This document shows, in pieces, positions 1-64,000 of a stretch of 64,000 nt of DNA (the first letter of the stretch is position 1; every line of letters starts with the position of its first letter). The stretch spans positions 1,240,001 to 1,304,000 of the forward strand of contig NZ_CP134706.1 of NCBI RefSeq assembly GCF_038246755.1, written 5' to 3'. The stretch comes from Micromonospora sp. FIMYZ51. GTDB taxonomy: Bacteria; Actinomycetota; Actinomycetes; Mycobacteriales; Micromonosporaceae. The notes below the pieces were generated by a model. The model saw nothing but the letters and a program-made list of their open reading frames with translations, was not told the origin of the DNA and searched no databases. The position numbers and the translations under genes are program-made.

Positions 1-2741
1 GACCTGCACTGGGCCGACCCGGCCTCGATGCGGCTGTTGCAGTTCGCCGCCCAGCACACCTGGTTCGAGCGGCTGATCTTCGTCGGCACGTACCGGGACG
101 CGGAGGTCGAGTCGGGTGAGCACCATCCGCTGCGTTCGCTGCTGATGTCGCTGGTGGCCAAGGCCACCACGATCACCCTGACCGGCCTCGGACGTGACGA
201 GGTGGGCGCGCTGATGGCGCGTACCGCCGGCCGGGAACCAACTCCGGACTGCGTCGACGACGTCTACCGCCGCACCGGCGGCAACCCGTTCTTCGTGGAG
301 CAGACCGCCCGGCTGTGGCACAGCGGCGGTGTGGTGAGCGCCATCGCCCCGGGCGTCCGGCAGGTGGTGCGCCAGCGGCTGGACCAGCTTCCCGCTCGGG
401 TGATCGACGTGCTCACGATCGCCTCCGTGCTGGGGCGGGAGTTCCACCGGCAGGTGCTCGCGGCCAGCGCCGGCCTGCCACCGGCCCGGCTCGACCAGGC
501 GCTCGACGTGGCGATGAGCGCGCGGCTGATGCTCGCCCTCGGCGACGGCCGGTACGCCTTCGCCCACGATCTGGTCCGCGAGACGCTCTACGACGGCCTC
601 GCCGACGACGACCGCCGGGAGCACCACCGGGCCGTGGTCCGCGCGGTCGACGAACACGCCCCGCTCGCCGAGTGGCTGATCCCCGCCGACCTGGCCCGGC
701 ACGCCTGGCTGGCCGGTGACCGCCTCGACCCGTACCGTGCCGTCGAGCTGCTGTTCGCCGCGGCCCGGGAGGCCAACTGCCGGCTGGCGTTGGAGGAGTC
801 GACCCTGCACCTGCGGCGTGCGCTGATCCTGGTCTCCGACGACGTGCAGCGGGTGAAGGTCATGATGGAGCTGGCCGACCGGCTCTTCCACACGGGCGAC
901 CGGGCAACGGCGGCGCAACTGCTCATCGACACCACGGTGGCGGTCCTGGCGATCGACGAGCCGGTTCTGCTGGCGTGCTTCGCGCTCACCGTCCATCGAC
1001 GCTGCCAGGTCAACCCGCTGATCGCCATCGACAGCGCGACGCTGGTGCGGGAGGCGTACCGGCGGCTCCTCGGCGAGCCCGGGGTCGACACGACGGTCGA
1101 CACGCTCGAAGCCGGCCTGATCAACGCCACCGAGGCCCTCGCCCGGCAAGGTCAGGACGACGAGGCGCTCAGCTTCAGCCTCTGGGCCCGACACGACGCC
1201 ACCTGGGGGCTCGGCACGGCGGCCGACCGGGCCGCCCTCACCGTCGAGCTGCGCGACCTGGCCCGCCGCAGCGGCGACCAGGAGGCCGAGTTGTGGTCCA
1301 CCGCGCTGCGCTGGGTGGCGTTGCTGGAACTCGGCGACCCGCGCTACCTGGACGAACTCACCGCCTTCGTGACCGCCGCGCGGCGGACCGAGCGGTCCCG
1401 GCACCGGATGGCCGCCCTCACCGACCACGCCATCGTCAACGCCTTCCGGGGCGACTTCGCCGACGCCGAGACCTGCTTGGCCGAGCTGAGCGGACCGGGC
1501 GGCTGGGAGTACGACGAGGACGGCTTCCTCTGGCACCAGATGCGCTGGTCGTTCCTGCTGCTGCGGGGCCGGCTCGCGGAGGCCCAGGCGCTGCTCGACG
1601 GGCTCCGCGCGACCGAGCACCCGTACCTGGACCTGCTCCGGGCGATCACCGCCGCCGAACGCGGTGACCAGCACACCGCCGCCCGGCTCACCGCGGAACT
1701 GGAGGTCGGCCCCGGATACCGGGGGTGGTCTCGCCGCTGTGGTTGCGGCTGTGCGCCCAGGCCACCCTCGGCGACCCGAGCCGCTGCGCGGCGGCGCGGC
1801 AGGCGCTGGCGGCGCATCGCGGTCGCTGGCTGGTCGCCCTCTTCGGCTGCGACATCGGCGGTCCGGTCGACCACTGGCTGGCCGTGATCGACGTCGCCGA
1901 GCAACGCTGGGACGAGGCCGTCGCCGGCTTCTCCGCCGCCCGCGACAATGCCGATCGGATGGGTGCCCGCCCCTGGTCGCTGATCGCCCGCGCGGCGCTT
2001 GTCGACGCCCTCGCCGCCCGGGGCCGCCCGGGCGACGTGGCGACCGCCGACCGGCTACGCGAAGAGGTGGAACGCGAGGCCCGCGTCCTGGACATGCCGC
2101 AGGTACTCGCCCGGCTCACCGCGTCCGAGCCGTCGCCGGCTGTCGCGTCCGGGGCGTGGTCGGCGGGGCAGCGGTCCGCGCCGGGCCGGGAGGTGGCGTA
2201 CGAGTTCCGCCGGGACGGTGCGGTCTGGCGGCTCACGTACGAGGGACGCACCGTGCACCTGCCGGACGCCAAGGGGCTGCACGACCTGCGGCTGCTGCTC
2301 GGTCGCCCGGGAGTCGACGTGCCGGTGGTCGAGTTGCTCGACCCGAGCGCGGGGCCGGAACTCGTCGCCGCCCGGCGGATGGGTGGTGACCAGATGCTCG
2401 ACGACGAGGCGAAGCACCGCTACCGGCGTCATCTGGCGCGGCTCGACGACGAGATCGACCGGGCAGCCGGGCGCGGCAACCGGGCGAAGCTGGCCGCGCT
2501 CGACGCCGAACGTCAGGCACTCATCGCTGAGCTGCGCTCGGCCGCCGGGCTGGCGGGCCGGAGCCGTCGCCTCGGCGACGAGGCGGAACGGGCCCGTAAG
2601 ACGGTCACCGCCCGCATCCGGGACACCCTGCGTCGCCTCGACAAGCGCCATCCGCCGCTCGGCGCCCACCTGCGGCACACCGTCTCGACCGGCTCCTCCT
2701 GCCGATATCTTCCCCCGGCTCCCGTCCCCTGGCAGCTGTGA
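1..2741 (+). pseudogene. Large ATPase-type regulator, 5' end outside window, frameshifted
   Basis: This is the C-terminal part of a large actinobacterial ATP-binding regulator. The window opens inside the ATPase domain at a Walker B-like DLHWADPAS, so Walker A and the N-terminus lie upstream. A long TPR-like helical region follows, then a C-terminal segment with a charged coiled stretch (about bases 2400-2600) ending near STGSSCRY. The protein reads in frame 1 to about base 1720, then continues in frame 3 as VVSPLWLRLCAQ from base 1725. A run of five G (1721-1725) sits at the junction, and one more G would restore a single frame. It is either a recent frameshift or a homopolymer sequencing error. 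No LuxR-type helix-turn-helix is seen at the end. Confidence 0.75.
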
Positions 2742-2753
2742 CAGCTGTTGGTG

Positions 2754-2783
2754 CGGGAGCGCCCCTTGCCGAGGGCGCTCCCG
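2754..2783. terminator. Bidirectional hairpin terminator
   Basis: There is a perfect 11-bp stem (CGGGAGCGCCC pairing with GGGCGCTCCCG) with an 8-nt loop. It lies between the convergent ATPase gene and ABC permease gene. No T-run follows, which is common in high-GC actinobacteria. Confidence 0.7.
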
Positions 2784-2799
2784 TACCGGGATCGATGGG

Positions 2800-3657
2800 C
2801 TATCGGCGGTTGTAGCGGTGCATGGTGAGGGTGCCGAAGACCACCAGGAAGGAGGCGCTCCAGAGGAACATCCAGGTCATGGCCGTGCCGTCGGTGGTGC
2901 CGGCCATCGCGGCGCGTACCGAGGAGACCAGGTGGGAGATCGGGTTGGCCTTGACGAACGCCTGGAGCCAGCCGGGCATGGTGGACGGGTCGACGAAGAC
3001 GTTGCTGAGGAAGGTCAGCGGGAACAGCACCATCATGCTGACCCCCATCACGGACTTCTCGCTGCGCAGGATGAGCCCGAAGAACGTCCAGACCCAGGAG
3101 AACGCGAACGAGAAGACCACAAGCAAGCCGATCCCGGCGAGTACACCGAGCACGCCACCGTCCGGGCGGAAACCGAGCACCAGCCCGACGGCGAGGATCA
3201 CCAGCGCCGCCAGCACGTAGCGCAGCACGTCACCGACGATCATGCCGACCAGGGCGGCGGGCCGCCACACCGGCAGCGTCCGGAACCGGTCGAAGACGCC
3301 CTTCTCGATGTCGCTGTTCAGGCCGACACCCGTGTACATGGTGATCATCGCCACGCTTGTCACCATGATGCCCGGTAGGAAGAACTGAAGGTAGTCACGA
3401 GGGCTGTCGGCGAGCGCACCGCCGAACAGGTACGTGAACATCAGCACCATGATGATCGGGAACGCCGTCACGTCGAACAGCTGCTCCGGCACGTGCTTGA
3501 TCTTCAGCAGGGCCCGCCAGCTGAAGGCGAGCGACGCCGCCAGCGGGCTCGGTCGAGGCGGTCGCTCGCCCGGCGCGAGGATCGTGCCCAACGCCTCGGT
3601 CGACGGGACGTAGACGTTCGGCGCGCGGTCGGTCGAGGTGGTGGTGTCACTGCTCAT
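2800..3657 (-). CDS. ABC-2 type permease (DrrB-like)
   Basis: This is the membrane component of an ABC exporter of the daunorubicin-resistance type, 285 residues. A polar N-terminus of about 50 residues is followed by six hydrophobic segments, including [16 protein letters not shown] between the second and third, a typical ABC2_membrane position. The ATG start overlaps the stop of the upstream ATPase gene by 4 bp (ATGA), so the two are translationally coupled. The substrate cannot be told from sequence; the family usually exports lipophilic drugs or lipids. Confidence 0.9.
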
Positions 3658-4670
3658 CGGGCTGCCTCCAGCGCCTCGTCCCGCTCGTCCTCGACCGGGA
3701 CGGCAGGGTGGTCGGTCAGGGCCAGGAAGACCTCGTCCAGGCTCGGCTGGCCGAGCGAGAAGTCGTCCACCACGATCCCGGCACTGGACAGCTCGCCGAG
3801 CGCCCGTGCGGCCTGGGCGCTGGCATCCAGGTCGCCGCCGGCTCCGCCGACCCGGGCGGTGATCGCCACCGGGTCTGCCTCCAACTGCACAGGTACGCCC
3901 AGCACCGTGCGCAGCAGTCGCTCCGCCTCCGGCCGCGCTGCCGCGTCGCGCAGCCGCAGGTGGACCGTGCCGGAGCCGACCGACGACTTCAACTCGCCCG
4001 GGGTGCCCTCCGCGATCACCCGGCCATGGTCGATCACCGCGATCCGGCTGGCCAGCTTGTCGGCCTCGTCGAGGTACTGCGTGGTGAGCAGCACGGTGGT
4101 GCCGTGTGCCACCACCGCCCGGATGATCTCCCACACCTGGTTACGGCTGCGCGGATCGAGCCCGGTCGTCGGCTCGTCGAGGAACAACAGGTCGGGTGTG
4201 TTGAGGATGCTCGCCGCGATGTCGATGCGCCGCCGCATGCCGCCCGAGTATTTCTTCACCTGCCGGCCGGCCGCCTCGGTCAGGCCGAACGCGGCAAGCA
4301 ACTGTTCCGCCCGTTGCCGGGCGGCCGGCCGGCCCAGCCCGAGCAGCCGGCCCAGCAGGACCAGGTTCTCCGTGCCGGTCAGGTCCTCGTCCACCGAGGC
4401 GTACTGACCGGTCAGGCTGACCCGGGCGCGGACCGCGTCGGCCTCGGTGACCACGTCGTGGCCGAACACCCGGGCCCGTCCGCCGTCCGGACGCAGCAAC
4501 GTCGCCAGGATCCGTACCGCAGTGGTCTTGCCGGCCCCGTTCGGGCCGAGCACCCCGTACACGGCGCCGGCCGGCACCTGTAGGTCGAGGCCGGCGAGCG
4601 CGTGCGTATCGCCGAACGACCGGGTCAAACCCTCGGCCTCGATGGCGAGGCCGGTGGTGCGTCTACTCAT
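3654..4670 (-). CDS. ABC transporter ATP-binding protein (DrrA-like)
   Basis: This is the ATPase of the exporter, 338 residues. Walker A is GPNGAGKTT, the signature is [12 protein letters not shown], Walker B is [13 protein letters not shown], and TTQYLDEAD carries the H-loop region with Q in place of the usual His, as in DrrA proteins. The C-terminal 100 residues match the DrrA-type extension that contacts the permease. The start [15 protein letters not shown] is preferred over an in-frame ATG 123 bp further upstream because family homology begins there. It is the first gene of the two-gene operon with the permease. Confidence 0.92.
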
Positions 4671-4849
4671 GATTCTGATACGTCCTTCCGTGTGGTGGCG
4701 CCTGCGGCCCGGAAGGCACCGGGCCACATGCTGCCCCAGCCCACCGCACGCGTACGACACAAATCTCGACACGTGGCCGGCCGCCTGCTTCAACGACGGT
4801 GGCCGGCGGTGGTTGTAGCCAGCTTCCCTGACCAGGCGCGAGACAGCGA

Positions 4850-4884
4850 GCAGCCGCCGCTAGATCCGATCTAGCGGCGGCTGC
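4850..4884. promoter_or_regulatory. 35-bp near-perfect palindrome, operator or terminator
   Basis: Two 17-nt arms (GCAGCCGCCGCTAGATC and its exact complement) are separated by one base. It sits 63 bp past the stop of the aldo/keto reductase gene and about 180 bp upstream of the ABC ATPase start, both on the minus strand. It could terminate the first transcript. The one-base centre and AT-containing core (CTAGATCCGATCTAG) also look like an operator for a dimeric repressor of the exporter. Confidence 0.6.
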
Positions 4885-4946
4885 CGGAAGGCACGCTGGC
4901 CCGCACCACCGTCCGACAGTGGCCGGCTGGCCGCTGCCGATCCCCG

Positions 4947-5933
4947 TTACCAGGCGGTGTCGAGCCGGTGCCGCTGCTCGGGCGTCAGTTCCAGGTCGAC
5001 GGCGCCGAGACTCTCCTCCAACTGGGCCACGGAAGAGGCCCCGACCAGCGGAATCGTGGGTACCTCCGCATCGATCAGCCAGGCCAGCACCACCTGGTTG
5101 ACCGTCGCGCCGGTCTGCTTCGCCACCTCCCGCAGCGCGGCCAGCCGGACCGGCGCGCTCGGCAGGTCGTACTCCGGGCCCAGTGGCTTGTCCGGGCGGG
5201 TGTACGCACCCCACAACAGCGACCCGTACGACACCAGGGTCAGGTCGGGCTCGGCCCGCAGATAGCTGATCAGGTCGCCGCCGACGGCACCCACGTTGCC
5301 GTCCGGGTCGAGGTCGGTCGGCCCGTCCAGCCGGCTCGGCAGGAAACTGCGGTGGTACTGGAGCACCTCGTACCCGGGCAAACCGGCCGCGGCGGCCACC
5401 GCGCGGGCCCGCTCCACCCGCCAGGCCCGGTGGTTGCTCGCACCCAGCAGCCCCACCGTGCCCTCGGCGACCAGCTCGGCGAAGCCCTCCACGGTCTCCT
5501 GCACCGGCACCCGGTGATCCTCGATGTGGGCGTAGAGCAGGTCCAGCTTCGCCACCCCGAGCCGCTCCCGGCTGCGCTCGGCGGACTCCCGGATCACCTT
5601 CGCCGACAGCCCCTCCGGGTTGTCGAGGTAGCTGGTGCCGGGGGCCAGTGGCCGCGCGCCGAGCTTGGTGGCGATGACGATCTCGTCGCCCACCCCTCGG
5701 CTGCGCCGCCACCGGCCCAGCAACTCCTCGCTGTCACCGCCCTGGCCACCGGTGATGAAGAACGCGTAGTTGTTCGACGTGTCGATGAAGGTGCCGCCCG
5801 CCTCGACGAACCGGTCCAGGATGGCGTACGAGGTGGCCTCGTCGGTCTTGGTGCCGAAGAGCATCGCGCCGAGGCTGAGCACACTTACCTCGCGTCGGGT
5901 ACGCGGGTCGGTGCCGATGGTGCGGTACCGCAT
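4947..5933 (-). CDS. Aldo/keto reductase
   Basis: This is an NADPH-dependent aldo/keto reductase of 328 residues with a TIM-barrel fold. The family tetrad is visible as D (FIDTSNNY), Y (SNNYAFF), K (IATKLG) and H (LLYAHIEDH). The C-terminal NADPH-binding part includes TIPLVGASSVAQLEESLGA. The start MRYRTIG is chosen because GAGGAG lies about 6 bp upstream; a longer in-frame start adds unconserved residues. The physiological substrate is unknown. Confidence 0.88.
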   Translation of the reverse strand: MRYRTIGTDPRTRREVSVLSLGAMLFGTKTDEATSYAILDRFVEAGGTFIDTSNNYAFFITGGQGGDSEELLGRWRRSRGVGDEIVIATKLGARPLAPGTSYLDNPEGLSAKVIRESAERSRERLGVAKLDLLYAHIEDHRVPVQETVEGFAELVAEGTVGLLGASNHRAWRVERARAVAAAAGLPGYEVLQYHRSFLPSRLDGPTDLDPDGNVGAVGGDLISYLRAEPDLTLVSYGSLLWGAYTRPDKPLGPEYDLPSAPVRLAALREVAKQTGATVNQVVLAWLIDAEVPTIPLVGASSVAQLEESLGAVDLELTPEQRHRLDTAW

Positions 5934-6023
5934 GGGGAACTCCTCTCGTGCGCCGTTGGACGCGGCACCAGCCTGCGTCTTCGAGCGCACTCGAGGTCAA
6001 GCGCTTCGACAGATCGCTCTCGG

Positions 6024-6863
6024 TCAGCCGAAGGTGTCCGGGTGGGGACCGGTGCGACCGTCCTCGCCCCTGTCCAGCAGGGTGATCCGCTCCATCGTCG
6101 CCTCGTCCAGCTCGAAGTCGAAGATCTGGAAGTTCTCCTCGATCCGCTTCGGCGTGATCGACTTCGGGAAGACGATGTCGCCGCGCTGCACGTGCCAGCG
6201 CAGCACCACCTGGGCCGGCGTACGGCCGAACTGCTCGGCGATGTCGGTGATGGTCGGGTCGTCGAGCACGGCGCCCTGCGCGATCGGCGACCACGCCTCG
6301 GTGACGATGCCGTTCTTCGCGCCGTACGCGCGCACCTCGTCGTTCGTGAAGTACGGGTGCGCCTCGATCTGGTTGACCGCGGGCACCACATCCGTCTCGG
6401 CGGCCAGCCGCTCCAGATGCGGCACCTGGAAGTTGGACACCCCGATCGAGCGGGCCCGGCCGTCGGCCCTGAACTCCTCAAGCACCTTCCAGGTGGTGAC
6501 GAAGTCGCCGTCGTAGCGGGTCGGCATCGGCCAGTGGATGAGGAACAGGTCGAGGTAGTCGGTGCGCAGCGCGTCCAGCGACGCCTGGAACGCGGCCCGC
6601 GCATCGTCGGGACGATGGGAGTGGTTGGCCAGCTTGCTCGTGATGTAGACGTCCTCGCGGGCCAACCCCGCTGTGCGTACGCCCTGCCCGACCTCGGCCT
6701 CGTTGCCGTATCCCTGGGCGGTGTCGATGTGCCGGTAGCCGACGCCAAGCGCGCCGCGTACCGCCTCGGTGGTGTCCGCCGGGTCGATCTGGAACACCCC
6801 GAAGCCCAGTTGCGGGATGGTGGTGCCGTCGTTCAACGCAATGTCCGGAATCATGCCTGCCAT
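6024..6863 (-). CDS. Aldo/keto reductase (2,5-diketo-gluconate reductase type)
   Basis: This 279-residue aldo/keto reductase has the classical motifs GYRHIDTAQGYGNE (Asp, Tyr), TSKL (Lys), LIHWPMP (His), GVSNFQ, and the C-terminal NADPH motif FPKSITPKRIEEN. It resembles DkgA/AKR5-type enzymes, which reduce small carbonyl compounds. It lies 90 bp upstream of the other reductase gene on the same strand, so the two may be co-transcribed. An internal ATG three codons in (MIPDIALND) is an alternative start; neither start has a strong ribosome-binding site. Confidence 0.88.
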   Translation of the reverse strand: MAGMIPDIALNDGTTIPQLGFGVFQIDPADTTEAVRGALGVGYRHIDTAQGYGNEAEVGQGVRTAGLAREDVYITSKLANHSHRPDDARAAFQASLDALRTDYLDLFLIHWPMPTRYDGDFVTTWKVLEEFRADGRARSIGVSNFQVPHLERLAAETDVVPAVNQIEAHPYFTNDEVRAYGAKNGIVTEAWSPIAQGAVLDDPTITDIAEQFGRTPAQVVLRWHVQRGDIVFPKSITPKRIEENFQIFDFELDEATMERITLLDRGEDGRTGPHPDTFG

Positions 6864-6909
6864 TCTGGCCGCATACCCGCTGACGAGGGGCTTTTCACGC
6901 CCACGTCGG

Positions 6910-7179
6910 TCAGCGCTGCCGCAGGGCGGTGGAGGCGAGCCGGTAACCGATTGTGTGGTTCACGATCCGGTCGACCAGCTCCGCCTTGCGCAGCCCGCCG
7001 ACGCCGCGCAGCCCCAGACTCGCCGCCAGTTCCCGCAACTGGCGCACCGACCAGCCCGACAGGTAGGCCGTACCGTCGGCCCGGCTGGTCAGGGCGGCCA
7101 GGCGCGCGGCGGCGTCGGCCGGCTCGATGACCGGCCCGGTGGCGGCGGGCGGCTGCCCGGCGTGGTCCGGGCCGGTCAC
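6910..7179 (-). CDS. Small SAP/Rho-N-like protein linked to ParA
   Basis: This is an 89-residue protein. Residues about 42-75 (SGWSVRQLRELAASLGLRG, then LRKAELVDRIV) match the helix-extended-helix pattern of SAP or Rho N-terminal nucleic-acid-binding motifs. The gene overlaps the stop of the ParA-like gene by 4 bp, so the two proteins are likely made together. A role as DNA-binding partner of the ATPase is inferred from this coupling and fold. No ParB-type helix-turn-helix protein is encoded nearby. Confidence 0.7.
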   Translation of the reverse strand: MTGPDHAGQPPAATGPVIEPADAAARLAALTSRADGTAYLSGWSVRQLRELAASLGLRGVGGLRKAELVDRIVNHTIGYRLASTALRQR

Positions 7180-8108
7180 GCGGGCCGTCCCACCGGCTGG
7201 AGGTGGTCGAGGAACTCGGTGGTGAGCTGGCGTAGCTCGTCGCGGACGGCGGGCACGGTGACCCGGTCGCGCAGCACCACCGGTACGCCGCGCGGGGTGT
7301 TCGTGGCGTAGAGGGTGACGTTCTCCCGCAGCGCGGTCGGAAAGACCGGCAGGCCCAGGTTGCGGACCTGGTCCATGTAGCTCTGATGGGTGGCGATGGG
7401 CTGCCGCGACAGCAGCTGGATCATCGTGAAGACCACGCCGGCCACGCCGGGGGCGACCTTCTGGTGCCGGCGTACGGTGGCGAACCGGCGGGCGTCGGCG
7501 TTGTACTGGTCGACCAGTTCCCGCACGTTGCCGTGCAGATAGTCGATGCCAAGCGTGGACAGATAGTCGGCCCGCGCCGGAATGACCAGGTGGTCGCTGG
7601 CGATGATGGCCGACTGGGTGACCACGTTGAAGTTCGGCGGGCAGTCGATGAGCACCATGTCGTACGGGTCCAGCCCGTCGGCGAGCAGCCCGTCGGCGAG
7701 CGAGCCGCGCACCCGGAACAGCTCGGCGTCGTACTCCTCGCCACCTGCGACGCTGCGGGCCAACGCCAGGTCGATGTCGACCAGTTGCAGGTGCGAGGCG
7801 ATCAGGTCGAGCCGGCCGGCACCGGAGAGCCGGGAGTTCGCCGGACCGGGCGACACCACCAGCTCACCAAGGGTGACCGACGGGTTGCCCTCGCGTAGGC
7901 CGTCGTACCAGCGTTTCACGGTCCGGCTGTCCCGCAACCGTTCCCGCCAGTCGTCCGGGTCGTAGAAGCCGAACGTCAGGCTGGCCTGCGGGTCGAGGTC
8001 GATGAGCAGCACTTTCATCCCCCGGTTGGCCAGCTCGGCACCGAGGTTGGCGGTCACCGTGGTCTTGCCGACCCCGCCCTTGTAATTGATCACTGACACG
8101 ACGTACAT
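7176..8108 (-). CDS. ParA/MinD-family ATPase (orphan)
   Basis: This is a 310-residue deviant-Walker ATPase. Walker A is NYKGGVGKTTVTAN, the A' region is VLLIDLDPQASLT and Walker B is DMVLIDCPPNF. Such ATPases position DNA or protein cargo on the nucleoid. The internal ATG at 8108 is chosen because GGAGG lies 7 bp before it; an ATG two codons upstream overlaps that site's ideal spacing. There is no parB and no parS-like site, so this is not the chromosomal parAB locus. It is followed by a 4-bp-overlapping SAP-like gene. Confidence 0.88.
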   Translation of the reverse strand: MYVVSVINYKGGVGKTTVTANLGAELANRGMKVLLIDLDPQASLTFGFYDPDDWRERLRDSRTVKRWYDGLREGNPSVTLGELVVSPGPANSRLSGAGRLDLIASHLQLVDIDLALARSVAGGEEYDAELFRVRGSLADGLLADGLDPYDMVLIDCPPNFNVVTQSAIIASDHLVIPARADYLSTLGIDYLHGNVRELVDQYNADARRFATVRRHQKVAPGVAGVVFTMIQLLSRQPIATHQSYMDQVRNLGLPVFPTALRENVTLYATNTPRGVPVVLRDRVTVPAVRDELRQLTTEFLDHLQPVGRPA

Positions 8109-8146
8109 CGACATACCTCCCCAGACCGGGAACGGTAGCCGACTGC

Positions 8147-8200
8147 AAGGAAGGGCCCCTTGTTAACGCCTCGTGTAGGTGAAGGGCCCCTTCTTAACAC
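8147..8200 (+). repeat. Tandem-palindrome intergenic repeat, copy A
   Basis: Two copies of AAGGGCCCCTTnTTAAC are separated by GCCTCGTGTAGGTG. Each half contains the palindrome AAGGGCCCCTT, so the halves can also pair with each other in RNA. Related copies are at 23184, 35507 and 58571. It lies upstream of parA and of the M28 gene, between divergent genes. A 6-bp hairpin (GCTGAG/CTCAGC, 8202-8219) follows directly. Confidence 0.8.
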
Positions 8201-8370
8201 TGCTGAGCCGCGACTCAGCTACCACCGGCAGCCTTTAGCAGGTCAGAGGCAGAGCGTCCTCAGACGAACAGACCCTTTGCTTTGGCTCCGATGTGGATGA
8301 GGATGGCACGAACATCCGGCACACGGGGGTAGGGGAGCCGGATACCCGCAGAGGAAGGACGTGGCACATC

Positions 8371-9996
8371 GTGGTGCCTTTCTCCGGTAGAAGGGTGCTC
8401 GCCGGTATCGCGGCTGGCACGCTTCTGGGCACGGTGGCGTTGGTAAGCCCGGCGTCGGCGAGCCCGAACAACAACACCGTTAAGAAGCTGACCAAGGCGG
8501 TGACCGTCGAGGGAGTCTTCAAGCACCTCGACAAGTTCCAGGCCATCGCCAACGCCAACGACGGTACGCGCGCCTCCGGCACGCCCGGCTACGACGCCAG
8601 CGTCGACTACGTGGCCGGACTGCTCAAGAAGGCCGGCTACCAGGTGACCAGGCAGCAGTTTGACTTCGCTTACTACGAGGAGTTCGGCTCCTCGTTCGCG
8701 CAGGTGGGACCGAGCCCGACCACGTACGCCGCCGGTGTCGACTACGCGCTGATGTCCTATTCGGGCGCCGGGGTGGCCGAAGGTACCGTGGTGCCGATCG
8801 ACCTCGCCCTCACGCCGCCACGCGACTCGACGTCCGGCTGCGAGGCCAGTGACTTCGCCGGCGTGGACGTGACCGGCAAGATCGCCCTGATGCAGCGTGG
8901 CACCTGCGGCTTCGGGGAGAAGGTGGCAAACGCCGAGGCCGCCGGCGCGGCGGGCGCGATCATCATGAACCAGGGCAACGGCACTCCGGAAGCCAACCCG
9001 GACCGCTACGATCTGTTCGCCGGCACGCTGAGCGCGCCGGTCGGCATTCCGACGGTGGCCGTGTCGTACGACACCGGGACGCAGTTCGCTGCCACGTCGG
9101 GTCTGACGCTCCGGATCGAGGCCGACACCACCTCGGAGATCCGCAGCACCGAGAACCTCTTCGCGCAGACCAAGCAGGGCCGCACCGACAACGTGGTGGT
9201 GGCCGGGGCGCACCTGGACTCGGACCCGGCCGGGCCGGGCTACAACGACAACGGCACCGGCAGCGCCGCGCTGCTTGAGGTCGCACTTCAGATGGCCAAG
9301 GTGAAGCCGTACAACGCGGTGCGCTTCGCCTGGTGGGGTGCGGAGGAGGCCGGCCTGATCGGCAGCCAGTACTACATGGACTCGCTCACCGAGAAGCAGG
9401 TCGCCGACATCGCCCTCTACCTGAACTTCGACATGATCGGCTCGCCGAACTACGTGTTCGGGGTCTACGACGGCGACGACTCCGCGCAGGAGGGTGCCGG
9501 CCCGGGGCCGGCGGGCTCGGCGCAGATCGAGCAGGTGTTCGAGAAGTTCTTCGCCTCCCGGAAGCTGCCCACCGTGCCGTCGGACTTCACCGCACGCTCG
9601 GACTACAAGGCGTTCATCGACGTCGGCATTCCGGCCGGTGGCCTCTTCACCGGAGCCGAGGGCCTCAAGACGGCCGAGGAGGCGGCCCTCTTCGGCGGCC
9701 TGGCGGGCGAGGCGTACGACCCCTGCTACCACCAGGCCTGTGACAGCCGTACGCCGGTCGCCGACGGTGCCGACGCCGAGCTGTACCGGGCGCTGGGGAA
9801 GAAGTACAAGCTCAAGGGCAACGTCAACGTCTTCGCGCTCGATGTCAACGCCGACGCCGTCGCCACCGCGGTGCTCACGTTCGCGTACGACACCTCGGCC
9901 GTGAACGGCGTACCGGGCAAGGCGCCCGGCAAGGGCAAGGGCAAAGGCAAGGGCAAGCCGCACGGCCACAAGCACGGCCACAAGCACTGGAGGTGA
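8371..9996 (+). CDS. Secreted M28 aminopeptidase with PA domain and Lys/His tail
   Basis: This is a secreted zinc aminopeptidase of about 541 residues. A GTG start at 8371 follows AGGAAGGA and gives a clean signal peptide (VPFSGRRVLAG, hydrophobic stretch, cleavage near ASA-SP). An upstream in-frame ATG at 8293 would bury the signal. A PA domain follows (CEASDFAGVDVTGKIALMQRG). The M28 metal ligands are in AHLDSD, GYNDNGTG, GAEEAGLIGS, NFDMIGSPN and YHQACD. The last 25 residues are unusual: GKAPGKGKGKGKG followed by HGHKHGHKHW. They may bind metal or the cell wall. The gene is followed by a strong hairpin. Confidence 0.9.
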   Translation: MVPFSGRRVLAGIAAGTLLGTVALVSPASASPNNNTVKKLTKAVTVEGVFKHLDKFQAIANANDGTRASGTPGYDASVDYVAGLLKKAGYQVTRQQFDFAYYEEFGSSFAQVGPSPTTYAAGVDYALMSYSGAGVAEGTVVPIDLALTPPRDSTSGCEASDFAGVDVTGKIALMQRGTCGFGEKVANAEAAGAAGAIIMNQGNGTPEANPDRYDLFAGTLSAPVGIPTVAVSYDTGTQFAATSGLTLRIEADTTSEIRSTENLFAQTKQGRTDNVVVAGAHLDSDPAGPGYNDNGTGSAALLEVALQMAKVKPYNAVRFAWWGAEEAGLIGSQYYMDSLTEKQVADIALYLNFDMIGSPNYVFGVYDGDDSAQEGAGPGPAGSAQIEQVFEKFFASRKLPTVPSDFTARSDYKAFIDVGIPAGGLFTGAEGLKTAEEAALFGGLAGEAYDPCYHQACDSRTPVADGADAELYRALGKKYKLKGNVNVFALDVNADAVATAVLTFAYDTSAVNGVPGKAPGKGKGKGKGKPHGHKHGHKHWR

Positions 9997-10015
9997 TCCA
10001 GGCGCCGCGCTGAAC

Positions 10016-10046
10016 CGGGCCGGGCCCCACCTCGGGGCCCGGCCCG
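10016..10046 (+). terminator. Hairpin terminator after M28 gene
   Basis: A perfect 13-bp GC stem (CGGGCCGGGCCCC with its complement) and a 5-nt loop begin 20 bp after the stop codon. Confidence 0.75.
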
Positions 10047-10069
10047 CCGGCTCAGCTGAGCAAAAAGGC

Positions 10070-10207
10070 CGAGCGGGCCAGCTGGGCGGGGAGGGTCGAG
10101 CGGGCCAGCCAGGCGGGGAGGGTCGAGCGGTTCAGCCAGGCGGGAAGGGCCGAGCGGTTCAGCCAGGCGGGAAGGCCGAGCGGGTCAGCCGGGCGGGAAG
10201 GCCGAGC
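10070..10207. repeat. 26-27-bp tandem repeats copied from a gene 3' end
   Basis: There are about five and a half tandem units built on CGAGCGGnnCAGCCAGGCGG. On the minus strand each unit reads like the last codons and stop of the YqeB-like gene (LTRSAFPPG then TGA). The array therefore looks like repeated duplication of that gene's 3' end beyond its stop. Confidence 0.75.
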
Positions 10208-10886
10208 GGGTCAGCCGCCAGTACTGGCGTTCGCCGTCGTCGCGCAGCACCACGCCGTAGCGGCCCAGTTCGGTACGCAACTCGCGGGCCTCGTCGTCCC
10301 GGTCCTTCTCCAGCGCCTCCTGCCGGGCCCGCAACAGCGCGTCCGCGCCGTCCGGCAGGCCGGGCAGCCCCGGCACCCAGCGTCGGTACGCGTCCCGGTG
10401 CGGGTCCGCCTCCGCCCACGGCCAGCCGTGGTCCCGGAACGCCCTGGACAGCCGGTCGGTCGGCAGGTCGGAGGGCTGCCGGACCAGCTCGCCGTCGTCC
10501 GCGTCGAGCAGCACCAGGTCCTTGCCGTCGACGAAGACCACCCGGGTCGCCGACCGGCCGACCTCCCGCTCGGTGCTGCCGCAGCGCAGCCGCAGCCGAG
10601 TGCCGTCCACGGTGACCCGCACCCGCTCGGCGGTGCCGATCGCGCCGATCACCAGCCCGGCCAGCAGGCCGACCGCCGCCCCGCCGCCAAGCGCGTACGG
10701 GTCGGGCAGCCCGTCGACCCAGCGGAACAGCCCCTGCGCCGGTGCCCAGGGCAGGCCGGCCACCCAGCCGGCACCGGCCGCCAGCAGCCCACCCGCCAGG
10801 CCACCGGCGAACGGGATACCGGCCCAGAGCACCAGCAGCTCGCCGGCCCCGCCGCTGACCACGCTCGGCGTACCGTACGCCGTCAC
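10185..10886 (-). CDS. YqeB-family membrane protein
   Basis: This is a 233-residue protein of the YqeB family, whose function is not established. Two N-terminal membrane segments (about residues 15-45 and 75-100) precede a PH-like beta region (RVTVDGTRLRLRCG, VVFVDGKDLVLLD). The C-terminal region has the family pattern YRRWVPGLPGLPDGADALLRARQEAL. The GTG start overlaps the stop of the preceding permease gene (GTGA), placing it as third gene of the ABC operon. Its C-terminus lies inside a tandem repeat. Confidence 0.75.
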   Translation of the reverse strand: MTAYGTPSVVSGGAGELLVLWAGIPFAGGLAGGLLAAGAGWVAGLPWAPAQGLFRWVDGLPDPYALGGGAAVGLLAGLVIGAIGTAERVRVTVDGTRLRLRCGSTEREVGRSATRVVFVDGKDLVLLDADDGELVRQPSDLPTDRLSRAFRDHGWPWAEADPHRDAYRRWVPGLPGLPDGADALLRARQEALEKDRDDEARELRTELGRYGVVLRDDGERQYWRLTRSAFPPG

Positions 10887-11671
10887 GCCACCTCCCGACG
10901 CATCGTCCGGACCAGCCCCGCGAGCAGCGGCACGACCAGCCACACCAGCAGCGACACCCCGAGCCGCCCCCACTGCCCGGCGGTCATCTCGGCGGTGAAC
11001 AGTGGCTCCATTGTGCGTCCGGCGTCCAGCCACTCGGCCGCCCGGCGCAGGGGCCGGACCAACTCGCCGACGATCGCCCAGGCGTTCGGCAGCACCAGGT
11101 AGGTCACGATCGCCAGCGGGGTGTGCAGCAGGAGCAGGCCGAACCCGGCACCCAGCAACACGTTGGCCACCTGGAACACGGCCGTGTGCAGCAGGAGCAT
11201 GCCCTCGATCCGCCAGGTACCCGCGCCGCCGGTCGCCCCGGCGATCAGCGTGCCGACGGCGGCGACGGCGAGGCTCGCCAGCAGCGCCGCGAGTGCCGCC
11301 GCGACCAGCGCGATGAGTTTGGCGGCGATCACCCGCTCCCGCCGGGGCACCAGCGCGAAGGTGGCCAAGGCGGTGCGCTGCGACCACTCGCTGGTGATCG
11401 AGAGGATGCCCAGCACCGGCAGCAGCAGCCCGACCGGGAGCAGCGACGGCAGGTAGAAGTTGACGAAGGTCTGCTCGGCGTCGGGCGCGTACGCCAGTTG
11501 GAGCGCGACGACGGCGGCGGTGACCAGCCCGATGGTGATCAGCAGCCAGCGGCCGGCCCGGGTGTCGACGAGCTTGCGCGCCTCCACGACGGTCAGCCGG
11601 GCCAGCGACGGCCGGTGCTCCGCCGCCCGGCTGACCTCGGGCGTGCTGGTGCTGGTGGTGATGGTCGTCAT
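10883..11671 (-). CDS. ABC-2 type permease
   Basis: This is a 262-residue membrane protein with six predicted membrane segments and the ABC-2 family motif ITSEWSQRTALATFALVPRRERVIAAKL between segments two and three. It overlaps the upstream ATPase gene by 4 bp and the downstream YqeB-like gene by 4 bp. The substrate is unknown. Such small permeases are often regulated by the neighbouring NarL-type two-component system, here divergently encoded. Confidence 0.88.
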   Translation of the reverse strand: MTTITTSTSTPEVSRAAEHRPSLARLTVVEARKLVDTRAGRWLLITIGLVTAAVVALQLAYAPDAEQTFVNFYLPSLLPVGLLLPVLGILSITSEWSQRTALATFALVPRRERVIAAKLIALVAAALAALLASLAVAAVGTLIAGATGGAGTWRIEGMLLLHTAVFQVANVLLGAGFGLLLLHTPLAIVTYLVLPNAWAIVGELVRPLRRAAEWLDAGRTMEPLFTAEMTAGQWGRLGVSLLVWLVVPLLAGLVRTMRREVA

Positions 11672-12561
11672 CGAACGGGCTCCTCGGTCGGCTCGGCGGT
11701 CAGGGTGAGGAAGAGTTGTTCCAGGCCACCGGCGCCGGCCGGCCGCAGCTCGGTCAGGGCGACCCCGGCCGCTGTGGCGGCCAACCCGACCGCCTCGCTG
11801 TCGGCGCGGACCAGCAGCCCCTCGGTGCCCTCGCTCACCGGCAGGCCGGCGCGCTCCAGCGCGGCGCGCAGTGCCGCCCGGTCCCGGGCCCGCACCAGCG
11901 TGCCGCCGTTGGCCAGCAACTCGTCCTTGTCGCCCTGGGCCACGATCCGGCCGCCCCCGATGACCACCAGCCGGTCCGCGACCGCCTCCACCTCGCGCAG
12001 CAGGTGGGAGGAGAGCAGCACGGTGCCACCCCGGTCGGCGAAGTTGCGCAGCAGGCCGCGCATCCAGAAGATGCCCTCCGGGTCCAGGCCGTTCGCCGGC
12101 TCGTCCAGGATCAGCACCCGGGGGTCGCCGAGCAGCGCGTGCGCCAGGCCGAGCCGCTGACGCATCCCCAGCGAGTACGCCCGGACCCGGCGCTTCGCCG
12201 CGACCGCGTTCAGCCCGACCTGGTCCAGCGCCTCACCCACCACCCGGCGGTCCACGCCCATGGTCGCGGCGGCCACGGTAAGTACCTCCCGGCCGGTGCG
12301 CCCGGCGTGTTGGGCGGCGGCGTCCAGCAACACTCCGACCATCCGGCCCGGGTTGGGCAGTTGCCGGTAGGGCCGTCCGGCGACGGTGGCGGTGCCGGCG
12401 GTCGGTGGGGTGAGTCCGCAGATCATCCGCATGGTGGTGGACTTGCCGGCACCGTTGGGGCCGAGGAAACCGGTGACCGTGCCCGGTTCGCAGCGGAACG
12501 ACACGTCCTCGACGGCGGTGTGCCGCCCGTACCGTTTGGTGAGTTGAGCTACCTCGATCAT
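11668..12561 (-). CDS. ABC transporter ATP-binding protein
   Basis: This 297-residue ABC ATPase has Walker A GPNGAGKSTT, signature YSLGMRQRLGLA, Walker B VLILDEPANGLDP and H-loop LLSSHLL. The region after the ATPase core carries an extra ligand-like domain of about 70 residues. It is the first gene of a three-gene minus-strand operon (ATPase, permease, YqeB-like), divergent from a histidine kinase gene with 131 bp between them. Confidence 0.92.
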   Translation of the reverse strand: MIEVAQLTKRYGRHTAVEDVSFRCEPGTVTGFLGPNGAGKSTTMRMICGLTPPTAGTATVAGRPYRQLPNPGRMVGVLLDAAAQHAGRTGREVLTVAAATMGVDRRVVGEALDQVGLNAVAAKRRVRAYSLGMRQRLGLAHALLGDPRVLILDEPANGLDPEGIFWMRGLLRNFADRGGTVLLSSHLLREVEAVADRLVVIGGGRIVAQGDKDELLANGGTLVRARDRAALRAALERAGLPVSEGTEGLLVRADSEAVGLAATAAGVALTELRPAGAGGLEQLFLTLTAEPTEEPVR

Positions 12562-12679
12562 GCTGCGAGGCTGCTGGAGCCACCCGGCTGCGCACAGCGG
12601 CCGACGGTCGTGCGCCGGTAGACCAAGGTCGACGTCCAGGTCTCGACTTTGGTAGCTGGTCCGGCCTCCGCGGGCTGCC

Positions 12680-12685
12680 TACCAT
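12680..12685 (+). promoter_or_regulatory. -10 element for leaderless kinase gene
   Basis: TACCAT lies 7 nt before the GTG start of the histidine kinase, so transcription probably starts at the first base of the start codon. No ribosome-binding site precedes the start. Confidence 0.5.
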
Positions 12686-12692
12686 TGCGGCT

Positions 12693-13922
12693 GTGAGCAG
12701 CGCCGTCGTCGAACATCCGGGACTGCTGCCCGGCTCGCTCGGCCCGGCCCGCAGTCGCCGGACCACGCGCGACTGGCTGGTCGACAGCCTCTGCTTCCTG
12801 GTCTCGGTCGGGTGGGTGCTGGTGGCCACGCTCGACGCCGCCTCGCCGAATCCGTCGTTCGCCGAACGGCTGCCGTACCACTGGATGATCGTCGCGGACG
12901 CGCTGTTCGGCCTGGCCTGCTCGGCGGTGCTCTGGGTACGCCGTCGCTGGCCGCTCGGGCTGGCGCTGGTCACGCTCCCGGTCGCGGCGTTCTCGATGGC
13001 CGCCGCGATCCCGCTGCTGATCATCTTCTTCACGCTCGTGGTGCACCGACGCACGGCGGTGGTGCTCGCGGTCACCGCGGCCGGCCTGTTCACCAACACC
13101 CTCCTCGCCATCCTGCGACCGGATCCGCACCTCACCCACTGGGCGACCGCCGCCTGGGGCGTGGTCATCACCCTGCTGGTGCTGGCCTGGGGGATGTTCG
13201 TGCGGGCCCGCCGGCAGTTGGTGCTGTCGCTGCGTGAGCGGGCCGAGCGGGCCGAGTCCGAGCAGCAGTTGCGGGTGGCCCAGGCCCGGCAGTTGGAGCG
13301 CACCCGGATCGCCCGGGAGATGCACGACGTGCTGGCCCACCGGATCTCGCTGCTCAGCCTGCACGCCGGGGCGCTGGAGTTCCGCCCCGACGCGGCCCCG
13401 CAGGAGGTGGCGCGGGCGGCCGGAGTGATCCGGGGCAGCGCCCACGCCGCCCTTCAGGACCTGCGCGAGGTGATCGGGGTGCTGCGGGCCGAGGGCTCCC
13501 TCACCGAGGAGCCGGAGCCGCCGCAGCCCACCATCGCGGATCTGCCCGCGCTGGTCGCCGAGTCCCGGGCCGCCGGGGTCCGGGTCGACCTGCGCGACGA
13601 GGTGTCCGGCGCCGATCGGCTGCCCCCCGCGCTCGGCCGGACCGTCTACCGCATCGTGCAGGAGGGGTTGACCAACGCCCGCAAGCACGCCACCGGTGCC
13701 GCGGTCACGGTCGGGCTCCGTGGGGCGCCGTCGGACGGGCTGAGTGTGGAGATCCGTAACCGGTGGCCGGTGGGTGAGGTGACCGAACAGATCCCCGGCA
13801 CCGGTACCGGCCTGGTCGGTGTGGCCGAGCGGGTGCACCTCGCCGGTGGCCGGTTGGCTCATGGTCGTGACGGCACCGGCGACTTCCGGCTGGCCGCCTG
13901 GCTGCCCTGGCCGGCGTCGTGA
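12693..13922 (+). CDS. NarL-type sensor histidine kinase
   Basis: This is a 409-residue sensor kinase. The N-terminal half has several membrane segments (about residues 28-170) with almost no extracellular domain. The HisKA_3 motif RTRIAREMHDVLAHRISLLS places the phospho-accepting His at residue 211. The HATPase domain has VYRIVQEGLTNARKHA and GTGTGLVGVAERV. The stop overlaps the response regulator start by 4 bp. The intramembrane sensing layout and the adjacent divergent ABC operon suggest a cell-envelope or drug-stress pair controlling the transporter. Confidence 0.93.
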   Translation: MSSAVVEHPGLLPGSLGPARSRRTTRDWLVDSLCFLVSVGWVLVATLDAASPNPSFAERLPYHWMIVADALFGLACSAVLWVRRRWPLGLALVTLPVAAFSMAAAIPLLIIFFTLVVHRRTAVVLAVTAAGLFTNTLLAILRPDPHLTHWATAAWGVVITLLVLAWGMFVRARRQLVLSLRERAERAESEQQLRVAQARQLERTRIAREMHDVLAHRISLLSLHAGALEFRPDAAPQEVARAAGVIRGSAHAALQDLREVIGVLRAEGSLTEEPEPPQPTIADLPALVAESRAAGVRVDLRDEVSGADRLPPALGRTVYRIVQEGLTNARKHATGAAVTVGLRGAPSDGLSVEIRNRWPVGEVTEQIPGTGTGLVGVAERVHLAGGRLAHGRDGTGDFRLAAWLPWPAS

Positions 13923-14629
13923 CCGGCCCCACCTCGGCGGCCGGGACCGGGAGCCCGGCGGCGGACGCTGGGCGGCCGGTGCGGATCCTGATCGTGGACG
14001 ACGACGCGCTGGTTCGGGCCGGGCTGTCGATGATCCTCGGCGGCGCACCCGACCTGCACGTGGTCGGCGAGGCGGCGGACGGCAGCGAGGTCGCAGGCGC
14101 GGTCGCCGCGTGCCGGCCGGACGTGGTGCTGATGGACATCCGGATGCCCCGGGTCGACGGGCTGGCCGCGACGGAGGCGCTGCGCGCGTCGCCCCGGCCG
14201 CCCGAGGTGCTCGTGCTGACCACCTTCGACGCCGACGAGTACGTGTTGCGCGCGTTGCGGGCCGGGGCCAGCGGTTTCCTGCTCAAGGACACCCCGCCGG
14301 CCGAGATCGTGCGGGCGGTGCGCCGGGTGGCGGCCGGCGAGGCGACGCTCTCCCCGACGGTGGTCCGGACCCTCATCGAGCACGTCACCGTGCCGACGGT
14401 GGCGGACCCGCGCCGGGAGCGGGCCCTCGGGCTGTTGGCCGGGCTCGCCGAGCGGGAACGCGCGGTCGCGGTCGCCGTCGGTCGGGGCCGCACCAACGCC
14501 GAGATCGCCGGTGAGCTGTTCATGAGCGTGGCGACCGTCAAGGCGTACGTGTCGCGACTGCTGACCCGGCTCGGGCTGAACAACCGGGTGCAGATCGCGC
14601 TGCTCGTGCACGATGCCGGGCTGGTCTGA
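13919..14629 (+). CDS. NarL/LuxR-family response regulator
   Basis: This 236-residue regulator has a receiver domain (ILIVDDDALVRAG, phospho-acceptor D73 in VLMDIRMP, LTTFDADEYV, Lys in LLKDTP). Its C-terminal LuxR helix-turn-helix has GRTNAEIAGELFMSVATVKAYVSRLL. The HTH begins LAERERAVAVAV rather than the common LTxRExEVL. Its GTG start overlaps the kinase stop. Confidence 0.93.
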   Translation: MTGPTSAAGTGSPAADAGRPVRILIVDDDALVRAGLSMILGGAPDLHVVGEAADGSEVAGAVAACRPDVVLMDIRMPRVDGLAATEALRASPRPPEVLVLTTFDADEYVLRALRAGASGFLLKDTPPAEIVRAVRRVAAGEATLSPTVVRTLIEHVTVPTVADPRRERALGLLAGLAERERAVAVAVGRGRTNAEIAGELFMSVATVKAYVSRLLTRLGLNNRVQIALLVHDAGLV

Positions 14630-14744
14630 CCGGATCGCCGAACAGGCGCAAAAACCCCGTTGAACTATCCCGCCCCGCCAGCCGTACCAATGCGCGAGGT
14701 GCGGTGCTCAAGCGCACCGCTACCGGAGCTTCGGGAGGCCTGCC

Positions 14745-15440
14745 GTGCGAGTTGATGAGCAGTCGACGGATCCCATCGATCAAATTCTGGGCGAGTTGCC
14801 GGTCCCGACATCGCTGACCCCCGAGGACGTCCGGCTGGCGGTCCGGGCGGTGGTCGTGCATGCGGCCGAGGAATGGCCCACGGGGGCGCTGTGCCGCAAC
14901 GACGGTGCCCGGTTCCCCTGCCGGTTGCACCGGTGGGGCCGGCGAATCCTGCTGGCCCACGGGTTGAACGAGCGACAGCTCGACGCCCTCATCCGGCACG
15001 GCAACCCGTTCGTGCACGTGCCGTTCCCGTTCCTGGTGAACGGGCCGAACCCGGGTCGTGCCCCGGGTGCCCGCCCGCAGGGCACCGCCGGCTATCCGGC
15101 CCGGGGCGACCGGACGCCCGGCTACCCGCCGCGGGGCGATCGCGCCGCAGGTTATCCGGCGCGGCCGGAGCGTACGCCTGGTTATCCGGCGCGACCGGAC
15201 CGTGCCGCCGGCTATCCGGCGCGGGGCCCGGTCCCGCGGGTGGCGGCTCCTGCGGCGCGGACCGGCGCCCGCACTCCCGGCACCGGCCGGCCGGTGGCAC
15301 CCCCGCCACTGCGCCGCGCTGGCCGCGGGCGAGCTGAGAGGGACTCGCCCGCTGGCGGTACGACGCCGGTCCGGAGCGCGCGTTCGGTCCCCCCGCCCGC
15401 GCCCGGACCGGCGTCGCGACCTCGCGTGCGACCGTCCCGC
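14745..15440 (+). CDS. Hypothetical protein with GYPARxDR repeats, 3' end unclear
   Basis: I do not recognise the family. The GTG start follows GGGAGG with 6-bp spacing. Residues 1-105 look folded (SLTPEDVRLAVRAVVVHAAEEWPTG, then LCRNDGARFPCRLHRWGRRIL), ending near FVHVPFPFLV. Then come about six 10-residue repeats of the type GYPARGDRTP, rich in Pro and Arg. No stop occurs in this frame until 16220, which would run antisense through the whole M15 peptidase gene. Codon bias weakens after about 15330. A lost stop or indel in the repeat region is therefore likely, and the end given here is only the edge of the peptidase gene. Confidence 0.5.
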
Positions 15441-16214
15441 TCAGATTCCGCAATCGGGTGCGGACCAGTACGTGCGGTTGGTGATGCCGTCCCGGTTGTT
15501 CTCCCGCCGGGAGTCGACGTGCACATGGTTGTTGTGCCCGCTCACGCCGGGACCGACGATCCCGCTGAAGCCGTGATCGCGGGCCCGGCGGGCGATCTGG
15601 CACAGCGATCGGTGGTTCGAGATGATGTCGGCGGCGTTGCCGTAGAGGTGCTGGCTGTTGGTCGCGCCGCCCACCCGGCTGTTGCAGCTGCGGTCGCGGT
15701 AGCCGCTGGTGACGATCAGCGGCTGGTCGCCGAGGCTGCGGCGCAGCGCCTCCAGCTTCCACATGGTGCGCAGGGCGTTGCTGCGGGTCTGGTCGGCCGT
15801 CAGCGGGCCGCCCGTCCAGCCGCCCCGGCCGCAGCCGTTGTCCAGCTCCGGATAGATGAAGTGCCGGGGCGTGCAGTCGTTGTCCTGGAGTTGGTACAGC
15901 TTCGCGAAGGTCTGCGGCCCGGCGATCCCGTCGACGCCGAGCCCGTACGCGGCCTGGAACCGGCGGATCGCGGCGGCGGTCTTCGGGCCGTACCTGCCGT
16001 CCAGTTCCACGATGTCGCGGCGGCCGGCCCAACCGGCCACCCGCAGTTGCAGTTCGCGCACGTCGCCGCCGGAGGCACCCTGGTAGAGGGTGCGTTTCCA
16101 GGTGTAACAGCCGTCGGCGTGGGCGGCTGGCGCGGCGACCACCGAGGCGATCGCGGCGCCCGGAAGCGCCAGCGCGAGGGCCACGACGGCCCGCTTCAAG
16201 GTGTGTACGCGCAC
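15441..16214 (-). CDS. Secreted peptidoglycan-binding M15 peptidase
   Basis: This is a 257-residue secreted enzyme. The GTG start follows GGGAGGA by 6 bp and gives a signal peptide (KRAVVALALALPGAAIASVV, cleavage near AHA-DG). A peptidoglycan-binding domain follows (GASGGDVRELQLRVAGW, DGRYGPKTAAAIRRFQ). The C-terminal M15/VanY-like domain has zinc-site motifs SQHLYGNAADI and HNNHVHVD. It probably cleaves D-Ala bonds in peptidoglycan. Its 5' leader can fold into a multi-stem structure (16237-16311). Confidence 0.85.
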   Translation of the reverse strand: MRVHTLKRAVVALALALPGAAIASVVAAPAAHADGCYTWKRTLYQGASGGDVRELQLRVAGWAGRRDIVELDGRYGPKTAAAIRRFQAAYGLGVDGIAGPQTFAKLYQLQDNDCTPRHFIYPELDNGCGRGGWTGGPLTADQTRSNALRTMWKLEALRRSLGDQPLIVTSGYRDRSCNSRVGGATNSQHLYGNAADIISNHRSLCQIARRARDHGFSGIVGPGVSGHNNHVHVDSRRENNRDGITNRTYWSAPDCGI

Positions 16215-16236
16215 AGGTAGTCCTCCCGATAGGAGA

Positions 16237-16311
16237 GCGAATGGGGTGACCTCCGGGACTTCGACCGAGCCGTCCCGTGAATCCACCCTCGCACCGGGCA
16301 AGCCGATTCGC
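16237..16311 (-). ncRNA. Structured 5' leader upstream of M15 peptidase
   Basis: In the minus-strand RNA, GCGAAU (16311-16306) pairs with AUUCGC (16242-16237). Inside this, GGGUG (16288-16284) pairs with CACCC (16248-16244), and GGGAC (16276-16272) pairs with GUCCC (16259-16255). The nest sits directly before the ribosome-binding site. Peptidoglycan hydrolase genes of actinobacteria often carry c-di-AMP riboswitches, but the conserved ydaO core was not found here. The rest of the 313-bp divergent spacer holds only a small repeat (AATTG/CAATT, about 16325-16342) and candidate promoters. Confidence 0.35.
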
Positions 16312-16527
16312 GGCGATTAACAAGAATTGTCCTCGCAATTGGCCATGCCTGAGTGTTGGCTGAGAAATGCCGGCATTTGTGAATCGGACATTCGTCGCCG
16401 TGTGGTCGCAGCGGGCACTGACGCGACAATTACTGTGCGGAAAGTCGTATCCGGTCGTACCGAGGGTGATGTTGCCCGATCAGCGTGGCCCGGTAACGTC
16501 AGCCCGGGCGACGACGGGGAGGCGGGC

Positions 16528-17157
16528 GTGGCGCGCGGTGGAATTTTCTGCGTCGAGGGCCAGTGGCACCGGGATCTGAACGAGCGAGGGTCGGTGCTGC
16601 CCACCCTCGAACTGCTTGAACGACTGAACCGGGTCCGGTTCATCCACAAGGACGCGGCCACCCGCGACGAGCTGTTCTACTTCATCGACCGCTGGCTGCT
16701 CAAGCAGTACGCGGACCACCGGCTCGGCTTCTTCGCGATGCACGGTGAGCCGAACCGGTTGTGCCTGACCGACTGGCACTCGGTGGAGCTCACCGAGGTG
16801 GCCGAGCGGATGGCCGGGCGCTGCGAGGGGCGGCGGCTCTACTTCGGCAGCTGTTCCGTGCTGCGCGCCCCCGAGTCGGTGCTGCGCGACTTCCTCGACG
16901 TCACCGGTGCCGCGCTGATCTGTGGCTTCACCCGCGAGGTGGACTGGGTCGAGTCGGCCGCGTTCGAGACGGTGTTGCTCGACGTGCTCGCCAACGGTCA
17001 GCGACACAACGCCGCCGAGCTGCGGATGGGATCGGCACACTGGGCGCCGCTCGCCTCGTACCTCGGCTTCCGGGTGATCTACGCGAACGGCCGGGCGTGG
17101 CGACCACCGGCCCGCCCCCGGGTGCCCAGCCAGGCGTCCGCCGGACGGTCCGGCTGA
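16528..17157 (+). CDS. DUF6642-like protein with caspase-like His/Cys dyad
   Basis: This 209-residue protein resembles the uncharacterised DUF6642 family. The GTG start follows GGGGAGG. It begins with GGIFCVEGQWHRDL. The middle has LGFFAMHGEPN (His72), followed about 35 residues later by LYFGSCSVL (Cys109) at the end of a hydrophobic strand. Then come ALICGFTREVDWVESAAFE. A His-Gly after one strand and a Cys after the next is the layout of clan CD (caspase/CHAT) peptidases. The catalytic role is inferred; no substrate or partner is evident. The next gene is only 26 bp downstream. Confidence 0.7.
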   Translation: MARGGIFCVEGQWHRDLNERGSVLPTLELLERLNRVRFIHKDAATRDELFYFIDRWLLKQYADHRLGFFAMHGEPNRLCLTDWHSVELTEVAERMAGRCEGRRLYFGSCSVLRAPESVLRDFLDVTGAALICGFTREVDWVESAAFETVLLDVLANGQRHNAAELRMGSAHWAPLASYLGFRVIYANGRAWRPPARPRVPSQASAGRSG

Positions 17158-17183
17158 GCGGTAACTGCTGGTAGAAACGAACG

Positions 17184-17648
17184 ATGCCGCGCACAATCGC
17201 CACCAACTCCCGGGTCGACCGGGACGAACTCCTCGAGTTTCTCCGTCCACGGCACCGAGTGGTGCTGATGACCACCCGCGCCGACGGCCGTCCGCAGTCC
17301 TCGCCGGTCACCGCCGGGGTGGACGCCGACGGCCGTCTGGTGATCTCCACCTATCCGGAACGCGCGAAGGTCACCAACATCCGGCGCGACCCGCGGGTCT
17401 CGGCCTGCGTGCTCTCCGACGACTGGAACGGGCCCTGGGTGCAGATCGACGGCACCGCCGATCTGCTCGACCTGCCCGACGCCCTGGAACCGCTTGTGGA
17501 GTACTTCCGCAGCATCTCCGGCGAGCATCCGGACTGGGACGAGTACCGGGCGGCGATGGTACGGCAGGGCAAGTCGCTGATCCGGGTCACCATCACCGGG
17601 TGGGGGCCGGTCGCCACGGGCGGCTTCCCGGCCCGGCTGGCCGACTGA
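17184..17648 (+). CDS. PPOX-class F420-dependent oxidoreductase
   Basis: This 154-residue split-barrel flavin/deazaflavin-binding protein belongs to the pyridoxamine-phosphate-oxidase superfamily. Key stretches are HRVVLMTTRADGRPQSSPV, DGRLVISTYPERAKVTNIRRDPRVS and WVQIDGTADLLD. The pattern fits the actinobacterial F420H2-dependent (FDOR-B) reductases, which act on quinones, biliverdin or other small substrates. The cofactor is inferred from the family. Confidence 0.82.
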   Translation: MPRTIATNSRVDRDELLEFLRPRHRVVLMTTRADGRPQSSPVTAGVDADGRLVISTYPERAKVTNIRRDPRVSACVLSDDWNGPWVQIDGTADLLDLPDALEPLVEYFRSISGEHPDWDEYRAAMVRQGKSLIRVTITGWGPVATGGFPARLAD

Positions 17649-17790
17649 ACCGGCTCCGGCTGCCCGACTGGTCCGGTCCGGGGTCCGGCAGGTCGGCTGG
17701 AACCGACTCCGGCTGCCCGACTGGTCCGGGTCCGGCAGGTCGGCTGGACCGGGGTCCGGCTCCGGCTGGTCGGCTGGGCCGGTCGGCTCT
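17642..17790. repeat. Degenerate tandem repeats after gene 3' end
   Basis: Imperfect repeats of GGCTCCGGCTGCCCGACTGG and GGTCCGGCAGGTCGGCTGG begin at the last codons and stop of the oxidoreductase gene (GCCGACTGA) and fill the spacer before a hairpin. Confidence 0.6.
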
Positions 17791-17798
17791 GGCAAGAA

Positions 17799-17831
17799 GG
17801 GCGGGGTGCGGCGATCTGCCATACCCCGCCC
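17799..17831. terminator. Bidirectional hairpin terminator
   Basis: A 9-bp stem (GGGCGGGGT with ACCCCGCCC) and a 15-nt loop lie between the convergent oxidoreductase and M28 peptidase genes. Confidence 0.6.
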
Positions 17832-17837
17832 GATCGG

Positions 17838-19280
17838 TCAGGCCCGTGCTGTCGCGTACGTGGCGCAGCCGATCAGTTCCATCGACACCTGAAGCCGCTC
17901 CAGGCTGATGTTCTTGGCGATGGTGTCCTCCGGGCTGTGGTACGGAGGCTCCAGCAGCGCCGGCGACTCCTCACCCCGCCAGGAGAAGTTGGCGCTTGCG
18001 ATACCGACCTCCTGGAACGACTGGTGGTCGCTGGCCCCGCGCTGGGTGACCGGGGAGATCTGCGGCTCGTAACCGAGCCGCTGCGCGGCGGCGGTGACCT
18101 CGTCGGTGGCCCGGTTGCTCTGGCCGGTGAACGACAGCTGCCAGTACCGCGTCGCCGGGTCCCAGCTGGTGGCGACCATGTCGTTCTGGTAGACGGCGAG
18201 GATCCGGTCGCGCTCGACCTGCGGCAGCTCGCGGACGTAGTAGCGCGACCCGATCAGGCCCTGCTCCTCCGAGCCCCACAGGCCGAACCGCACGGTGGCG
18301 TTGACCGGGATCGCCTTCAGCACCCGGGCCAGCTCCAGGCAGAGCACGGTGCCGGAGCCGTCGTCGTTGGCGCCCGGCGCACCGATCACCGAGTCGTAGT
18401 GGGCGCTGACCATCACCACCGGGCCGTTCGGGCCCGACCGTCCCTGCCGCTCGGCCAGCACGTTGTACGAGGTAAGCCCCCGGTGCGCGGTGGTGGCGAT
18501 GGTGAGCGTCAGCGGCCGGGCGGCGAGCAGCGCCCGGAGCCGGTGCTTCTGCGCCTGGGCGACCCCGACCACCGGGATCGGCAGCGGCGAGTTGGCCGAA
18601 CCGGGCAGGGTGGGGGAGAACGCCTGCGCCCGGCGGGGCTCCACCAGGTCGGCCGGGAGGAAGACCAGCCCGACCGCGCCGGCGGCCACCGCCCGCGCCG
18701 CCACCTGCTCGCGCTGGCCGGCGACGTAGTCCACCAGGGCGATCTTGCCGCTGACCTCGGCGGTGAAGTCGCTCGCGGCGCCCGCACCGACGTCGATCAC
18801 CGAGGCGGTGACGCTTGTGTCGAGCGCCGCGTGGGCGCTCGCGCCGACCTGCCAGTTCAGGTCGGTGGGCAGGCCGGCCGGCGAGCTGAGCTGCGCGAGG
18901 AACTTGTCGGCCACCGCGAACGGCTGCAAGGTGGTCTGGTAGCCGTAGTGGTCGAGTTGGCCGGCGATGTAGTTGGCGGCCCGCCGCTCGGACTCGGTGC
19001 CGCCGATCCGCGGACCGATGTCCTCGGAGAGCACCTTCAGGTGCTCCAGCGCCCGTCGGCTCGACAGCTGGGCGATGACCTTCCGGTCGTCCGACGTGAG
19101 CCTCGGCGGCTTGTGTGCCCCCGGGCGCTGGTCGTTGGCGGCCCAGGCCGGCGCGGGCAGCGCCACGGTGGCGGCCCCGCCGAGGGCGACGGTGAGCATC
19201 CGTCGCCGGTTGAGGAAGCTGGAGCCGATGGAGGGGGAGGAATCGTGCGAGGGTGTCACGGTGTCGTCGAGTGAAGACAA
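17838..19280 (-). CDS. Tat-exported M28 family aminopeptidase
   Basis: This is a 480-residue exported zinc peptidase. The start is an uncommon TTG with AGGAGG seven bases upstream. The N-terminus holds a Tat-type signal (NRRRMLTVALGGAA, ending APAWA-AN). A PA-type insert (about residues 150-260) precedes the M28 catalytic part with SAHYDSVIG, GANDDGSGT, GSEEQGLIGS and YQNDMVATS. A late His in HSPEDT completes the zinc site. It differs from the Sec-exported M28 enzyme at 8371, so the window has two secreted aminopeptidases using different export routes. Confidence 0.9.
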   Translation of the reverse strand: MSSLDDTVTPSHDSSPSIGSSFLNRRRMLTVALGGAATVALPAPAWAANDQRPGAHKPPRLTSDDRKVIAQLSSRRALEHLKVLSEDIGPRIGGTESERRAANYIAGQLDHYGYQTTLQPFAVADKFLAQLSSPAGLPTDLNWQVGASAHAALDTSVTASVIDVGAGAASDFTAEVSGKIALVDYVAGQREQVAARAVAAGAVGLVFLPADLVEPRRAQAFSPTLPGSANSPLPIPVVGVAQAQKHRLRALLAARPLTLTIATTAHRGLTSYNVLAERQGRSGPNGPVVMVSAHYDSVIGAPGANDDGSGTVLCLELARVLKAIPVNATVRFGLWGSEEQGLIGSRYYVRELPQVERDRILAVYQNDMVATSWDPATRYWQLSFTGQSNRATDEVTAAAQRLGYEPQISPVTQRGASDHQSFQEVGIASANFSWRGEESPALLEPPYHSPEDTIAKNISLERLQVSMELIGCATYATARA

Positions 19281-19387
19281 GACGGCGCCTCCTGAGTCGA
19301 GATCGGACCCGGCGTTCAGGGGTGTGTCGCCCGGGTCACAGCCGCTCGAATCTAACTCGCGAGCTGCTGCTTCTCAAGATCGCGGCG

Positions 19388-20029
19388 TCAGTAGCCTGCG
19401 GTGAAGCGCATGTTCTGGTGGCGTGGCCGCTCGATCTCATCGACCACCGCGACGGCGAGGTCCTCGTAACTGAGGACGCTGCGACCCTCGGCGTCGACCA
19501 CCGGATGGTCGGTGCCGGTGCGGTACCGGCCGGTGCGTTCGCCCGGATGGAACTCCAACGGCGGGGGAGAGAGGTACGTCCAGCTCACCCCGTCGGCCGA
19601 GGAGCGGTAGAGATCCAGGGCAGCCGCCTGGCCCAGCGCCGCGTCACGGTACTGGGCGGGAAAGTCCGGCTCGTCCAGCAGCCGCGTGCCGGCCGGCGTG
19701 AGCAGGGTGGCCCCGCCGCCGACGTGGATGACCCGGGGCGCGGCCGGCATGTCGCGCAGCGCGCCGAGCAGCGCCCGGACGGCGTCGGACCAGAGCGAGT
19801 GGTCACCGCCGCCGATCGCCACCACAAGCGCGTCCGCCGCCGGTGCCAATTCCCGTACGCTGCGCTCGCTTGTGGCGTCCCCGGTGACCACCCGGATACC
19901 GGCCGGCAGGTACGACGTGGCCTCCGGCCGGCGTACCGCGGCAACGACCCGGTGCCCCCGGTTGAACGCCTCGACGGCAATCCGCGATCCGGCGGTGCCA
20001 CCCGCTCCGAACACGACGATGTCGCTCAC
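19388..20029 (-). CDS. NAD(P)H-binding reductase-like protein (atypical SDR)
   Basis: This 213-residue Rossmann protein begins MSDIVVFGAGGTAGSRIAVEA (GxGGxxG motif) and has ALVVAIGGGDH and RVIHVGGGATLL. It belongs to the NmrA/NAD(P)-binding atypical short-chain dehydrogenases. A classical YxxxK active site is not apparent, so it may be a redox sensor or an unspecific reductase. The GTG start has no ribosome-binding site but has a -10 element six bases upstream. Confidence 0.8.
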   Translation of the reverse strand: MSDIVVFGAGGTAGSRIAVEAFNRGHRVVAAVRRPEATSYLPAGIRVVTGDATSERSVRELAPAADALVVAIGGGDHSLWSDAVRALLGALRDMPAAPRVIHVGGGATLLTPAGTRLLDEPDFPAQYRDAALGQAAALDLYRSSADGVSWTYLSPPPLEFHPGERTGRYRTGTDHPVVDAEGRSVLSYEDLAVAVVDEIERPRHQNMRFTAGY

Positions 20030-20035
20030 GGTCCC

Positions 20036-20041
20036 AGGCTA
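20036..20041 (-). promoter_or_regulatory. -10 element for leaderless reductase gene
   Basis: On the minus strand TAGCCT lies 6 nt before the GTG start at 20029, which suggests a leaderless transcript. Confidence 0.5.
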
Positions 20042-20131
20042 TGGACCGCAGCGGTCGGCCGTCGGCGGAACGGCGATCCCGCGACGTTTCGGTCGACAAG
20101 CGTGAACTGCGGTCCTCACCGGGCCGGGTCC

Positions 20132-21364
20132 TCAGTCGAGCAGCGCGGAGTAGACCAGCTGCCGCAGTTGCGGCCGGATCGGCCAGGTGCTCGACGGCAT
20201 CAGCTGGGTGAAGAACAGGGCGGTGATCTCCTCGACCGGGTCGACCCAGAAGGCGGTGCTGGCCACCCCGCCCCAGTAGTACTCGCCGACGCTGCTCGGC
20301 AGCCGGGCCGGGATCGGGTCGTCCACCACCGCGAAGCCGAGGCCGAACCCGATCCCGTCCAGGGTCGTCTCGGCGAACCCGCCGGTCGACAGGGTCCCCA
20401 GGTCCTGACCCCCGGGCAGGTGGTTGCGGGCCATCAGACGCACCGTGCGGGGGGCGAGCAGGCGTACCCCGTCCAGTTCGCCGCCGCGCAACAGCGCCTG
20501 GGTGAACCGGTGGTAGTCGGCCGCCGAGGAGATCAACCCGCCGCCGCCGGAGAGCAGCGTCGGCTTCTCGTACGCCAGGTCGCCGATCGCGTCGTGGCGT
20601 ACCGCGCGACCGGTCGCCGGATCCGGCACGTAGAGCGCGGCGAGCCGGGCGGTGTCGGCGCCGTCGACGTACCAGCGGGTGTCGTCCATGCCGAGCGGAC
20701 GCAGCACACGGTCGGTGAGGAAGGTGTCCAGGCTCTGCCCGGAGACCACCTCGATCAGCCGGCCGAGCACGTCGGTGGCGACCGAGTATCCCCAGGCGGT
20801 GCCGGGCTGGAACAGCAACGGCAGGGTGCCGAAGGCCCGGCTGGCCTCGGCCAGGTCCACGTCCGCCGGTGGGTAGAGGTCGTAGCCGGCGGCCCGGTAG
20901 AGGCCGTCGACCACGGAGGTCTGCATCCAGCCGTAGGTAAGCCCGGCGGTGTGGGTGAGCAGGTGCCAGACCCGGATCGGCTCGATCGCGGGCACGGTGT
21001 ACGGCTTGAGCGTCGACCCCTTCGAGTAGACCCGCATGTCGGCGAACTCGGGCAGCCAGCGGCCGATCTCGTCGGTCAGCTCGAACCGACCCTCCTCCCA
21101 GAGGATCATCGCCGCCACCGAGGTGATCGGCTTGGTCATCGAGTAGATCCGCCAGAGGGTGTCGTCGGCCACCGGCGCAGCGGCCTCCCGGTCGCGCAGC
21201 CCGTACGTCGAGGCGTGCGCGATCTCACCGCGCCGGGTGACGACGAGCTGCCAGCCGGCCAGCCGGCCGTCGTCGACGTACCTGCCGAAGTGCTCGTCGA
21301 TCCGGGCCAGTCGGGCCGGGTCGAAGCCGAGCTGTGCCGCGTCGGTGCTGCGTATCGTGCTCAC
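20132..21364 (-). CDS. Serine hydrolase, class C beta-lactamase family (S12)
   Basis: This 410-residue penicillin-binding-protein-like hydrolase shows the SxxK motif SMTKP, the Tyr motif in WGYSVATD, and HTAGLTYGW. No signal peptide is present, so it is likely cytoplasmic. Such proteins are usually esterases or peptidases, not resistance enzymes. The gene stands alone between the reductase gene and the divergent pentapeptide gene. Confidence 0.87.
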   Translation of the reverse strand: MSTIRSTDAAQLGFDPARLARIDEHFGRYVDDGRLAGWQLVVTRRGEIAHASTYGLRDREAAAPVADDTLWRIYSMTKPITSVAAMILWEEGRFELTDEIGRWLPEFADMRVYSKGSTLKPYTVPAIEPIRVWHLLTHTAGLTYGWMQTSVVDGLYRAAGYDLYPPADVDLAEASRAFGTLPLLFQPGTAWGYSVATDVLGRLIEVVSGQSLDTFLTDRVLRPLGMDDTRWYVDGADTARLAALYVPDPATGRAVRHDAIGDLAYEKPTLLSGGGGLISSAADYHRFTQALLRGGELDGVRLLAPRTVRLMARNHLPGGQDLGTLSTGGFAETTLDGIGFGLGFAVVDDPIPARLPSSVGEYYWGGVASTAFWVDPVEEITALFFTQLMPSSTWPIRPQLRQLVYSALLD

Positions 21365-21371
21365 CCGAGCG

Positions 21372-21377
21372 AACCTA
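21372..21377 (-). promoter_or_regulatory. -10 element for leaderless serine hydrolase gene
   Basis: On the minus strand TAGGTT lies 7 nt before the GTG start at 21364. Confidence 0.5.
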
Positions 21378-21425
21378 CCGGCCGGTACCCGTGCCGGGAA
21401 GACATCCGGTGTCAGTGTCGACGGT

Positions 21426-21431
21426 TAGCCT
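21426..21431 (+). promoter_or_regulatory. -10 element for leaderless pentapeptide gene
   Basis: TAGCCT lies 6 nt before the ATG at 21438. The divergent serine hydrolase -10 is only about 50 bp away, so the two promoters are back to back. Confidence 0.5.
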
Positions 21432-21437
21432 GCGGTC

Positions 21438-22034
21438 ATGCCGGAGCCGATCGAGGACGTCACCTTCCACGACGAGGACTGGTACGCCGAGGAGCTGGCC
21501 GACCGGCACTACGTCGGCTGCGCCTTCCACCGGGTCGACCTGACCGAGGCGACCAGCCGAGGCGCGATCTTCACCGGCTGCACCTTCGGCGACGTGCGGT
21601 TCAACGTCTCCCGGCACACCGACTCGGCCTTCACCCGCTGCACCTTCATCCGGTGCAACCTGTTCGAGGCGGAGTTCACCGGGTGCAAGGTCATCGGCAG
21701 CACCTTCGACCGGTGCGACCTGCGCCCGCTGACGGTCACCGGCGGCGACTGGTCCTTCGTCACGCTTGCCGGAGCCGACCTGCGCGGGGTGCGGTTCACC
21801 GACGTACGCATGCGGGAGGCCGACCTCAGCGGCGCGGACCTGACCGGGGCGGCGGTGCGTGGCACCGACCTGTTCGACGTGCAGTGGCGGGGCGCCCAGC
21901 TGTCCCGTGCGGACCTTCGCGGCAGCGACCTGACCGGGCTGGATCCGACGGCGATACAACGGACCGGTACGGTCATCGATGTTTTTCAGGCCGGGACGCT
22001 GGCCCGGGCACTCGGCTTCGACATCCGGGACTGA
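21438..22034 (+). CDS. Pentapeptide repeat protein
   Basis: This 198-residue protein is made of A(D/N)LxX five-residue repeats, for example FTGCTFGDVRF, LAGADLRGVRF and EADLSGADLTGAAVRG. These form a right-handed quadrilateral beta-helix. The C-terminal cap is VFQAGTLARALGFDIRD. Some relatives (Qnr, MfpA) mimic DNA and protect gyrase, but nothing in the sequence shows such a role here. Confidence 0.9.
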   Translation: MPEPIEDVTFHDEDWYAEELADRHYVGCAFHRVDLTEATSRGAIFTGCTFGDVRFNVSRHTDSAFTRCTFIRCNLFEAEFTGCKVIGSTFDRCDLRPLTVTGGDWSFVTLAGADLRGVRFTDVRMREADLSGADLTGAAVRGTDLFDVQWRGAQLSRADLRGSDLTGLDPTAIQRTGTVIDVFQAGTLARALGFDIRD

Positions 22035-22039
22035 GCTCT

Positions 22040-22072
22040 CGCCAGTGCGAAGGCCGTCCCCGCCCACTGGCG
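22040..22072 (+). terminator. Hairpin terminator after pentapeptide gene
   Basis: An 8-bp stem (CGCCAGTG with CACTGGCG) with a 17-nt loop starts 6 bp after the stop codon. Confidence 0.5.
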
Positions 22073-22163
22073 CGGAGGGCACCCTTGATGCGAATGTGAG
22101 TCGCCCCCGCATCCGGGTCGAGGTGTGCCGGTGCGAGTCCGGTCCGGCAGAAGTGGAGAGTCG

Positions 22164-23183
22164 GTGGCCGAGGAACATCCTGCGCCGAGCGGTGGCTCAC
22201 CGTCCCGCCCCACCCGGGCCGCCCGCCACGGTGGATCCGCCCGGCACCGTTCGAAGGGCCTCGGTGGCCTGCGGGGCCGCCTGCACCGCCGGGTGGCCAC
22301 CCACCGGCGACCGCCCGGGGCGCCGGGCGAGAGTCGGGCCGACACCCGCCGGCTGGTCCGGGCCCGTCGGCGTCGCCGGTACGCGGTCGAGGCGGTCGCC
22401 GCCTTCACCGGCCTGCTGGCCCTGGTCGGATTCGTGAACTGGTGGTCGGAGTCGGCCCCGGACGGTCCGGCGGAGTCCGACGGTCTGCCGGCGGTGGTCG
22501 GGCGGCCGAGCCTGCCGAGTGCGGTTCCCACCGCGCCGGCCGTGCCCGGGCTGCGGCCCCGCGACCGGTCGCCGAGTCCCAGTCCGAGCAGTTCGACGCC
22601 AAGTACCGCGCCGATGGCACCCGTCGCGCCGATCGCCCCGGTGACGCTCACCGTGCGCCGGGCGGACATCCCGGCCACTGTGGACCTGACCGAACTGGGC
22701 GGGCGCGACTGGGTGCACTGGGGGTTTGGCGGCGCCGGAACGACGGTGCGCAAACGCGACGGTTCCGCCGAGATCCGCGACCTGGGCGGTCCGGGCGAGC
22801 GGAGCGGCTGGGACGGCAATCAGGAACTCTTCGGGTGGCGCGACGGCGCGCCGGTCGAGTCCACCGATCCCACGCCCGACGGCGTCTTCACCTGCGGCGT
22901 GGGCAACGGCTTCGCGCTCGCCGTGGTCGCCGACGGTAGGCCGCGTACCGCCACTGTCTACCTCGGCGTCTGGATGGCCCGGGGCCGCCTGGACGTCGCG
23001 CTCTCCGACGGCGGCCCCAGCCGCACCCTGCGCCTGGAGGAACGCCACACCACCCAGTCCACCGCGGTCACCGTCGGCTTCCAGGCGCCGGCCGGAACCC
23101 GCCTGCTGCTCACCTGGACCGTCGAGGAGACCTTCACCCCGCACTGCGGCAACGTGGCCCTCCAAGCCCTCACCCTGAGGTGA
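22164..23183 (+). CDS. Membrane-anchored protein with extracellular beta domain
   Basis: This is a 339-residue protein of unknown function. A GTG start at 22164 with GGAGAG upstream is preferred. Residues 1-65 are very basic (RHRSKGLGGLRGRLHRR). One membrane segment follows (EAVAAFTGLLALVGFVNWW), then a Pro/Ser-rich linker and an extracellular domain of about 170 residues. That domain contains VDLTELGGRDWVHWG, a pattern seen in beta-sandwich adhesion or carbohydrate-binding domains. Its stop codon directly abuts a short intergenic repeat. Confidence 0.65.
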   Translation: MAEEHPAPSGGSPSRPTRAARHGGSARHRSKGLGGLRGRLHRRVATHRRPPGAPGESRADTRRLVRARRRRRYAVEAVAAFTGLLALVGFVNWWSESAPDGPAESDGLPAVVGRPSLPSAVPTAPAVPGLRPRDRSPSPSPSSSTPSTAPMAPVAPIAPVTLTVRRADIPATVDLTELGGRDWVHWGFGGAGTTVRKRDGSAEIRDLGGPGERSGWDGNQELFGWRDGAPVESTDPTPDGVFTCGVGNGFALAVVADGRPRTATVYLGVWMARGRLDVALSDGGPSRTLRLEERHTTQSTAVTVGFQAPAGTRLLLTWTVEETFTPHCGNVALQALTLR

Positions 23184-23237
23184 AAGGAAGGGCACCTTAT
23201 TAACGCCTCGGGTAGAGCAAGGGCCCCCTTTCAACAC
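23184..23237 (+). repeat. Tandem-palindrome intergenic repeat, copy B
   Basis: This copy begins AAGGAAGGGCACCTT immediately after the TGA stop of the upstream gene, has the conserved TTAACGCCTCGGGTAGAG core, and ends with a second GGGCCCCCTTTCAAC half. One central base breaks the first palindrome. Confidence 0.78.
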
Positions 23238-23287
23238 TCGAACGGCCGGTAGCGTGGTGGGAACGTAACCATGATCCAGGAGGGCCG

Positions 23288-23725
23288 ATGAGCACGGGCG
23301 AACAGGTGGTGGACAGCCCCGCAGGCTGGGTCGCCGAACACATCAACAGGTACGTGGAGACCGACGGCGCCGACGGGCACGAATGGCAACCCGGCGTGTT
23401 CACGCTGCTGTTGACCACCCGTGGCCGGCGCAGCGGCCAGCTACGGCGGACCGCGCTGATCTACGGCCGGGACGGCGACGCGTACGTGATCGTCGCCTCC
23501 CAGGGCGGCGACCCCCGGCACCCGGCCTGGTACCTCAACCTGCTGACCGAACCCGAGGTGCAGGTGCAGGTCGGTGCCGACCGGTTCACCGCGCGGGCGC
23601 GGACCGCCACCGGGCAGGAGCGCGGCCGGCTGTGGCGCACCATGGCCGGCATCTGGCCGGCGTACGACGACTATCAGGCCAAGACGGACCGGGAGATTCC
23701 CGTGGTCCTGTTGGAGCGGGTCTGA
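23288..23725 (+). CDS. Deazaflavin (F420)-dependent nitroreductase family protein
   Basis: This 145-residue protein of the DDN/FDOR-A family has the hallmark TTRGRRSGQLRRTALIYG, VIVASQGGDPRHPAWYLNL and a C-terminal AYDDYQAKTDREIPVVLLER. Members use reduced F420 to reduce quinones or nitroaromatics. The ATG follows AGGAGGGCCG, a strong ribosome-binding site. Confidence 0.88.
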   Translation: MSTGEQVVDSPAGWVAEHINRYVETDGADGHEWQPGVFTLLLTTRGRRSGQLRRTALIYGRDGDAYVIVASQGGDPRHPAWYLNLLTEPEVQVQVGADRFTARARTATGQERGRLWRTMAGIWPAYDDYQAKTDREIPVVLLERV

Positions 23726-23853
23726 CCTGCTGCTCCGCCTGGGTGGGCGGCCTGTTGCGGCGCCAGCGGGGTGGCCGGTGTCGGGGGACTGGGGCAGACT
23801 GCCAGGACCGTCCGCGCTCGCCGCCGGGCGGTGCGACGACACGGGGAGGACGA

Positions 23854-24195
23854 ATGCCCGCCTTCGCGCTGGCCCATCTGCACAATCCACAGGTCAACGA
23901 GGACATCCTGCGCTACCTGGGGCGGATCCAGGCCACCTTGGAACCGTTCGGAGGGCGGTTCCTGGCGCACGGGCCGGAGGTGACGGTGCTGGAGGGTGAC
24001 TGGCCCGGCAGCCTGGTCATCCTTGAGTTTCCCGACCGCGACCAGGCGCTTGCCTGGTACGAGTCACCCGCCTACCAGGAGATCCTGCCGTTGCGTACCC
24101 GGCACATCAGCGGCTCCGCGATCATTTTCGACGGGGTCCCGCCGGATTACGACCCGAGCCGGCGGGCGGCGGCGCGGGCCCAGTCGACCGACTGA
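23854..24195 (+). CDS. DUF1330 family protein
   Basis: This 113-residue dimeric alpha/beta-barrel-like protein has the DUF1330 pattern FGGRFLAHGPEVTVLEGDWPG, VILEFPDRDQALAWYESPAYQEI and plain C-terminal AIIFDG. The ATG is set by GGGGAGG seven bases upstream. The function of the family is unknown. Confidence 0.85.
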   Translation: MPAFALAHLHNPQVNEDILRYLGRIQATLEPFGGRFLAHGPEVTVLEGDWPGSLVILEFPDRDQALAWYESPAYQEILPLRTRHISGSAIIFDGVPPDYDPSRRAAARAQSTD

Positions 24196-24432
24196 AGTCA
24201 CCGAAATCTGCTGGCGTACCCGGTTCCGGCGCGGTTATTCCGGCGAATTGAATTGACTGCTGTCTATTTGACGAACGCCCTGGTAGGGGGCACCGTGGGC
24301 AGTGCGGGGGCGCGGAGGCGCCCCGATCTGACGGTGGTCCACCGCCTTCTGGGTGGGCCGATCCCGGTCCCAGGAGACCGCGACCCGGGCGTACGTACCC
24401 GGAGCCGACCTAATCCACGAGGAGTCCCCACC

Positions 24433-24714
24433 ATGCTCACGATGACCGACAACGCCGTTCTGGTGATCCGTGACCTCGCCGCACAGCAGGACGTTGCCGA
24501 GGACGGCGGCGTACGCATCGCTGCGGACACGGTGGCCGGGTCGCTCACCGTCGAGTTGGTCGCCGCGCCGACCGAGGGCGACCAGGTGGTCGACAACCAG
24601 GGTGCCCGGATCTTCCTCGACTCCGACGCCGCCGACCTGCTCGGCGACGCCGCGGTCGACGCCACCGTGGACGACGAGGGCATCGTGCAGTTCGGGTTCA
24701 CCGAAAAGCAGTGA
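24433..24714 (+). CDS. A-type carrier-like (HesB/IscA) protein without cysteines
   Basis: This 93-residue protein has the HesB/IscA fold pattern: NAVLVIRDLA, GVRIAADT, VDNQGARIFLD and a C-terminal beta strand. Real A-type Fe-S carriers hold their cluster with three cysteines; this protein has none, so cluster binding in the known way is excluded. The ATG follows GAGGAG. Upstream (24196-24432) there is an AT-rich stretch near 24230-24280 and a hairpin (GGGGCGC/GCGCCCC, 24307-24324). Confidence 0.75.
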   Translation: MLTMTDNAVLVIRDLAAQQDVAEDGGVRIAADTVAGSLTVELVAAPTEGDQVVDNQGARIFLDSDAADLLGDAAVDATVDDEGIVQFGFTEKQ

Positions 24715-24767
24715 CCGACCGGCCACCGGAGCGGCAGTGACCGACCGCCACCGAAAAGCAGTGACCG
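24699..24767 (+). repeat. Duplicated 3' end of the HesB-like gene
   Basis: The gene's last codons and stop (CCACCGAAAAGCAGTGACCG) recur at 24748-24767, with a partial unit between (GCGGCAGTGACCGACCG). This is a tandem duplication crossing the stop codon. Confidence 0.65.
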
Positions 24768-24793
24768 TCACCGGAAGCGTGGGTGCCGCCGCC

Positions 24794-25870
24794 TCAGCCG
24801 GTGACCCGTCGCCGCGGCGTACGGCCATGGCGCGGCGGAGCCGGCACGGGCGGCCGGGCCGAGTCGCGGGGCGGCCGGCGCAATGCGTCGAGCACGTGGG
24901 CCAGATGGTGCGAGGTGCTCCAGGCGATCCAGTTGGTCGTCGAACCGGCTCCGGCCACCCGCCGGGCCCGGCGCAGGATCTCGTGGTCGCCCCAGGAGAG
25001 ACCCGCCCCGGCCGGCGGCCAGTGCGGCGCGGACACGAGGGTGCGACACAGGTCGGTCACCCGCTCGTCACCCCGCCCGCCCCGGCGGGACCAGCGGTAG
25101 ACCCACCAGGCGCCGTCGGCGGTGTACGGGACGGTGGGCAGCCGGTCGCCACCCGGGTCCACGCCGGGCGTCGCCGGGCTCACGCCGTAGTCGCCGAAGC
25201 CCACGCCCAGGTCGGCCAGCCGCAGCCAGAGCAGCCAGTCCCAGCGGTCCAGCCGGACCGGCTCGTCGGTGGGCAGCCGGTACAGCGTCGGCGGCATCCC
25301 GCCGGCCACCACACTCACCGAGTGCCACGCGTGCCGGCGGGCCCAGTCCAGCACCCGCCGGGCCCGGGGTTCGGTCGCCCGTACGTCCGCCGGGCAGCAC
25401 ACGTCACCGCAGTCGACCAGCAGGTCGCACTGCTCGGGTGCCAGTCGGGCGTACCGCCAGATCCGCTCCACCGATGCGGTGTTCGCGTCGGGGCCGGCCC
25501 GGTCCTGGGCGATCCGCAGCCGCACGACGGCCCGTCCGGTACCGGCCCGGGCGGTGGCGCCGTGCGCCGCCAGCCGCCGGTCACCGTCCGCCAACCCGAT
25601 CACCGGCAGCATCGGTACGCCCCACCGGGCCGGTTCGATCTCCGCCAGGTCGGCTCCACCGCCGACGTCGATTGCCGGTACGAGCCCAGCCGGCAGCCGA
25701 CCGATGGCGTCCACGGTGGATCGATCTACAACGGACAGTTGCAGGATCGGGGCGATTGTCGGGGCGAGGGCGGCGTCGAGGTGGCCGAGCGCCTCCAGCT
25801 CGCCCCGTCGCGCGGCGAGGATGGGGCGGTAGTGCACGTCCGCCGCCCGGCCCCCGCAGCCAGGCATCAT
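24794..25870 (-). CDS. Beta family protein (T4-beta-like)
   Basis: This 358-residue protein fits the uncharacterised beta-protein family. It opens with YRPILAARRGELEALGHL, then has barrel-like strands (GLVPAIDVGG, PMLPVIGL, LLVDCGDVCC, HSVSVVAGGMP), and ends with helices including GAGSTTNWIAWSTSHHLAHVL. No ribosome-binding site supports the ATG at 25870; a GTG at 25837 starts closer to the conserved region. Homologues are often encoded singly in accessory regions. Function is unknown. Confidence 0.7.
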   Translation of the reverse strand: MMPGCGGRAADVHYRPILAARRGELEALGHLDAALAPTIAPILQLSVVDRSTVDAIGRLPAGLVPAIDVGGGADLAEIEPARWGVPMLPVIGLADGDRRLAAHGATARAGTGRAVVRLRIAQDRAGPDANTASVERIWRYARLAPEQCDLLVDCGDVCCPADVRATEPRARRVLDWARRHAWHSVSVVAGGMPPTLYRLPTDEPVRLDRWDWLLWLRLADLGVGFGDYGVSPATPGVDPGGDRLPTVPYTADGAWWVYRWSRRGGRGDERVTDLCRTLVSAPHWPPAGAGLSWGDHEILRRARRVAGAGSTTNWIAWSTSHHLAHVLDALRRPPRDSARPPVPAPPRHGRTPRRRVTG

Positions 25871-25947
25871 AATTCAGAGTAGCCAGCTCATCACCCGACT
25901 CACAGGGCAGGTCGCGGAAACAACCCGGACGGGCGTCGGCCGACCGG

Positions 25948-26169
25948 ATGCGGGCCCGCGCGGAGCACCTGGTGCCGGATCCGGTCGGTGTGCTCAAGGA
26001 TCGGCGGGCCTTTTTCCGTGTGCTCAAGGATCGGCGGGCCTTCTTCCGTACCGGCCGATCCGGTCAGGGCAACGCCCTGCTAGACGACGCGACCCGGGCC
26101 CGTCACCGGACCCGGGTCGCCGCGCTGGCGCAACCGGACCTGCTCGCCTGGCTGCACCGCGACCGTTGA
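25948..26169 (+). pseudogene. Sulfotransferase 3'-end relic with internal duplication
   Basis: The 73-codon frame ends with RAFFRTGRSGQGNALL and AALAQPDLLAWLHRD, which resembles the C-terminus of actinobacterial aryl-sulfotransferase-like proteins. The PAPS-binding N-terminal domain is absent. A perfectly phased 30-bp tandem duplication (25990-26049, one mismatch) repeats VLKDRRAFFR. It is therefore probably a decayed gene end, not a functional small protein. Confidence 0.55.
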
Positions 26170-26174
26170 CCCGG

Positions 26175-26681
26175 TCAGTCGTCGTCCCGGTCGTCGTCGT
26201 CGTCATCGTCATCGTCGTCATCGTCGACCGGCTCCTGCTCGGCCTTGACCACCGAGCCGTTCTCCCGGTCGATGTCGACCTCGTGCTCGGTGTCGCCCCG
26301 GACGATCTCGACCTCCCACACCGGCCGGCCGTTCTCCCGGTCGCGGTCGACCTCGGTGATCTGACCGCCGCCGACGTGCGCCAGCGCGATCTCGCCGGCC
26401 CGCTCCAGACTCACCGCGTCGGTTCCGCTGGCCGGCGCGCCGGTGCCGGGCGGGGTGGCCGTGCCGGTCGGGTCGGCCGGCGTGGCCGGGGTGCTGCTGT
26501 CGTCCGGCGTGGCCGGGGTGACCGGGACGCCCTCGGTCGTCGGCGCGCTGGTCGCGGCGGTAAGCGTCGTCTGCTGGGCCCGGTCGTTGTCGGCCGCCGT
26601 CACGCCCAGGAACACCCCGGCCGCCGCGAGCACCGCTGCCGCACCGCCGACCGATGCCAGGAGCAGAGGGTTGCGCCTCAT
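26175..26681 (-). CDS. Anchored PepSY-domain protein with poly-Asp tail
   Basis: This 168-residue protein has an N-terminal membrane anchor or signal (RRNPLLLASVGGAAAVLAAAG), a Thr/Pro-rich linker and one PepSY domain (VSLERAGEIALAHVGGGQIT, then PVWEVEIVRGDTEHEVDIDRENG). It ends in twelve consecutive Asp followed by RDDD. PepSY domains often inhibit proteases or act near sensor kinases. The acidic tail could bind Ca2+. It lies downstream of the OmpR-type kinase on the same strand, 123 bp away, and is probably part of that regulon. Confidence 0.82.
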   Translation of the reverse strand: MRRNPLLLASVGGAAAVLAAAGVFLGVTAADNDRAQQTTLTAATSAPTTEGVPVTPATPDDSSTPATPADPTGTATPPGTGAPASGTDAVSLERAGEIALAHVGGGQITEVDRDRENGRPVWEVEIVRGDTEHEVDIDRENGSVVKAEQEPVDDDDDDDDDDDDRDDD

Positions 26682-26804
26682 CGTCTTCCACCTTTCCTCG
26701 GTTGTTGCATCGAGGATCGGTGTCGGCGGGATAGCGGCGCGCTGTCCGAACCCTAATGCCCGGTTAAGGTCCGCCGCGTCCACCACGAGCCGGGTCGAGG
26801 CGGC

Positions 26805-28088
26805 TCACCGGCCGGCGGCGGTTGCCCGGCCGAGCCGGAGAATCACCTCGGCACCGCCGCCGGGCCGCTCGCCCAGTTCCAGTCGGCCGCCGCTGGCCTG
26901 GGCCGCCCGGCGGGCGATGTCCAACCCGAGACCGGTGGAGCCGGCCTGGCTGGCGCCCCGACGCACCGATTCGGCCGCTATGCCGGGGCCCTCGTCGGCG
27001 ACGGTCACCGTGACATGCTCGTCGGTGGGGGTGAGTCGTACGGCGAAGGCGGTGCCGTCCGGCGTGTGCGCGAAGACGTTGCCCAGCAGGGCGTCCACCG
27101 CCGCCGCCAACTCGTCGGCCGGCACCGCCACCGGCAACGGCCCCGGTGCCAGGTCCAACTCGACCGAGCGGCCGGTCTCCTCGGCCAGCACCGACCAGAA
27201 CGCCACCCGCTCGGCCACCGTCGCCGCCGCGTCGGTGGCCACCGCGCCGGTGGCGGGGGTACGCCAGCGGGCCTGCTGGATCAGGCCGGTGACGGCCCGC
27301 TCCAGCCGGTCCACGGCGTCGGTGACCCGGGTGGCGTCCTGCGGATCACGCAGCGACTCCGCCTCCAGCCGCAGCGCGGTCAGCGGGGTGCGCAGCCGGT
27401 GCGACAGGTCGGCCACCTGCTCCCGCTCCTGCACCAGCAGTTCCTGGATCCGACCAGCGAGGTGGTTGAGGGCACCGCCCACCTCCCGTAGCTCCGCCGG
27501 GCCGGTCGGGCTCACCCGGGCGTCCAACTCGGCGTTTGCCAGCCGGTGCGACACCGCCGACAGTTCGCTGATCGGGCGGACCAGGGTGCGGGCCAGCCGG
27601 TCGGCCACGACCAGACCGATAAGCACAAGCAACACCCCGAGCAGGGCCAGCACCAGCCAGGCCCGGTCCACCCCGGCGGTCATCTCGGCGTACGGCACGA
27701 CCGTGCGGATCACCGCCGTGCCCTCGGGACGGCCCTGTACCGCGATCACCACCTCCCGACCCTCGGCGGACTCCGCGGTGAGGCTCTCCCCGCGCCCGGC
27801 CAGTTCGACGGTGGGCGTACGGGAGCTGGGTGAACCGAGCACCGTGCCGTCGGGCAGGAAGACGCTGACCGGCCGGCCGGATTCGGCGGCCCGCTGCTCG
27901 ACGGCGAGCCGGACGGTGTCCGCGTCGGCGGTGCCGACCACCGGGGCGAGGCTCTGCGCGTCCGCGGTGGCGCGTACGGTCGCCCGGTCCGCCGCGGTGG
28001 TACGCAGCAGCAGGGCCAGCGGGACCAGGAAGGCGATCACGATGAGTACGCTGACCGCGGCGACCAGCAGGGTCAGGCGGGCCCTCAT
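26805..28088 (-). CDS. OmpR-type sensor histidine kinase
   Basis: This 427-residue kinase has two membrane helices (about 5-30 and 143-162) flanking an extracellular sensor of about 110 residues, then HAMP, HisKA and HATPase domains. The phospho-accepting His is H230 in DLSHRLRTPLTAL. The ATP site shows DEGPGIA and GLGLDIARRAA. The ATG overlaps the stop of the response regulator gene by 4 bp. Confidence 0.93.
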   Translation of the reverse strand: MRARLTLLVAAVSVLIVIAFLVPLALLLRTTAADRATVRATADAQSLAPVVGTADADTVRLAVEQRAAESGRPVSVFLPDGTVLGSPSSRTPTVELAGRGESLTAESAEGREVVIAVQGRPEGTAVIRTVVPYAEMTAGVDRAWLVLALLGVLLVLIGLVVADRLARTLVRPISELSAVSHRLANAELDARVSPTGPAELREVGGALNHLAGRIQELLVQEREQVADLSHRLRTPLTALRLEAESLRDPQDATRVTDAVDRLERAVTGLIQQARWRTPATGAVATDAAATVAERVAFWSVLAEETGRSVELDLAPGPLPVAVPADELAAAVDALLGNVFAHTPDGTAFAVRLTPTDEHVTVTVADEGPGIAAESVRRGASQAGSTGLGLDIARRAAQASGGRLELGERPGGGAEVILRLGRATAAGR

Positions 28089-28780
28089 CCGGTGGCCTCC
28101 GGGGCGACCAGGCGCACCCCGACCCCGCGTACGGTGTGCAGGTAACGCGGCTGCTGGGCGCTCTCGCCGAGCTTGCGGCGCAGCCAGGACAGGTGCACGT
28201 CGACGGTCTTGTCCGCGCCGCCGTACGGGATCTGCCACACCTCGGTCAGCAGTTCCCGCTTCGTCACCACCTCACCGGTGCGGCTGGCCAGGTGCCGCAG
28301 CAGGTCGAACTCGCGGGGGGTCAGCTCGACCGGTTCGCCGTCGAGGCTGACCTGGCGCGACCGGGGGTCGATCCGCAGCCCGCCGATCATGATGGTGGGG
28401 TCCTCGTCGGCCGCCCCGCCGGGCCCGCGCCGCAGCACCGCCCGGATCCGGGCGTCCAGTTGGGCGGCGGTGAACGGCTTGACCACGTAGTCGTCGGCCC
28501 CGGCGTCGAGCACCCGGACGATCTCCGTCTCGTCGTCCCGGGCGGTGGCGACGATCACCGGCACCGCGCTTACCGCCCGCAGCATCCGCAGCAGTTCGCG
28601 GCCGTCCAGGTCGGGCAGGCCGAGGTCGAGCACGACCAGGTCGGGCCGGTCGTCGAGCGCGTCGCGTAGTCCGGTCATCGCGGTGGACGCCGCCGCCACG
28701 GCGTGCCCGCGTTCGCGCAGCGCCCGCACCAGCGGCGTACGGATGGTGAGGTCGTCCTCGATCAGCAGCAGGCGGGCCAC
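28085..28780 (-). CDS. OmpR-family response regulator
   Basis: This 231-residue regulator has a receiver domain (LLIEDDLTIR, phospho-acceptor D52 in VVLDLGLPD, VATARDDE, Lys in YVVKPF) and a winged-helix DNA-binding domain (VELTPREFDLLRHLASR, VHLSWLRRKLG, TVRGVGVRLV). It is the first gene of the regulator-kinase-PepSY operon. The GTG start is divergent from the anchored protein at 28893. Confidence 0.94.
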   Translation of the reverse strand: MARLLLIEDDLTIRTPLVRALRERGHAVAAASTAMTGLRDALDDRPDLVVLDLGLPDLDGRELLRMLRAVSAVPVIVATARDDETEIVRVLDAGADDYVVKPFTAAQLDARIRAVLRRGPGGAADEDPTIMIGGLRIDPRSRQVSLDGEPVELTPREFDLLRHLASRTGEVVTKRELLTEVWQIPYGGADKTVDVHLSWLRRKLGESAQQPRYLHTVRGVGVRLVAPEATG

Positions 28781-28892
28781 AGCAGGCAGGGTAGCTCTGC
28801 CCGGTGCCGACCTCGACCCACCGCCGGCCCGCCGGTGCTGCTTTAACGTTGCCCGAAGGTCGCCTTAACCATGGATCGGGCATAGTCGGGTG

Positions 28893-29402
28893 ATGGGTCG
28901 CCGTACCTTCCTCGCCGTCGCCGGGTGGCTGGCCACCGCGCTCGTCGCCACCCTGATCGGGCTCGCCGCGATCCAGGTGGTGGGGGAGAGCCTCACCGGG
29001 ACTCCGGGCGGCGTACGCAGCCAGGAGGAGGTCGCCCGGGCGTTGGCCGAGCCACCGGCGACCGTGCCGACCACCCCGCCGACCGGCGCCCCGCTGCCGA
29101 CCGGGTCGGGCGGCCCACCGGAGCCGGGTGGGCAGAGCCCGACGCCGCCGCCGACGAGCCCGAGCGCCGAGGCGGCGAACCGGCGCAGCTTCAGCACCCC
29201 GGGCGGCAGCGCGATCGCGGTGTGCGTGCCGGGCGGGGTGTGGCTGGAGTTCTGGTCGCCACGGCAGGGCTACCGGGTCGACGACGTCGACCGGGGGCCC
29301 GACGACGACGCCGAGGTGAAGTTCGTCGGCCCGAGTGGCAGCTACGAGCTGTCGGTGCGGTGCGTGGGCGGGGTCCCGGTGCTGGAGCCCGACGACGACT
29401 GA
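28893..29402 (+). CDS. Anchored secreted protein of unknown function
   Basis: This 169-residue protein is not recognised. An N-terminal membrane segment (TFLAVAGWLATALVATLIGLA) is followed by a long Pro/Gly-rich linker and a C-terminal beta-rich domain of about 75 residues. That domain has two cysteines (VCVPGG, VRCVGG) that could form a disulfide. The ATG six bases after CATAGT suggests a leaderless start; a GTG one codon earlier is possible. The 290 bp that follow hold only a branched hairpin (about 29435-29474). Confidence 0.65.
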   Translation: MGRRTFLAVAGWLATALVATLIGLAAIQVVGESLTGTPGGVRSQEEVARALAEPPATVPTTPPTGAPLPTGSGGPPEPGGQSPTPPPTSPSAEAANRRSFSTPGGSAIAVCVPGGVWLEFWSPRQGYRVDDVDRGPDDDAEVKFVGPSGSYELSVRCVGGVPVLEPDDD

Positions 29403-29692
29403 CCGCGCGGCCGTGCCGCGTGCTGATGGTGCCGCGTGCCGGGGAGGTCCCCGTGCTCCCGGGGGCCGGGCACGAGCGCGCGGCGCCGTTCCAGCCGGAA
29501 CGTCGCCGCGCTCGACCGTCTCCCACCGCCGCAGCCGTACGGCGGTACGTCAGCGGGGACCTGGTATGGCCGGCGGTGCCGGCCGGTCCTGTCGATCCCC
29601 GTTCGAGCCGGGGACAAACCCTCGAACCGGCGCTGATTCCACCATTTGCGAGTCCTGGCGTGGGTCGGCCCGTGACGGGGTATGTGCGGGGC

Positions 29693-30085
29693 ATGGAGCA
29701 CTTCACTATCGCGACTGTCGCCGAGAAGAGCCCGGACTTCCGGCGCGTGCTGTGGACCGGGCAGAACACCCAACTCGTGATCATGACCATTCCGCCCGGG
29801 GGTGAGATCGGCGAGGAGGTGCACGAGGGCATCGACCAGATCCTCACCTTCGTCAGCGGCACCGGTGAGGCCCGGGTCGCCGGTGAGAAGCGCGAGGTCG
29901 TGCAGGGGGATCTGGTTGTCGTACCCGCCGGTACCAAGCACAACTTCGTGAACACCGGCCCGAATCCGCTTGTGCTCTACACGGTCTACGGCCCGCCGGA
30001 GCACGCCGACCAGGCGGTGCACCGAACCAAGGAGGAGGCCGACGCAGCCGAAGCCGCCGGCCAAGACGAACCCCCCACCTCCTGA
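29693..30085 (+). CDS. Cupin domain protein
   Basis: This 130-residue single-domain cupin has the first motif GGEIGEEVHEGIDQILTFVSG (His and Glu metal ligands) and the second GDLVVVPAGTKHNFVNTG. A charged tail (RTKEEADAAEAAGQDE) follows. Such proteins bind Mn, Fe or Zn and act as isomerases, dioxygenases or sensors; the specific role is not shown. The stop lies 6 bp before a large inverted repeat. Confidence 0.87.
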   Translation: MEHFTIATVAEKSPDFRRVLWTGQNTQLVIMTIPPGGEIGEEVHEGIDQILTFVSGTGEARVAGEKREVVQGDLVVVPAGTKHNFVNTGPNPLVLYTVYGPPEHADQAVHRTKEEADAAEAAGQDEPPTS

Positions 30086-30091
30086 CCTGCA

Positions 30092-30196
30092 CCCCGCCCT
30101 GACCCCCGTCGATCTTGCACTTTTGGTCGTGATTGTGCCGCTTCTGCGACGTATGCGGCGACACAAAGTGCAAGATCGACGGGGGTCAGGGCGGGG
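30092..30196. repeat. 105-bp perfect inverted-repeat element
   Basis: Two perfectly complementary 32-nt arms (left arm starts CCCCGCCCTGACCCCCGTCG and contains GATCTTGCACTTT) enclose a 41-nt centre with GTGCCGC and GCGGCGACAC. It exactly fills the gap between the cupin stop and the leader of the GH15 gene. A related element lies at 40051-40128. It could be a non-autonomous mobile element or REP-type element acting as a terminator. Confidence 0.88.
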
Positions 30197-30215
30197 ATCG
30201 GGGTACCCGGAGCGG

Positions 30216-32003
30216 ATGGAGCAGCCGGCCATCTCCGACTACGGATTTCTCTCCGACTGCCGCTCCGCCGCCCTGGTCGGCCGGAACGGCTCGATCGACT
30301 GGTGGTGCCCGGACCGCTTCGACTCGCCCTCGGTCTTCGCTCGGCTGCTCGACCCGGACGGTGGCCACTGGCGGCTCGCGCCGGTCGGCACCGGGCACCG
30401 GGTGCAGCGGTCGTACCAGCCCGACACGCTCGTGTTGCGTACGGTGCACCACACCCCGGAGGGCAGCGTCGCGGTGACCGACGCGCTCGCCGCCGAACAG
30501 GGTGCCCGCGCACACCAACTCGGCATGCACTCGCCGGCCGTACTGCTGCGGGTGGTGGAGGGTCTGTCCGGCCGGGTGCGGATGGCCGTGGATTTCCGGC
30601 CCCGACCGGAGTACGGCCTGCTCACCCCGTACCTGCGGGAACAGGACGACGGTTCCGTGCTGGCCAGTGCCGGCCCGGTCGTGCTGGTGCTGCGCTGCGC
30701 CGGGCTGCGGTTGCGCGCCGCCGAGGACCGGGTCCGGCACAGCTTCGAGGTGGCCGCCGGAGAGGTGGTCGGCTTCGACCTCGCGTACGGTGCCGCCTAC
30801 GGTGATCCGCCGGTCCGGATGGACCCGGTGGCGAGCGTCGGCGACACCGTACGGGCCTGGCAGGCGTTCCGCGAGAGTCACCACTACGACGGCCGGTACG
30901 CCGAGGTGGTCCGGCAGAGCGCGACCGTACTCACCGGGCTGACGTACGCCCGCAGCGGTGCGGTCGCCGCGGCACCGACCACGTCCCTGCCGGAGAAGCT
31001 CGGCGGTGACCGCAACTACGACTACCGCTTCTCCTGGCTGCGCGACTTCGCCATGACCATGCGGGCGCTCTGGGTGGCGGCCTGTCCGGACGAGGCGTCC
31101 CGGCTGTTCGCCTGGGCGGCCTACTCGACGGGCCGGATCGGCGATCAGCCGGTGCCGGTGCTGTTCGGGCTGGAGGGGGAGCGGGACATCTCCGAGCACC
31201 TCTGCGCCAACCTGGCCGGCTACGCCAACAGCCGGCCGGTACGCATCGGCAACGACGCCTGGCAGCAGCGGCAGCTGGACGTGCCCGGCGAGGTCGTCTC
31301 GGCGATCTGGCGGCTGCGCGACTATCTCGGCGACCAGTTCGGCGCGGAGTTGGGGGAGATGGTCCTCGGGCTCACCGAGCAGGTGGCCGCCACCTGGCAG
31401 CTGCCGGACCGGGGCATCTGGGAACCCCGGGACAGCGAACGGCAGTACCTGTCCTCCAAGGTGCTCTGCTGGGTGGCGATGGACCGGGCGGTGCGGCTGG
31501 CCCCACGCCTGGGCGAGCGGGCGGACGCCCGACGGTGGGCGGGCATCCGGGACGAGATCCGGGCCACCGTGCTACGTGAGGGGTACGACGAGCGCCGTGG
31601 CGCGTACACCGGCGCCTTCGGTTCGGCCGAGCTGGACGCCGCGGCGCTGTACCTGCCGGTGGTGGGTTTCCTGCCGGCGAACGACCCGCGGATGCGGGCG
31701 ACGATCGAGGCGATCGAGCGGGAGCTGGGCGCGGGTGGCGGGCTGATCCGCCGCTGGGCCGACGACCCGGCGGGCTTCCTGCTCTGCTCGTTCTGGCTGG
31801 TGGAGTGCCTGGTGCTGGCCGGTGAACGGGAGCGGGCCGAGCGGCTGTTCGCGGAGGTGGCCGGGCACGTCAACGATGTCGGGCTGCTCAGCGAGCAGAT
31901 CGACCCGAGCACCGGGGCACATCTGGGCAACACCCCGCAGGCGTTGTCGCACATCGGCCTGATCAACGCCGCCTGGCGGCTGACCGATCCCACAGCTGAC
32001 TAG
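30216..32003 (+). CDS. Glycoside hydrolase family 15 protein
   Basis: This 595-residue GH15-type enzyme has an N-terminal beta-sandwich (ISDYGFLSDCRSAALVGRNG, SIDWWCPDRFDSPSVFARLLD) and an (alpha/alpha)6 barrel from about residue 230 (NYDYRFSWLRDFAMTMRALW). A catalytic Glu candidate lies in RGIWEPRD. The closest functional types are glucoamylase and the mycobacterial-type GH15 trehalase, so the substrate is probably an alpha-glucan or trehalose. A GGAG lies 4 bp before the ATG. Confidence 0.88.
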   Translation: MEQPAISDYGFLSDCRSAALVGRNGSIDWWCPDRFDSPSVFARLLDPDGGHWRLAPVGTGHRVQRSYQPDTLVLRTVHHTPEGSVAVTDALAAEQGARAHQLGMHSPAVLLRVVEGLSGRVRMAVDFRPRPEYGLLTPYLREQDDGSVLASAGPVVLVLRCAGLRLRAAEDRVRHSFEVAAGEVVGFDLAYGAAYGDPPVRMDPVASVGDTVRAWQAFRESHHYDGRYAEVVRQSATVLTGLTYARSGAVAAAPTTSLPEKLGGDRNYDYRFSWLRDFAMTMRALWVAACPDEASRLFAWAAYSTGRIGDQPVPVLFGLEGERDISEHLCANLAGYANSRPVRIGNDAWQQRQLDVPGEVVSAIWRLRDYLGDQFGAELGEMVLGLTEQVAATWQLPDRGIWEPRDSERQYLSSKVLCWVAMDRAVRLAPRLGERADARRWAGIRDEIRATVLREGYDERRGAYTGAFGSAELDAAALYLPVVGFLPANDPRMRATIEAIERELGAGGGLIRRWADDPAGFLLCSFWLVECLVLAGERERAERLFAEVAGHVNDVGLLSEQIDPSTGAHLGNTPQALSHIGLINAAWRLTDPTAD

Positions 32004-32009
32004 GATCCG

Positions 32010-32121
32010 TCCTTATCTCTGCTCCACCTCGTACCAGCGGCACGTGGTGATGGACAACATCGCCGCCACCTCGACCAAGGTGAACTGCATCTACTCGTCG
32101 CCCGACAGCACCTACCGCTGA
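32010..32121 (+). pseudogene. Relic of a secreted protein C-terminus
   Basis: After the GH15 stop, frame 1 reads SYQRHVVMDNIAATSTKVN, then CIYSSPDSTYR and a TGA. Almost every codon has G or C in third position (CAC GTG GTG ATG GAC AAC), unlike random spacer. No start or ribosome-binding site precedes it. It looks like the surviving end of a deleted gene, possibly an extracellular enzyme. The family was not identified. Confidence 0.45.
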
Positions 32122-32185
32122 TCCGTACGGCTGATCCCGCAAGATTGCCGATGCCCCGGGCGCCCCAGGCCCCGGGGCGTCGTGG

Positions 32186-33379
32186 TCAGCGGGGCAGCAC
32201 CGGTACGCCGGAGACGTCCACCGTCTCCGGATACTTCACGCCCGCACCGGTGTTCAGCACCACCACCCGCTCGCCGGCCCGGATCCAGCCGCCGGCTCGC
32301 AACTTCCGGGCGGCGGTCAGGCAGGCCGCCCCCTCGGGGCAGAGCAGCAGCCCCTCCCAGGCGGCGAAGTCGCGCAGGTCGGCGAGGATCTCGTCGTCGT
32401 CCACCGCGATCGCGGTGCCGGCGGTGGCCCGCAACGCGGCCAGGATCAACTCGTCGCCGAGGGGTGCCGGCACCGTGATGCCGAACGCCACGGTGTGCGC
32501 GTCCGCCCAGGGCCGGGCGCGATCCTCGCCAGCGGCGAACGCCCGCACGATCGGCGCGCAGCCGGTGGACTGCACCGCCACCAGCCGGGGCAGCTTCTGC
32601 TCGATCCAGCCCAGTTCCCGAAGTTCGCCGAGGGCCTTGTGGATGCCGATCAGCCCCACCCCGCCGCCGGTCGGGTAGACGATCACGTCGGGCACCTGCC
32701 ACCGCAGTTGCTCGATCAACTCGTACCCCATCGTCTTCTTGCCTTCGAGCCGGTACGGCTCGCGCAGCGTACCGGCGTCGAAGATGGTGCCCGCCGACGC
32801 CGCGACGAGCGCGGCGACCTGGCGCCCGGCGTCGCCGATCAACCCGTCGACCAGGCGCAGGTCGGCGCCGGCGGCCACGCACTCCCGCCGGCAGATGGCC
32901 GGCGCGGAGAGCGGCATCGCGATGGTCGCGCCCATCCCGGCGCGGGCCGCGTAGGTGGCCCAGGCGGCGCCCGCGTTGCCGTTTGTCGGCATGGCGATCC
33001 GCCGGATGCCCAGTTCCCGGGCGCGGCTGACGCCCACCGCCGCGCCGCGCGCCTTGAACGAGCCGGTCGGCGTCAGCCCCTCGTCCTTGACCAGCAGGTC
33101 GTCGACGCCGATCTGGGTGCCGTACCTCGGTGCCCGCAATATCGGGGTCCAGCCCTCGCCGAGGGTGGTGACGCAGGCCGGGTCGGTCACCGGCAGCAGC
33201 TCCCGGTAGCGCCACAGGTCGGCCGGACGCAGCCCGAACCGCTCCGGCTCGACCCGTCCGGCCACCGTCGCGAGGTCGTAGCGGGCCAGCAGCGGGGAGC
33301 CACACCCACAGAGGTTCTGCGGTATGCCGGCGTCGTGCTCCCGTGCGCAGCGCGGGCACTCAAGGTGGGTCAGGTACAC
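32186..33379 (-). CDS. Threonine synthase-like PLP enzyme
   Basis: This 397-residue fold-type II PLP enzyme starts at a GTG four bases after GAGGAG. A short zinc-ribbon-like N-terminus (LECPRCAREHD, LCGCGSP) precedes the PLP Lys in TPTGSFKARG and the phosphate loop PTGGGVGLIG. It resembles actinobacterial thrC-like enzymes that make threonine from O-phosphohomoserine. Because it is not beside hom or thrB, it may be a paralogue with another substrate. Confidence 0.82.
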   Translation of the reverse strand: MYLTHLECPRCAREHDAGIPQNLCGCGSPLLARYDLATVAGRVEPERFGLRPADLWRYRELLPVTDPACVTTLGEGWTPILRAPRYGTQIGVDDLLVKDEGLTPTGSFKARGAAVGVSRARELGIRRIAMPTNGNAGAAWATYAARAGMGATIAMPLSAPAICRRECVAAGADLRLVDGLIGDAGRQVAALVAASAGTIFDAGTLREPYRLEGKKTMGYELIEQLRWQVPDVIVYPTGGGVGLIGIHKALGELRELGWIEQKLPRLVAVQSTGCAPIVRAFAAGEDRARPWADAHTVAFGITVPAPLGDELILAALRATAGTAIAVDDDEILADLRDFAAWEGLLLCPEGAACLTAARKLRAGGWIRAGERVVVLNTGAGVKYPETVDVSGVPVLPR

Positions 33380-33395
33380 GCTGCTCCTCGCCGTC

Positions 33396-34544
33396 TCAGC
33401 TCGCGTCGACGCTGCGCCACGCCGGGCTGCGCCGCCCCGGCTCGTACCCCGAGTCCAGCCGCTTCGCCAACACCCCGGGCAGCCCCTGCTCGCGGGCCGC
33501 CGCCAGGGTCTCGGCACCGGCACCGGCAAACCACGGCGGAGTCTGCCAGCGCGGCCCGGCCAGGGCCAGCCCATCGAGCAGCTGCCGGCGCTGCGGGTAC
33601 GCCAGCCCGGTGCTGGTCACCCCCTCCAGCCAGAGCAGGTCGACCAGCAGGTACTGGGTGTCGGTGGCGCCCCGCCCGCCGTGGCCCGGTCGGCCTCGTC
33701 CGCTGCGGCCCGCCCGGTCGCCTCCGCCGTGGTCCGGCTGGCCGCTCGCCGGGTGGCCCGGGTCCGGGCGGCCGGCGCGCGGCGGGCGGACCCGGCCGGC
33801 CTGGTCGATGCGGACCAGGACGCCGTCAAGCACCGCCTCGGTCGGGGCCAGCGCCTCGGCCATCGCCCGCAGCCACGGGTACTCCCCGGTGATCTCCTCG
33901 CCCGTCTCGGCGAGCAGCCGCAGCCGGCCACCCGACACGTACGCCACCGCCCGGATGCCGTCCCAGCGCAGCTCGAAGCCCCACTGCGACGGGTCGGCGG
34001 GCAGCCGGGCGGCCCGGGTGGAGTGCATCGGCGCGACCAGCTCCGGCATGCTGGTCCAGCCCGGTGGCGCCGGATCGGTACGCCGTACCATCCAGTCCCG
34101 GTCGCCCCGGCCGCCGGTGGCGAACAGCACGTACCGTCCGGCGGTCCGGTCGCCGTGCAACTGCACGACCACCTCGCGGTCCTGCCACTTCTCGCAGTGG
34201 TAGGTGCCCCGGTCGTGGATGGTCATCCGCCCGCCGCCGTATTCGCCAGCCGGGATCTCGCCGGCAAAGTCGAGATACTCCATCGGATGGTCCTCGGTGT
34301 GCACGGCGAGGTGGTTGCGCCCGGGCTCCCGGGGCAACCCGCGTGGCACCGCCCAGGAGGCGAGTACGCCGTCGCGCTCCAGCCGCAGGTCCCAGTGCAG
34401 GCTGCGGGCGTGGTGCTGCTGGATGACGAACCGGGCCCGACCGCCGGTGCGTCGGCGAGGGCGTTCGGGCGGTACCGGCTCCGGGGTACGCGCCGCATCC
34501 CGCTTGCGCCGGTACTCCGTCAGCCGGTCAGCCACACCCCGCAT
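33396..34544 (-). CDS. LigD-type 3'-phosphoesterase fused to inactive ligase domain
   Basis: This 382-residue protein has the LigD phosphoesterase domain at residues 36-150 with intact catalytic motifs QHHARSLHWDLRLE and HTEDHPMEYLDFAGEIPAGEYG. An ATP-dependent ligase adenylation-like domain follows. Its lysyl-AMP motif reads ELRWDG, with Arg193 where the AMP-binding Lys should be, and LDGVLV has Val242 in place of the metal-binding Glu. A Gly/Arg-rich insert (about 253-295) splits the domain. It probably trims 3' ends in end-joining repair without ligating. No polymerase domain or Ku gene is adjacent. Confidence 0.85.
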   Translation of the reverse strand: MRGVADRLTEYRRKRDAARTPEPVPPERPRRRTGGRARFVIQQHHARSLHWDLRLERDGVLASWAVPRGLPREPGRNHLAVHTEDHPMEYLDFAGEIPAGEYGGGRMTIHDRGTYHCEKWQDREVVVQLHGDRTAGRYVLFATGGRGDRDWMVRRTDPAPPGWTSMPELVAPMHSTRAARLPADPSQWGFELRWDGIRAVAYVSGGRLRLLAETGEEITGEYPWLRAMAEALAPTEAVLDGVLVRIDQAGRVRPPRAGRPDPGHPASGQPDHGGGDRAGRSGRGRPGHGGRGATDTQYLLVDLLWLEGVTSTGLAYPQRRQLLDGLALAGPRWQTPPWFAGAGAETLAAAREQGLPGVLAKRLDSGYEPGRRSPAWRSVDAS

Positions 34545-34558
34545 TGTCCGACAAATTG

Positions 34559-34612
34559 GGCCGGCGCGCCGCTCGGCCCGGCCGGCGCGCCGCTCGGCCC
34601 GGCCGGCGCGCT
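34559..34612. repeat. 21-bp tandem repeat
   Basis: About two and a half copies of a unit built on GGCCGGCGCGCCGCTCGGCC lie between the divergent LigD-like and aldo/keto reductase genes. Confidence 0.7.
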
Positions 34613-34684
34613 GGGGCGCGGCGTGGCGGCAGCTCGTCCCCCGGTGCGGGCATGCCGGCGGAGATCGGGGGTAGAACGGTCGGT

Positions 34685-35473
34685 ATGGACCACGCTGACC
34701 ACCCCGTCGCCCTTCTCTCCGGCGACGTCCGGATTCCGCTGCTCGGCTTCGGCACCTGGCAGGCCACCGGCGAGGCCGGTTTCAAGGCCGTGCTGGCCGC
34801 GCTCGACGCGGGCTACCGGCACATCGACACTGCCACGATGTACGGCAACGAGGAGGAGATCGGCCAGGCGGTACGCGAGAGCGGGGTGCGCCGGGAGGAC
34901 ATCTTCATCACCACCAAGCTGCCGCCGGAGCGGGTCGGCCGGGAACGGGAGACGATCGAGCAGAGCCTGCGCGCCCTCGGCGTCGATCACGTCGACCTGT
35001 GGCTGATCCACTGGCCGCCGGCCGACCCCGGTGACCTGATCCCGGCCTGGCGGGAGATGCTCGCCATCCGCGAGGCGGGCCTGGCCAGGGCGGTGGGGGT
35101 GAGCAACTTCAGCACCGCCCAGATCGACGAGCTGATCCAGTCGACCGAGGAGAACCCGGCGGTCAACCAGATCAAATGGAGCCCGCAGCTGTACGACCGG
35201 CAGCGGCACGCCGAGCACCGGGACCGTGGGGTGGTGCTGGAGGGCTACAGCCCGTTCAAGGCCGCCGACCTGTCCGATCCGGTGCTGACCCGGATCGCCG
35301 CCGCACACAACGTCTCGCCCGCCCAGGTGGTGCTGCGCTGGCACATCGACCACGAGATCGTGGTCATTCCCAAGTCGGTCACGCCCGAGCGGATCCGGGC
35401 CAACGCCGACGTCTTCGGCTTCTCGCTGACCGCCGAGGAGATCCGCGACATCGACGCCCTCGGCAGGGGCTGA
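34685..35473 (+). CDS. Aldo/keto reductase
   Basis: This 262-residue aldo/keto reductase has GYRHIDTATMYGNEEE, TTKLPPE, LWLIHWPPAD, AVGVSNFS and IPKSVTPERIRANADVF. It is a paralogue of the reductase at 6024. ATG 34685 is chosen because homology starts at IPLLGFGTWQ shortly after. TAGAAC seven bases upstream may be the -10 of a leaderless transcript. Longer in-frame starts would read through the tandem repeat. Confidence 0.87.
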   Translation: MDHADHPVALLSGDVRIPLLGFGTWQATGEAGFKAVLAALDAGYRHIDTATMYGNEEEIGQAVRESGVRREDIFITTKLPPERVGRERETIEQSLRALGVDHVDLWLIHWPPADPGDLIPAWREMLAIREAGLARAVGVSNFSTAQIDELIQSTEENPAVNQIKWSPQLYDRQRHAEHRDRGVVLEGYSPFKAADLSDPVLTRIAAAHNVSPAQVVLRWHIDHEIVVIPKSVTPERIRANADVFGFSLTAEEIRDIDALGRG

Positions 35474-35477
35474 GCGG

Positions 35478-35506
35478 CTGTCGGCAGGCGGACTGCCCTC
35501 CGACAG
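35478..35506 (+). terminator. Hairpin terminator after aldo/keto reductase
   Basis: A 7-bp stem (CTGTCGG with CCGACAG), with an inner CAG/CTG pair, begins 4 bp after the stop and borders repeat copy C. Confidence 0.55.
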
Positions 35507-35560
35507 ATGTTAAGAGGGGCCCCTTCCTATACGCGAGGCGTTAGGAAGGGGCCCTTCCTT
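35507..35560 (-). repeat. Tandem-palindrome intergenic repeat, copy C
   Basis: Read on the minus strand, it begins AAGGAAGGGGCCCCTTCC immediately after the TGA of the GH12 gene, continues TAACGCCTCGCGTATAGG, and ends with a second AGGGGCCCCTCTTAAC half. Confidence 0.8.
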
Positions 35561-36688
35561 TCACCTACAGGTGGTGCCGTTGAGGGTGAAGCTGGTGGGG
35601 GAGGAGTAGCTGCCGTTCAGGGTGCCCTGGTAGCCGAAGCTTGCGGTGCCGCCGGGGGCGATCGTGCCGTTGTGGCCGACGTTGCGGGCGGTCACCGAGG
35701 AACCGCTCTGGCTCACCGTCGCGTTCCACGAGTTGGTCACCTGCTGCCCGGACGGCAGCGAGTACGCCAGGGTCCAGCCGTTGATGGTGCTCGACCCGGT
35801 GTTGGTGATCTGCACGTCGGCGGTGAAGCCGTTGTTCCAGGAGTTGGCGGTGTACCGCACCGCGCACGCGCTGTTGCCCGACGGCGGGGGCGTGGTGGGG
35901 TTGCCGGTCGTCGGTGGCGGGTTGTTGCCGCCGCCGTTGACCGAGGCCGAGAAGTTCGTCACGGCCAGACCGACGCCGCCCTGCCAGGGCTCGAACCCGG
36001 CCTGGATGCTTGTCAGGTACCAGGAGTTGGTGATCGCGCCACGGTTGCGGGTGTCGTTGATGAAGGCCAGCAGGTTGAGGTTGGCGCTGCTGATCGCCGA
36101 CGGGGCCAGGTACGAGATGACGTTGTTGGAGCCGTTGCTGCCCCGCCAGACCTCCCAGTTGCGCCCGTCGATGTTGGCGTTGCCGACAGGTGAGCCGATG
36201 GGCTGGATCGAGCCCTGCCGGTTGAGCCAGATCATGATCTCCATCTGGTTCACCCCGTCCCGCTTCGGTGACGGGTCGAGCCAGATGTCGTACGAGGCGT
36301 TGTAGGTGGCCCCGCTGACGTACCGGTAGTTGATGCTGCTGGTCGCGCTGCTGATCTGGCTCACCTGGATCGGCAGGTTGGTGCCGGGCGAGCAGTTGGT
36401 GTAGTGGCAGCCGAGGAAGACCGACGGGTAAGCCGTGGGCGCACCGTTGGTCGGGCTGCTGCCGTTCTGGGTGGTGATCTCGAAGCCGCTGCTGGTGACG
36501 TTGATGCACTGCTGGGCGGTGGTGCCCCAGCGGTTGTTCTGCACCACGTACCGGTTCTGGATCACGGTGCTGCCGTACTGCTCGCAGATCTGGGTGTCGG
36601 CGGAGGCGGTGCCGCCGACGGCCACCGCGACGATCGAACCGGCGGCGAGGAGGCCGGCGGCCGCTAAGGCTCGCAGGGTACGTCTCAT
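35561..36688 (-). CDS. Secreted GH12 endoglucanase with CBM2
   Basis: This is a 375-residue secreted cellulase or xyloglucanase. A Sec signal (AAGLLAAGSIVAVAVGG, cleavage near ASA-DT) precedes a GH12 jelly-roll catalytic domain (about 31-255). The nucleophile Glu150 lies in QMEIMIWL and the acid/base Glu233 in GFEPWQGG. A Pro/Thr/Gly linker leads to a family 2 cellulose-binding module (about 274-375: CAVRYTANSWNNGFTADVQI, GWTLAYSLPSGQQ). AAGGAG precedes the ATG. A CebR/CelR-like operator lies about 90 bp upstream. Confidence 0.93.
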   Translation of the reverse strand: MRRTLRALAAAGLLAAGSIVAVAVGGTASADTQICEQYGSTVIQNRYVVQNNRWGTTAQQCINVTSSGFEITTQNGSSPTNGAPTAYPSVFLGCHYTNCSPGTNLPIQVSQISSATSSINYRYVSGATYNASYDIWLDPSPKRDGVNQMEIMIWLNRQGSIQPIGSPVGNANIDGRNWEVWRGSNGSNNVISYLAPSAISSANLNLLAFINDTRNRGAITNSWYLTSIQAGFEPWQGGVGLAVTNFSASVNGGGNNPPPTTGNPTTPPPSGNSACAVRYTANSWNNGFTADVQITNTGSSTINGWTLAYSLPSGQQVTNSWNATVSQSGSSVTARNVGHNGTIAPGGTASFGYQGTLNGSYSSPTSFTLNGTTCR

Positions 36689-36749
36689 GATGCTCCTTGC
36701 GCTGCGGCGTCACCTCGACGCCGGGACGGGTTGCGGACGGAGCGGTCGG

Positions 36750-36761
36750 AAACGCTCGTTT
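36750..36761. promoter_or_regulatory. Small LacI-type palindrome
   Basis: AAACG-CT-CGTTT is a 5+5 inverted repeat in the cellulase leader, 62 bp upstream of its start codon. It is AT-richer than its surroundings and could be a second repressor half-site. Confidence 0.35.
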
Positions 36762-36776
36762 GCCGGGGTGGGGGTC

Positions 36777-36790
36777 CGGGAGCGCTCCCA
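36777..36790 (-). promoter_or_regulatory. CebR/CelR-like cellulase operator
   Basis: The minus strand reads TGGGAGCGCTCCCG, matching 13 of 14 positions of the TGGGAGCGCTCCCA palindrome bound by the cellobiose-responsive LacI-family repressors CebR (Streptomyces) and CelR (Thermobifida). It is upstream of the GH12 gene, which is the expected target. Confidence 0.8.
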
Positions 36791-36960
36791 TGCTCATCGT
36801 CACATTTACATGTATGAAACAACGATCGCAACCGGCGAGGAGAAATGCGGGGAAAAAAGCGCTCTGCCGCGCTCCGGTTGCCTCTGGCGTGCGCCGATTG
36901 CGCCGAGTAGTGTCTTGCCTTCAACGCGTGCCGAATCCCCCTCCGGAGGCGTACACCCCC

Positions 36961-38067
36961 ATGCGTGGCTCCCCCCTGCGCATTCTCGTCGTCGGCGCGG
37001 GCATCGCCGGCCTGGCCGTGGCCCGGGCCCTGCGTCTGGCGGGCTTCCGCCCGGACGTCACCGACAAGGCCCCGCCCGGCGAGTTCACCGACGCCGGCCT
37101 CTACCTACCTGGCAACGCGGCCCGAGCGCTGCGCCGGCTGGATCTCGACGGTCCGGTCCGCCCGTACGGGCAGGTCATCCACACGCAGCGCTTCCTGGAC
37201 GCGGCCGGTGCGCCGCTCTGCGAGGTCGACCTCGACGTGCTCTGGGCCGGCGTCGGTGAATGCCGGGCGTTGGCCCGCTCCGACCTGCACCGGGTACTGC
37301 TCAGCGGGGCCGGCGGGGCGGTCCGGCACGGGGCCGAGGTGCGCACCATCGACCTGCTGCCGGCCGCCGTCGGCGTCACCTTCGTCGACGGCACCCAGAC
37401 GGAGTACGACCTGGTCATCGGTGCCGACGGGCCACGGTCGTCGATCCGGGCGCTGGCCGCACTCGGCGGTCCACCCCGCCCCGCCGGTCAGGTGGTCTAC
37501 CGCGGTGTCGTGCGGCACGGCCCGGTGGTCGACGAGTGGACCGCGCTGCTCGGGCTGCGCAGCGGCTTTCTCGTGGTGCCGATCGGCGCTGGCCGGCTGC
37601 ACTACTACGCGGACGAGGCGGGCACCGAGCCGCCGACCGATCCGCGGGCCCGGCTGCGCGAGCTGTTCGGCGACTACGGCGGGCCGGTGCCGGAGGTGCT
37701 CGACGCGCTCGACGCGGTGCACGTCACCACGACCGACGAGGTCGAACTCGGCCGCTGGTACCGGGGCCGGGTGCTGCTGGTCGGTGACGCCGCACACGCC
37801 ACCGCGCCGACGCTGGCCCAGGGTGCCGCGATGGCACTGGAGGACGCGGTGGTGCTCGCCGAGTCGCTGAGCGCCGCGAGCAGCGTGGAGGCGGCGCTTA
37901 CCGCGTACGAGAGTCGCCGCCGGCCGCGTACCCGATGGGTGCGGGACCGGACCCGGGACCGCGACCGCACCCGGGACGTGCCCCCGGCGCTACGTGATCC
38001 GCTGTTGCGTGGGCGGGGCGGGCGGATCTTCGGCGAGCACTACCGGTTGCTTCTCGGCCCGCTGTGA
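36961..38067 (+). CDS. FAD-dependent monooxygenase
   Basis: This 368-residue group A flavoprotein hydroxylase-like enzyme has the FAD motif VVGAGIAGLAVARAL, the DG motif LVIGADGPRSSIR, and the GD motif GRVLLVGDAAHATAPTLAQGAAMALEDA. The C-terminus is rich in Arg/Asp pairs (RDRTRDRDRTRD). The ATG at 36961 is supported by GGAGG 11 bases upstream. The aromatic substrate is unknown. Confidence 0.87.
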   Translation: MRGSPLRILVVGAGIAGLAVARALRLAGFRPDVTDKAPPGEFTDAGLYLPGNAARALRRLDLDGPVRPYGQVIHTQRFLDAAGAPLCEVDLDVLWAGVGECRALARSDLHRVLLSGAGGAVRHGAEVRTIDLLPAAVGVTFVDGTQTEYDLVIGADGPRSSIRALAALGGPPRPAGQVVYRGVVRHGPVVDEWTALLGLRSGFLVVPIGAGRLHYYADEAGTEPPTDPRARLRELFGDYGGPVPEVLDALDAVHVTTTDEVELGRWYRGRVLLVGDAAHATAPTLAQGAAMALEDAVVLAESLSAASSVEAALTAYESRRRPRTRWVRDRTRDRDRTRDVPPALRDPLLRGRGGRIFGEHYRLLLGPL

Positions 38068-38184
38068 TCCACGCCTGGTGACCCCACGCGGCGCTCTCAC
38101 CTGCCGGGGACTATCCTCCTTGCGGATGACGGCCCGCAGAGACAACGCGTGCCGAGCGGGACAACCCAGAACCGGAGGCCACTC

Positions 38185-39945
38185 GTGACCACCGTCGCAC
38201 CCAAGCCGGTCGTGACCCGGCCCTGGCCGGTCCACGAGCCGGTCAAGGGGTCGGCCATCGCACGGCTGTTGCGAACCACGGACGCGAAGCAAATCGGGAT
38301 CATGTACATGGTCACCGCGTTCGTGTTCTTCATGATCGGTGGCGTGATGGCCCTGATCATGCGGGCCGAACTGGCCCGGCCCGGGCTGCAGTTCCTGTCG
38401 GCTGAGCAGTACAACCAGCTGTTCACCATGCACGGCACGATCATGCTGCTGTTCTTCGCGACGCCAATCGTGTTCGCGTTCGGCAACTACGTCGTGCCGA
38501 TCCAGATCGGCGCGCCCGACGTGTCGTTCCCCCGGCTGAACAGCTTCGCGTACTGGCTCTACCTGTTCGGTGGCACCATGGCCACCGCCGGCTTCCTCAC
38601 CCCCGGCGGCGCGGCGGACTTCGGCTGGACCGCGTACACCCCGCTGAGCACCACCGAGCATGCGCCGGGCGTGGGCGCCAACATGTGGGTCGTCGGCCTG
38701 GCCATCTCCGGTCTCGGCACCATCCTCGGCGCGGTCAACCTGATCACCACGATCCTGACCCTGCGCGCCCCCGGCATGACCATGTTCCGGATGCCGATCT
38801 TCACCTGGAACATGCTGGTCACCAGCCTCCTGGCGATCCTGGTCTTCCCGCTGCTGGCCGCCGCGCTGTTCGCCCTCGCGGCGGATCGGATGCTCGGCGC
38901 GCACGTGTACAGCCCGGAGACCGGTGGGCCGATGCTCTGGCAGCACCTGTTCTGGTTCTTCGGCCACCCCGAGGTCTACATCATCGCGCTGCCGTTCTTC
39001 GGCATCATCAGCGAGATCATTCCGGTCTTCTCCCGCAAGCCGATCTTCGGCTACAAGGGTCTGGTCGCCGCCACCATCGCCATCGCCGGCCTGTCGATGA
39101 GCGTCTGGGCGCACCACATGTTCGCCACCGGCCAGGTGCTGCTGCCGTTCTTCAGCTTCCTGAGCTACCTGATCGCCGTGCCCACCGGTATGAAGTTCTT
39201 CAACTGGATCGGCACCATGTGGCGGGGGCAGATCAGCTTCGAGACCCCGATGCTGTTCTCCATCGGCTTCCTGGTCACCTTCCTGCTCGGTGGTCTGACC
39301 GGCGTGCTGCTGGCCGCCCCGCCGCTCGACTTCCACCTGCACGACTCGTACTTCGTGGTGGCGCACTTCCACTACGTGCTCTTCGGCACCATCGTCTTCG
39401 CGGTCTTCGCCGGTATCTACTTCTGGTTCCCGAAGATGTTCGGCCGGATGCTCGACGAGCGGCTGGGGAAGATCCACTTCTGGTTGACCATGATCGGCTT
39501 CCACATGACCTTCCTGGTGCAGCACTGGCTGGGCAACGAGGGCATGCCCCGGAGGTACGCCGACTACCTGCCCGGTGACGGCTTCACCACGCTGAACATG
39601 GTCTCCACGATCGGTGCCTTCATCACCGGCATCTCGACGCTGCCGTTCATCTACAACTGCTGGAAGTCGTACAAGGCCGGACCGGTGGTCGAGGTCGACG
39701 ACCCGTGGGGTCACGGCAACTCGCTCGAGTGGGCGACCAGCTCGCCGCCGCCGCTGCGCAACTTCGACCGGATGCCCCGGATCCGCTCCGAGCGGCCGGC
39801 CTTCGACGCGAAGTTCCCGGAGCTGGCCGCCGGCAACCAGAGCCTGGCCGGTCCACCCGAGGGTGGTTCCAAGCCGCTGACCAGCGAGTCCGACGGCGGC
39901 GCCAGCTACCAGGAGGACACCTCCAGCGACGTCGACCGCCGCTGA
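38185..39945 (+). CDS. ctaD: Cytochrome c oxidase subunit I
   Basis: This 586-residue catalytic subunit of aa3-type oxidase has twelve membrane helices. Ligands for heme a, CuB and heme a3 are visible in [30 protein letters not shown] and [11 protein letters not shown]. The proton-channel residues around FGHPEVY are intact. The GTG start follows GGAGG. The cytoplasmic tail of about 70 residues is polar. Neither subunit II, III nor the bc1 genes are nearby, so this is an isolated ctaD. Confidence 0.95.
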
Positions 39946-39965
39946 CCCACCCCGAACCACCCGCC

Positions 39966-39994
39966 GGGCGCCGTCCCCCCAGGGGCCGGCGCCC
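39966..39994 (+). terminator. Hairpin terminator after ctaD
   Basis: GGGCGCCG pairs with CGGCGCCC, with an inner CCCC/GGGG stem, 21 bp after the stop. Confidence 0.65.
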
Positions 39995-40002
39995 GTCCCT
40001 AT

Positions 40003-40044
40003 CCCCACCCCCACCCCCACCCCCACCCCACCCCCACCCCCACC
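40003..40044. repeat. CCCCAC simple repeat
   Basis: This is a run of CCCCAC/CCCAC units. The complementary strand carries seven or more G-runs and could form G-quadruplexes. Confidence 0.85.
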
Positions 40045-40050
40045 AGCTCC

Positions 40051-40128
40051 CGCGATCTTGCAGTTTGGGTCGCCTATTTGTGGCCTTTTAGACCCTTATG
40101 GAGCGACCGAAAGCGCAAGATCGACGCG
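40051..40128. repeat. Inverted-repeat element, diverged relative of 30092
   Basis: The left end CGATCTTGCAGTTTGGGTCG pairs imperfectly with the right end CGACCGAAAGCGCAAGATCG. The left arm shares GATCTTGCAnTTT and GGTCG with the element at 30092-30196. The centre (CCTATTTGTGGCCTTTTAG) is AT-rich for this genome. Confidence 0.75.
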
Positions 40129-40133
40129 GCGGG

Positions 40134-40200
40134 GGTGTGGGCGACGCGGGAGGGGTGTGGGTGACGCGAGGAGGGTGTGGGTGACGCGGGGAGGGGTGTG
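40134..40200. repeat. GTGTGGGTGACGCGGGGAGG tandem repeat
   Basis: About three imperfect 20-22-bp units lie between element 40051 and the MFS gene end. They encode nothing recognisable. Confidence 0.65.
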
Positions 40201-40231
40201 GGGCAGGAAGGTCCCTGGGGAGGTGGGGGAC

Positions 40232-41488
40232 TTAGGTGGTCTTGGTGAGGGTGGGGGGGTTGGCGGCGCCTTTGGCGGTGGCACAGGCTGCAGCGGTGGC
40301 AGAGGCTGCGCGGGCGTCGGATCGGCGGTGACGGAGTTCGATCGGCAGCACGGCGAGGGCGACCACAGCGCCGATAGCGCCGGTGACGGCGAAGCCCCAG
40401 AGTGGTGCCGAGGCGTCGATCACCGCGCCGGCCAGCGGGGCGCCGATGGCCATGCCGACGGTGACCGCGGAGCCGTGCATCCCCATCGCCTCACCACGGA
40501 CACTTGCCGGGGCGAGCCGGCTGACCGCGTCCGAGGTGGCCGCGATGGTGGGCGCGCAGAGCAGGCCGGCGGGGAGCAGCGCCAGGCCGAGCAGCCACCA
40601 GTGTGATCCGCCCAGCCCGACGGGGATGGTGGCCAGGCTCAGCCCGCCGATCAGCGCGACCGGGGAGAACGGGCGGTGGACCGCGCCGTAGGCGAAGCCG
40701 CCGACAAGCGACGCGACCGCCCAGACGGAGAGCACCGCGCCGGTGAACGCGGCGTCGCCGTTCTCCCGCAGCACGGCGATGACCGCCACGTCGGTGCCGC
40801 CGAGTACCAGGGTGGCCGCGGTGCTCACCGCGAAGATGGCGACCATCCGCGAGGTGAGCCACTGGCGGCGGGCGATCCTCGGCTGCGGTCCGGCCGCCTG
40901 CTCGGTGGCGTTGCGTACCGGGGGGTTGAGCAGCCACAACGCGACACCGGCGACCACGATGCCGGCGCCGACCAGGTAGAGCGTGAGTCGGGCCGAGATG
41001 GTGGTGACACCGACCGTGGCGAGCGCCGGGCCGATCATGAACGACAGTTCGACCGACATCGAGTCCAGCGCGTACGCCGGGCGGCGCCTCTCCAGCGGCA
41101 CCAGCGCGGCGATGGACTGCCGGATCACCGAGAAGATCGGCAATGCCAGCAGACCGGCCACGAAGGCGGCCGGCAGCAGCAGCGAATAGGAGAGCTGTGG
41201 CGCGATGGACCAGAAGATCGCTTCGGCCACTGTGGTGAGGACCAGCACCGGACGCAGGCCGCGCCGGTCCACCAGCCGACCGAGCAGCGGACCGCCGATC
41301 GCCGCGCCGACGGTGATCGCGCCACCGACCAGGCCGGCCGCCCCGTAACCGCGCCCGAGATCCTGCACGACGTAGAACGTCAGCGTCACACCGGTCGCGG
41401 TCAGCGGGACCCGGGCCAGAATCGCCACCAGCAGCAACGACCGCAAACCGGGCAGGGCAAGCGCCGCCCGGTAAGGCTTCATGTTCAC
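40232..41488 (-). CDS. MFS transporter
   Basis: This 418-residue major-facilitator protein has twelve membrane segments. The loop 2-3 motif is GRLVDRRGLRPVL, and MSVELSFMIGPAL is a helix-5 antiporter-like stretch. A GTG start with GGAGG 11 bases upstream is chosen over an ATG two codons later. The C-terminal 35 residues are polar and Ala/Thr-rich. It probably exports small molecules. It lies 65 bp downstream of pncA on the same strand, so co-transcription is possible. Confidence 0.87.
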   Translation of the reverse strand: MNMKPYRAALALPGLRSLLLVAILARVPLTATGVTLTFYVVQDLGRGYGAAGLVGGAITVGAAIGGPLLGRLVDRRGLRPVLVLTTVAEAIFWSIAPQLSYSLLLPAAFVAGLLALPIFSVIRQSIAALVPLERRRPAYALDSMSVELSFMIGPALATVGVTTISARLTLYLVGAGIVVAGVALWLLNPPVRNATEQAAGPQPRIARRQWLTSRMVAIFAVSTAATLVLGGTDVAVIAVLRENGDAAFTGAVLSVWAVASLVGGFAYGAVHRPFSPVALIGGLSLATIPVGLGGSHWWLLGLALLPAGLLCAPTIAATSDAVSRLAPASVRGEAMGMHGSAVTVGMAIGAPLAGAVIDASAPLWGFAVTGAIGAVVALAVLPIELRHRRSDARAASATAAACATAKGAANPPTLTKTT

Positions 41489-41553
41489 GTCGGTCCGTAC
41501 CTCCGCCGGACATCCTCGGCCGGAGGTAGGCATCCCGCCAACGAATTACCGGA

Positions 41554-42135
41554 TCATGCGGCCCTGATCACAGGCTCGCCGTGCATGGTGATCCCGGCAC
41601 CGTCGAAGGCGCGCAACGCGACGTCGGTGGTGTCCGGCGCGACGGCCGCGGTCAGGTCCAGCAGTACGGTGGTGGCGAAGCCCTCCCGGGCCGCGTCCAG
41701 GGCGGTGGCCCGGACGCAGTGGTCGGTGGCGATGCCGACCACGTCGACCCGATCCACCCCGTGCCGGCGCAGCCAGTCGGCCAGACCCTCGCCGTCCTCG
41801 GCGTGCCCCTCGAAACCGGAGTACGCGGCGGCGTACTCGCCCTTGTGAAAGATCGCCTCGATCCGGTCGGTGGCCAGTTCGGGGTGGAACTCCGAACCGG
41901 GGGTGCCGACCACACAGTGCCGGGGCCAGGTGCTCACGTAGTCGGGCGGATCGCCGAAGTGCGAGCCGGGATCGACGTGATAGTCCTTGGTCGCCACCAC
42001 GTGCGCCCAGCGGTCCGGCTCGCTGGCCAGCAACCGGGAGATGCCGGCGGCCACGCCCGCGCCTCCCGCCACGGCCAGGGAGCCGCCCTCGCAGAAGTCC
42101 TTCTGCACGTCCACGATGATCAGCGCGTTGGGCAC
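41554..42135 (-). CDS. pncA: Nicotinamidase
   Basis: This 193-residue isochorismatase-fold hydrolase converts nicotinamide to nicotinate and ammonia. The catalytic triad is visible as Asp in VDVQKDFCEGG, Lys in IFHKGEY and Cys in ATDHCVRATALDA. Metal ligands lie in TKDYHVDPGSHF. The GTG start follows GAGAGGAG. It lies 13 bp downstream of pncB and supplies its substrate, so the two genes form the NAD salvage pair. Confidence 0.93.
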   Translation of the reverse strand: MPNALIIVDVQKDFCEGGSLAVAGGAGVAAGISRLLASEPDRWAHVVATKDYHVDPGSHFGDPPDYVSTWPRHCVVGTPGSEFHPELATDRIEAIFHKGEYAAAYSGFEGHAEDGEGLADWLRRHGVDRVDVVGIATDHCVRATALDAAREGFATTVLLDLTAAVAPDTTDVALRAFDGAGITMHGEPVIRAA

Positions 42136-42148
42136 CGACTCGCTCCTC

Positions 42149-43435
42149 TCAATCGGCGGGTACCACGGTGACCGGAACCGCCGGGTCGCCGGCGGAGAGT
42201 TTCAGGCCCTCCCAGGGAATGGAGATGAGGCACTGCCGCAGATGCTCCCGCGCCTCGTCCAGCGTCGGCAGCGGCACCGGCTCGCCGCCCACCACGTACG
42301 AGCGTTGCAGCAGCCGGTCGTTGGGATGCCGGTCGGGTACGCCCTGCGGGACGATTATCTCCTCGGTGGCGGTGCCGGTCGGCTTGTGCCGCCGGACGGC
42401 CACCTTGCGTCCGCCGATGGTGGCCTTCTGCTCGGAGCGCTTGACCACCGGGCGGCCCGCCACCTCGACCAGCTTGTAGACCAGGCCCGCCGTCGGTGCC
42501 CCGGAGCCGGTGACCACGGCGGTGCCCGCGCCGTACATGTCCACGGGTTCGGCGGCCAGCGCGGCGATCGCGTACTCGTCGAGGTCACCGGAGACGATGA
42601 TCTTCGTTTCGGTGGCCCCGAGCGAGTCCAGCAACTGGCGGGACTGCTGGGCGATGACGGCCAGGTCGCCGGAGTCGATCCGGACGGCCCGCAGCTCCGG
42701 CCCGGCCACCTCGATCGCGTTGCGGATGCCCTGGCTGATGTCGTACGTGTCGACAAGCAGCGTGGTCTCCTTGCCCAGCGTGGCGACCTGCGAGGCGAAT
42801 GCCGTCCGCTCGTCGTCGTGCAGCAGGGTGAACGCGTGCGCGGCGGTGCCCGCCGTGGGGATGCCGTACCGCTGCCCGGCGGCCAGGTTTGAGGTGTAGC
42901 GGAAGCCGGCCAGGTAGGCCGAGCGGGCCGCGGCGACGGCCGCCTCCTCGTGCGCCCGGCGCGACCCCATCTCGATCAGGGCTCGACCCCGGGCCGCGGT
43001 CACCATCCGGGCCGCGGCGGCGGCCACCGCGCAGTCGTGGTTGAGCACCGAGAGCACAAGCGTCTCCAACACCACACACTCGGCGAAGGTGCCGGTCACG
43101 GTCAGGATCGGTGAGCCGGGGAAGAACAGCTCGCCCTCGGCGTACCCGTCGATGTCGCCGGTGAACCGGTAGTCGGCCAGCCAGGCGGCGGCCTGCTCGT
43201 CGACCACGCCGGTGCGGCGCAGGAAGTCGATGTCGGCCGGGTCGAAGCGGAAGTCGCGGATCAGGTCGATCAGCCGGGCGGTGCCGGCGACCACGCCGTA
43301 GCGGCGGCCGGCCGGCAGCCTTCGGGTGAACACCTCGAACACGCAGGGCCGATCCGCGGTGCCGTCCCGCAGGGCGGCACTGACCATGGTCAGCTCGTAG
43401 TGATCGGTCAGCAGCGCGGGACGAAGGCTGTGCAC
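42149..43435 (-). CDS. pncB: Nicotinate phosphoribosyltransferase
   Basis: This 428-residue enzyme converts nicotinate, PRPP and ATP to nicotinate mononucleotide. Signature regions are LLTDHYELTM, EMGSRRAHEEAA, VDTYDISQGIRNAI, VRIDSGDL and GAGTAVVTGSGAP. The GTG start has no ribosome-binding site but has TAGGCT six bases upstream, inside the gap to the LAL regulator gene. Confidence 0.95.
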   Translation of the reverse strand: MHSLRPALLTDHYELTMVSAALRDGTADRPCVFEVFTRRLPAGRRYGVVAGTARLIDLIRDFRFDPADIDFLRRTGVVDEQAAAWLADYRFTGDIDGYAEGELFFPGSPILTVTGTFAECVVLETLVLSVLNHDCAVAAAAARMVTAARGRALIEMGSRRAHEEAAVAAARSAYLAGFRYTSNLAAGQRYGIPTAGTAAHAFTLLHDDERTAFASQVATLGKETTLLVDTYDISQGIRNAIEVAGPELRAVRIDSGDLAVIAQQSRQLLDSLGATETKIIVSGDLDEYAIAALAAEPVDMYGAGTAVVTGSGAPTAGLVYKLVEVAGRPVVKRSEQKATIGGRKVAVRRHKPTGTATEEIIVPQGVPDRHPNDRLLQRSYVVGGEPVPLPTLDEAREHLRQCLISIPWEGLKLSAGDPAVPVTVVPAD

Positions 43436-43441
43436 ACCCTC

Positions 43442-43447
43442 AGCCTA
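43442..43447 (-). promoter_or_regulatory. -10 element for leaderless pncB
   Basis: On the minus strand TAGGCT lies 6 nt before the GTG at 43435, giving pncBA its own promoter at the end of the upstream regulator gene. Confidence 0.55.
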
Positions 43448-43451
43448 GGGT

Positions 43452-46130
43452 TCACGTCGCCGTCGTGTCGTCATGGCCCGGGATCGTCCGCAGCGCCGCC
43501 CGCAGCTCCGCCCGCCCGGTCACCCCGAGCTTGCTGTAGATCCGTTGCAGGTGGTTCTCCACCGTCCGGGTGGAGAGAAAGAGCTGCTCAGCGATGGCCC
43601 GGCTGGTCTCGCCCTCCGCCGCGAGTCGGGCCACCTGCCACTCCCGGTCGCTGAGCGTCGGCGTGGCCGCTCGCAGGGCCGGGGTGTGCACGATGTCACA
43701 GCAGCCGAGCAGGCCCGCGAGCCGCTCGCTGGCCGCGGCGATCTCCGGGGAGCGGTTGCGGCGCAGCAGGTGTACGGCGGCGGCGGCAGCTTCCGCGGCG
43801 GGCAGCGCCAGCCCGAGTGCCATGAAGTTGTCGGCGGCGGCGAGCAGTTGCTCGGGTGCGCCGTCGGCCGCCGCCCGGGCGTGCCGGGCCAGCAGCGGGG
43901 GCAGTTCGCCGTCGACCTGTTCCGACAACTCCGTCAACCGCTGGGCGACCGTACGGCGGCTGCCGTCGGAGCAGGTCGGCCCGGTGAACGCGGCGGCCTG
44001 GCCCAGGCGTACCAGATCGTGCAGGGCAAGCGTCTCGTGCCCGGCGAAGCCGTCGGCGCGCAGCCGCCGGACCAGCTCGTGCAGGTGTGCCACCGCGCCG
44101 GGCAGGTCGCCGTTGGCGGCGAGCGTGGCCGCCCGGGCCTGCTCCAGCCACGGGTACAGCACGGCCATGCTCGACGCCTGGCTCTGGTCGGCCTCGGCCA
44201 TCGCCTCGGCCGCCTGCCGGGCGTCACCGCGCAGCGCCGCGGCCTGGGCCCGCTCCGCCTGGGCCAGCCCGGCGTAGACCCGGCTGGTCGCCAGGATCGC
44301 GCAGGCGCCGAGCGCAGCCTGCATCGCGGTGTCGCTGCGCCCGCGCAGCCGCGCCGCGTACGCCCGCAGGATGGTCAGGTAGCCGCTGCCGAGCCGGAAG
44401 TCTCCCGCGTCGGCCAGGTCGGCGAACTCGTCGGCGACCAGGGTGTCGATGCCGGCCAGGTCGCCGGAGAGGGCCAGCCGGGTGCCCCGGGCCAGTTCCA
44501 CGGCCAGTTGCAGGTACGGCATGTCCGCCCGCCAACTGGCCGCCTTCGCCTGTACCAGGTCCACCGCCGTGGCGCTGCGGCGCAGCTGTCCCTGCACGGC
44601 CTGTAGGTGGGCGATGGTGCAGCGGGCCAGCTCGCGGGCGGCCACGCTGGCCGCTGGCCGGTCCAGCACGCCCTGGGCGAGCCGGAGCGCGGTCGGTGCG
44701 TCCAGCCGGTGCAGCCGCATGATCGCCTCGAAGGCGCGGATCCGGGCCTGCGCGGCGAGGTCGGTCAGCTCGGCACCGCGCCGGGCGATCTCCTCCACCG
44801 TGGACCTCTGGCTCAACCCCCAGTAGCTGACCATGCCCCGGGCCGTCAGCCAGCGGCTGAGCCGTTCCTCGTCGTCCGTGTCGGTGGCGACCGCGTCGAG
44901 CACGCCGAGTGCCTCGGCCGGCCGGTCGGCGAACATCAGGATGGTGGCCAGCAGTTCGGCGGCGTCGAACCCGCCGCCGGCGTCGAGCGCCGCCCGGGCC
45001 AGCCGGGTCGCCAGCGGTACGTCGTAGCGCGCGAACGCCTGCCCGGCCGCGGCGATGAGCATCGAGGCGTCCTGCGCGGTGCCGGAGTCCAGTCGCCACA
45101 CCGCCACCCGTAGCAGGTCCTCCCGCCGCCGCTTGCCCACACTTTCCAGCAGTTCGGCCAGGTGCGCCTGCAACCGGCGAGTCCGGCTGACCGGGCACTG
45201 CCGGCGGACCACCTCGCCGTAGAGCGGATGACCCAGTCGGACGTTCAGCCGCCGGTCGGATTGGACCATCGTGATCAGCCCGCGTTCCTCGGCGGTCTCC
45301 ACGTCGGTGTCCTCGGCGACGGTGTTGAGCAGCCGCAGGCCCAGCGGCTCACCGAAGGCGACCAGCTCGACCACCGCCCGTACGCCGGAACTGAGCTGGC
45401 CGATCCGGATGTCGATCAGCTCGGTCAGGTTCGGTGCCAGCTCCAGCCGACCGGTCCAGGTCCAGAGGCCGTACCGCTCGGTCAGTTCCCGGCTGCCCTG
45501 GACGGCGTGCACCAACTCGCGCAGCAGCAACGGGTTGCCGGCGCTCAGCTGGCCCAGCCGGTCCGCCGTGCGGCCGTCGACAGGTCCATCCAGGATGGCG
45601 GCGAGCAGGCCGGCGGTCTCGGTGGGCGGCAGCGGGCTCAACTCGGCGTGCTCGACCAGGTCGTCGGTCCACAGTGCCCGGATCGGCAGCGGAAGCTGCT
45701 CGCCGTCGCGCAGCGTACCGACCACGCAGGCGTTCTCGGCGCGGGCCACCAGGTGCACGAGGGCGGCCGTGGGTGGATCCAGCAGGTGCGCGTCGTCCAC
45801 GGCGAGCACGATCCGCCGCCCGGCGGCCTGCTGCTGCAACAGGTCGACGGCCCACCGCAGGATGCCCGCCGGGGACAGTCCCTGCGGCTGCTCGACCGGC
45901 AGCACCTGGACCAGGCCGCCGAAGGGCATCGCCGCCGTGGTGGCGCTGGCCGCGATCCAGCCGACCGCGTACTGGTCGCCGGGGAGAGTGTCCACACCCT
46001 CCCGGAGCAGCCGGCTCTTGCCGATGCCTGCGCTGCCGGTGAAGAAGATGCCGCGCCCGAGGTCGCCGGTCACCGCCCGATGCAGACGGTCGAGTTCCGC
46101 CCGCCGGCCCACGAAGCTCCACCGACCCAT
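43452..46130 (-). CDS. LAL-type LuxR family regulator
   Basis: This 892-residue large ATP-binding regulator of the LuxR family has an N-terminal ATPase with Walker A TGSAGIGKSRLL and Walker B IVLAVDDAHLLD. A long helical region of about 500 residues follows, then a C-terminal helix-turn-helix (LSDREWQVARLAAEGETSRA, then IAEQLFLSTRTVENHLQRIY). LALs usually activate sugar or secondary-metabolite genes. The target is unknown; the 16-bp gap to pncB suggests NAD salvage as one possibility. Confidence 0.92.
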   Translation of the reverse strand: MGRWSFVGRRAELDRLHRAVTGDLGRGIFFTGSAGIGKSRLLREGVDTLPGDQYAVGWIAASATTAAMPFGGLVQVLPVEQPQGLSPAGILRWAVDLLQQQAAGRRIVLAVDDAHLLDPPTAALVHLVARAENACVVGTLRDGEQLPLPIRALWTDDLVEHAELSPLPPTETAGLLAAILDGPVDGRTADRLGQLSAGNPLLLRELVHAVQGSRELTERYGLWTWTGRLELAPNLTELIDIRIGQLSSGVRAVVELVAFGEPLGLRLLNTVAEDTDVETAEERGLITMVQSDRRLNVRLGHPLYGEVVRRQCPVSRTRRLQAHLAELLESVGKRRREDLLRVAVWRLDSGTAQDASMLIAAAGQAFARYDVPLATRLARAALDAGGGFDAAELLATILMFADRPAEALGVLDAVATDTDDEERLSRWLTARGMVSYWGLSQRSTVEEIARRGAELTDLAAQARIRAFEAIMRLHRLDAPTALRLAQGVLDRPAASVAARELARCTIAHLQAVQGQLRRSATAVDLVQAKAASWRADMPYLQLAVELARGTRLALSGDLAGIDTLVADEFADLADAGDFRLGSGYLTILRAYAARLRGRSDTAMQAALGACAILATSRVYAGLAQAERAQAAALRGDARQAAEAMAEADQSQASSMAVLYPWLEQARAATLAANGDLPGAVAHLHELVRRLRADGFAGHETLALHDLVRLGQAAAFTGPTCSDGSRRTVAQRLTELSEQVDGELPPLLARHARAAADGAPEQLLAAADNFMALGLALPAAEAAAAAVHLLRRNRSPEIAAASERLAGLLGCCDIVHTPALRAATPTLSDREWQVARLAAEGETSRAIAEQLFLSTRTVENHLQRIYSKLGVTGRAELRAALRTIPGHDDTTAT

Positions 46131-46136
46131 TACCGC

Positions 46137-46142
46137 AGCATA
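46137..46142 (-). promoter_or_regulatory. -10 element for leaderless LAL gene
   Basis: On the minus strand TATGCT lies 6 nt before the ATG at 46130. The 200-bp divergent spacer also holds a 9-bp stem hairpin (GCGGCCGGC/GCCGGCCGC, 46287-46307) ahead of the 46331 gene. Confidence 0.5.
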
Positions 46143-46330
46143 TCGACGGAAGTGTTGCGCGGCTGGTAGCCCCGCGAGCTAAGTTGAGTAACCCGAGACT
46201 TACTGCTGAGTATCAGGAATCCCCCTTTCTCAGCGTCAAATCGCCGTACCCTTCCGGCATCCGGATGCGGTAACCGGATGTTCATCGCGGCCGGCTGCGC
46301 CGGCCGCCCTGCCTCGGAGGACGCCGTCTG

Positions 46331-47851
46331 ATGAAGCCGGGTCCGCTGCACGACCTCGGTCCGCCCGACGATGCTGCCCGGCCGCCCGGTGCCAGGATTT
46401 TTCCGTACCGGCTCGGGGTGGCAGCCACCGGCCCGCACGAGCCGCTCGCGGTGCTCGCCGCCGGCCCGGCCGGCGCCGGCCGGGCCGGCGTGCTCGCCGC
46501 GCTGCTGGAACTCGATGTCGAGCTGCTCAGCGTGCCGACCGGCAGTTGGCTGCTGGTACGCCACGCCGCAGCGGACGCCCGGGTCGCGCATGTGCCCGGT
46601 TACCGGACGCCGCACTCGTACCGCCCGGACCAGCCCGGCGTCGGGCCGGCGTTGGCCCGGCCGCCGCGCCGGGTCGAGTTGAGCCTGTCCCGACCGCTGT
46701 TGAAGCGGTTCGACCTGGTCGACACGCCGGACATCGGAATGCTCGGGCGAGCCGGTGCCGGGGTCCTGCGCGACGCGGTGGGTCGGGCCGGCGCGTTGCT
46801 GTTCGTGGTCGCGGCGGACCGGTCGTTGAGCGGTGCCGAGTTGAACCTGCTCGCCGAGGTCGCCGGGACGGCGGTGCGGGTCTTCTTCGCGGTGACGGCG
46901 GGTGCCGGCGGTTGGGCGGTTTCGGAGGACTCGGCGGCAGCGCAGGACTCGGGGGAGTCCGGTGGCCCGGCGGTGGACGCGGTAGCGGTCACCGTCGCGG
47001 CGCACCGGGCTGCGCTGCTCGCCGCGGTGCCGGGGCTGGCCGACGCCCGGTGGTTCCCGATCATCGACGGCAACGGGGACCACCTGCGGCAGGCGCTTGT
47101 CGACTGGGCGTCCGACGAGGGGCTGCGCCGGGCCAGTTCCCAGCCGCCGGAGGTGCCCGGCGGTCGCGGCGTCCGGGTGCCGGTGCTGGCGACGCCGGGC
47201 GAATGGTCCGAGCGGCTCGACCGACAGATCCGGGTCGCAGCTCAGCGGATCCGCCAACATCTGGCACTGGACCTGGCCGACCTGCACCGGCGCACGGTGC
47301 AGCAGATCATCTTCGGGGTCGGCTGTGCCGGCCTGCCCCGCTTTCTCGACCAGGAACTGGAGGCGATGTCGCTGCTGGCCACCGCGCAGTGTGCGTACAG
47401 CGTCCGGGCGATCGTCGAGGACGTCGCCGGGCAACTGTTCGGCGCGCCCCTGCCCGAGGCCGTCCACCGGCGCATCACCGAGGCGGTCCGGTGGAGCCTG
47501 GTCCACCACCCGAGCGGGCCGGAGTTGGAGCGGGCGCTGCTGGTCACCAGCGGTGCGGGCGTGACGGGGATGACCGGAGCCGCCGCCGTCGGCGCACTCG
47601 CCGCGTATCCCGCATCGGCGCGTACCGACGTGCTTCCGCCGGTGGCGGTGGCGCTTTCCGGCGGCTGCTGGCAGCACTGGCGTACCCCGGGCCGCAACGA
47701 CCCGAACGATGCCCGGGCCTGGGCCCAGCGGGCGCTGCGGGAAATCGAGCTGGGGTTGTCCCGGGAGGTGGCCCGCCGGTTCGAGGTCATCCGTCGCGCG
47801 CTGCGCACGGTGCTCACCGATGCCGCCGACCATGGCACCCTGCTCGCCTGA
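46331..47851 (+). CDS. Dynamin-like protein with degenerate GTP site
   Basis: This 506-residue protein resembles actinobacterial dynamin-family proteins. An N-terminal P-loop-like [11 protein letters not shown] (residues 45-55) has Arg-Ala where Lys-Ser/Thr is required. The G3 motif reads DTPDIG (131-136) in place of DTPG, and no NKxD is seen. A beta-strand [17 protein letters not shown] follows, and the C-terminal half is helical. It is probably a pseudo-GTPase scaffold on membranes. The ATG follows GGAGG by 10 bases. Confidence 0.6.
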
Positions 47852-47939
47852 CCGCTCGCTGCCGGGTGGCGGTGGCGATCCGGGCTGGTCCGGCGTTCCG
47901 GTTCCTCGGTTCCGCCGATCCGGTGGCACGATGGGGGGC

Positions 47940-48230
47940 ATGGCGGCTCCGCAGGTTGCACCGGTCGAGACCCCGGACACCGATGAGGTGCCGGATCCCG
48001 ACCGGCCGTGGGTGACGATCGTGTGGGATGACCCGGTCAACCTCATGACGTACGTGACTTGGGTGTTCCAGAAGCTTTTCGGCTACAGCCGGGAGAAGGC
48101 CGAGCAGCTCATGCTGGACGTGCACCACAAGGGCAAGGCGGTGGTCTCCAGCGGAGCCCGGGAGCGGATGGAGCATGACGCCTCGCAGTTGCACGCCTAC
48201 GGACTATGGGCGACGGTGGACCGGTCGTGA
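47940..48230 (+). CDS. clpS: ATP-dependent Clp protease adaptor
   Basis: This 96-residue adaptor delivers N-degron substrates to ClpAP/ClpCP. The core [20 protein letters not shown], the helix [21 protein letters not shown] and AYGLWATV are diagnostic. ATG 47940 follows a GGGGGG tract; an ATG three codons earlier is possible. The stop overlaps the DUF2017 start (GTGA). Confidence 0.95.
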
Positions 48231-48727
48231 GCATGTTCCGCCGCCGGGGTGACCGGTATGTCGCCAACTTCGCCGTCGACGAGGTGCGCGTGCTGCGCAA
48301 GGTCGCCTCCGAGGTCGTCGGTCTACTCACCGACGGCTTCGACCACACCGATCCGGTGGTGTGCCGGCTCTTTCCCGAGGCATACCCGGACGACGCGGCC
48401 GGCACCGCGGAGTTCCGCCGGTACACCGAGGGTGATCTCAAGACCGCGAAGATCGACCAGGCCGGGGCGATCCTGGCCGCGCTGCCGGACGACGGTAGCG
48501 GGGAGGTACGCCTGGACGCCGAGGCGGCCGAGGCGTGGCTGCGGGCGCTCAACGACGCCCGGCTGGCGATGGGCGTACGGCTGGAGATCAAGGACGGGAC
48601 GGACCTCGGTGCCGAGCTCGACGACGCGGTGGCCGCGGACCCCACCTCCAGCCGGGTGTTCCAGCTTTCGGTCTACGCGTACCTGGGTTATCTCCAGGAG
48701 TCCCTGCTCAACGCCTTGATCGAGTGA
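48227..48727 (+). CDS. DUF2017 family protein
   Basis: This 166-residue protein of a conserved actinobacterial family of unknown function is typically encoded directly after clpS, as here with a GTGA overlap. It contains [32 protein letters not shown] and a C-terminal [16 protein letters not shown]. The conserved coupling suggests a role with ClpS or in protein turnover; this is inferred. Confidence 0.88.
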
Positions 48728-48768
48728 CTGTGACCAGCACCGCCTCGCGGTTGGCCGGTACTGGACGC

Positions 48769-48774
48769 TAGGCT
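48769..48774 (+). promoter_or_regulatory. -10 element for leaderless mec
   Basis: TAGGCT lies 7 nt before the GTG at 48782. No ribosome-binding site precedes the start. Confidence 0.55.
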
Positions 48775-48781
48775 TGGCGGC

Positions 48782-49270
48782 GTGCTGAGCATTGACCGGT
48801 CGATCGTCGACGCGATCGTCGCCCACGCTCGTCGGGACCACCCCGACGAGGCCTGCGGGGTGGTCGCCGGTCCGGTCGGCAGCGACAAGCCGACCCGGCA
48901 CATCCCGATGGACAATGCCGCCCGCTCGATGACGTTCTACGAGTTCGACTCGATGGAGCAGTTGCGGGTGTGGCGCGAGATGGACGACCGGGACGAGGAA
49001 CCCGTCGTCATCTACCACTCGCACACCGCCACGGAGGCATACCCGTCGCGCACGGACGTCGCCTTCGCCGGTGAACCGGGCGCGCACTACCTGCTCGTCT
49101 CCACCCGAGAGCCCGACACGGAAGAGATTCGCTCCTTCCGCATCGTGGATGGAGTGGTGACCGAGGAGCCGGTGCGGATCCTCGACGCCGGGGTGGATCC
49201 GCACGCCGTGCAGTCCTACATGTTCGGGCAGAGCCCGGCGACGGTCGACTACGAGTGTTCGGAGCGCTGA
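48782..49270 (+). CDS. mec: JAMM metalloprotease (CysO-cysteine peptidase)
   Basis: This 162-residue MPN/JAMM zinc protease has the motif IYHSHTATEAYPSRTD (HxH, Asp) and an N-terminal Glu in HPDEACG. In mycobacteria Mec cleaves cysteine from the CysO-Cys adduct made by CysM. The neighbours here are the same (cysO, cysM), which supports that role. Confidence 0.92.
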   Translation: MLSIDRSIVDAIVAHARRDHPDEACGVVAGPVGSDKPTRHIPMDNAARSMTFYEFDSMEQLRVWREMDDRDEEPVVIYHSHTATEAYPSRTDVAFAGEPGAHYLLVSTREPDTEEIRSFRIVDGVVTEEPVRILDAGVDPHAVQSYMFGQSPATVDYECSER

Positions 49271-49335
49271 GTCCCGTTCAGCCCCGTTGCACCCTTCCCC
49301 GTCACCGAGCACAGCCGATCAAGGAATAGGACACC

Positions 49336-50662
<1,327 letters not shown>

Positions 50663-50686
50663 CCTGGGCAGAGTGACGGTCACGCG

Positions 50687-50711
50687 GGCCACCGGCGAAT
50701 CGCCGGTGGCC
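50687..50711 (+). terminator. Hairpin terminator after cysM
   Basis: A perfect 11-bp stem (GGCCACCGGCG with CGCCGGTGGCC) and a 3-nt loop lie 24 bp after the stop. Confidence 0.8.
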
Positions 50712-50833
50712 TCGTCACGTCGGGTCGTCCTGATCAGCCACTCAGTCAACGACGTGTCGATCGGACGGGCGAAGCGGGTGTCACGTTGGTGACAACTTCC
50801 AGCAGATCATTCTTGCCCCTGTGCAGGCGGGCG

Positions 50834-50839
50834 TAGGCT
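50834..50839 (+). promoter_or_regulatory. -10 element upstream of MBL hydrolase
   Basis: TAGGCT has TTGCCC 15 bp upstream as a possible -35. It lies 7 nt before a GTG at 50847, the same geometry as the leaderless genes nearby. A TGTCAC-GTTG-GTGACA inverted repeat lies about 40 bp upstream. Confidence 0.5.
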
Positions 50840-50846
50840 TCCCAGC

Positions 50847-50936
50847 GTGGCGTACGCGTCGGTAGTGATCATCGCCGGAGCGGCGGCCGGCTGGACCACT
50901 ACCTACCGTGACAGCGAGACAACTCGATGCGACTGA
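50847..50936 (+). CDS. Possible leaderless 29-codon leader peptide
   Basis: The frame GTG GCG TAC GCG ... TGC GAC TGA encodes MAYASVVIIAGAAAGWTTT followed by YRDSETTRCD. It starts 7 nt after a -10 element and its stop overlaps the first codons of the MBL gene (ATG at 50927). The MBL gene lacks a clear ribosome-binding site, so translation may be coupled. Its coding status is unproven. Confidence 0.35.
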   Translation: MAYASVVIIAGAAAGWTTTYRDSETTRCD

Positions 50937-51673
50937 CCGTCCTGGGCTGTGCGGGCAGCTTCCCCGGACCCGAGTCCCCCTGCTCCGCGTATCTGGTCGA
51001 GGCCGAGAACTTCCGGCTTCTGGTCGACTTCGGCGTGGGCTCGCTCTCCACCCTCCAGCGCTACGCCGGGCTGCACGCGCCGGACGCGATCCTCCTGACC
51101 CACCTGCACTGCGACCACATTCTCGACGCCGCGTCGTACGTCGTGGTGCGGCGGTACGCCCCGGACGGGCCCTATCCGCCGCTGCCGGTCTACGCGCCGG
51201 CCGGCGCACCGGACCGGCTCGCCGCAGTTTACGGACAGGAGGACAGCACCGTCGAGGACGTCTATCAGTTCTACGCGCTGCAACCCGGCACCTTCCCGAT
51301 CGGCCCGTTCACCGTCACCGTCGACCGGGTGCTGCACCCGGTCGAGACGTACGGCGTCCGGCTGGAGCACGGCGGCCGGGTGCTCTGCTACTCCTCGGAC
51401 ACCGCCCCCTGCGAGGCGCTGGTGCGGCTGGCCCAGAACGCCGACGCCTTTCTCTGCGAGGCCAGCTACCTCGACGGGGTGGAGAACCCGCCGGACCTGC
51501 ATCTGACCGGCCGGGAGGCCGGCGAGGCAGCGGCCAAGGCCGGCGTCGGGCGGCTGCTGTTGACCCATTTGGTGGACGCCTGGGGCAGCGAGGCGCAGAC
51601 CGTTGCCGCCGCCACCGCCGCGTACGCCGGCCCGCTGGAAGTGGTTCGTCCGGGCGCCAGCTACGAGATCTGA
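50927..51673 (+). CDS. MBL fold metallo-hydrolase (RNase Z-like)
   Basis: This 248-residue metallo-beta-lactamase-fold hydrolase has the dinuclear zinc motif THLHCDHILD, further ligands in VLHPVETYG, SSDTAPCEAL and LLTHLVDAW. It resembles the RNase Z/cyclic-phosphodiesterase branch. It is conserved between cysM and rph in related actinobacteria, which suggests an RNA-processing link, although the substrate is unproven. Confidence 0.88.
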   Translation: MRLTVLGCAGSFPGPESPCSAYLVEAENFRLLVDFGVGSLSTLQRYAGLHAPDAILLTHLHCDHILDAASYVVVRRYAPDGPYPPLPVYAPAGAPDRLAAVYGQEDSTVEDVYQFYALQPGTFPIGPFTVTVDRVLHPVETYGVRLEHGGRVLCYSSDTAPCEALVRLAQNADAFLCEASYLDGVENPPDLHLTGREAGEAAAKAGVGRLLLTHLVDAWGSEAQTVAAATAAYAGPLEVVRPGASYEI

Positions 51674-51708
51674 CCCGCCCGACCGGACCCGCCGACCGGA
51701 CCACCACA

Positions 51709-51714
51709 TAGGGT
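51709..51714 (+). promoter_or_regulatory. -10 element for leaderless rph
   Basis: TAGGGT lies 7 nt before the ATG at 51722. Confidence 0.5.
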
Positions 51715-51721
51715 GCAGGGC

Positions 51722-52450
51722 ATGGCGCGACCTGACGGGCGAGGGCCCGACCAACTCCGACCGGTGACCCTGACCCGTGGCTGGAGCACGCACCCGGAGG
51801 GTTCGGTGCTTGTGGAGTTCGGCCACACCCGGGTGCTCTGCACGGCGAGCGTCACCGAGGGCGTGCCCCGCTGGCGCCGGGGCTCGGGGCTGGGCTGGGT
51901 CACCGCCGAGTACGCGATGCTGCCCCGGGCCACAAACACCCGCTCCGACCGGGAGAGCGTCAAAGGTCGGGTGGGTGGACGGACCCACGAGATCTCCCGG
52001 TTGATCGGCCGGAGCCTGCGGGCCGCGATCGACCTCAAGGCGCTCGGCGAGAACTCGATCGTGCTCGACTGCGACGTGCTCCAGGCCGACGGCGGCACCC
52101 GGACCGCGGCGATCACCGGCGCGTACGTGGCCCTGCACGACGCGGTGAGCTGGCTCGCCACGCGCCGGGCCCTGGCCGGTAAGCCGGAGAACGTGATGCA
52201 CCGGTCGGTGGCGGCGGTAAGCGTCGGCGTGATCGCCGGTGAGCCGCGGCTGGACCTGTGCTACGACGAGGACGTGGCCGCCGAGGTCGACATGAACGTG
52301 GTCTGCACCGGCACCGGTGACTTCGTCGAGGTGCAGGGCACCGGCGAGGCCGCTGTGTTCGCCCGCGACCAGTTGGACGCACTGCTCGATCTGGCCGTCC
52401 TCGGTTGCCTGGACCTGGCCGAAGCCCAGCGGAAGGCTCTCTCCCTGTGA
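51722..52450 (+). CDS. rph: Ribonuclease PH
   Basis: This 242-residue phosphorolytic exonuclease trims tRNA 3' ends. The signatures are [71 protein letters not shown] and [18 protein letters not shown]. The TGA stop is part of the first unit of a triple repeat that separates it from rdgB. Confidence 0.96.
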
Positions 52451-52612
52451 GCGCGAGGAGTGAGCTTGCGAGCCCCGCAGTCGCGAACGAAAGGTAGCAC
52501 TGTGAGCGCGAGGAGTGAGCTTGCGAGCCCCGCAGTCGCGGGAGCGAAAGGTAGCACTGTGAGCGCGAGGAGTGAGCTTGCGAGCCCCGCAGTCGCGAAC
52601 GAAAGGTAGCTC
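52446..52612 (+). repeat. Triple 55-57-bp direct repeat between rph and rdgB
   Basis: Three near-identical units (52446, 52501, 52558) each begin TGTGAGCGCGAGGAGTGAGC, continue TTGCGAGCCCCGCAGTCGCG and end with GAACGAAAGGTAGC. Unit two differs by GGAGC for AAC. The first unit contains the rph stop codon, and the last supplies AAAGG, the only ribosome-binding-like sequence before rdgB. One reverse copy is at 56001-56039. Confidence 0.9.
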
Positions 52613-52615
52613 AGA

Positions 52616-53221
52616 ATGAACAAGGTGCTGCTCGCCACCCGGAACCGCAAGAAGCTCATCGAGCTGCAACGCATCCTCGACGGTGCCATCGGCGCACATC
52701 GGATCGCCCTGATCGGGCTGGACGACGTCGAGGCGTACCCGGAGCTGCCGGAGACCGGGTTGACCTTCGGCGAGAACGCGCTGATCAAGGCGCGGGAGGG
52801 CTGCCGGCGTACCGGGCTGCCGACGATCGCCGACGACTCCGGGCTGGCCGTGGAGGCGCTCAACGGGATGCCCGGGGTGTTCAGCGCCCGCTGGGCCGGG
52901 CGGCACGGCGACGACCAGGCCAATCTCCAGCTGGTGCTCGACCAGGTCGCCGATGTGCCGGACGAGCACCGGGGCGCCTCCTTCGTCTGCACCGTCGTGC
53001 TGGTGCTGCCCGGCGGCAAGGAGCACCTGGTCGACGGCAGGCAGGCGGGGCGGCTGCTGCGTGCCCCGCGCGGCGACGGCGGCTTCGGCTACGACCCGAT
53101 CTTCCTCGGCGACGGTCAGGACCGCACAAACGCCGAGTTGACCCCCGAGGAGAAGGACGCCATCAGCCACCGTGGCAAGGCCCTGCGCGAACTGGCCGCC
53201 CTGGTCGCCAAGGTGCTCTGA
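52616..53221 (+). CDS. rdgB: XTP/dITP pyrophosphatase (RdgB/HAM1)
   Basis: This 201-residue nucleotide house-cleaning enzyme hydrolyses dITP and XTP to monophosphates. Motifs are VLLATRNRKKLIELQRIL, TGLTFGENALIKAREG, ADDSGLAVEALNGMPGVFSA, GGFGYDPIF and SHRGKALREL. It is typically coupled with rph, as here. Confidence 0.95.
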   Translation: MNKVLLATRNRKKLIELQRILDGAIGAHRIALIGLDDVEAYPELPETGLTFGENALIKAREGCRRTGLPTIADDSGLAVEALNGMPGVFSARWAGRHGDDQANLQLVLDQVADVPDEHRGASFVCTVVLVLPGGKEHLVDGRQAGRLLRAPRGDGGFGYDPIFLGDGQDRTNAELTPEEKDAISHRGKALRELAALVAKVL

Positions 53222-53225
53222 GCAG

Positions 53226-53257
53226 CCTGGTACGGCAGGGGACGCCCGCGTACCAGG
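53226..53257. terminator. Bidirectional hairpin terminator
   Basis: A 9-bp stem (CCTGGTACG with CGTACCAGG) and a 14-nt loop lie between the convergent rdgB and hutH genes. Confidence 0.7.
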
Positions 53258-53262
53258 GTCCG

Positions 53263-54798
53263 TCAGTCGAGTTCGCCTATTTCGCGCTCGATGGCGAGCC
53301 GTAGGTCGGGGGCGCTCACCGCAGTGCGGGCGGCCTCCATCAGGGGGGCGAGGAAGACGTCCGGGCCCGGCTCGCCGGCGACCTCGCCGAGCGCGGCGAT
53401 CGCGGCCCGGCCGGCCGGCGACGGGGCCAGCGGGGCCCGGAGCTGAAGTCCGCGTACGGCGGCCAGCAGCTCCACCGCGAGCAGGCTGGTCAGGTTGTCC
53501 AGGACGGTGCGCAGTTTCTTGGTGGCGGCCCAGCCCATCGAGACGTGGTCCTCCTGCATGCCGCTTGTCGGCAGCGAGTCCACCGAGGCGGGCCCGGCCA
53601 GCCGGCGGTTCTCCGCGACGATGCCGGCCGCCGTGTACTGAGCGATCATCAGCCCGGAGTTGACTCCCGCGTCGGGCGAGAGGAAGGCCGGCAGCTCCCG
53701 GGAACGGGTCACGTCGAGCAGCCGGTCGACCCGGCGTTCGGAGATCGCGCCCACCTCGGCGGCGGCGATGGCCAGGAAGTCGGCGGCGAAGCCAAGCGGC
53801 GCGCCGTGGAAGTTGCCTGTCGACTCGACCCGACCGTCGGGCAGCACCACCGGGTTGTCCACCACCGAGCGCAGCTCGCGGCCGGCCACCGTGCGGACGA
53901 AGTCCAGGGTGTCCCGGGCCGCGCCGGCCACCTGGGGTGCGCAGCGCATCGAGTACGCGTCCTGCACCGCGTGCGCCAGGTCGTCGCGGTGCGAGTCCAT
54001 CACCCGGGAGTCCTGCAACAGTCGGTGGATGTTCGCCGCCGAGACGCCCTGCCCGGGGTGCGGGCGGATGGCGTGCAGCTCCGGCAGGAACGGCCGCTCC
54101 GAGCCGAGCATCGCCTCGATGGCCAGCGCGGCGGTCACGTCGGCCATGGTGAACAGGTGCGCCGCGTCGTGGATCGCCAGCAGCAGCATGCCGAGCATGC
54201 CGTCGGTGCCGTTGATCAGCGCCAGCCCCTCCTTTGCGGCCAGCTCGATCGGGGCGAGACCGGCGTCGTGCAGCGCGTCGGCGGCGGGCAGCCGGGTACC
54301 GTCCGGGCCGAGCACCCAGCCCTCGCCGAGCAGCACCAGCGCGCAGTGCGCCAGCGGTGCCAGGTCGCCGGAGGCACCAAGTGAGCCGTGCTCCGGCACC
54401 CACGGGGTGACGTCGTGGTTGAGCAGGTCCACAAGCGCGGCGGCGACAAGTGGGCGTACCCCGGACCGGCCAAGCGCGAGCGAGCGGACCCGCAGCAGCA
54501 TCATCGCCCGCACCACCTCCCGGGGCATCGGGGCGCCCACCCCGGCGGCGTGCGAGCGGATCAGCGCGTGCTGCAACTCGGCCCGACGCTCGGCGGCGAC
54601 GAAGGTGTTGGCGAGGGCACCGAAACCGGTGGAGACGCCGTAGACCGGCCGACCGGCCGCCTCGATGCCGTCCACGATGGACCGGCTGGTCGCCATGGCG
54701 GCCACGGTGGCCGGGTCGAGGACGACCTGCCCGGTGCCCCGGGCCACGGCGAGCACGTCGGCGGGGGAGATCCCGGTGGGCTGGATGGTGACGGTCAT
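53263..54798 (-). CDS. hutH: Histidine ammonia-lyase
   Basis: This 511-residue enzyme eliminates ammonia from L-histidine to give urocanate, the first step of histidine breakdown. The self-forming MIO cofactor triad Ala-Ser-Gly is in [14 protein letters not shown]. Other signatures are [23 protein letters not shown] and [11 protein letters not shown]. Its ATG overlaps the hutI stop (ATGA). It is the last gene of the hut operon. Confidence 0.97.
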
Positions 54799-55985
54799 AG
54801 CGGAACTCCGTTGTGCAGGACCTGGCGGATCAGCGGTACCCCCGGCCGGTAGGCCAGGTGCAGATGGGAGGGGGCGTCGAGGATGATCAGGTCGGCCCGG
54901 GCGCCGGGCCGCAGCACCCCGACGTCGGTCCGGCGCAGCGCCCGCGCGCCTCCGGCGGTCGCGGCCCATACCGCCTCCGCCGGGGTCATCCGCATCTCGC
55001 GTACGGCAAGCGCGATGCAGAACGGCATCGACGAGGTGTACGACGAGCCGGGGTTGCAGTCGGTGGCCAGCGCCACGGTGACTCCGGCGTCGAGCAGCCG
55101 GCGGGCGTCCGGGTAGGGCGACCGGGTGGAGAACTCGGCGCCGGGCAGCAGGGTGGCGACGGTGGCGGTCTGGCCGTCGTCCGTCGCGGTCGACGCCAGC
55201 GCGTCGACGTCGGCGTCGGTCAGGTGGGTGCAGTGGTCCACGCTTGCCGCGCCCAACTCCACCCCGAGCCGCACGCCCGGGCCGGGGCCGAGCTGGTTGG
55301 CGTGCACCCGTACGCCCAGTCCCACGGCCTGCCCGCAGGCCAGGATCGCCCGGGTGTGGTCGGCGTCGAAGGCGCCCCGCTCGCAGAACACGTCGATCCA
55401 GCGGGCGTGTGGTGCGGCGGCGGCCAGCATCGGCCCGCACACCAGCCCGACGTAGTCGTCGGGGCGGTCGGCGTACTCGGCCGGCACCACGTGCGCGCCG
55501 AGGAAGGTGGTCTCCGCGCTGACCTCGGCGGCGATCCGCAGCGAGCGGGCCTCGTCGGTGACGGTGAGGCCGTACCCACTCTTGATCTCGATCGTGGTGC
55601 TGCCCTGGCGCAACGCCTCGGCGCGCAGCCGGCGCACGGTGGCGCGCAGCTCGCTGTCGGCGGCGGCGCGGGTGGCGCCGACGGTGGTCCGGATGCCGCC
55701 GCCGGTGTACGGCTGCCCGGCCATCCGGGCGGCGAACTCTGCGGCCCGGTCTCCGGCGAAGACCAGGTGGGCGTGGCTGTCCACGAAGCCCGGCAGTACG
55801 GCGGCACCGGCGGCGTCGATCCGCCGGTCGGCGGCCGGCGCGTCGGCGGCCGGGCCGACCCAGGCCACCTCGCCCTCCTCGACCAGCAGCGCGGCCCGTC
55901 GCCGGATGCCCAGCGGCCCGCCCTCGCCCCGGCCGGCCTCGTTGGTGACCAGCTCACCGATGTTGTCCACGAGCAGACTAGGCAC
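54795..55985 (-). CDS. hutI: Imidazolonepropionase
   Basis: This 396-residue amidohydrolase opens 4-imidazolone-5-propionate to N-formimidoyl-L-glutamate. Metal ligands lie in [40 protein letters not shown] and [14 protein letters not shown]. The GTG start follows AGGGGG. Its leader is occupied by a copy of the rph/rdgB repeat that also contains the hutF stop. Confidence 0.96.
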
Positions 55986-56000
55986 GCTGCCCCCTCTTGG

Positions 56001-56039
56001 TGGCGACTGCGGGGCTCGCCAGCTCACTCCTCGCGCTCA
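56001..56039 (-). repeat. Single copy of the rph/rdgB-type repeat at hutF/hutI junction
   Basis: Read on the minus strand it is TGAGCGCGAGGAGTGAGC, then TGGCGAGCCCCGCAGTCGCC. As in the rph copy, its first TGA is the stop codon of the preceding gene (hutF). Confidence 0.85.
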
Positions 56040-57395
56040 CGCGCTCACCGCCGCGATCGCGGCGGCCAGTTCCGCCGGTACGTCGACGGTCAGGTGCTCG
56101 CCGTCGCGCACCAGCACCCGGCCGTCCACCACGACCTGGCTGACGTCGGCCGCGCTCGCCGCGAACCAGACGCCGGCCGGGTCCACCCCGGCGGTGCGTA
56201 CGCTGTCCAGCCGCACCGTGACCAGGTCGGCGCGGTCACCGACCGCGATCTGCCCGGCGTCGGTCCAGCCCAGCGCGGCGTGCCCGGCGGTGCTGGCGGC
56301 CGTCAACAGCTCGGCGGAGGTGAAGTGACCCCGCTTGCGGGTCCGCAGTCGCTCGTCCAGCTCCACCGCGCGGGCCTCCTCGAACGGGTCGATCACGGCG
56401 TGGCTGTCGCTGCCCAGGCTGAGCGGGATGCCGGCGTCGGCCAGCCGGCGCGCCGGACCGATCCCGTCGGCGAGGTCCCGTTCCGTGGTCGGGCAGAGGC
56501 AGACCCCGGTCCGGCTCTCCCCGAGCAGGCTCACGTCGCCGCTTGTCGGGTGGGTGGCGTGCACCGCAGTGGTGGACGGGCCCAGCGCGCCGTGGTCGGC
56601 GAGCAGCCGGGTCGGGGTGTGACCGTGCACCGCCCGGCAGGCGTCGTTCTCGGCGGGCTGCTCGGAGAGGTGCACGTGCAGTGGGGCGTTGCGGCCTTGC
56701 GCCCAGCCGGCGACCGTGGCGAGTTGCTCGGCCGGTACCGCGCGCACCGAGTGGATCGCCGCACCGAGCCGGGCGTGTTCGCCGTCGGGAGTGAACCCGT
56801 TGACCCGGTCCGCCCAGCGCAGCGCGTCGCCGTCACCGAAACGCCGCTGCGCTCCGGTCAGCGGCTGGCCGTCCACCGCAGCGGTCAGGTAACAGGCGTC
56901 CAGCAGAGTCAGCCGGATCCCGGCGTGCGCCGCCGCCTCGACAAGCGCCGCGCTCATCGCGTTCGGGTCGTCGTACGCGGTGCCACCCGGGCCATGGTGC
57001 AGGTAGTGGAACTCGCCGACGCAGGTGATCCCGGCCAGGGCCATCTCGGCGTAGACCGCCCGGGCCAGCGCCAGGTAGGACTCCGGGTCGAGGCGGTCGG
57101 TGACGGCGTACATCTGGTCGCGCCAGGTCCAGAAGTCGCCGCGCCCGTCGTGGGTGCGCCCGCGCAGCGCCCGGTGGAAGGCGTGCGAATGGGCGTTGGC
57201 CAGGCCGGGCAGGGTCAGCCCCGGCAACCGGACCACGTCGGCGAAGACGTCCACCCCGGCGGCCGGGCGGCCGGCCGGCGTCAACGGGGTGACCTCGGCG
57301 ATCCGACCGTCGACCGTCTCGATCAGCACATCCGGGGTCGGTGCGGCCTGCCCGGGCAGCCAGGCGTACTCGGCAAGCCAACGATCGGCGGTCAT
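56037..57395 (-). CDS. hutF: Formimidoylglutamate deiminase
   Basis: This 452-residue amidohydrolase converts N-formimidoyl-L-glutamate to N-formyl-L-glutamate plus ammonia. Motifs are PGLANAHSHAFHRALRGR, GEFHYLHHGPGG, HVHLSEQPAEN, AVHATHPTSGD and LGSDSHAVIDPFEEAR. The ATG overlaps the stop of the upstream amidohydrolase gene. Its presence defines the five-step (HutF) route, which ends with release of formate. Confidence 0.95.
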   Translation of the reverse strand: MTADRWLAEYAWLPGQAAPTPDVLIETVDGRIAEVTPLTPAGRPAAGVDVFADVVRLPGLTLPGLANAHSHAFHRALRGRTHDGRGDFWTWRDQMYAVTDRLDPESYLALARAVYAEMALAGITCVGEFHYLHHGPGGTAYDDPNAMSAALVEAAAHAGIRLTLLDACYLTAAVDGQPLTGAQRRFGDGDALRWADRVNGFTPDGEHARLGAAIHSVRAVPAEQLATVAGWAQGRNAPLHVHLSEQPAENDACRAVHGHTPTRLLADHGALGPSTTAVHATHPTSGDVSLLGESRTGVCLCPTTERDLADGIGPARRLADAGIPLSLGSDSHAVIDPFEEARAVELDERLRTRKRGHFTSAELLTAASTAGHAALGWTDAGQIAVGDRADLVTVRLDSVRTAGVDPAGVWFAASAADVSQVVVDGRVLVRDGEHLTVDVPAELAAAIAAVSA

Positions 57396-58602
57396 CGGAC
57401 GAGTTCCGCAAGCACTCGGGCCAGGGCGGTCACCCCGGCGGCGCAGTCGGCGTCGGCGGCCGACTCGGCCGGGGAGTGCGACACCCCGGTCGGGTTGCGG
57501 ACGAAGAGCATCGCCGTGGGTACGTGTGCCGCGAGCACTCCCGCGTCGTGTCCGGCCCCGGTGGGCAGCACCGGCGCCGCCAGCAGTTCCGCCAGCCGGT
57601 CGGCCAGCCCGTGGTCGAACGCCACAAGCGGTGTCGCCGACTCCTCGGTAAGCGTGACCCGGGTGCCGTCCCGGCGGGCCCGTTCGGCGACCTTGGCGCG
57701 TACCGCCTCGACCAGTTTGGCGAGCGTCTCCGGTTCGGCGGCCCGGGCGTCCAGCCAGCCGGTCACCCTCGACGGGATGGCGTTCGTCGCGTTCGGCTCC
57801 ACGGCCACCCGACCCACGGTGGCGTGGGCATCGCGCAGCCGGGCCTCCTTGTTGGCGGCGAGCACCGTGAAGGCGTACGTCAGCATGGGGTCGCGGCGGT
57901 CGACCATCCGGGTCGTACCGGCATGGTTGCCCTCGCCGGTGAAGTCGAAGCGCCAGCGTCCGTGCGGCCAGATCGCGCTTGCCACCGCGACCGGCGCGCC
58001 CTGGTCGACAAGCGCCCGGCCCTGCTCGACGTGCAGTTCCACGAAGGCGGCGAGCCGACCGAGCAGCGCCGGGTCGGGCCCCGCCGGCCGGCCGCCAAGG
58101 GCCTCGGCGAAGCTGACCCCGGCCGCGTCGCGCAGCGCCGCCGCGCGGTCGGCGCAGAGTTGCCCGGTGAGCAGCCGCGACCCCAGGCACGGTACGCCGA
58201 ACCGGGCCCCTTCCTCCTCGACGAACGCGCCGACGACCAGGGGACGGGTCGGCGTCACCCCGGCCGCGCGCAGCTCGTCGACGGCGAGCCAGGCGCTGAC
58301 GATGCCCAGCGGCCCGTCGTACGCCCCGCCGTGCGGCACCGAGTCGAAGTGGCTGCCGGTGAGCACCGCGTTTCCGGCTTCCGGGTCGCCCCACCAGGCG
58401 AACAGGTTGCCGTTGCCGTCCTCGGTGACCGGCATGCCCCGGGTGTCGGCCTGCTCCCGGAACCACTCCCGCAGCCGCAGTTCCGGCTCGGTGAGCGCGT
58501 ACCGCAGGTATCCGCCGCTGTGCTCGTCGCGGCCGATCGGCGCGATCTCGTCCCAGAGCTGGCGGAACCTGTTAACAAGGGGCCCTTCCTCTACCGTAGG
58601 CG

Positions 58603-58609
<7 letters not shown>
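57392..58609 (-). CDS. M20-family amidohydrolase (allantoate amidohydrolase-like)
   Basis: This 405-residue zinc amidase has the M20 motifs [47 protein letters not shown] and [10 protein letters not shown]. It is related to allantoate amidohydrolase and N-carbamoylases. Its place between hutU and hutF, where no hutG exists, suggests it releases formate from N-formylglutamate. The only start found is a TTG inside repeat copy D. The first 13 residues ([13 protein letters not shown]) are therefore encoded by the repeat, and homology begins at [13 protein letters not shown]. Confidence 0.85.

Positions 58610-58622
<13 letters not shown>
58571..58622 (-). repeat. Tandem-palindrome intergenic repeat, copy D, at hutU junction
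   Basis: Read on the minus strand: AAGGAAGGGCCCCTTGCTAA, CGCCTACGGTAGAGG, then AAGGGCCCCTTGTTAAC. It supplies the last codons and TAA of hutU and the TTG start of the M20 amidohydrolase gene. Confidence 0.85.
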
Positions 58623-60285
<1,663 letters not shown>

Positions 60286-60298
60286 TGCGGGTCTCCTC

Positions 60299-61129
60299 CT
60301 AACCGAGGAACAACTGACGACGGGCGGCTGAGGCTTCGAACGCCTCCAACCGGCGCTGGGTTTCGGCCGGGGCGGCGTCGCAGATCGCCTGGAGCAGCAC
60401 CATGGCCAGGGTCATCGGGGCGGTGTGCAGGTCGAAGACCAGTTGCGCGCCGACTGCGGCGGGCAGCACCACGTCGGCGTGCTCGGCCGCCGGGCTGACC
60501 GGCGAGTCGGTGATCGCGACCACGGTCAGCCCGGCGGTGCGGGCCTCGCAGAGCGCGTCCAGGGTCTCCCGGGGGTAGCGCGGCAGCACGAAGGCGAGCA
60601 GTGCCCGCGCCCCGGCCTCGGCGGCCTGTTCGAGGCGGTCGGCGAGCAGGCTGCCCCCGTCGTCGAGCACCCGCACGTCCGGGTGCACCTTGGCGGCGAA
60701 GTAGGCGAAGTACGCGGCCAGCGGCGCGGCGGCGCGCAGGCCGAGCACCGGCAGCGGGCGGCTGGCGGCGAGCAGTCGCCCGGTCTCGGCGATGCGCTCC
60801 CGGTCGGCGAGCTGCTCGGCCAGCCGATCCAGGTTGCCGATCTCGGCGCGTACCGCCTGCTGGACTTCGTTGCCGGCGGGGGCCGGGCCGGGCGCGGCGG
60901 CGGTCAGCTCGCGCAGCCGGCGGCGCAGCGCGGGGTAGCCGTCGTGGCCCAGGGCCACCGCGAACCGGGTGACCGACGGCTGGCTGACCCCGGCCAACTC
61001 GGCGACCTCGGCGGCGGAGAGGTAGCCGATGGCGGGAGCGTGCTGCACCAGGCAGTGCGCGATGCGGCGTTGGGTCGGGGTGAGCCGCACCCCGTCGAAC
61101 AGGCCGACGACCCGCTCGGTCGGTGCCAT
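60299..61129 (-). CDS. RpiR-family regulator of the hut operon
   Basis: This 276-residue regulator has an N-terminal RpiR helix-turn-helix ([20 protein letters not shown], then [20 protein letters not shown]) and a C-terminal SIS domain (about 110-240: [28 protein letters not shown]). The ATG at 61129 follows AAGGAG; an upstream ATG is poorly placed. It lies 13 bp before hutU, so it is first in the operon and probably controls it. The usual hut regulators are HutC (GntR) or HutP. Confidence 0.9.
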
Positions 61130-61153
61130 GGCAGCTCCTTCATTCACGCCCTG

Positions 61154-61183
61154 ACTCTATGCATAAAAACTTTCACCAGGCAA
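61154..61183 (-). promoter_or_regulatory. Promoter of the hut operon
   Basis: On the minus strand, -35 TTGCCT and -10 TAGAGT are separated by 18 bp. The spacer (GGTGAAAGTTTTTATGCA) is strikingly AT-rich for this genome and could be where the RpiR-type regulator binds. The start codon is 24 bp downstream. Confidence 0.55.
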
Positions 61184-61320
61184 GACGTCGCAAGAATCCA
61201 CAATGGAATGCCGGTGAGCTGCGACTTCGCGGTGATTACCGGGAGTGCGGGGGTCGGTGGGCCGGGTGACATACGCCGCCTCGGTAGGATCCGCACGGCG
61301 GTCGAGCAGAGGAGTTGTGC

Positions 61321-62589
61321 ATGCAGCCGGACGGCCCCTACCGGTACACCCACCTGCTGGGCGGGTCGCCGGTCGGCAAAGCATGGGCAGCTATCGACGA
61401 GCACGGCCGGCTGGTGACCGTGGCCGTCCTGGACACCCACGTCGCGGCCACGCCGGGCTGGCGCGAGGCCTTCGCCGCGATCGCCGACAACCTGGCCCAG
61501 ACCCCTGGCGGCGTACCCTTCATCTACGCGGACTTCGCAGCCGCGGCGCCCTGGGTGGCATACTCCGCCGAGGCCGGGCCGGCGGCGGAGAACCTCTTTC
61601 GCGCTCTCGGCGTCGCCTACCAGCCCGTGCCCTCCTCCGCCCCGCCGGTGTCCGGAGCACCAGTGTCGGGAACGCCGGTGTCCGGGTCTCCGGTCTCGGG
61701 GATTCCGCCGGTCTCCGGTGCGCCGGTCTCGGGGATGCCGCCGGTGTCCGGTGCGCCGGTCTCGGGGATGCCGCCGGTGTCCGGTGCGCCGCATCCGACG
61801 TCCGGGACGTCGCCAGGCGCGGCATATCCGCCCGCCGAGCAGCCGGCCGGGGGCAGCGACCCGTTCTCCTCTCCGGTGCGCCGCATAACGCCGTCAACGC
61901 CGCGGCGGCGGCCGACGGGCCGCTGGGCGGCGATCGCCGCCCTGGTGGTGGTGCTGCTCGTCGGCGTGGGTGCGGTGGTCGTCTGGGCGGGGGCCGACGA
62001 GGACGAGCCGTCCACCCCGGTCGCCGGTCCCAGTTCGCCGCTGCCGCCGGCCCCGACCTTCGCGCCGCAGTCGCCCGGCATCGAGCCACCTCAGGCGGGT
62101 GAGTGGCCGACCGAGTGGCCGAAATTCGCCCCCGGGGACCACGTGCGTACCCTGCCCAACTTGGAAGGGCTCGGCTTCGCGGTGAAGCTGCCGGCCGAGT
62201 GGGACTGTTCCCTCGGCGGCCGGGCGGAAGGCTACGTCAAGTACAACTGTGGGGCCGCGGAGCCGGGGAAGCCGCAGCTGGGCGGCGAGTTGATCGTGCG
62301 GGACTGCGCGGTGCCGTGTGACGAGGAGACCCAGGCCGCCATGCGGCAGGCCGAGGAGGCCTGGGGCCTGCAGTGGATGCGGGGTGGTGTGTTCGCCGCT
62401 TACGCCGACTCCAGCCGTTTGGAGATCGACGGTGAACGCCGGTACGGTCTCGCCGTTGTGGCGTACTGGCGCGGCGGAGAAAGTGGGCGAATCGACCATC
62501 AGCTCGTGCTGCGGATGACGTCGCCGATCGACGGTGCCGGCCGGCTGCGGCGGGTGGCCAACCACCTTCGCGACACGCTCATCTTCTGA
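61321..62589 (+). CDS. Membrane protein with pseudokinase-like N-terminus
   Basis: This is a 422-residue protein. Residues 7-40 (YRYTHLLGGSPVGKAWAAID, then LVTVAVLD) resemble the glycine-rich loop and beta-3 strand of Hanks-type kinases. The ATP-binding Lys is replaced by Ala and no C-lobe follows. A linker of PVSG repeats (about 109-157) and basic residues leads to one membrane segment (202-223) and an extracellular domain of about 150 residues with four cysteines (WDCSLGG, KYNCG, RDCAVPCDE). GAGGAG precedes the ATG. It is first of at least three co-directional genes. Confidence 0.7.
   Translation: MQPDGPYRYTHLLGGSPVGKAWAAIDEHGRLVTVAVLDTHVAATPGWREAFAAIADNLAQTPGGVPFIYADFAAAAPWVAYSAEAGPAAENLFRALGVAYQPVPSSAPPVSGAPVSGTPVSGSPVSGIPPVSGAPVSGMPPVSGAPVSGMPPVSGAPHPTSGTSPGAAYPPAEQPAGGSDPFSSPVRRITPSTPRRRPTGRWAAIAALVVVLLVGVGAVVVWAGADEDEPSTPVAGPSSPLPPAPTFAPQSPGIEPPQAGEWPTEWPKFAPGDHVRTLPNLEGLGFAVKLPAEWDCSLGGRAEGYVKYNCGAAEPGKPQLGGELIVRDCAVPCDEETQAAMRQAEEAWGLQWMRGGVFAAYADSSRLEIDGERRYGLAVVAYWRGGESGRIDHQLVLRMTSPIDGAGRLRRVANHLRDTLIF
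61645..61795 (+). repeat. In-gene PVSG-coding tandem repeat
   Basis: Units of GCGCCGGTCTCGGG and GATGCCGCCGGTGTCCGG encode PVSGxP repeats in the linker. Such arrays vary in copy number by slippage. Confidence 0.8.
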
Positions 62590-62621
62590 CCGCGTCACCC
62601 ATCGTTTCGCTGGAGATCGAC

Positions 62622-63908
62622 ATGGCCTGTGGTAGGCCCGCCGTGCTGCTCGGCGTACTCGCGGTGGTCGCCGTGACCGGCGTCCCGGCGGTGGCGGCCC
62701 CCACCTACGTTCGGCACGAGCCGGCCATCGCGGTGGCGGCACCCGCTGCGGTCTATCTGGAGGCGACGTACACCGGCTACCTCCGTGACCCGGCGGGCAG
62801 GCTGATCAGCCGGGATCCGGTGGTGGTGACCCGCAGGTGCAGCGGCGTCGTGGTGAGTCCCGAAGGCCACGCGGTGACCACCACCGTGTGCATCCAGCCG
62901 AGCGAGGAGGTCCTGCTGGTCAACGCGCTTTACCGGCACGGTCGGGAGCTGGTGCGGCAGAACGACCTCGCAGCCGAGGAACTGGACGGCTACGTCGGCG
63001 GGCTCCTCGACTCGTCCGTCTTTACCGGTCGGAGCCGCCGCAGCGCGCCCGAACACGCCCTGGTCGGCCAGCCGGACCCGGCGATCTCTGGTAACACTGC
63101 GGCACCGGCAATCGCGGCCACCGTCACGGCGACACTCGACCCGGTCGACGGCAACGCGGCACTGGTGAAGTTGGCCCGGCCCGGCCTGCCAGCGGTCGAG
63201 ATCACCGCCGCCGAGCTGAGCCCCGGTGTCCCGCTGCTGATCATGGGCTTCGGTCGGGAAGAGACGACCGACGGCTCGGAACGCTACCGGCTGCGGAACC
63301 GGGCGGTCGAGGTGATCGGACGCACCGGCACCAACCGGATCGGCGTCAGCGAACAGATCGGCCCCGACTCTCGGGGTGGCCCGGTGGTGAACGAGTCGGG
63401 TCGTCTTGTCGCGCTCCTGGACACCGACGGCTCCGCCGCCGGAGAGCCGATCCGTGACCTGATCACCGCCGCCACCCTCCGCCGGCTGCTCGAACAGGGC
63501 AACGTCGACGCCCGCCTCAGCGAGGTCGATCGGGCCTACCGGGCGGCCTTGGGCGAGTACTACCTCGGCCGGTACTCGCAGGCCGTAACCCGCTTCGACG
63601 CGGTGCTACGGCAGGACGCCGCGCACCCGGCGGCGCTGCGCTACCGCGAACGCGCGCAGGAACGCCTGGTGCGCGACGGCGACGCCACCGAGAACTCGGC
63701 AGAGTGGACGCTGTACCTGGTCTCCGCAGCCGGTGGAGCCGCCATCATCGCCGCCATCGGTCACCTGCCCCGCCTGCGCCAACGATCCGCCAGCGGCGCG
63801 GTGGCCGACGTGCCGGACACCGGGGAGTTGCGCCAGTCGATCCTCGCCAGCCCGGCGTCGGGGGCAGACCAGCCGGCACCGACGCCCGGAACGGCGGAGA
63901 CACGATGA
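62622..63908 (+). CDS. Membrane-anchored trypsin-like pseudoprotease with TPR
   Basis: This is a 428-residue exported protein. After a signal peptide (VLLGVLAVVAVTGVPAVAA) comes a trypsin-like double barrel (about 40-290). The His segment reads CSGVVVSPEGHAVTTTVC with no His at the catalytic place. The Asp position is Asn178 (GNAALVKL), and the Ser loop is PDSRGGPVV with Arg before GGP. A TPR-like pair (303-350), a membrane segment (about 363-381) and a cytosolic tail follow. It is predicted catalytically dead and may bind peptides. It begins 32 bp after the pseudokinase-like gene. Confidence 0.75.
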   Translation: MACGRPAVLLGVLAVVAVTGVPAVAAPTYVRHEPAIAVAAPAAVYLEATYTGYLRDPAGRLISRDPVVVTRRCSGVVVSPEGHAVTTTVCIQPSEEVLLVNALYRHGRELVRQNDLAAEELDGYVGGLLDSSVFTGRSRRSAPEHALVGQPDPAISGNTAAPAIAATVTATLDPVDGNAALVKLARPGLPAVEITAAELSPGVPLLIMGFGREETTDGSERYRLRNRAVEVIGRTGTNRIGVSEQIGPDSRGGPVVNESGRLVALLDTDGSAAGEPIRDLITAATLRRLLEQGNVDARLSEVDRAYRAALGEYYLGRYSQAVTRFDAVLRQDAAHPAALRYRERAQERLVRDGDATENSAEWTLYLVSAAGGAAIIAAIGHLPRLRQRSASGAVADVPDTGELRQSILASPASGADQPAPTPGTAETR

Positions 63909-64000
63909 CCTCGTACGGCACCAGTAGTGACCGTCCGTCGACGCGACCGGTGCCGCCGCCATCCGCGCCCGGCGGCGGCTGGGAGCCGGTGTCCGACGGA
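63905..64000 (+). CDS. Start of a third operon gene, cut by window end
   Basis: The ATG overlaps the stop of the pseudoprotease gene (ATGA). The 32 visible codons (MTSYGTSSDRPSTRPVPPPS, then APGGGWEPVSDG) are Pro/Ser-rich with no signal peptide, like the cytosolic N-terminus of a membrane or kinase-type protein. The family cannot be told from this fragment. Confidence 0.65.
   Translation, partial: MTSYGTSSDRPSTRPVPPPSAPGGGWEPVSDG

Follow-up and report, generated by a model that had tools for sequence, protein, structure and literature searches.

Genes A and B of Micromonospora sp. FIMYZ51 encode two membrane proteins that combine half of a protein kinase with an HtrA-type protease fold devoid of its catalytic residues. 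We infer, with a probability only slightly better than even (roughly 0.53), that the two products form a non-catalytic transmembrane module that scaffolds or regulates the neighboring Wzx/Wzy-type polysaccharide assembly. Among homologs of B, loss of the catalytic residues tracks polysaccharide loci.

The window comprises 64,000 nucleotides and corresponds to bases 1240001–1304000 of the single 7.05 Mb contig of this strain, whose nearest named relatives by protein comparison belong to Micromonospora. Three genes at its end are considered here (positions in window numbering):

61321..62589, + strand: gene A, 422 aa, kinase N-lobe, Pro-rich linker, membrane helix and PsbP-fold ectodomain (open reading frame, model, homologs)
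62622..63908, + strand: gene B, 428 aa, secreted pseudoprotease, TPR-like helices, membrane helix and short tail (open reading frame, Pfam, model)
63905..64000, continuing to about 66031, + strand: start of a gene for an AT3 acyltransferase with an SGNH domain (sequence past the window, Pfam)

The stop codon of B and the start codon of the acyltransferase gene share the sequence ATGA (63905–63908, an overlap of 4 bp), which bears out the tight linkage to a third gene noticed in the preliminary description. That this gene, called Pro-rich there, encodes just a Pro-rich protein is ruled out by reading past position 64000: the product has 708 aa and contains Acyl_transf_3 and SGNH domains (Pfam). 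Pfam assigns the genes 3' of it to two GT4 glycosyltransferases, a DUF1800 and a DUF1501 protein, a Bac_transf sugar transferase and a LytR-CpsA-Psr protein. Two further products without Pfam match are, by likeness, read as polymerase-like (Wzy) and flippase-like (Wzx). Judged by sequence, the downstream genes constitute a putative Wzx/Wzy-type surface-polysaccharide cluster with A and B inside it. Upstream and in divergent orientation are a gene for an RpiR-type regulator and a hut-type group with urocanase, two amidohydrolases, an M20-family protein and an aromatic amino acid lyase. No type VII secretion genes are present among the ten downstream and six upstream proteins scanned; A itself has one match to TIGR03931, below the cut-off.

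The following features were assigned to A:

61321..61626, + strand: kinase N-lobe-like domain, residues 1–102, C-lobe absent
61423..61425, + strand: Ala35 codon, position of the β3 ATP-binding Lys (N-lobe alignments)
61627..61917, + strand: Pro-rich linker with PVSG repeats (sequence; low pLDDT in the model)
61918..61986, + strand: membrane helix, residues 200–222 (sequence, model)
62068..62586, + strand: ectodomain with four Cys, residues 250–422, PsbP-like fold

The N-terminal domain of A has the N-lobe fold of Hanks-type kinases and pseudokinases and is homologous to complete kinases. The place of the β3 lysine is occupied by Ala in all 40 N-lobes of alignment A3 and in 54 of the 57 in alignment A1 (two gaps, one Val). 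No C-lobe was found in A, where linker and membrane helix start after residue ~102, and the HRD and DFG patterns are absent from the frame. The ectodomain adopts the PsbP fold. Thus, the earlier picture of an N-lobe-like start that lacks both the Lys and the C-lobe and is joined to a cysteine-containing outer domain holds. Basic residues ahead of the membrane helix suggest that the N-terminus is cytoplasmic. Pfam gave no match to A and no kinase match to any of 40 N-lobes, and at E-values up to 1 it detected no Wzz or BY-kinase domain in A or B. NCBIfam returned sub-cut-off matches only, namely the type VII-associated TIGR03931 on A, Amuc_1098 on B, and HtrA and MamO models on one fused relative.

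For B, the features are:

62622..62699, + strand: signal-peptide-like N-terminus (read from the sequence)
62703..63509, + strand: HtrA/DegS-type trypsin fold, residues 28–296 (model and structure comparison)
62838..62891, + strand: Cys73 and Cys90 pair (both Cys present in 81/81 family loci)
62886..62888, + strand: Val89, place of the catalytic His (alignment)
63153..63155, + strand: Asn178, place of the catalytic Asp (alignment)
63372..63374, + strand: Arg251, place of the catalytic Ser, in DSRGGP (alignment)
63522..63677, + strand: TPR-like helices, residues 301–352 (model; designed-TPR chains; Pfam Fis1_TPR_C below cut-off only)
63699..63791, + strand: C-terminal helix, residues 360–390, taken as membrane helix (model)

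The model of B was built from 45 sequences and has a mean pLDDT of 85.9. It contains the trypsin double barrel, for which MucD (21.2), MamO (21.0), DegP (20.8) and DegS (20.7) are tied in the structure comparison. Cys73 and Cys90 presumably occupy the place of the chymotrypsin 42–58 disulfide. Alignment with DegP-like proteases puts Val89, Asn178 and Arg251 at the triad places, and a His-Asp-Ser triad is accordingly absent from B. In contrast to HtrA/DegS proteases, B lacks the triad and has TPR-like helices where HtrA has a PDZ domain; no PDZ domain was matched by Pfam and only helices follow residue 296 in the model. A trypsin fold devoid of His, Asp and Ser, with TPRs and a membrane helix, had been noticed in the preliminary description, and sequence and model agree with it, including the hydrophobic character of the C-terminal helix. 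Catalysis might be kept or regained through a displaced serine (S-[RH]-GG for S-GG), since in 37 of 45 aligned homologs a Ser directly precedes the usual position. However, within this set V, L, Q, G, A or S replaces the catalytic His in 42 homologs and Asn replaces the Asp in 36, and we regard this reading as hardly credible. The topology predicted from the two sequences places the half kinase inside and the pseudoprotease outside the membrane, as anticipated in the preliminary description.

A match to B is present in 82 of 350 genomes of the family (15 of 44 genera) and absent from 268, so the distribution is patchy. Loci from 81 of the matched genomes were analyzed; the weak match in G214 was left out. 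N-lobe and pseudoprotease lie in a single open frame in 54 of the 81 loci, and separate A and B genes are adjacent in eight. In Plantactinospora mayteni, for example, the homologs of A and B (P0124, P0017) carry adjacent locus tags. No N-lobe was seen in 19 of the 81 loci, three of which (L131, L145, L188) are at contig edges. In two related genomes (G022 and G311, counted as one event), B is fused to the AT3 acyltransferase in a frame of about 1190 aa. For G022 (L081), Pfam identifies Trypsin_2, Acyl_transf_3 and SGNH within 1191 aa, and gene calling gives the same frame in L082. Matches to A are more common than matches to B (37 vs 17 of 61 genomes), and N-lobe genes without B exist, of which a chosen subset of 11 loci was fetched. 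The absence of B from most genomes and the surplus of A indicate that the pair is not obligatory. The lack of linkage that would have spoken against the preliminary description is mostly not observed, in view of the fused and adjacent copies; exceptions are the 19 loci in which no N-lobe was seen and the N-lobe genes without B.

For the N-lobe, trypsin and PsbP domains, Nei-Gojobori dN/dS values range from 0 to 0.43. They come from 17 pairs of relatives (35 comparisons), exclusive of the window's own A and B. The dead folds are therefore maintained by purifying selection in these relatives, and decay of A/B-type genes as pseudogenes is ruled out.

The triad is intact in four of the 81 family loci (L099, L117, L118, L189) and not intact in 77. 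Among the 62 copies linked to an N-lobe, none keeps the catalytic Ser and 56 have lost all three residues. One fused copy (L151) keeps His and Asp and has Arg at the Ser place. His and Asp are likewise kept, and Ser is lost, in L092, L093 and L094, which the tree places outside the A+B and fused groups. The four intact rows make up one side of a branch in the B tree, which derives from a quick search and has long branches meeting at the root.

Glycan markers were searched in the fetched stretch around each locus (about 20 kb, shorter on small contigs). At least one marker was found in 76 of the 81 B loci, at least two classes in 66 and at least three genes in 54; 15 loci have fewer than two classes. 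None was found in 20 control regions, whose coordinates are round numbers in congeneric genomes. Of the five family loci that lack a marker, four are the intact ones; the fifth is L190. Homologs outside the family are represented by 15 of the better matches and their flanking DNA, two of them from the same genome. This set omits at least three matches of similar score (in G426, G521 and G458), and most of the remaining matches cover the HtrA core only. Fourteen of these 15 homologs are intact and one (L242) is degenerate. No glycan marker was detected beside any of the 15, even at 1e-6, with markers that were derived from the B loci themselves and are less sensitive in other families. By Pfam, ten neighbors of three intact loci belong to families such as permeases, dehydrogenases, transporters and histidine kinases, none of which is a family of glycan assembly.

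Taken together, 76 of 78 degenerate homologs and none of 18 intact ones lie beside glycan genes (Fisher 1.4e-17, a descriptive value only, as the rows are related). L190 and L242 are the degenerate homologs without marker. The 18 intact homologs are distant, have no N-lobe in the fetched stretch and are found away from glycan genes. Homologs with an intact triad, which would have weakened the preliminary description, do exist at these 18 loci, but its reading of a dead fold survives for the N-lobe-linked copies. The homologs grade naturally from active protease to pseudoenzyme, and the loss of catalysis goes along with a new genomic neighborhood.

The glycan clusters vary by species and include GT2, GT4, Wzy_C, Polysacc_synt, Wzz, pyruvyltransferase and AT3 genes. 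DUF1800 is present in 19 and DUF1501 in 16 of the 81 B loci. According to the accessible text of one report (PMC5122149), both occur beside bacterial chitin synthase genes and a functional link is suggested there, which fits a role in glycan assembly. N-lobe loci without B have a weaker glycan context, with at least three glycan genes in four of 11. A gene for a Wzz-like co-polymerase is present in ten of the 81 B loci, and the own genome has one elsewhere that scores above the cut-off. For this reason, A/B as a general substitute for Wzz is not supported.

Of the N-lobe loci fetched, 73 in all, 64 have hut genes next to them. By outer module, the 73 loci comprise 54 with the pseudoprotease (53 beside hut genes), 15 with the PsbP fold (seven) and four with a third domain (four). 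Since different glycan clusters are found at the same place, A/B could simply mark a recombination-prone site beside hut where such clusters land independently. Yet where hut genes are missing, degenerate B still lies beside a glycan marker in 19 of 20 loci, with two classes in 15 (15 and 12 of 16, respectively, if four loci on short contigs are left out), which argues against mere hitch-hiking at one site. Together with the fusion of B to AT3 and the absence of glycan genes beside the 18 intact homologs, this makes a chance neighborhood quite unlikely.

The N-lobe of the window is up to 87% identical to that of the fused protein P0147, whereas B is 36–39% identical to the fused pseudoproteases listed (P0022, P0024–P0026). 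This difference suggests an exchange of modules. In the N-lobe tree, eight changes of ectodomain are needed; the tree has few columns and is weakly resolved, and its starred branches force only a few of these changes. Swapping of modules on the N-lobe is therefore suggestive only.

The main rival to the scaffold or regulator reading is a receptor in kinase signaling. Here, the N-lobe would recruit or modulate a true Ser/Thr kinase upon binding of an outer ligand, the tail of B would be a multi-site substrate read by FHA proteins, and polysaccharide would be one output. The main support comes from the tails of B relatives. Of the 21 proteins with the greatest likeness to B in the database, 12 carry at least two copies of a D-x-T-V-[VI]-L-P-like motif after the membrane helix, and motifs of the [DE]xT[VIL][VIL]L type number 35 in the 21 tails vs 0.11 expected by shuffling. 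The motif resembles what we take to be FHA-type phosphothreonine ligands (pT-x-x-hydrophobic) and hints at kinase signaling. The homology of the N-lobe to full kinases, four FHA matches in the genome and three alternative ectodomains on one N-lobe point in the same direction. On the other hand, the motif is absent from the window's B and from nine of the 21 tails (three of these have length 0 after a rough crop), and none of the FHA matches is near the locus. Furthermore, the N-lobe has a gap opposite the PknA residue that precedes the Lys by seven places. We take this residue to correspond, in position and role, to Leu33 of the PknB dimer; an L33D mutant of PknB is on record. Thus, back-to-back docking of the PknB type is not supported, and the receptor reading as a whole appears rather unlikely.

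A and B are an unusual combination of known kinds of parts. EssB/YukC, a component of type VII secretion, resembles A in its cytoplasmic pseudokinase, membrane helix and outer domain and differs in having a whole kinase fold. In the KIND domain of Spir, one lobe of a kinase has been recruited for binding; unlike A, it is a C-lobe and eukaryotic. MamO, by contrast with B, presumably keeps His and Asp, has Thr in place of Ser and a metal-binding di-His site, and lacks both TPR and half kinase. MamO, as described in the available part of its report (PMC4794232), is like B a non-catalytic, HtrA-derived trypsin fold with a C-terminal membrane domain, encoded in a biosynthesis gene cluster, that of magnetosomes. 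By this analogy, B could activate or sequester another protease or bind metal. This is very unlikely, as none of the ten downstream proteins scanned is a protease and the sole candidate upstream is the M20-family hydrolase of the hut group. EcpK, a BY pseudokinase of Myxococcus EPS, shares with A/B the descent from a kinase, the lost activity, the Wzx/Wzy pathway and a proposed scaffold role; it differs from A in its bacterial-tyrosine-kinase fold, which is no Hanks N-lobe, and its partner is a PCP co-polymerase (accessible text of PMC12004946). The actinobacterial ActPs1-3 and MviN are, like A, Hanks-derived, devoid of catalytic motifs and often membrane-linked, but they have features past the N-lobe (HRD, DFG, activation loop, G-helix). 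These are covered in the accessible text of a 2025 review of bacterial pseudokinases, where seven annotated families are counted and a C-lobe-less one is not mentioned (PMC12599244). In a search of chiefly open-access literature, no description was found of a bacterial pseudokinase consisting of an N-lobe only, of a pseudoprotease of actinobacterial polysaccharide loci or of the A/B pair. A offers a kinase module that consists of a single lobe.

For the scaffold or regulator module, the fusions and adjacency of N-lobe and B, the B-AT3 fusion, the ATGA overlap, the glycan-marked loci, the intact homologs away from glycan genes and purifying selection speak in favor, and EcpK (PMC12004946) and MamO (PMC4794232), as far as the accessible texts go, would be precedents by analogy. 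The patchy occurrence of B, the weaker glycan context of N-lobes without B, the 15 loci below two marker classes, L190 and L242, and the Wzz-like gene in ten loci speak against it. Scaffold, sensor and regulator fit the gene order equally well. In such a module, the outer domains of A and B may bind a glycan intermediate or the assembly enzymes (the adjacent acyltransferase, polymerase or flippase), while the N-lobe would provide a docking face for a cytoplasmic partner. The pair might hold together or switch the assembly complex, similar to the proposal for EcpK and its co-polymerase. Where relatives have DxTVVLP tails, a further layer of control may come from phosphorylation or FHA docking. 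Pseudoenzymes would then steer surface-polymer assembly in these bacteria, in place of the phosphorylation cycle found with classical BY kinases. The structural part of the preliminary description is retained, and its "sensing or scaffolding complex" remains an inference; it had missed the setting among polysaccharide genes, the acyltransferase and the fusions.

On a tentative wider view, Micromonosporaceae could have built an enzyme-free transmembrane switch or scaffold for the assembly of surface polysaccharide out of two parts, a membrane-bound HtrA-type protease of actinobacteria and a single Ser/Thr-kinase lobe. Its cytoplasmic half kinase would be constant and its outer modules (pseudoprotease, PsbP fold, third domain) exchangeable, and in Micromonospora it would sit at one constant place in the chromosome, next to polysaccharide clusters that are interchangeable. 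The half kinase would then be to bacteria, as an N-lobe, what the C-lobe module KIND is to eukaryotes.

Three apparently short N-lobe proteins (P0193, P0179 and P0219, one with a sugar transferase) are read as frame-shifted copies and were excluded. A related protein with N-lobe and membrane helix and with Ala at the Lys place is also present in another family (L197/L244).

In the alignment of 45 homologues of the pseudoprotease (gene B), the Ser of a conserved S-[RH]-GG motif is found one position ahead of the catalytic Ser place in 37 sequences.

63369-63371 of the window, plus strand: shifted Ser position, residue 250 of B

In the fused copy of B at L151 (genome G262), two of the three catalytic places hold the expected His and Asp, whereas Arg occupies that of Ser. 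According to the alignment and tree of the B loci, the surrounding group mostly lacks the catalytic residues, and the His and Asp of this copy may result from a reversal or recombination. Another degenerate trypsin-type homologue (L242:8562-12055, genome G584) has an open frame that overlaps the frame of a full Ser/Thr kinase; a marker search of this locus detected no polysaccharide-gene markers.

Paralogues of A, which combine the kinase N-lobe with the PsbP fold, are present at another, non-hut locus in G012, G008 and G036 (L109-L111). In L110 and L111 they adjoin a protein with a β-helix and an AAA ATPase domain (Pfam assignment on the L110 copy). Genome G575, from a different family, encodes a further N-lobe protein with a transmembrane helix, in which the β3 Lys is likewise replaced by Ala. 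No polysaccharide-gene markers were detected near this gene in the marker search of its locus.

About 8.8-10.6 kb in the fetched stretches L109-L111: N-lobe genes
L244:8907-9947 (also recorded under L197): N-lobe and transmembrane gene of G575, 347-codon frame

The database proteins P0193, P0179 and P0219 begin with an N-lobe followed by what reads as frame-shifted sequence, and are probably broken or misassembled copies. A Pro-rich protein (L083:4249-5661) that shares its locus with a B gene carries the third ectodomain without an N-lobe; thus, outer modules are found on other cytoplasmic parts as well.

DUF1800 occurs in 19 and DUF1501 in 16 of the 81 B loci.

L008:11259-13786: DUF1800-DUF1501 pair, inside the polysaccharide cluster
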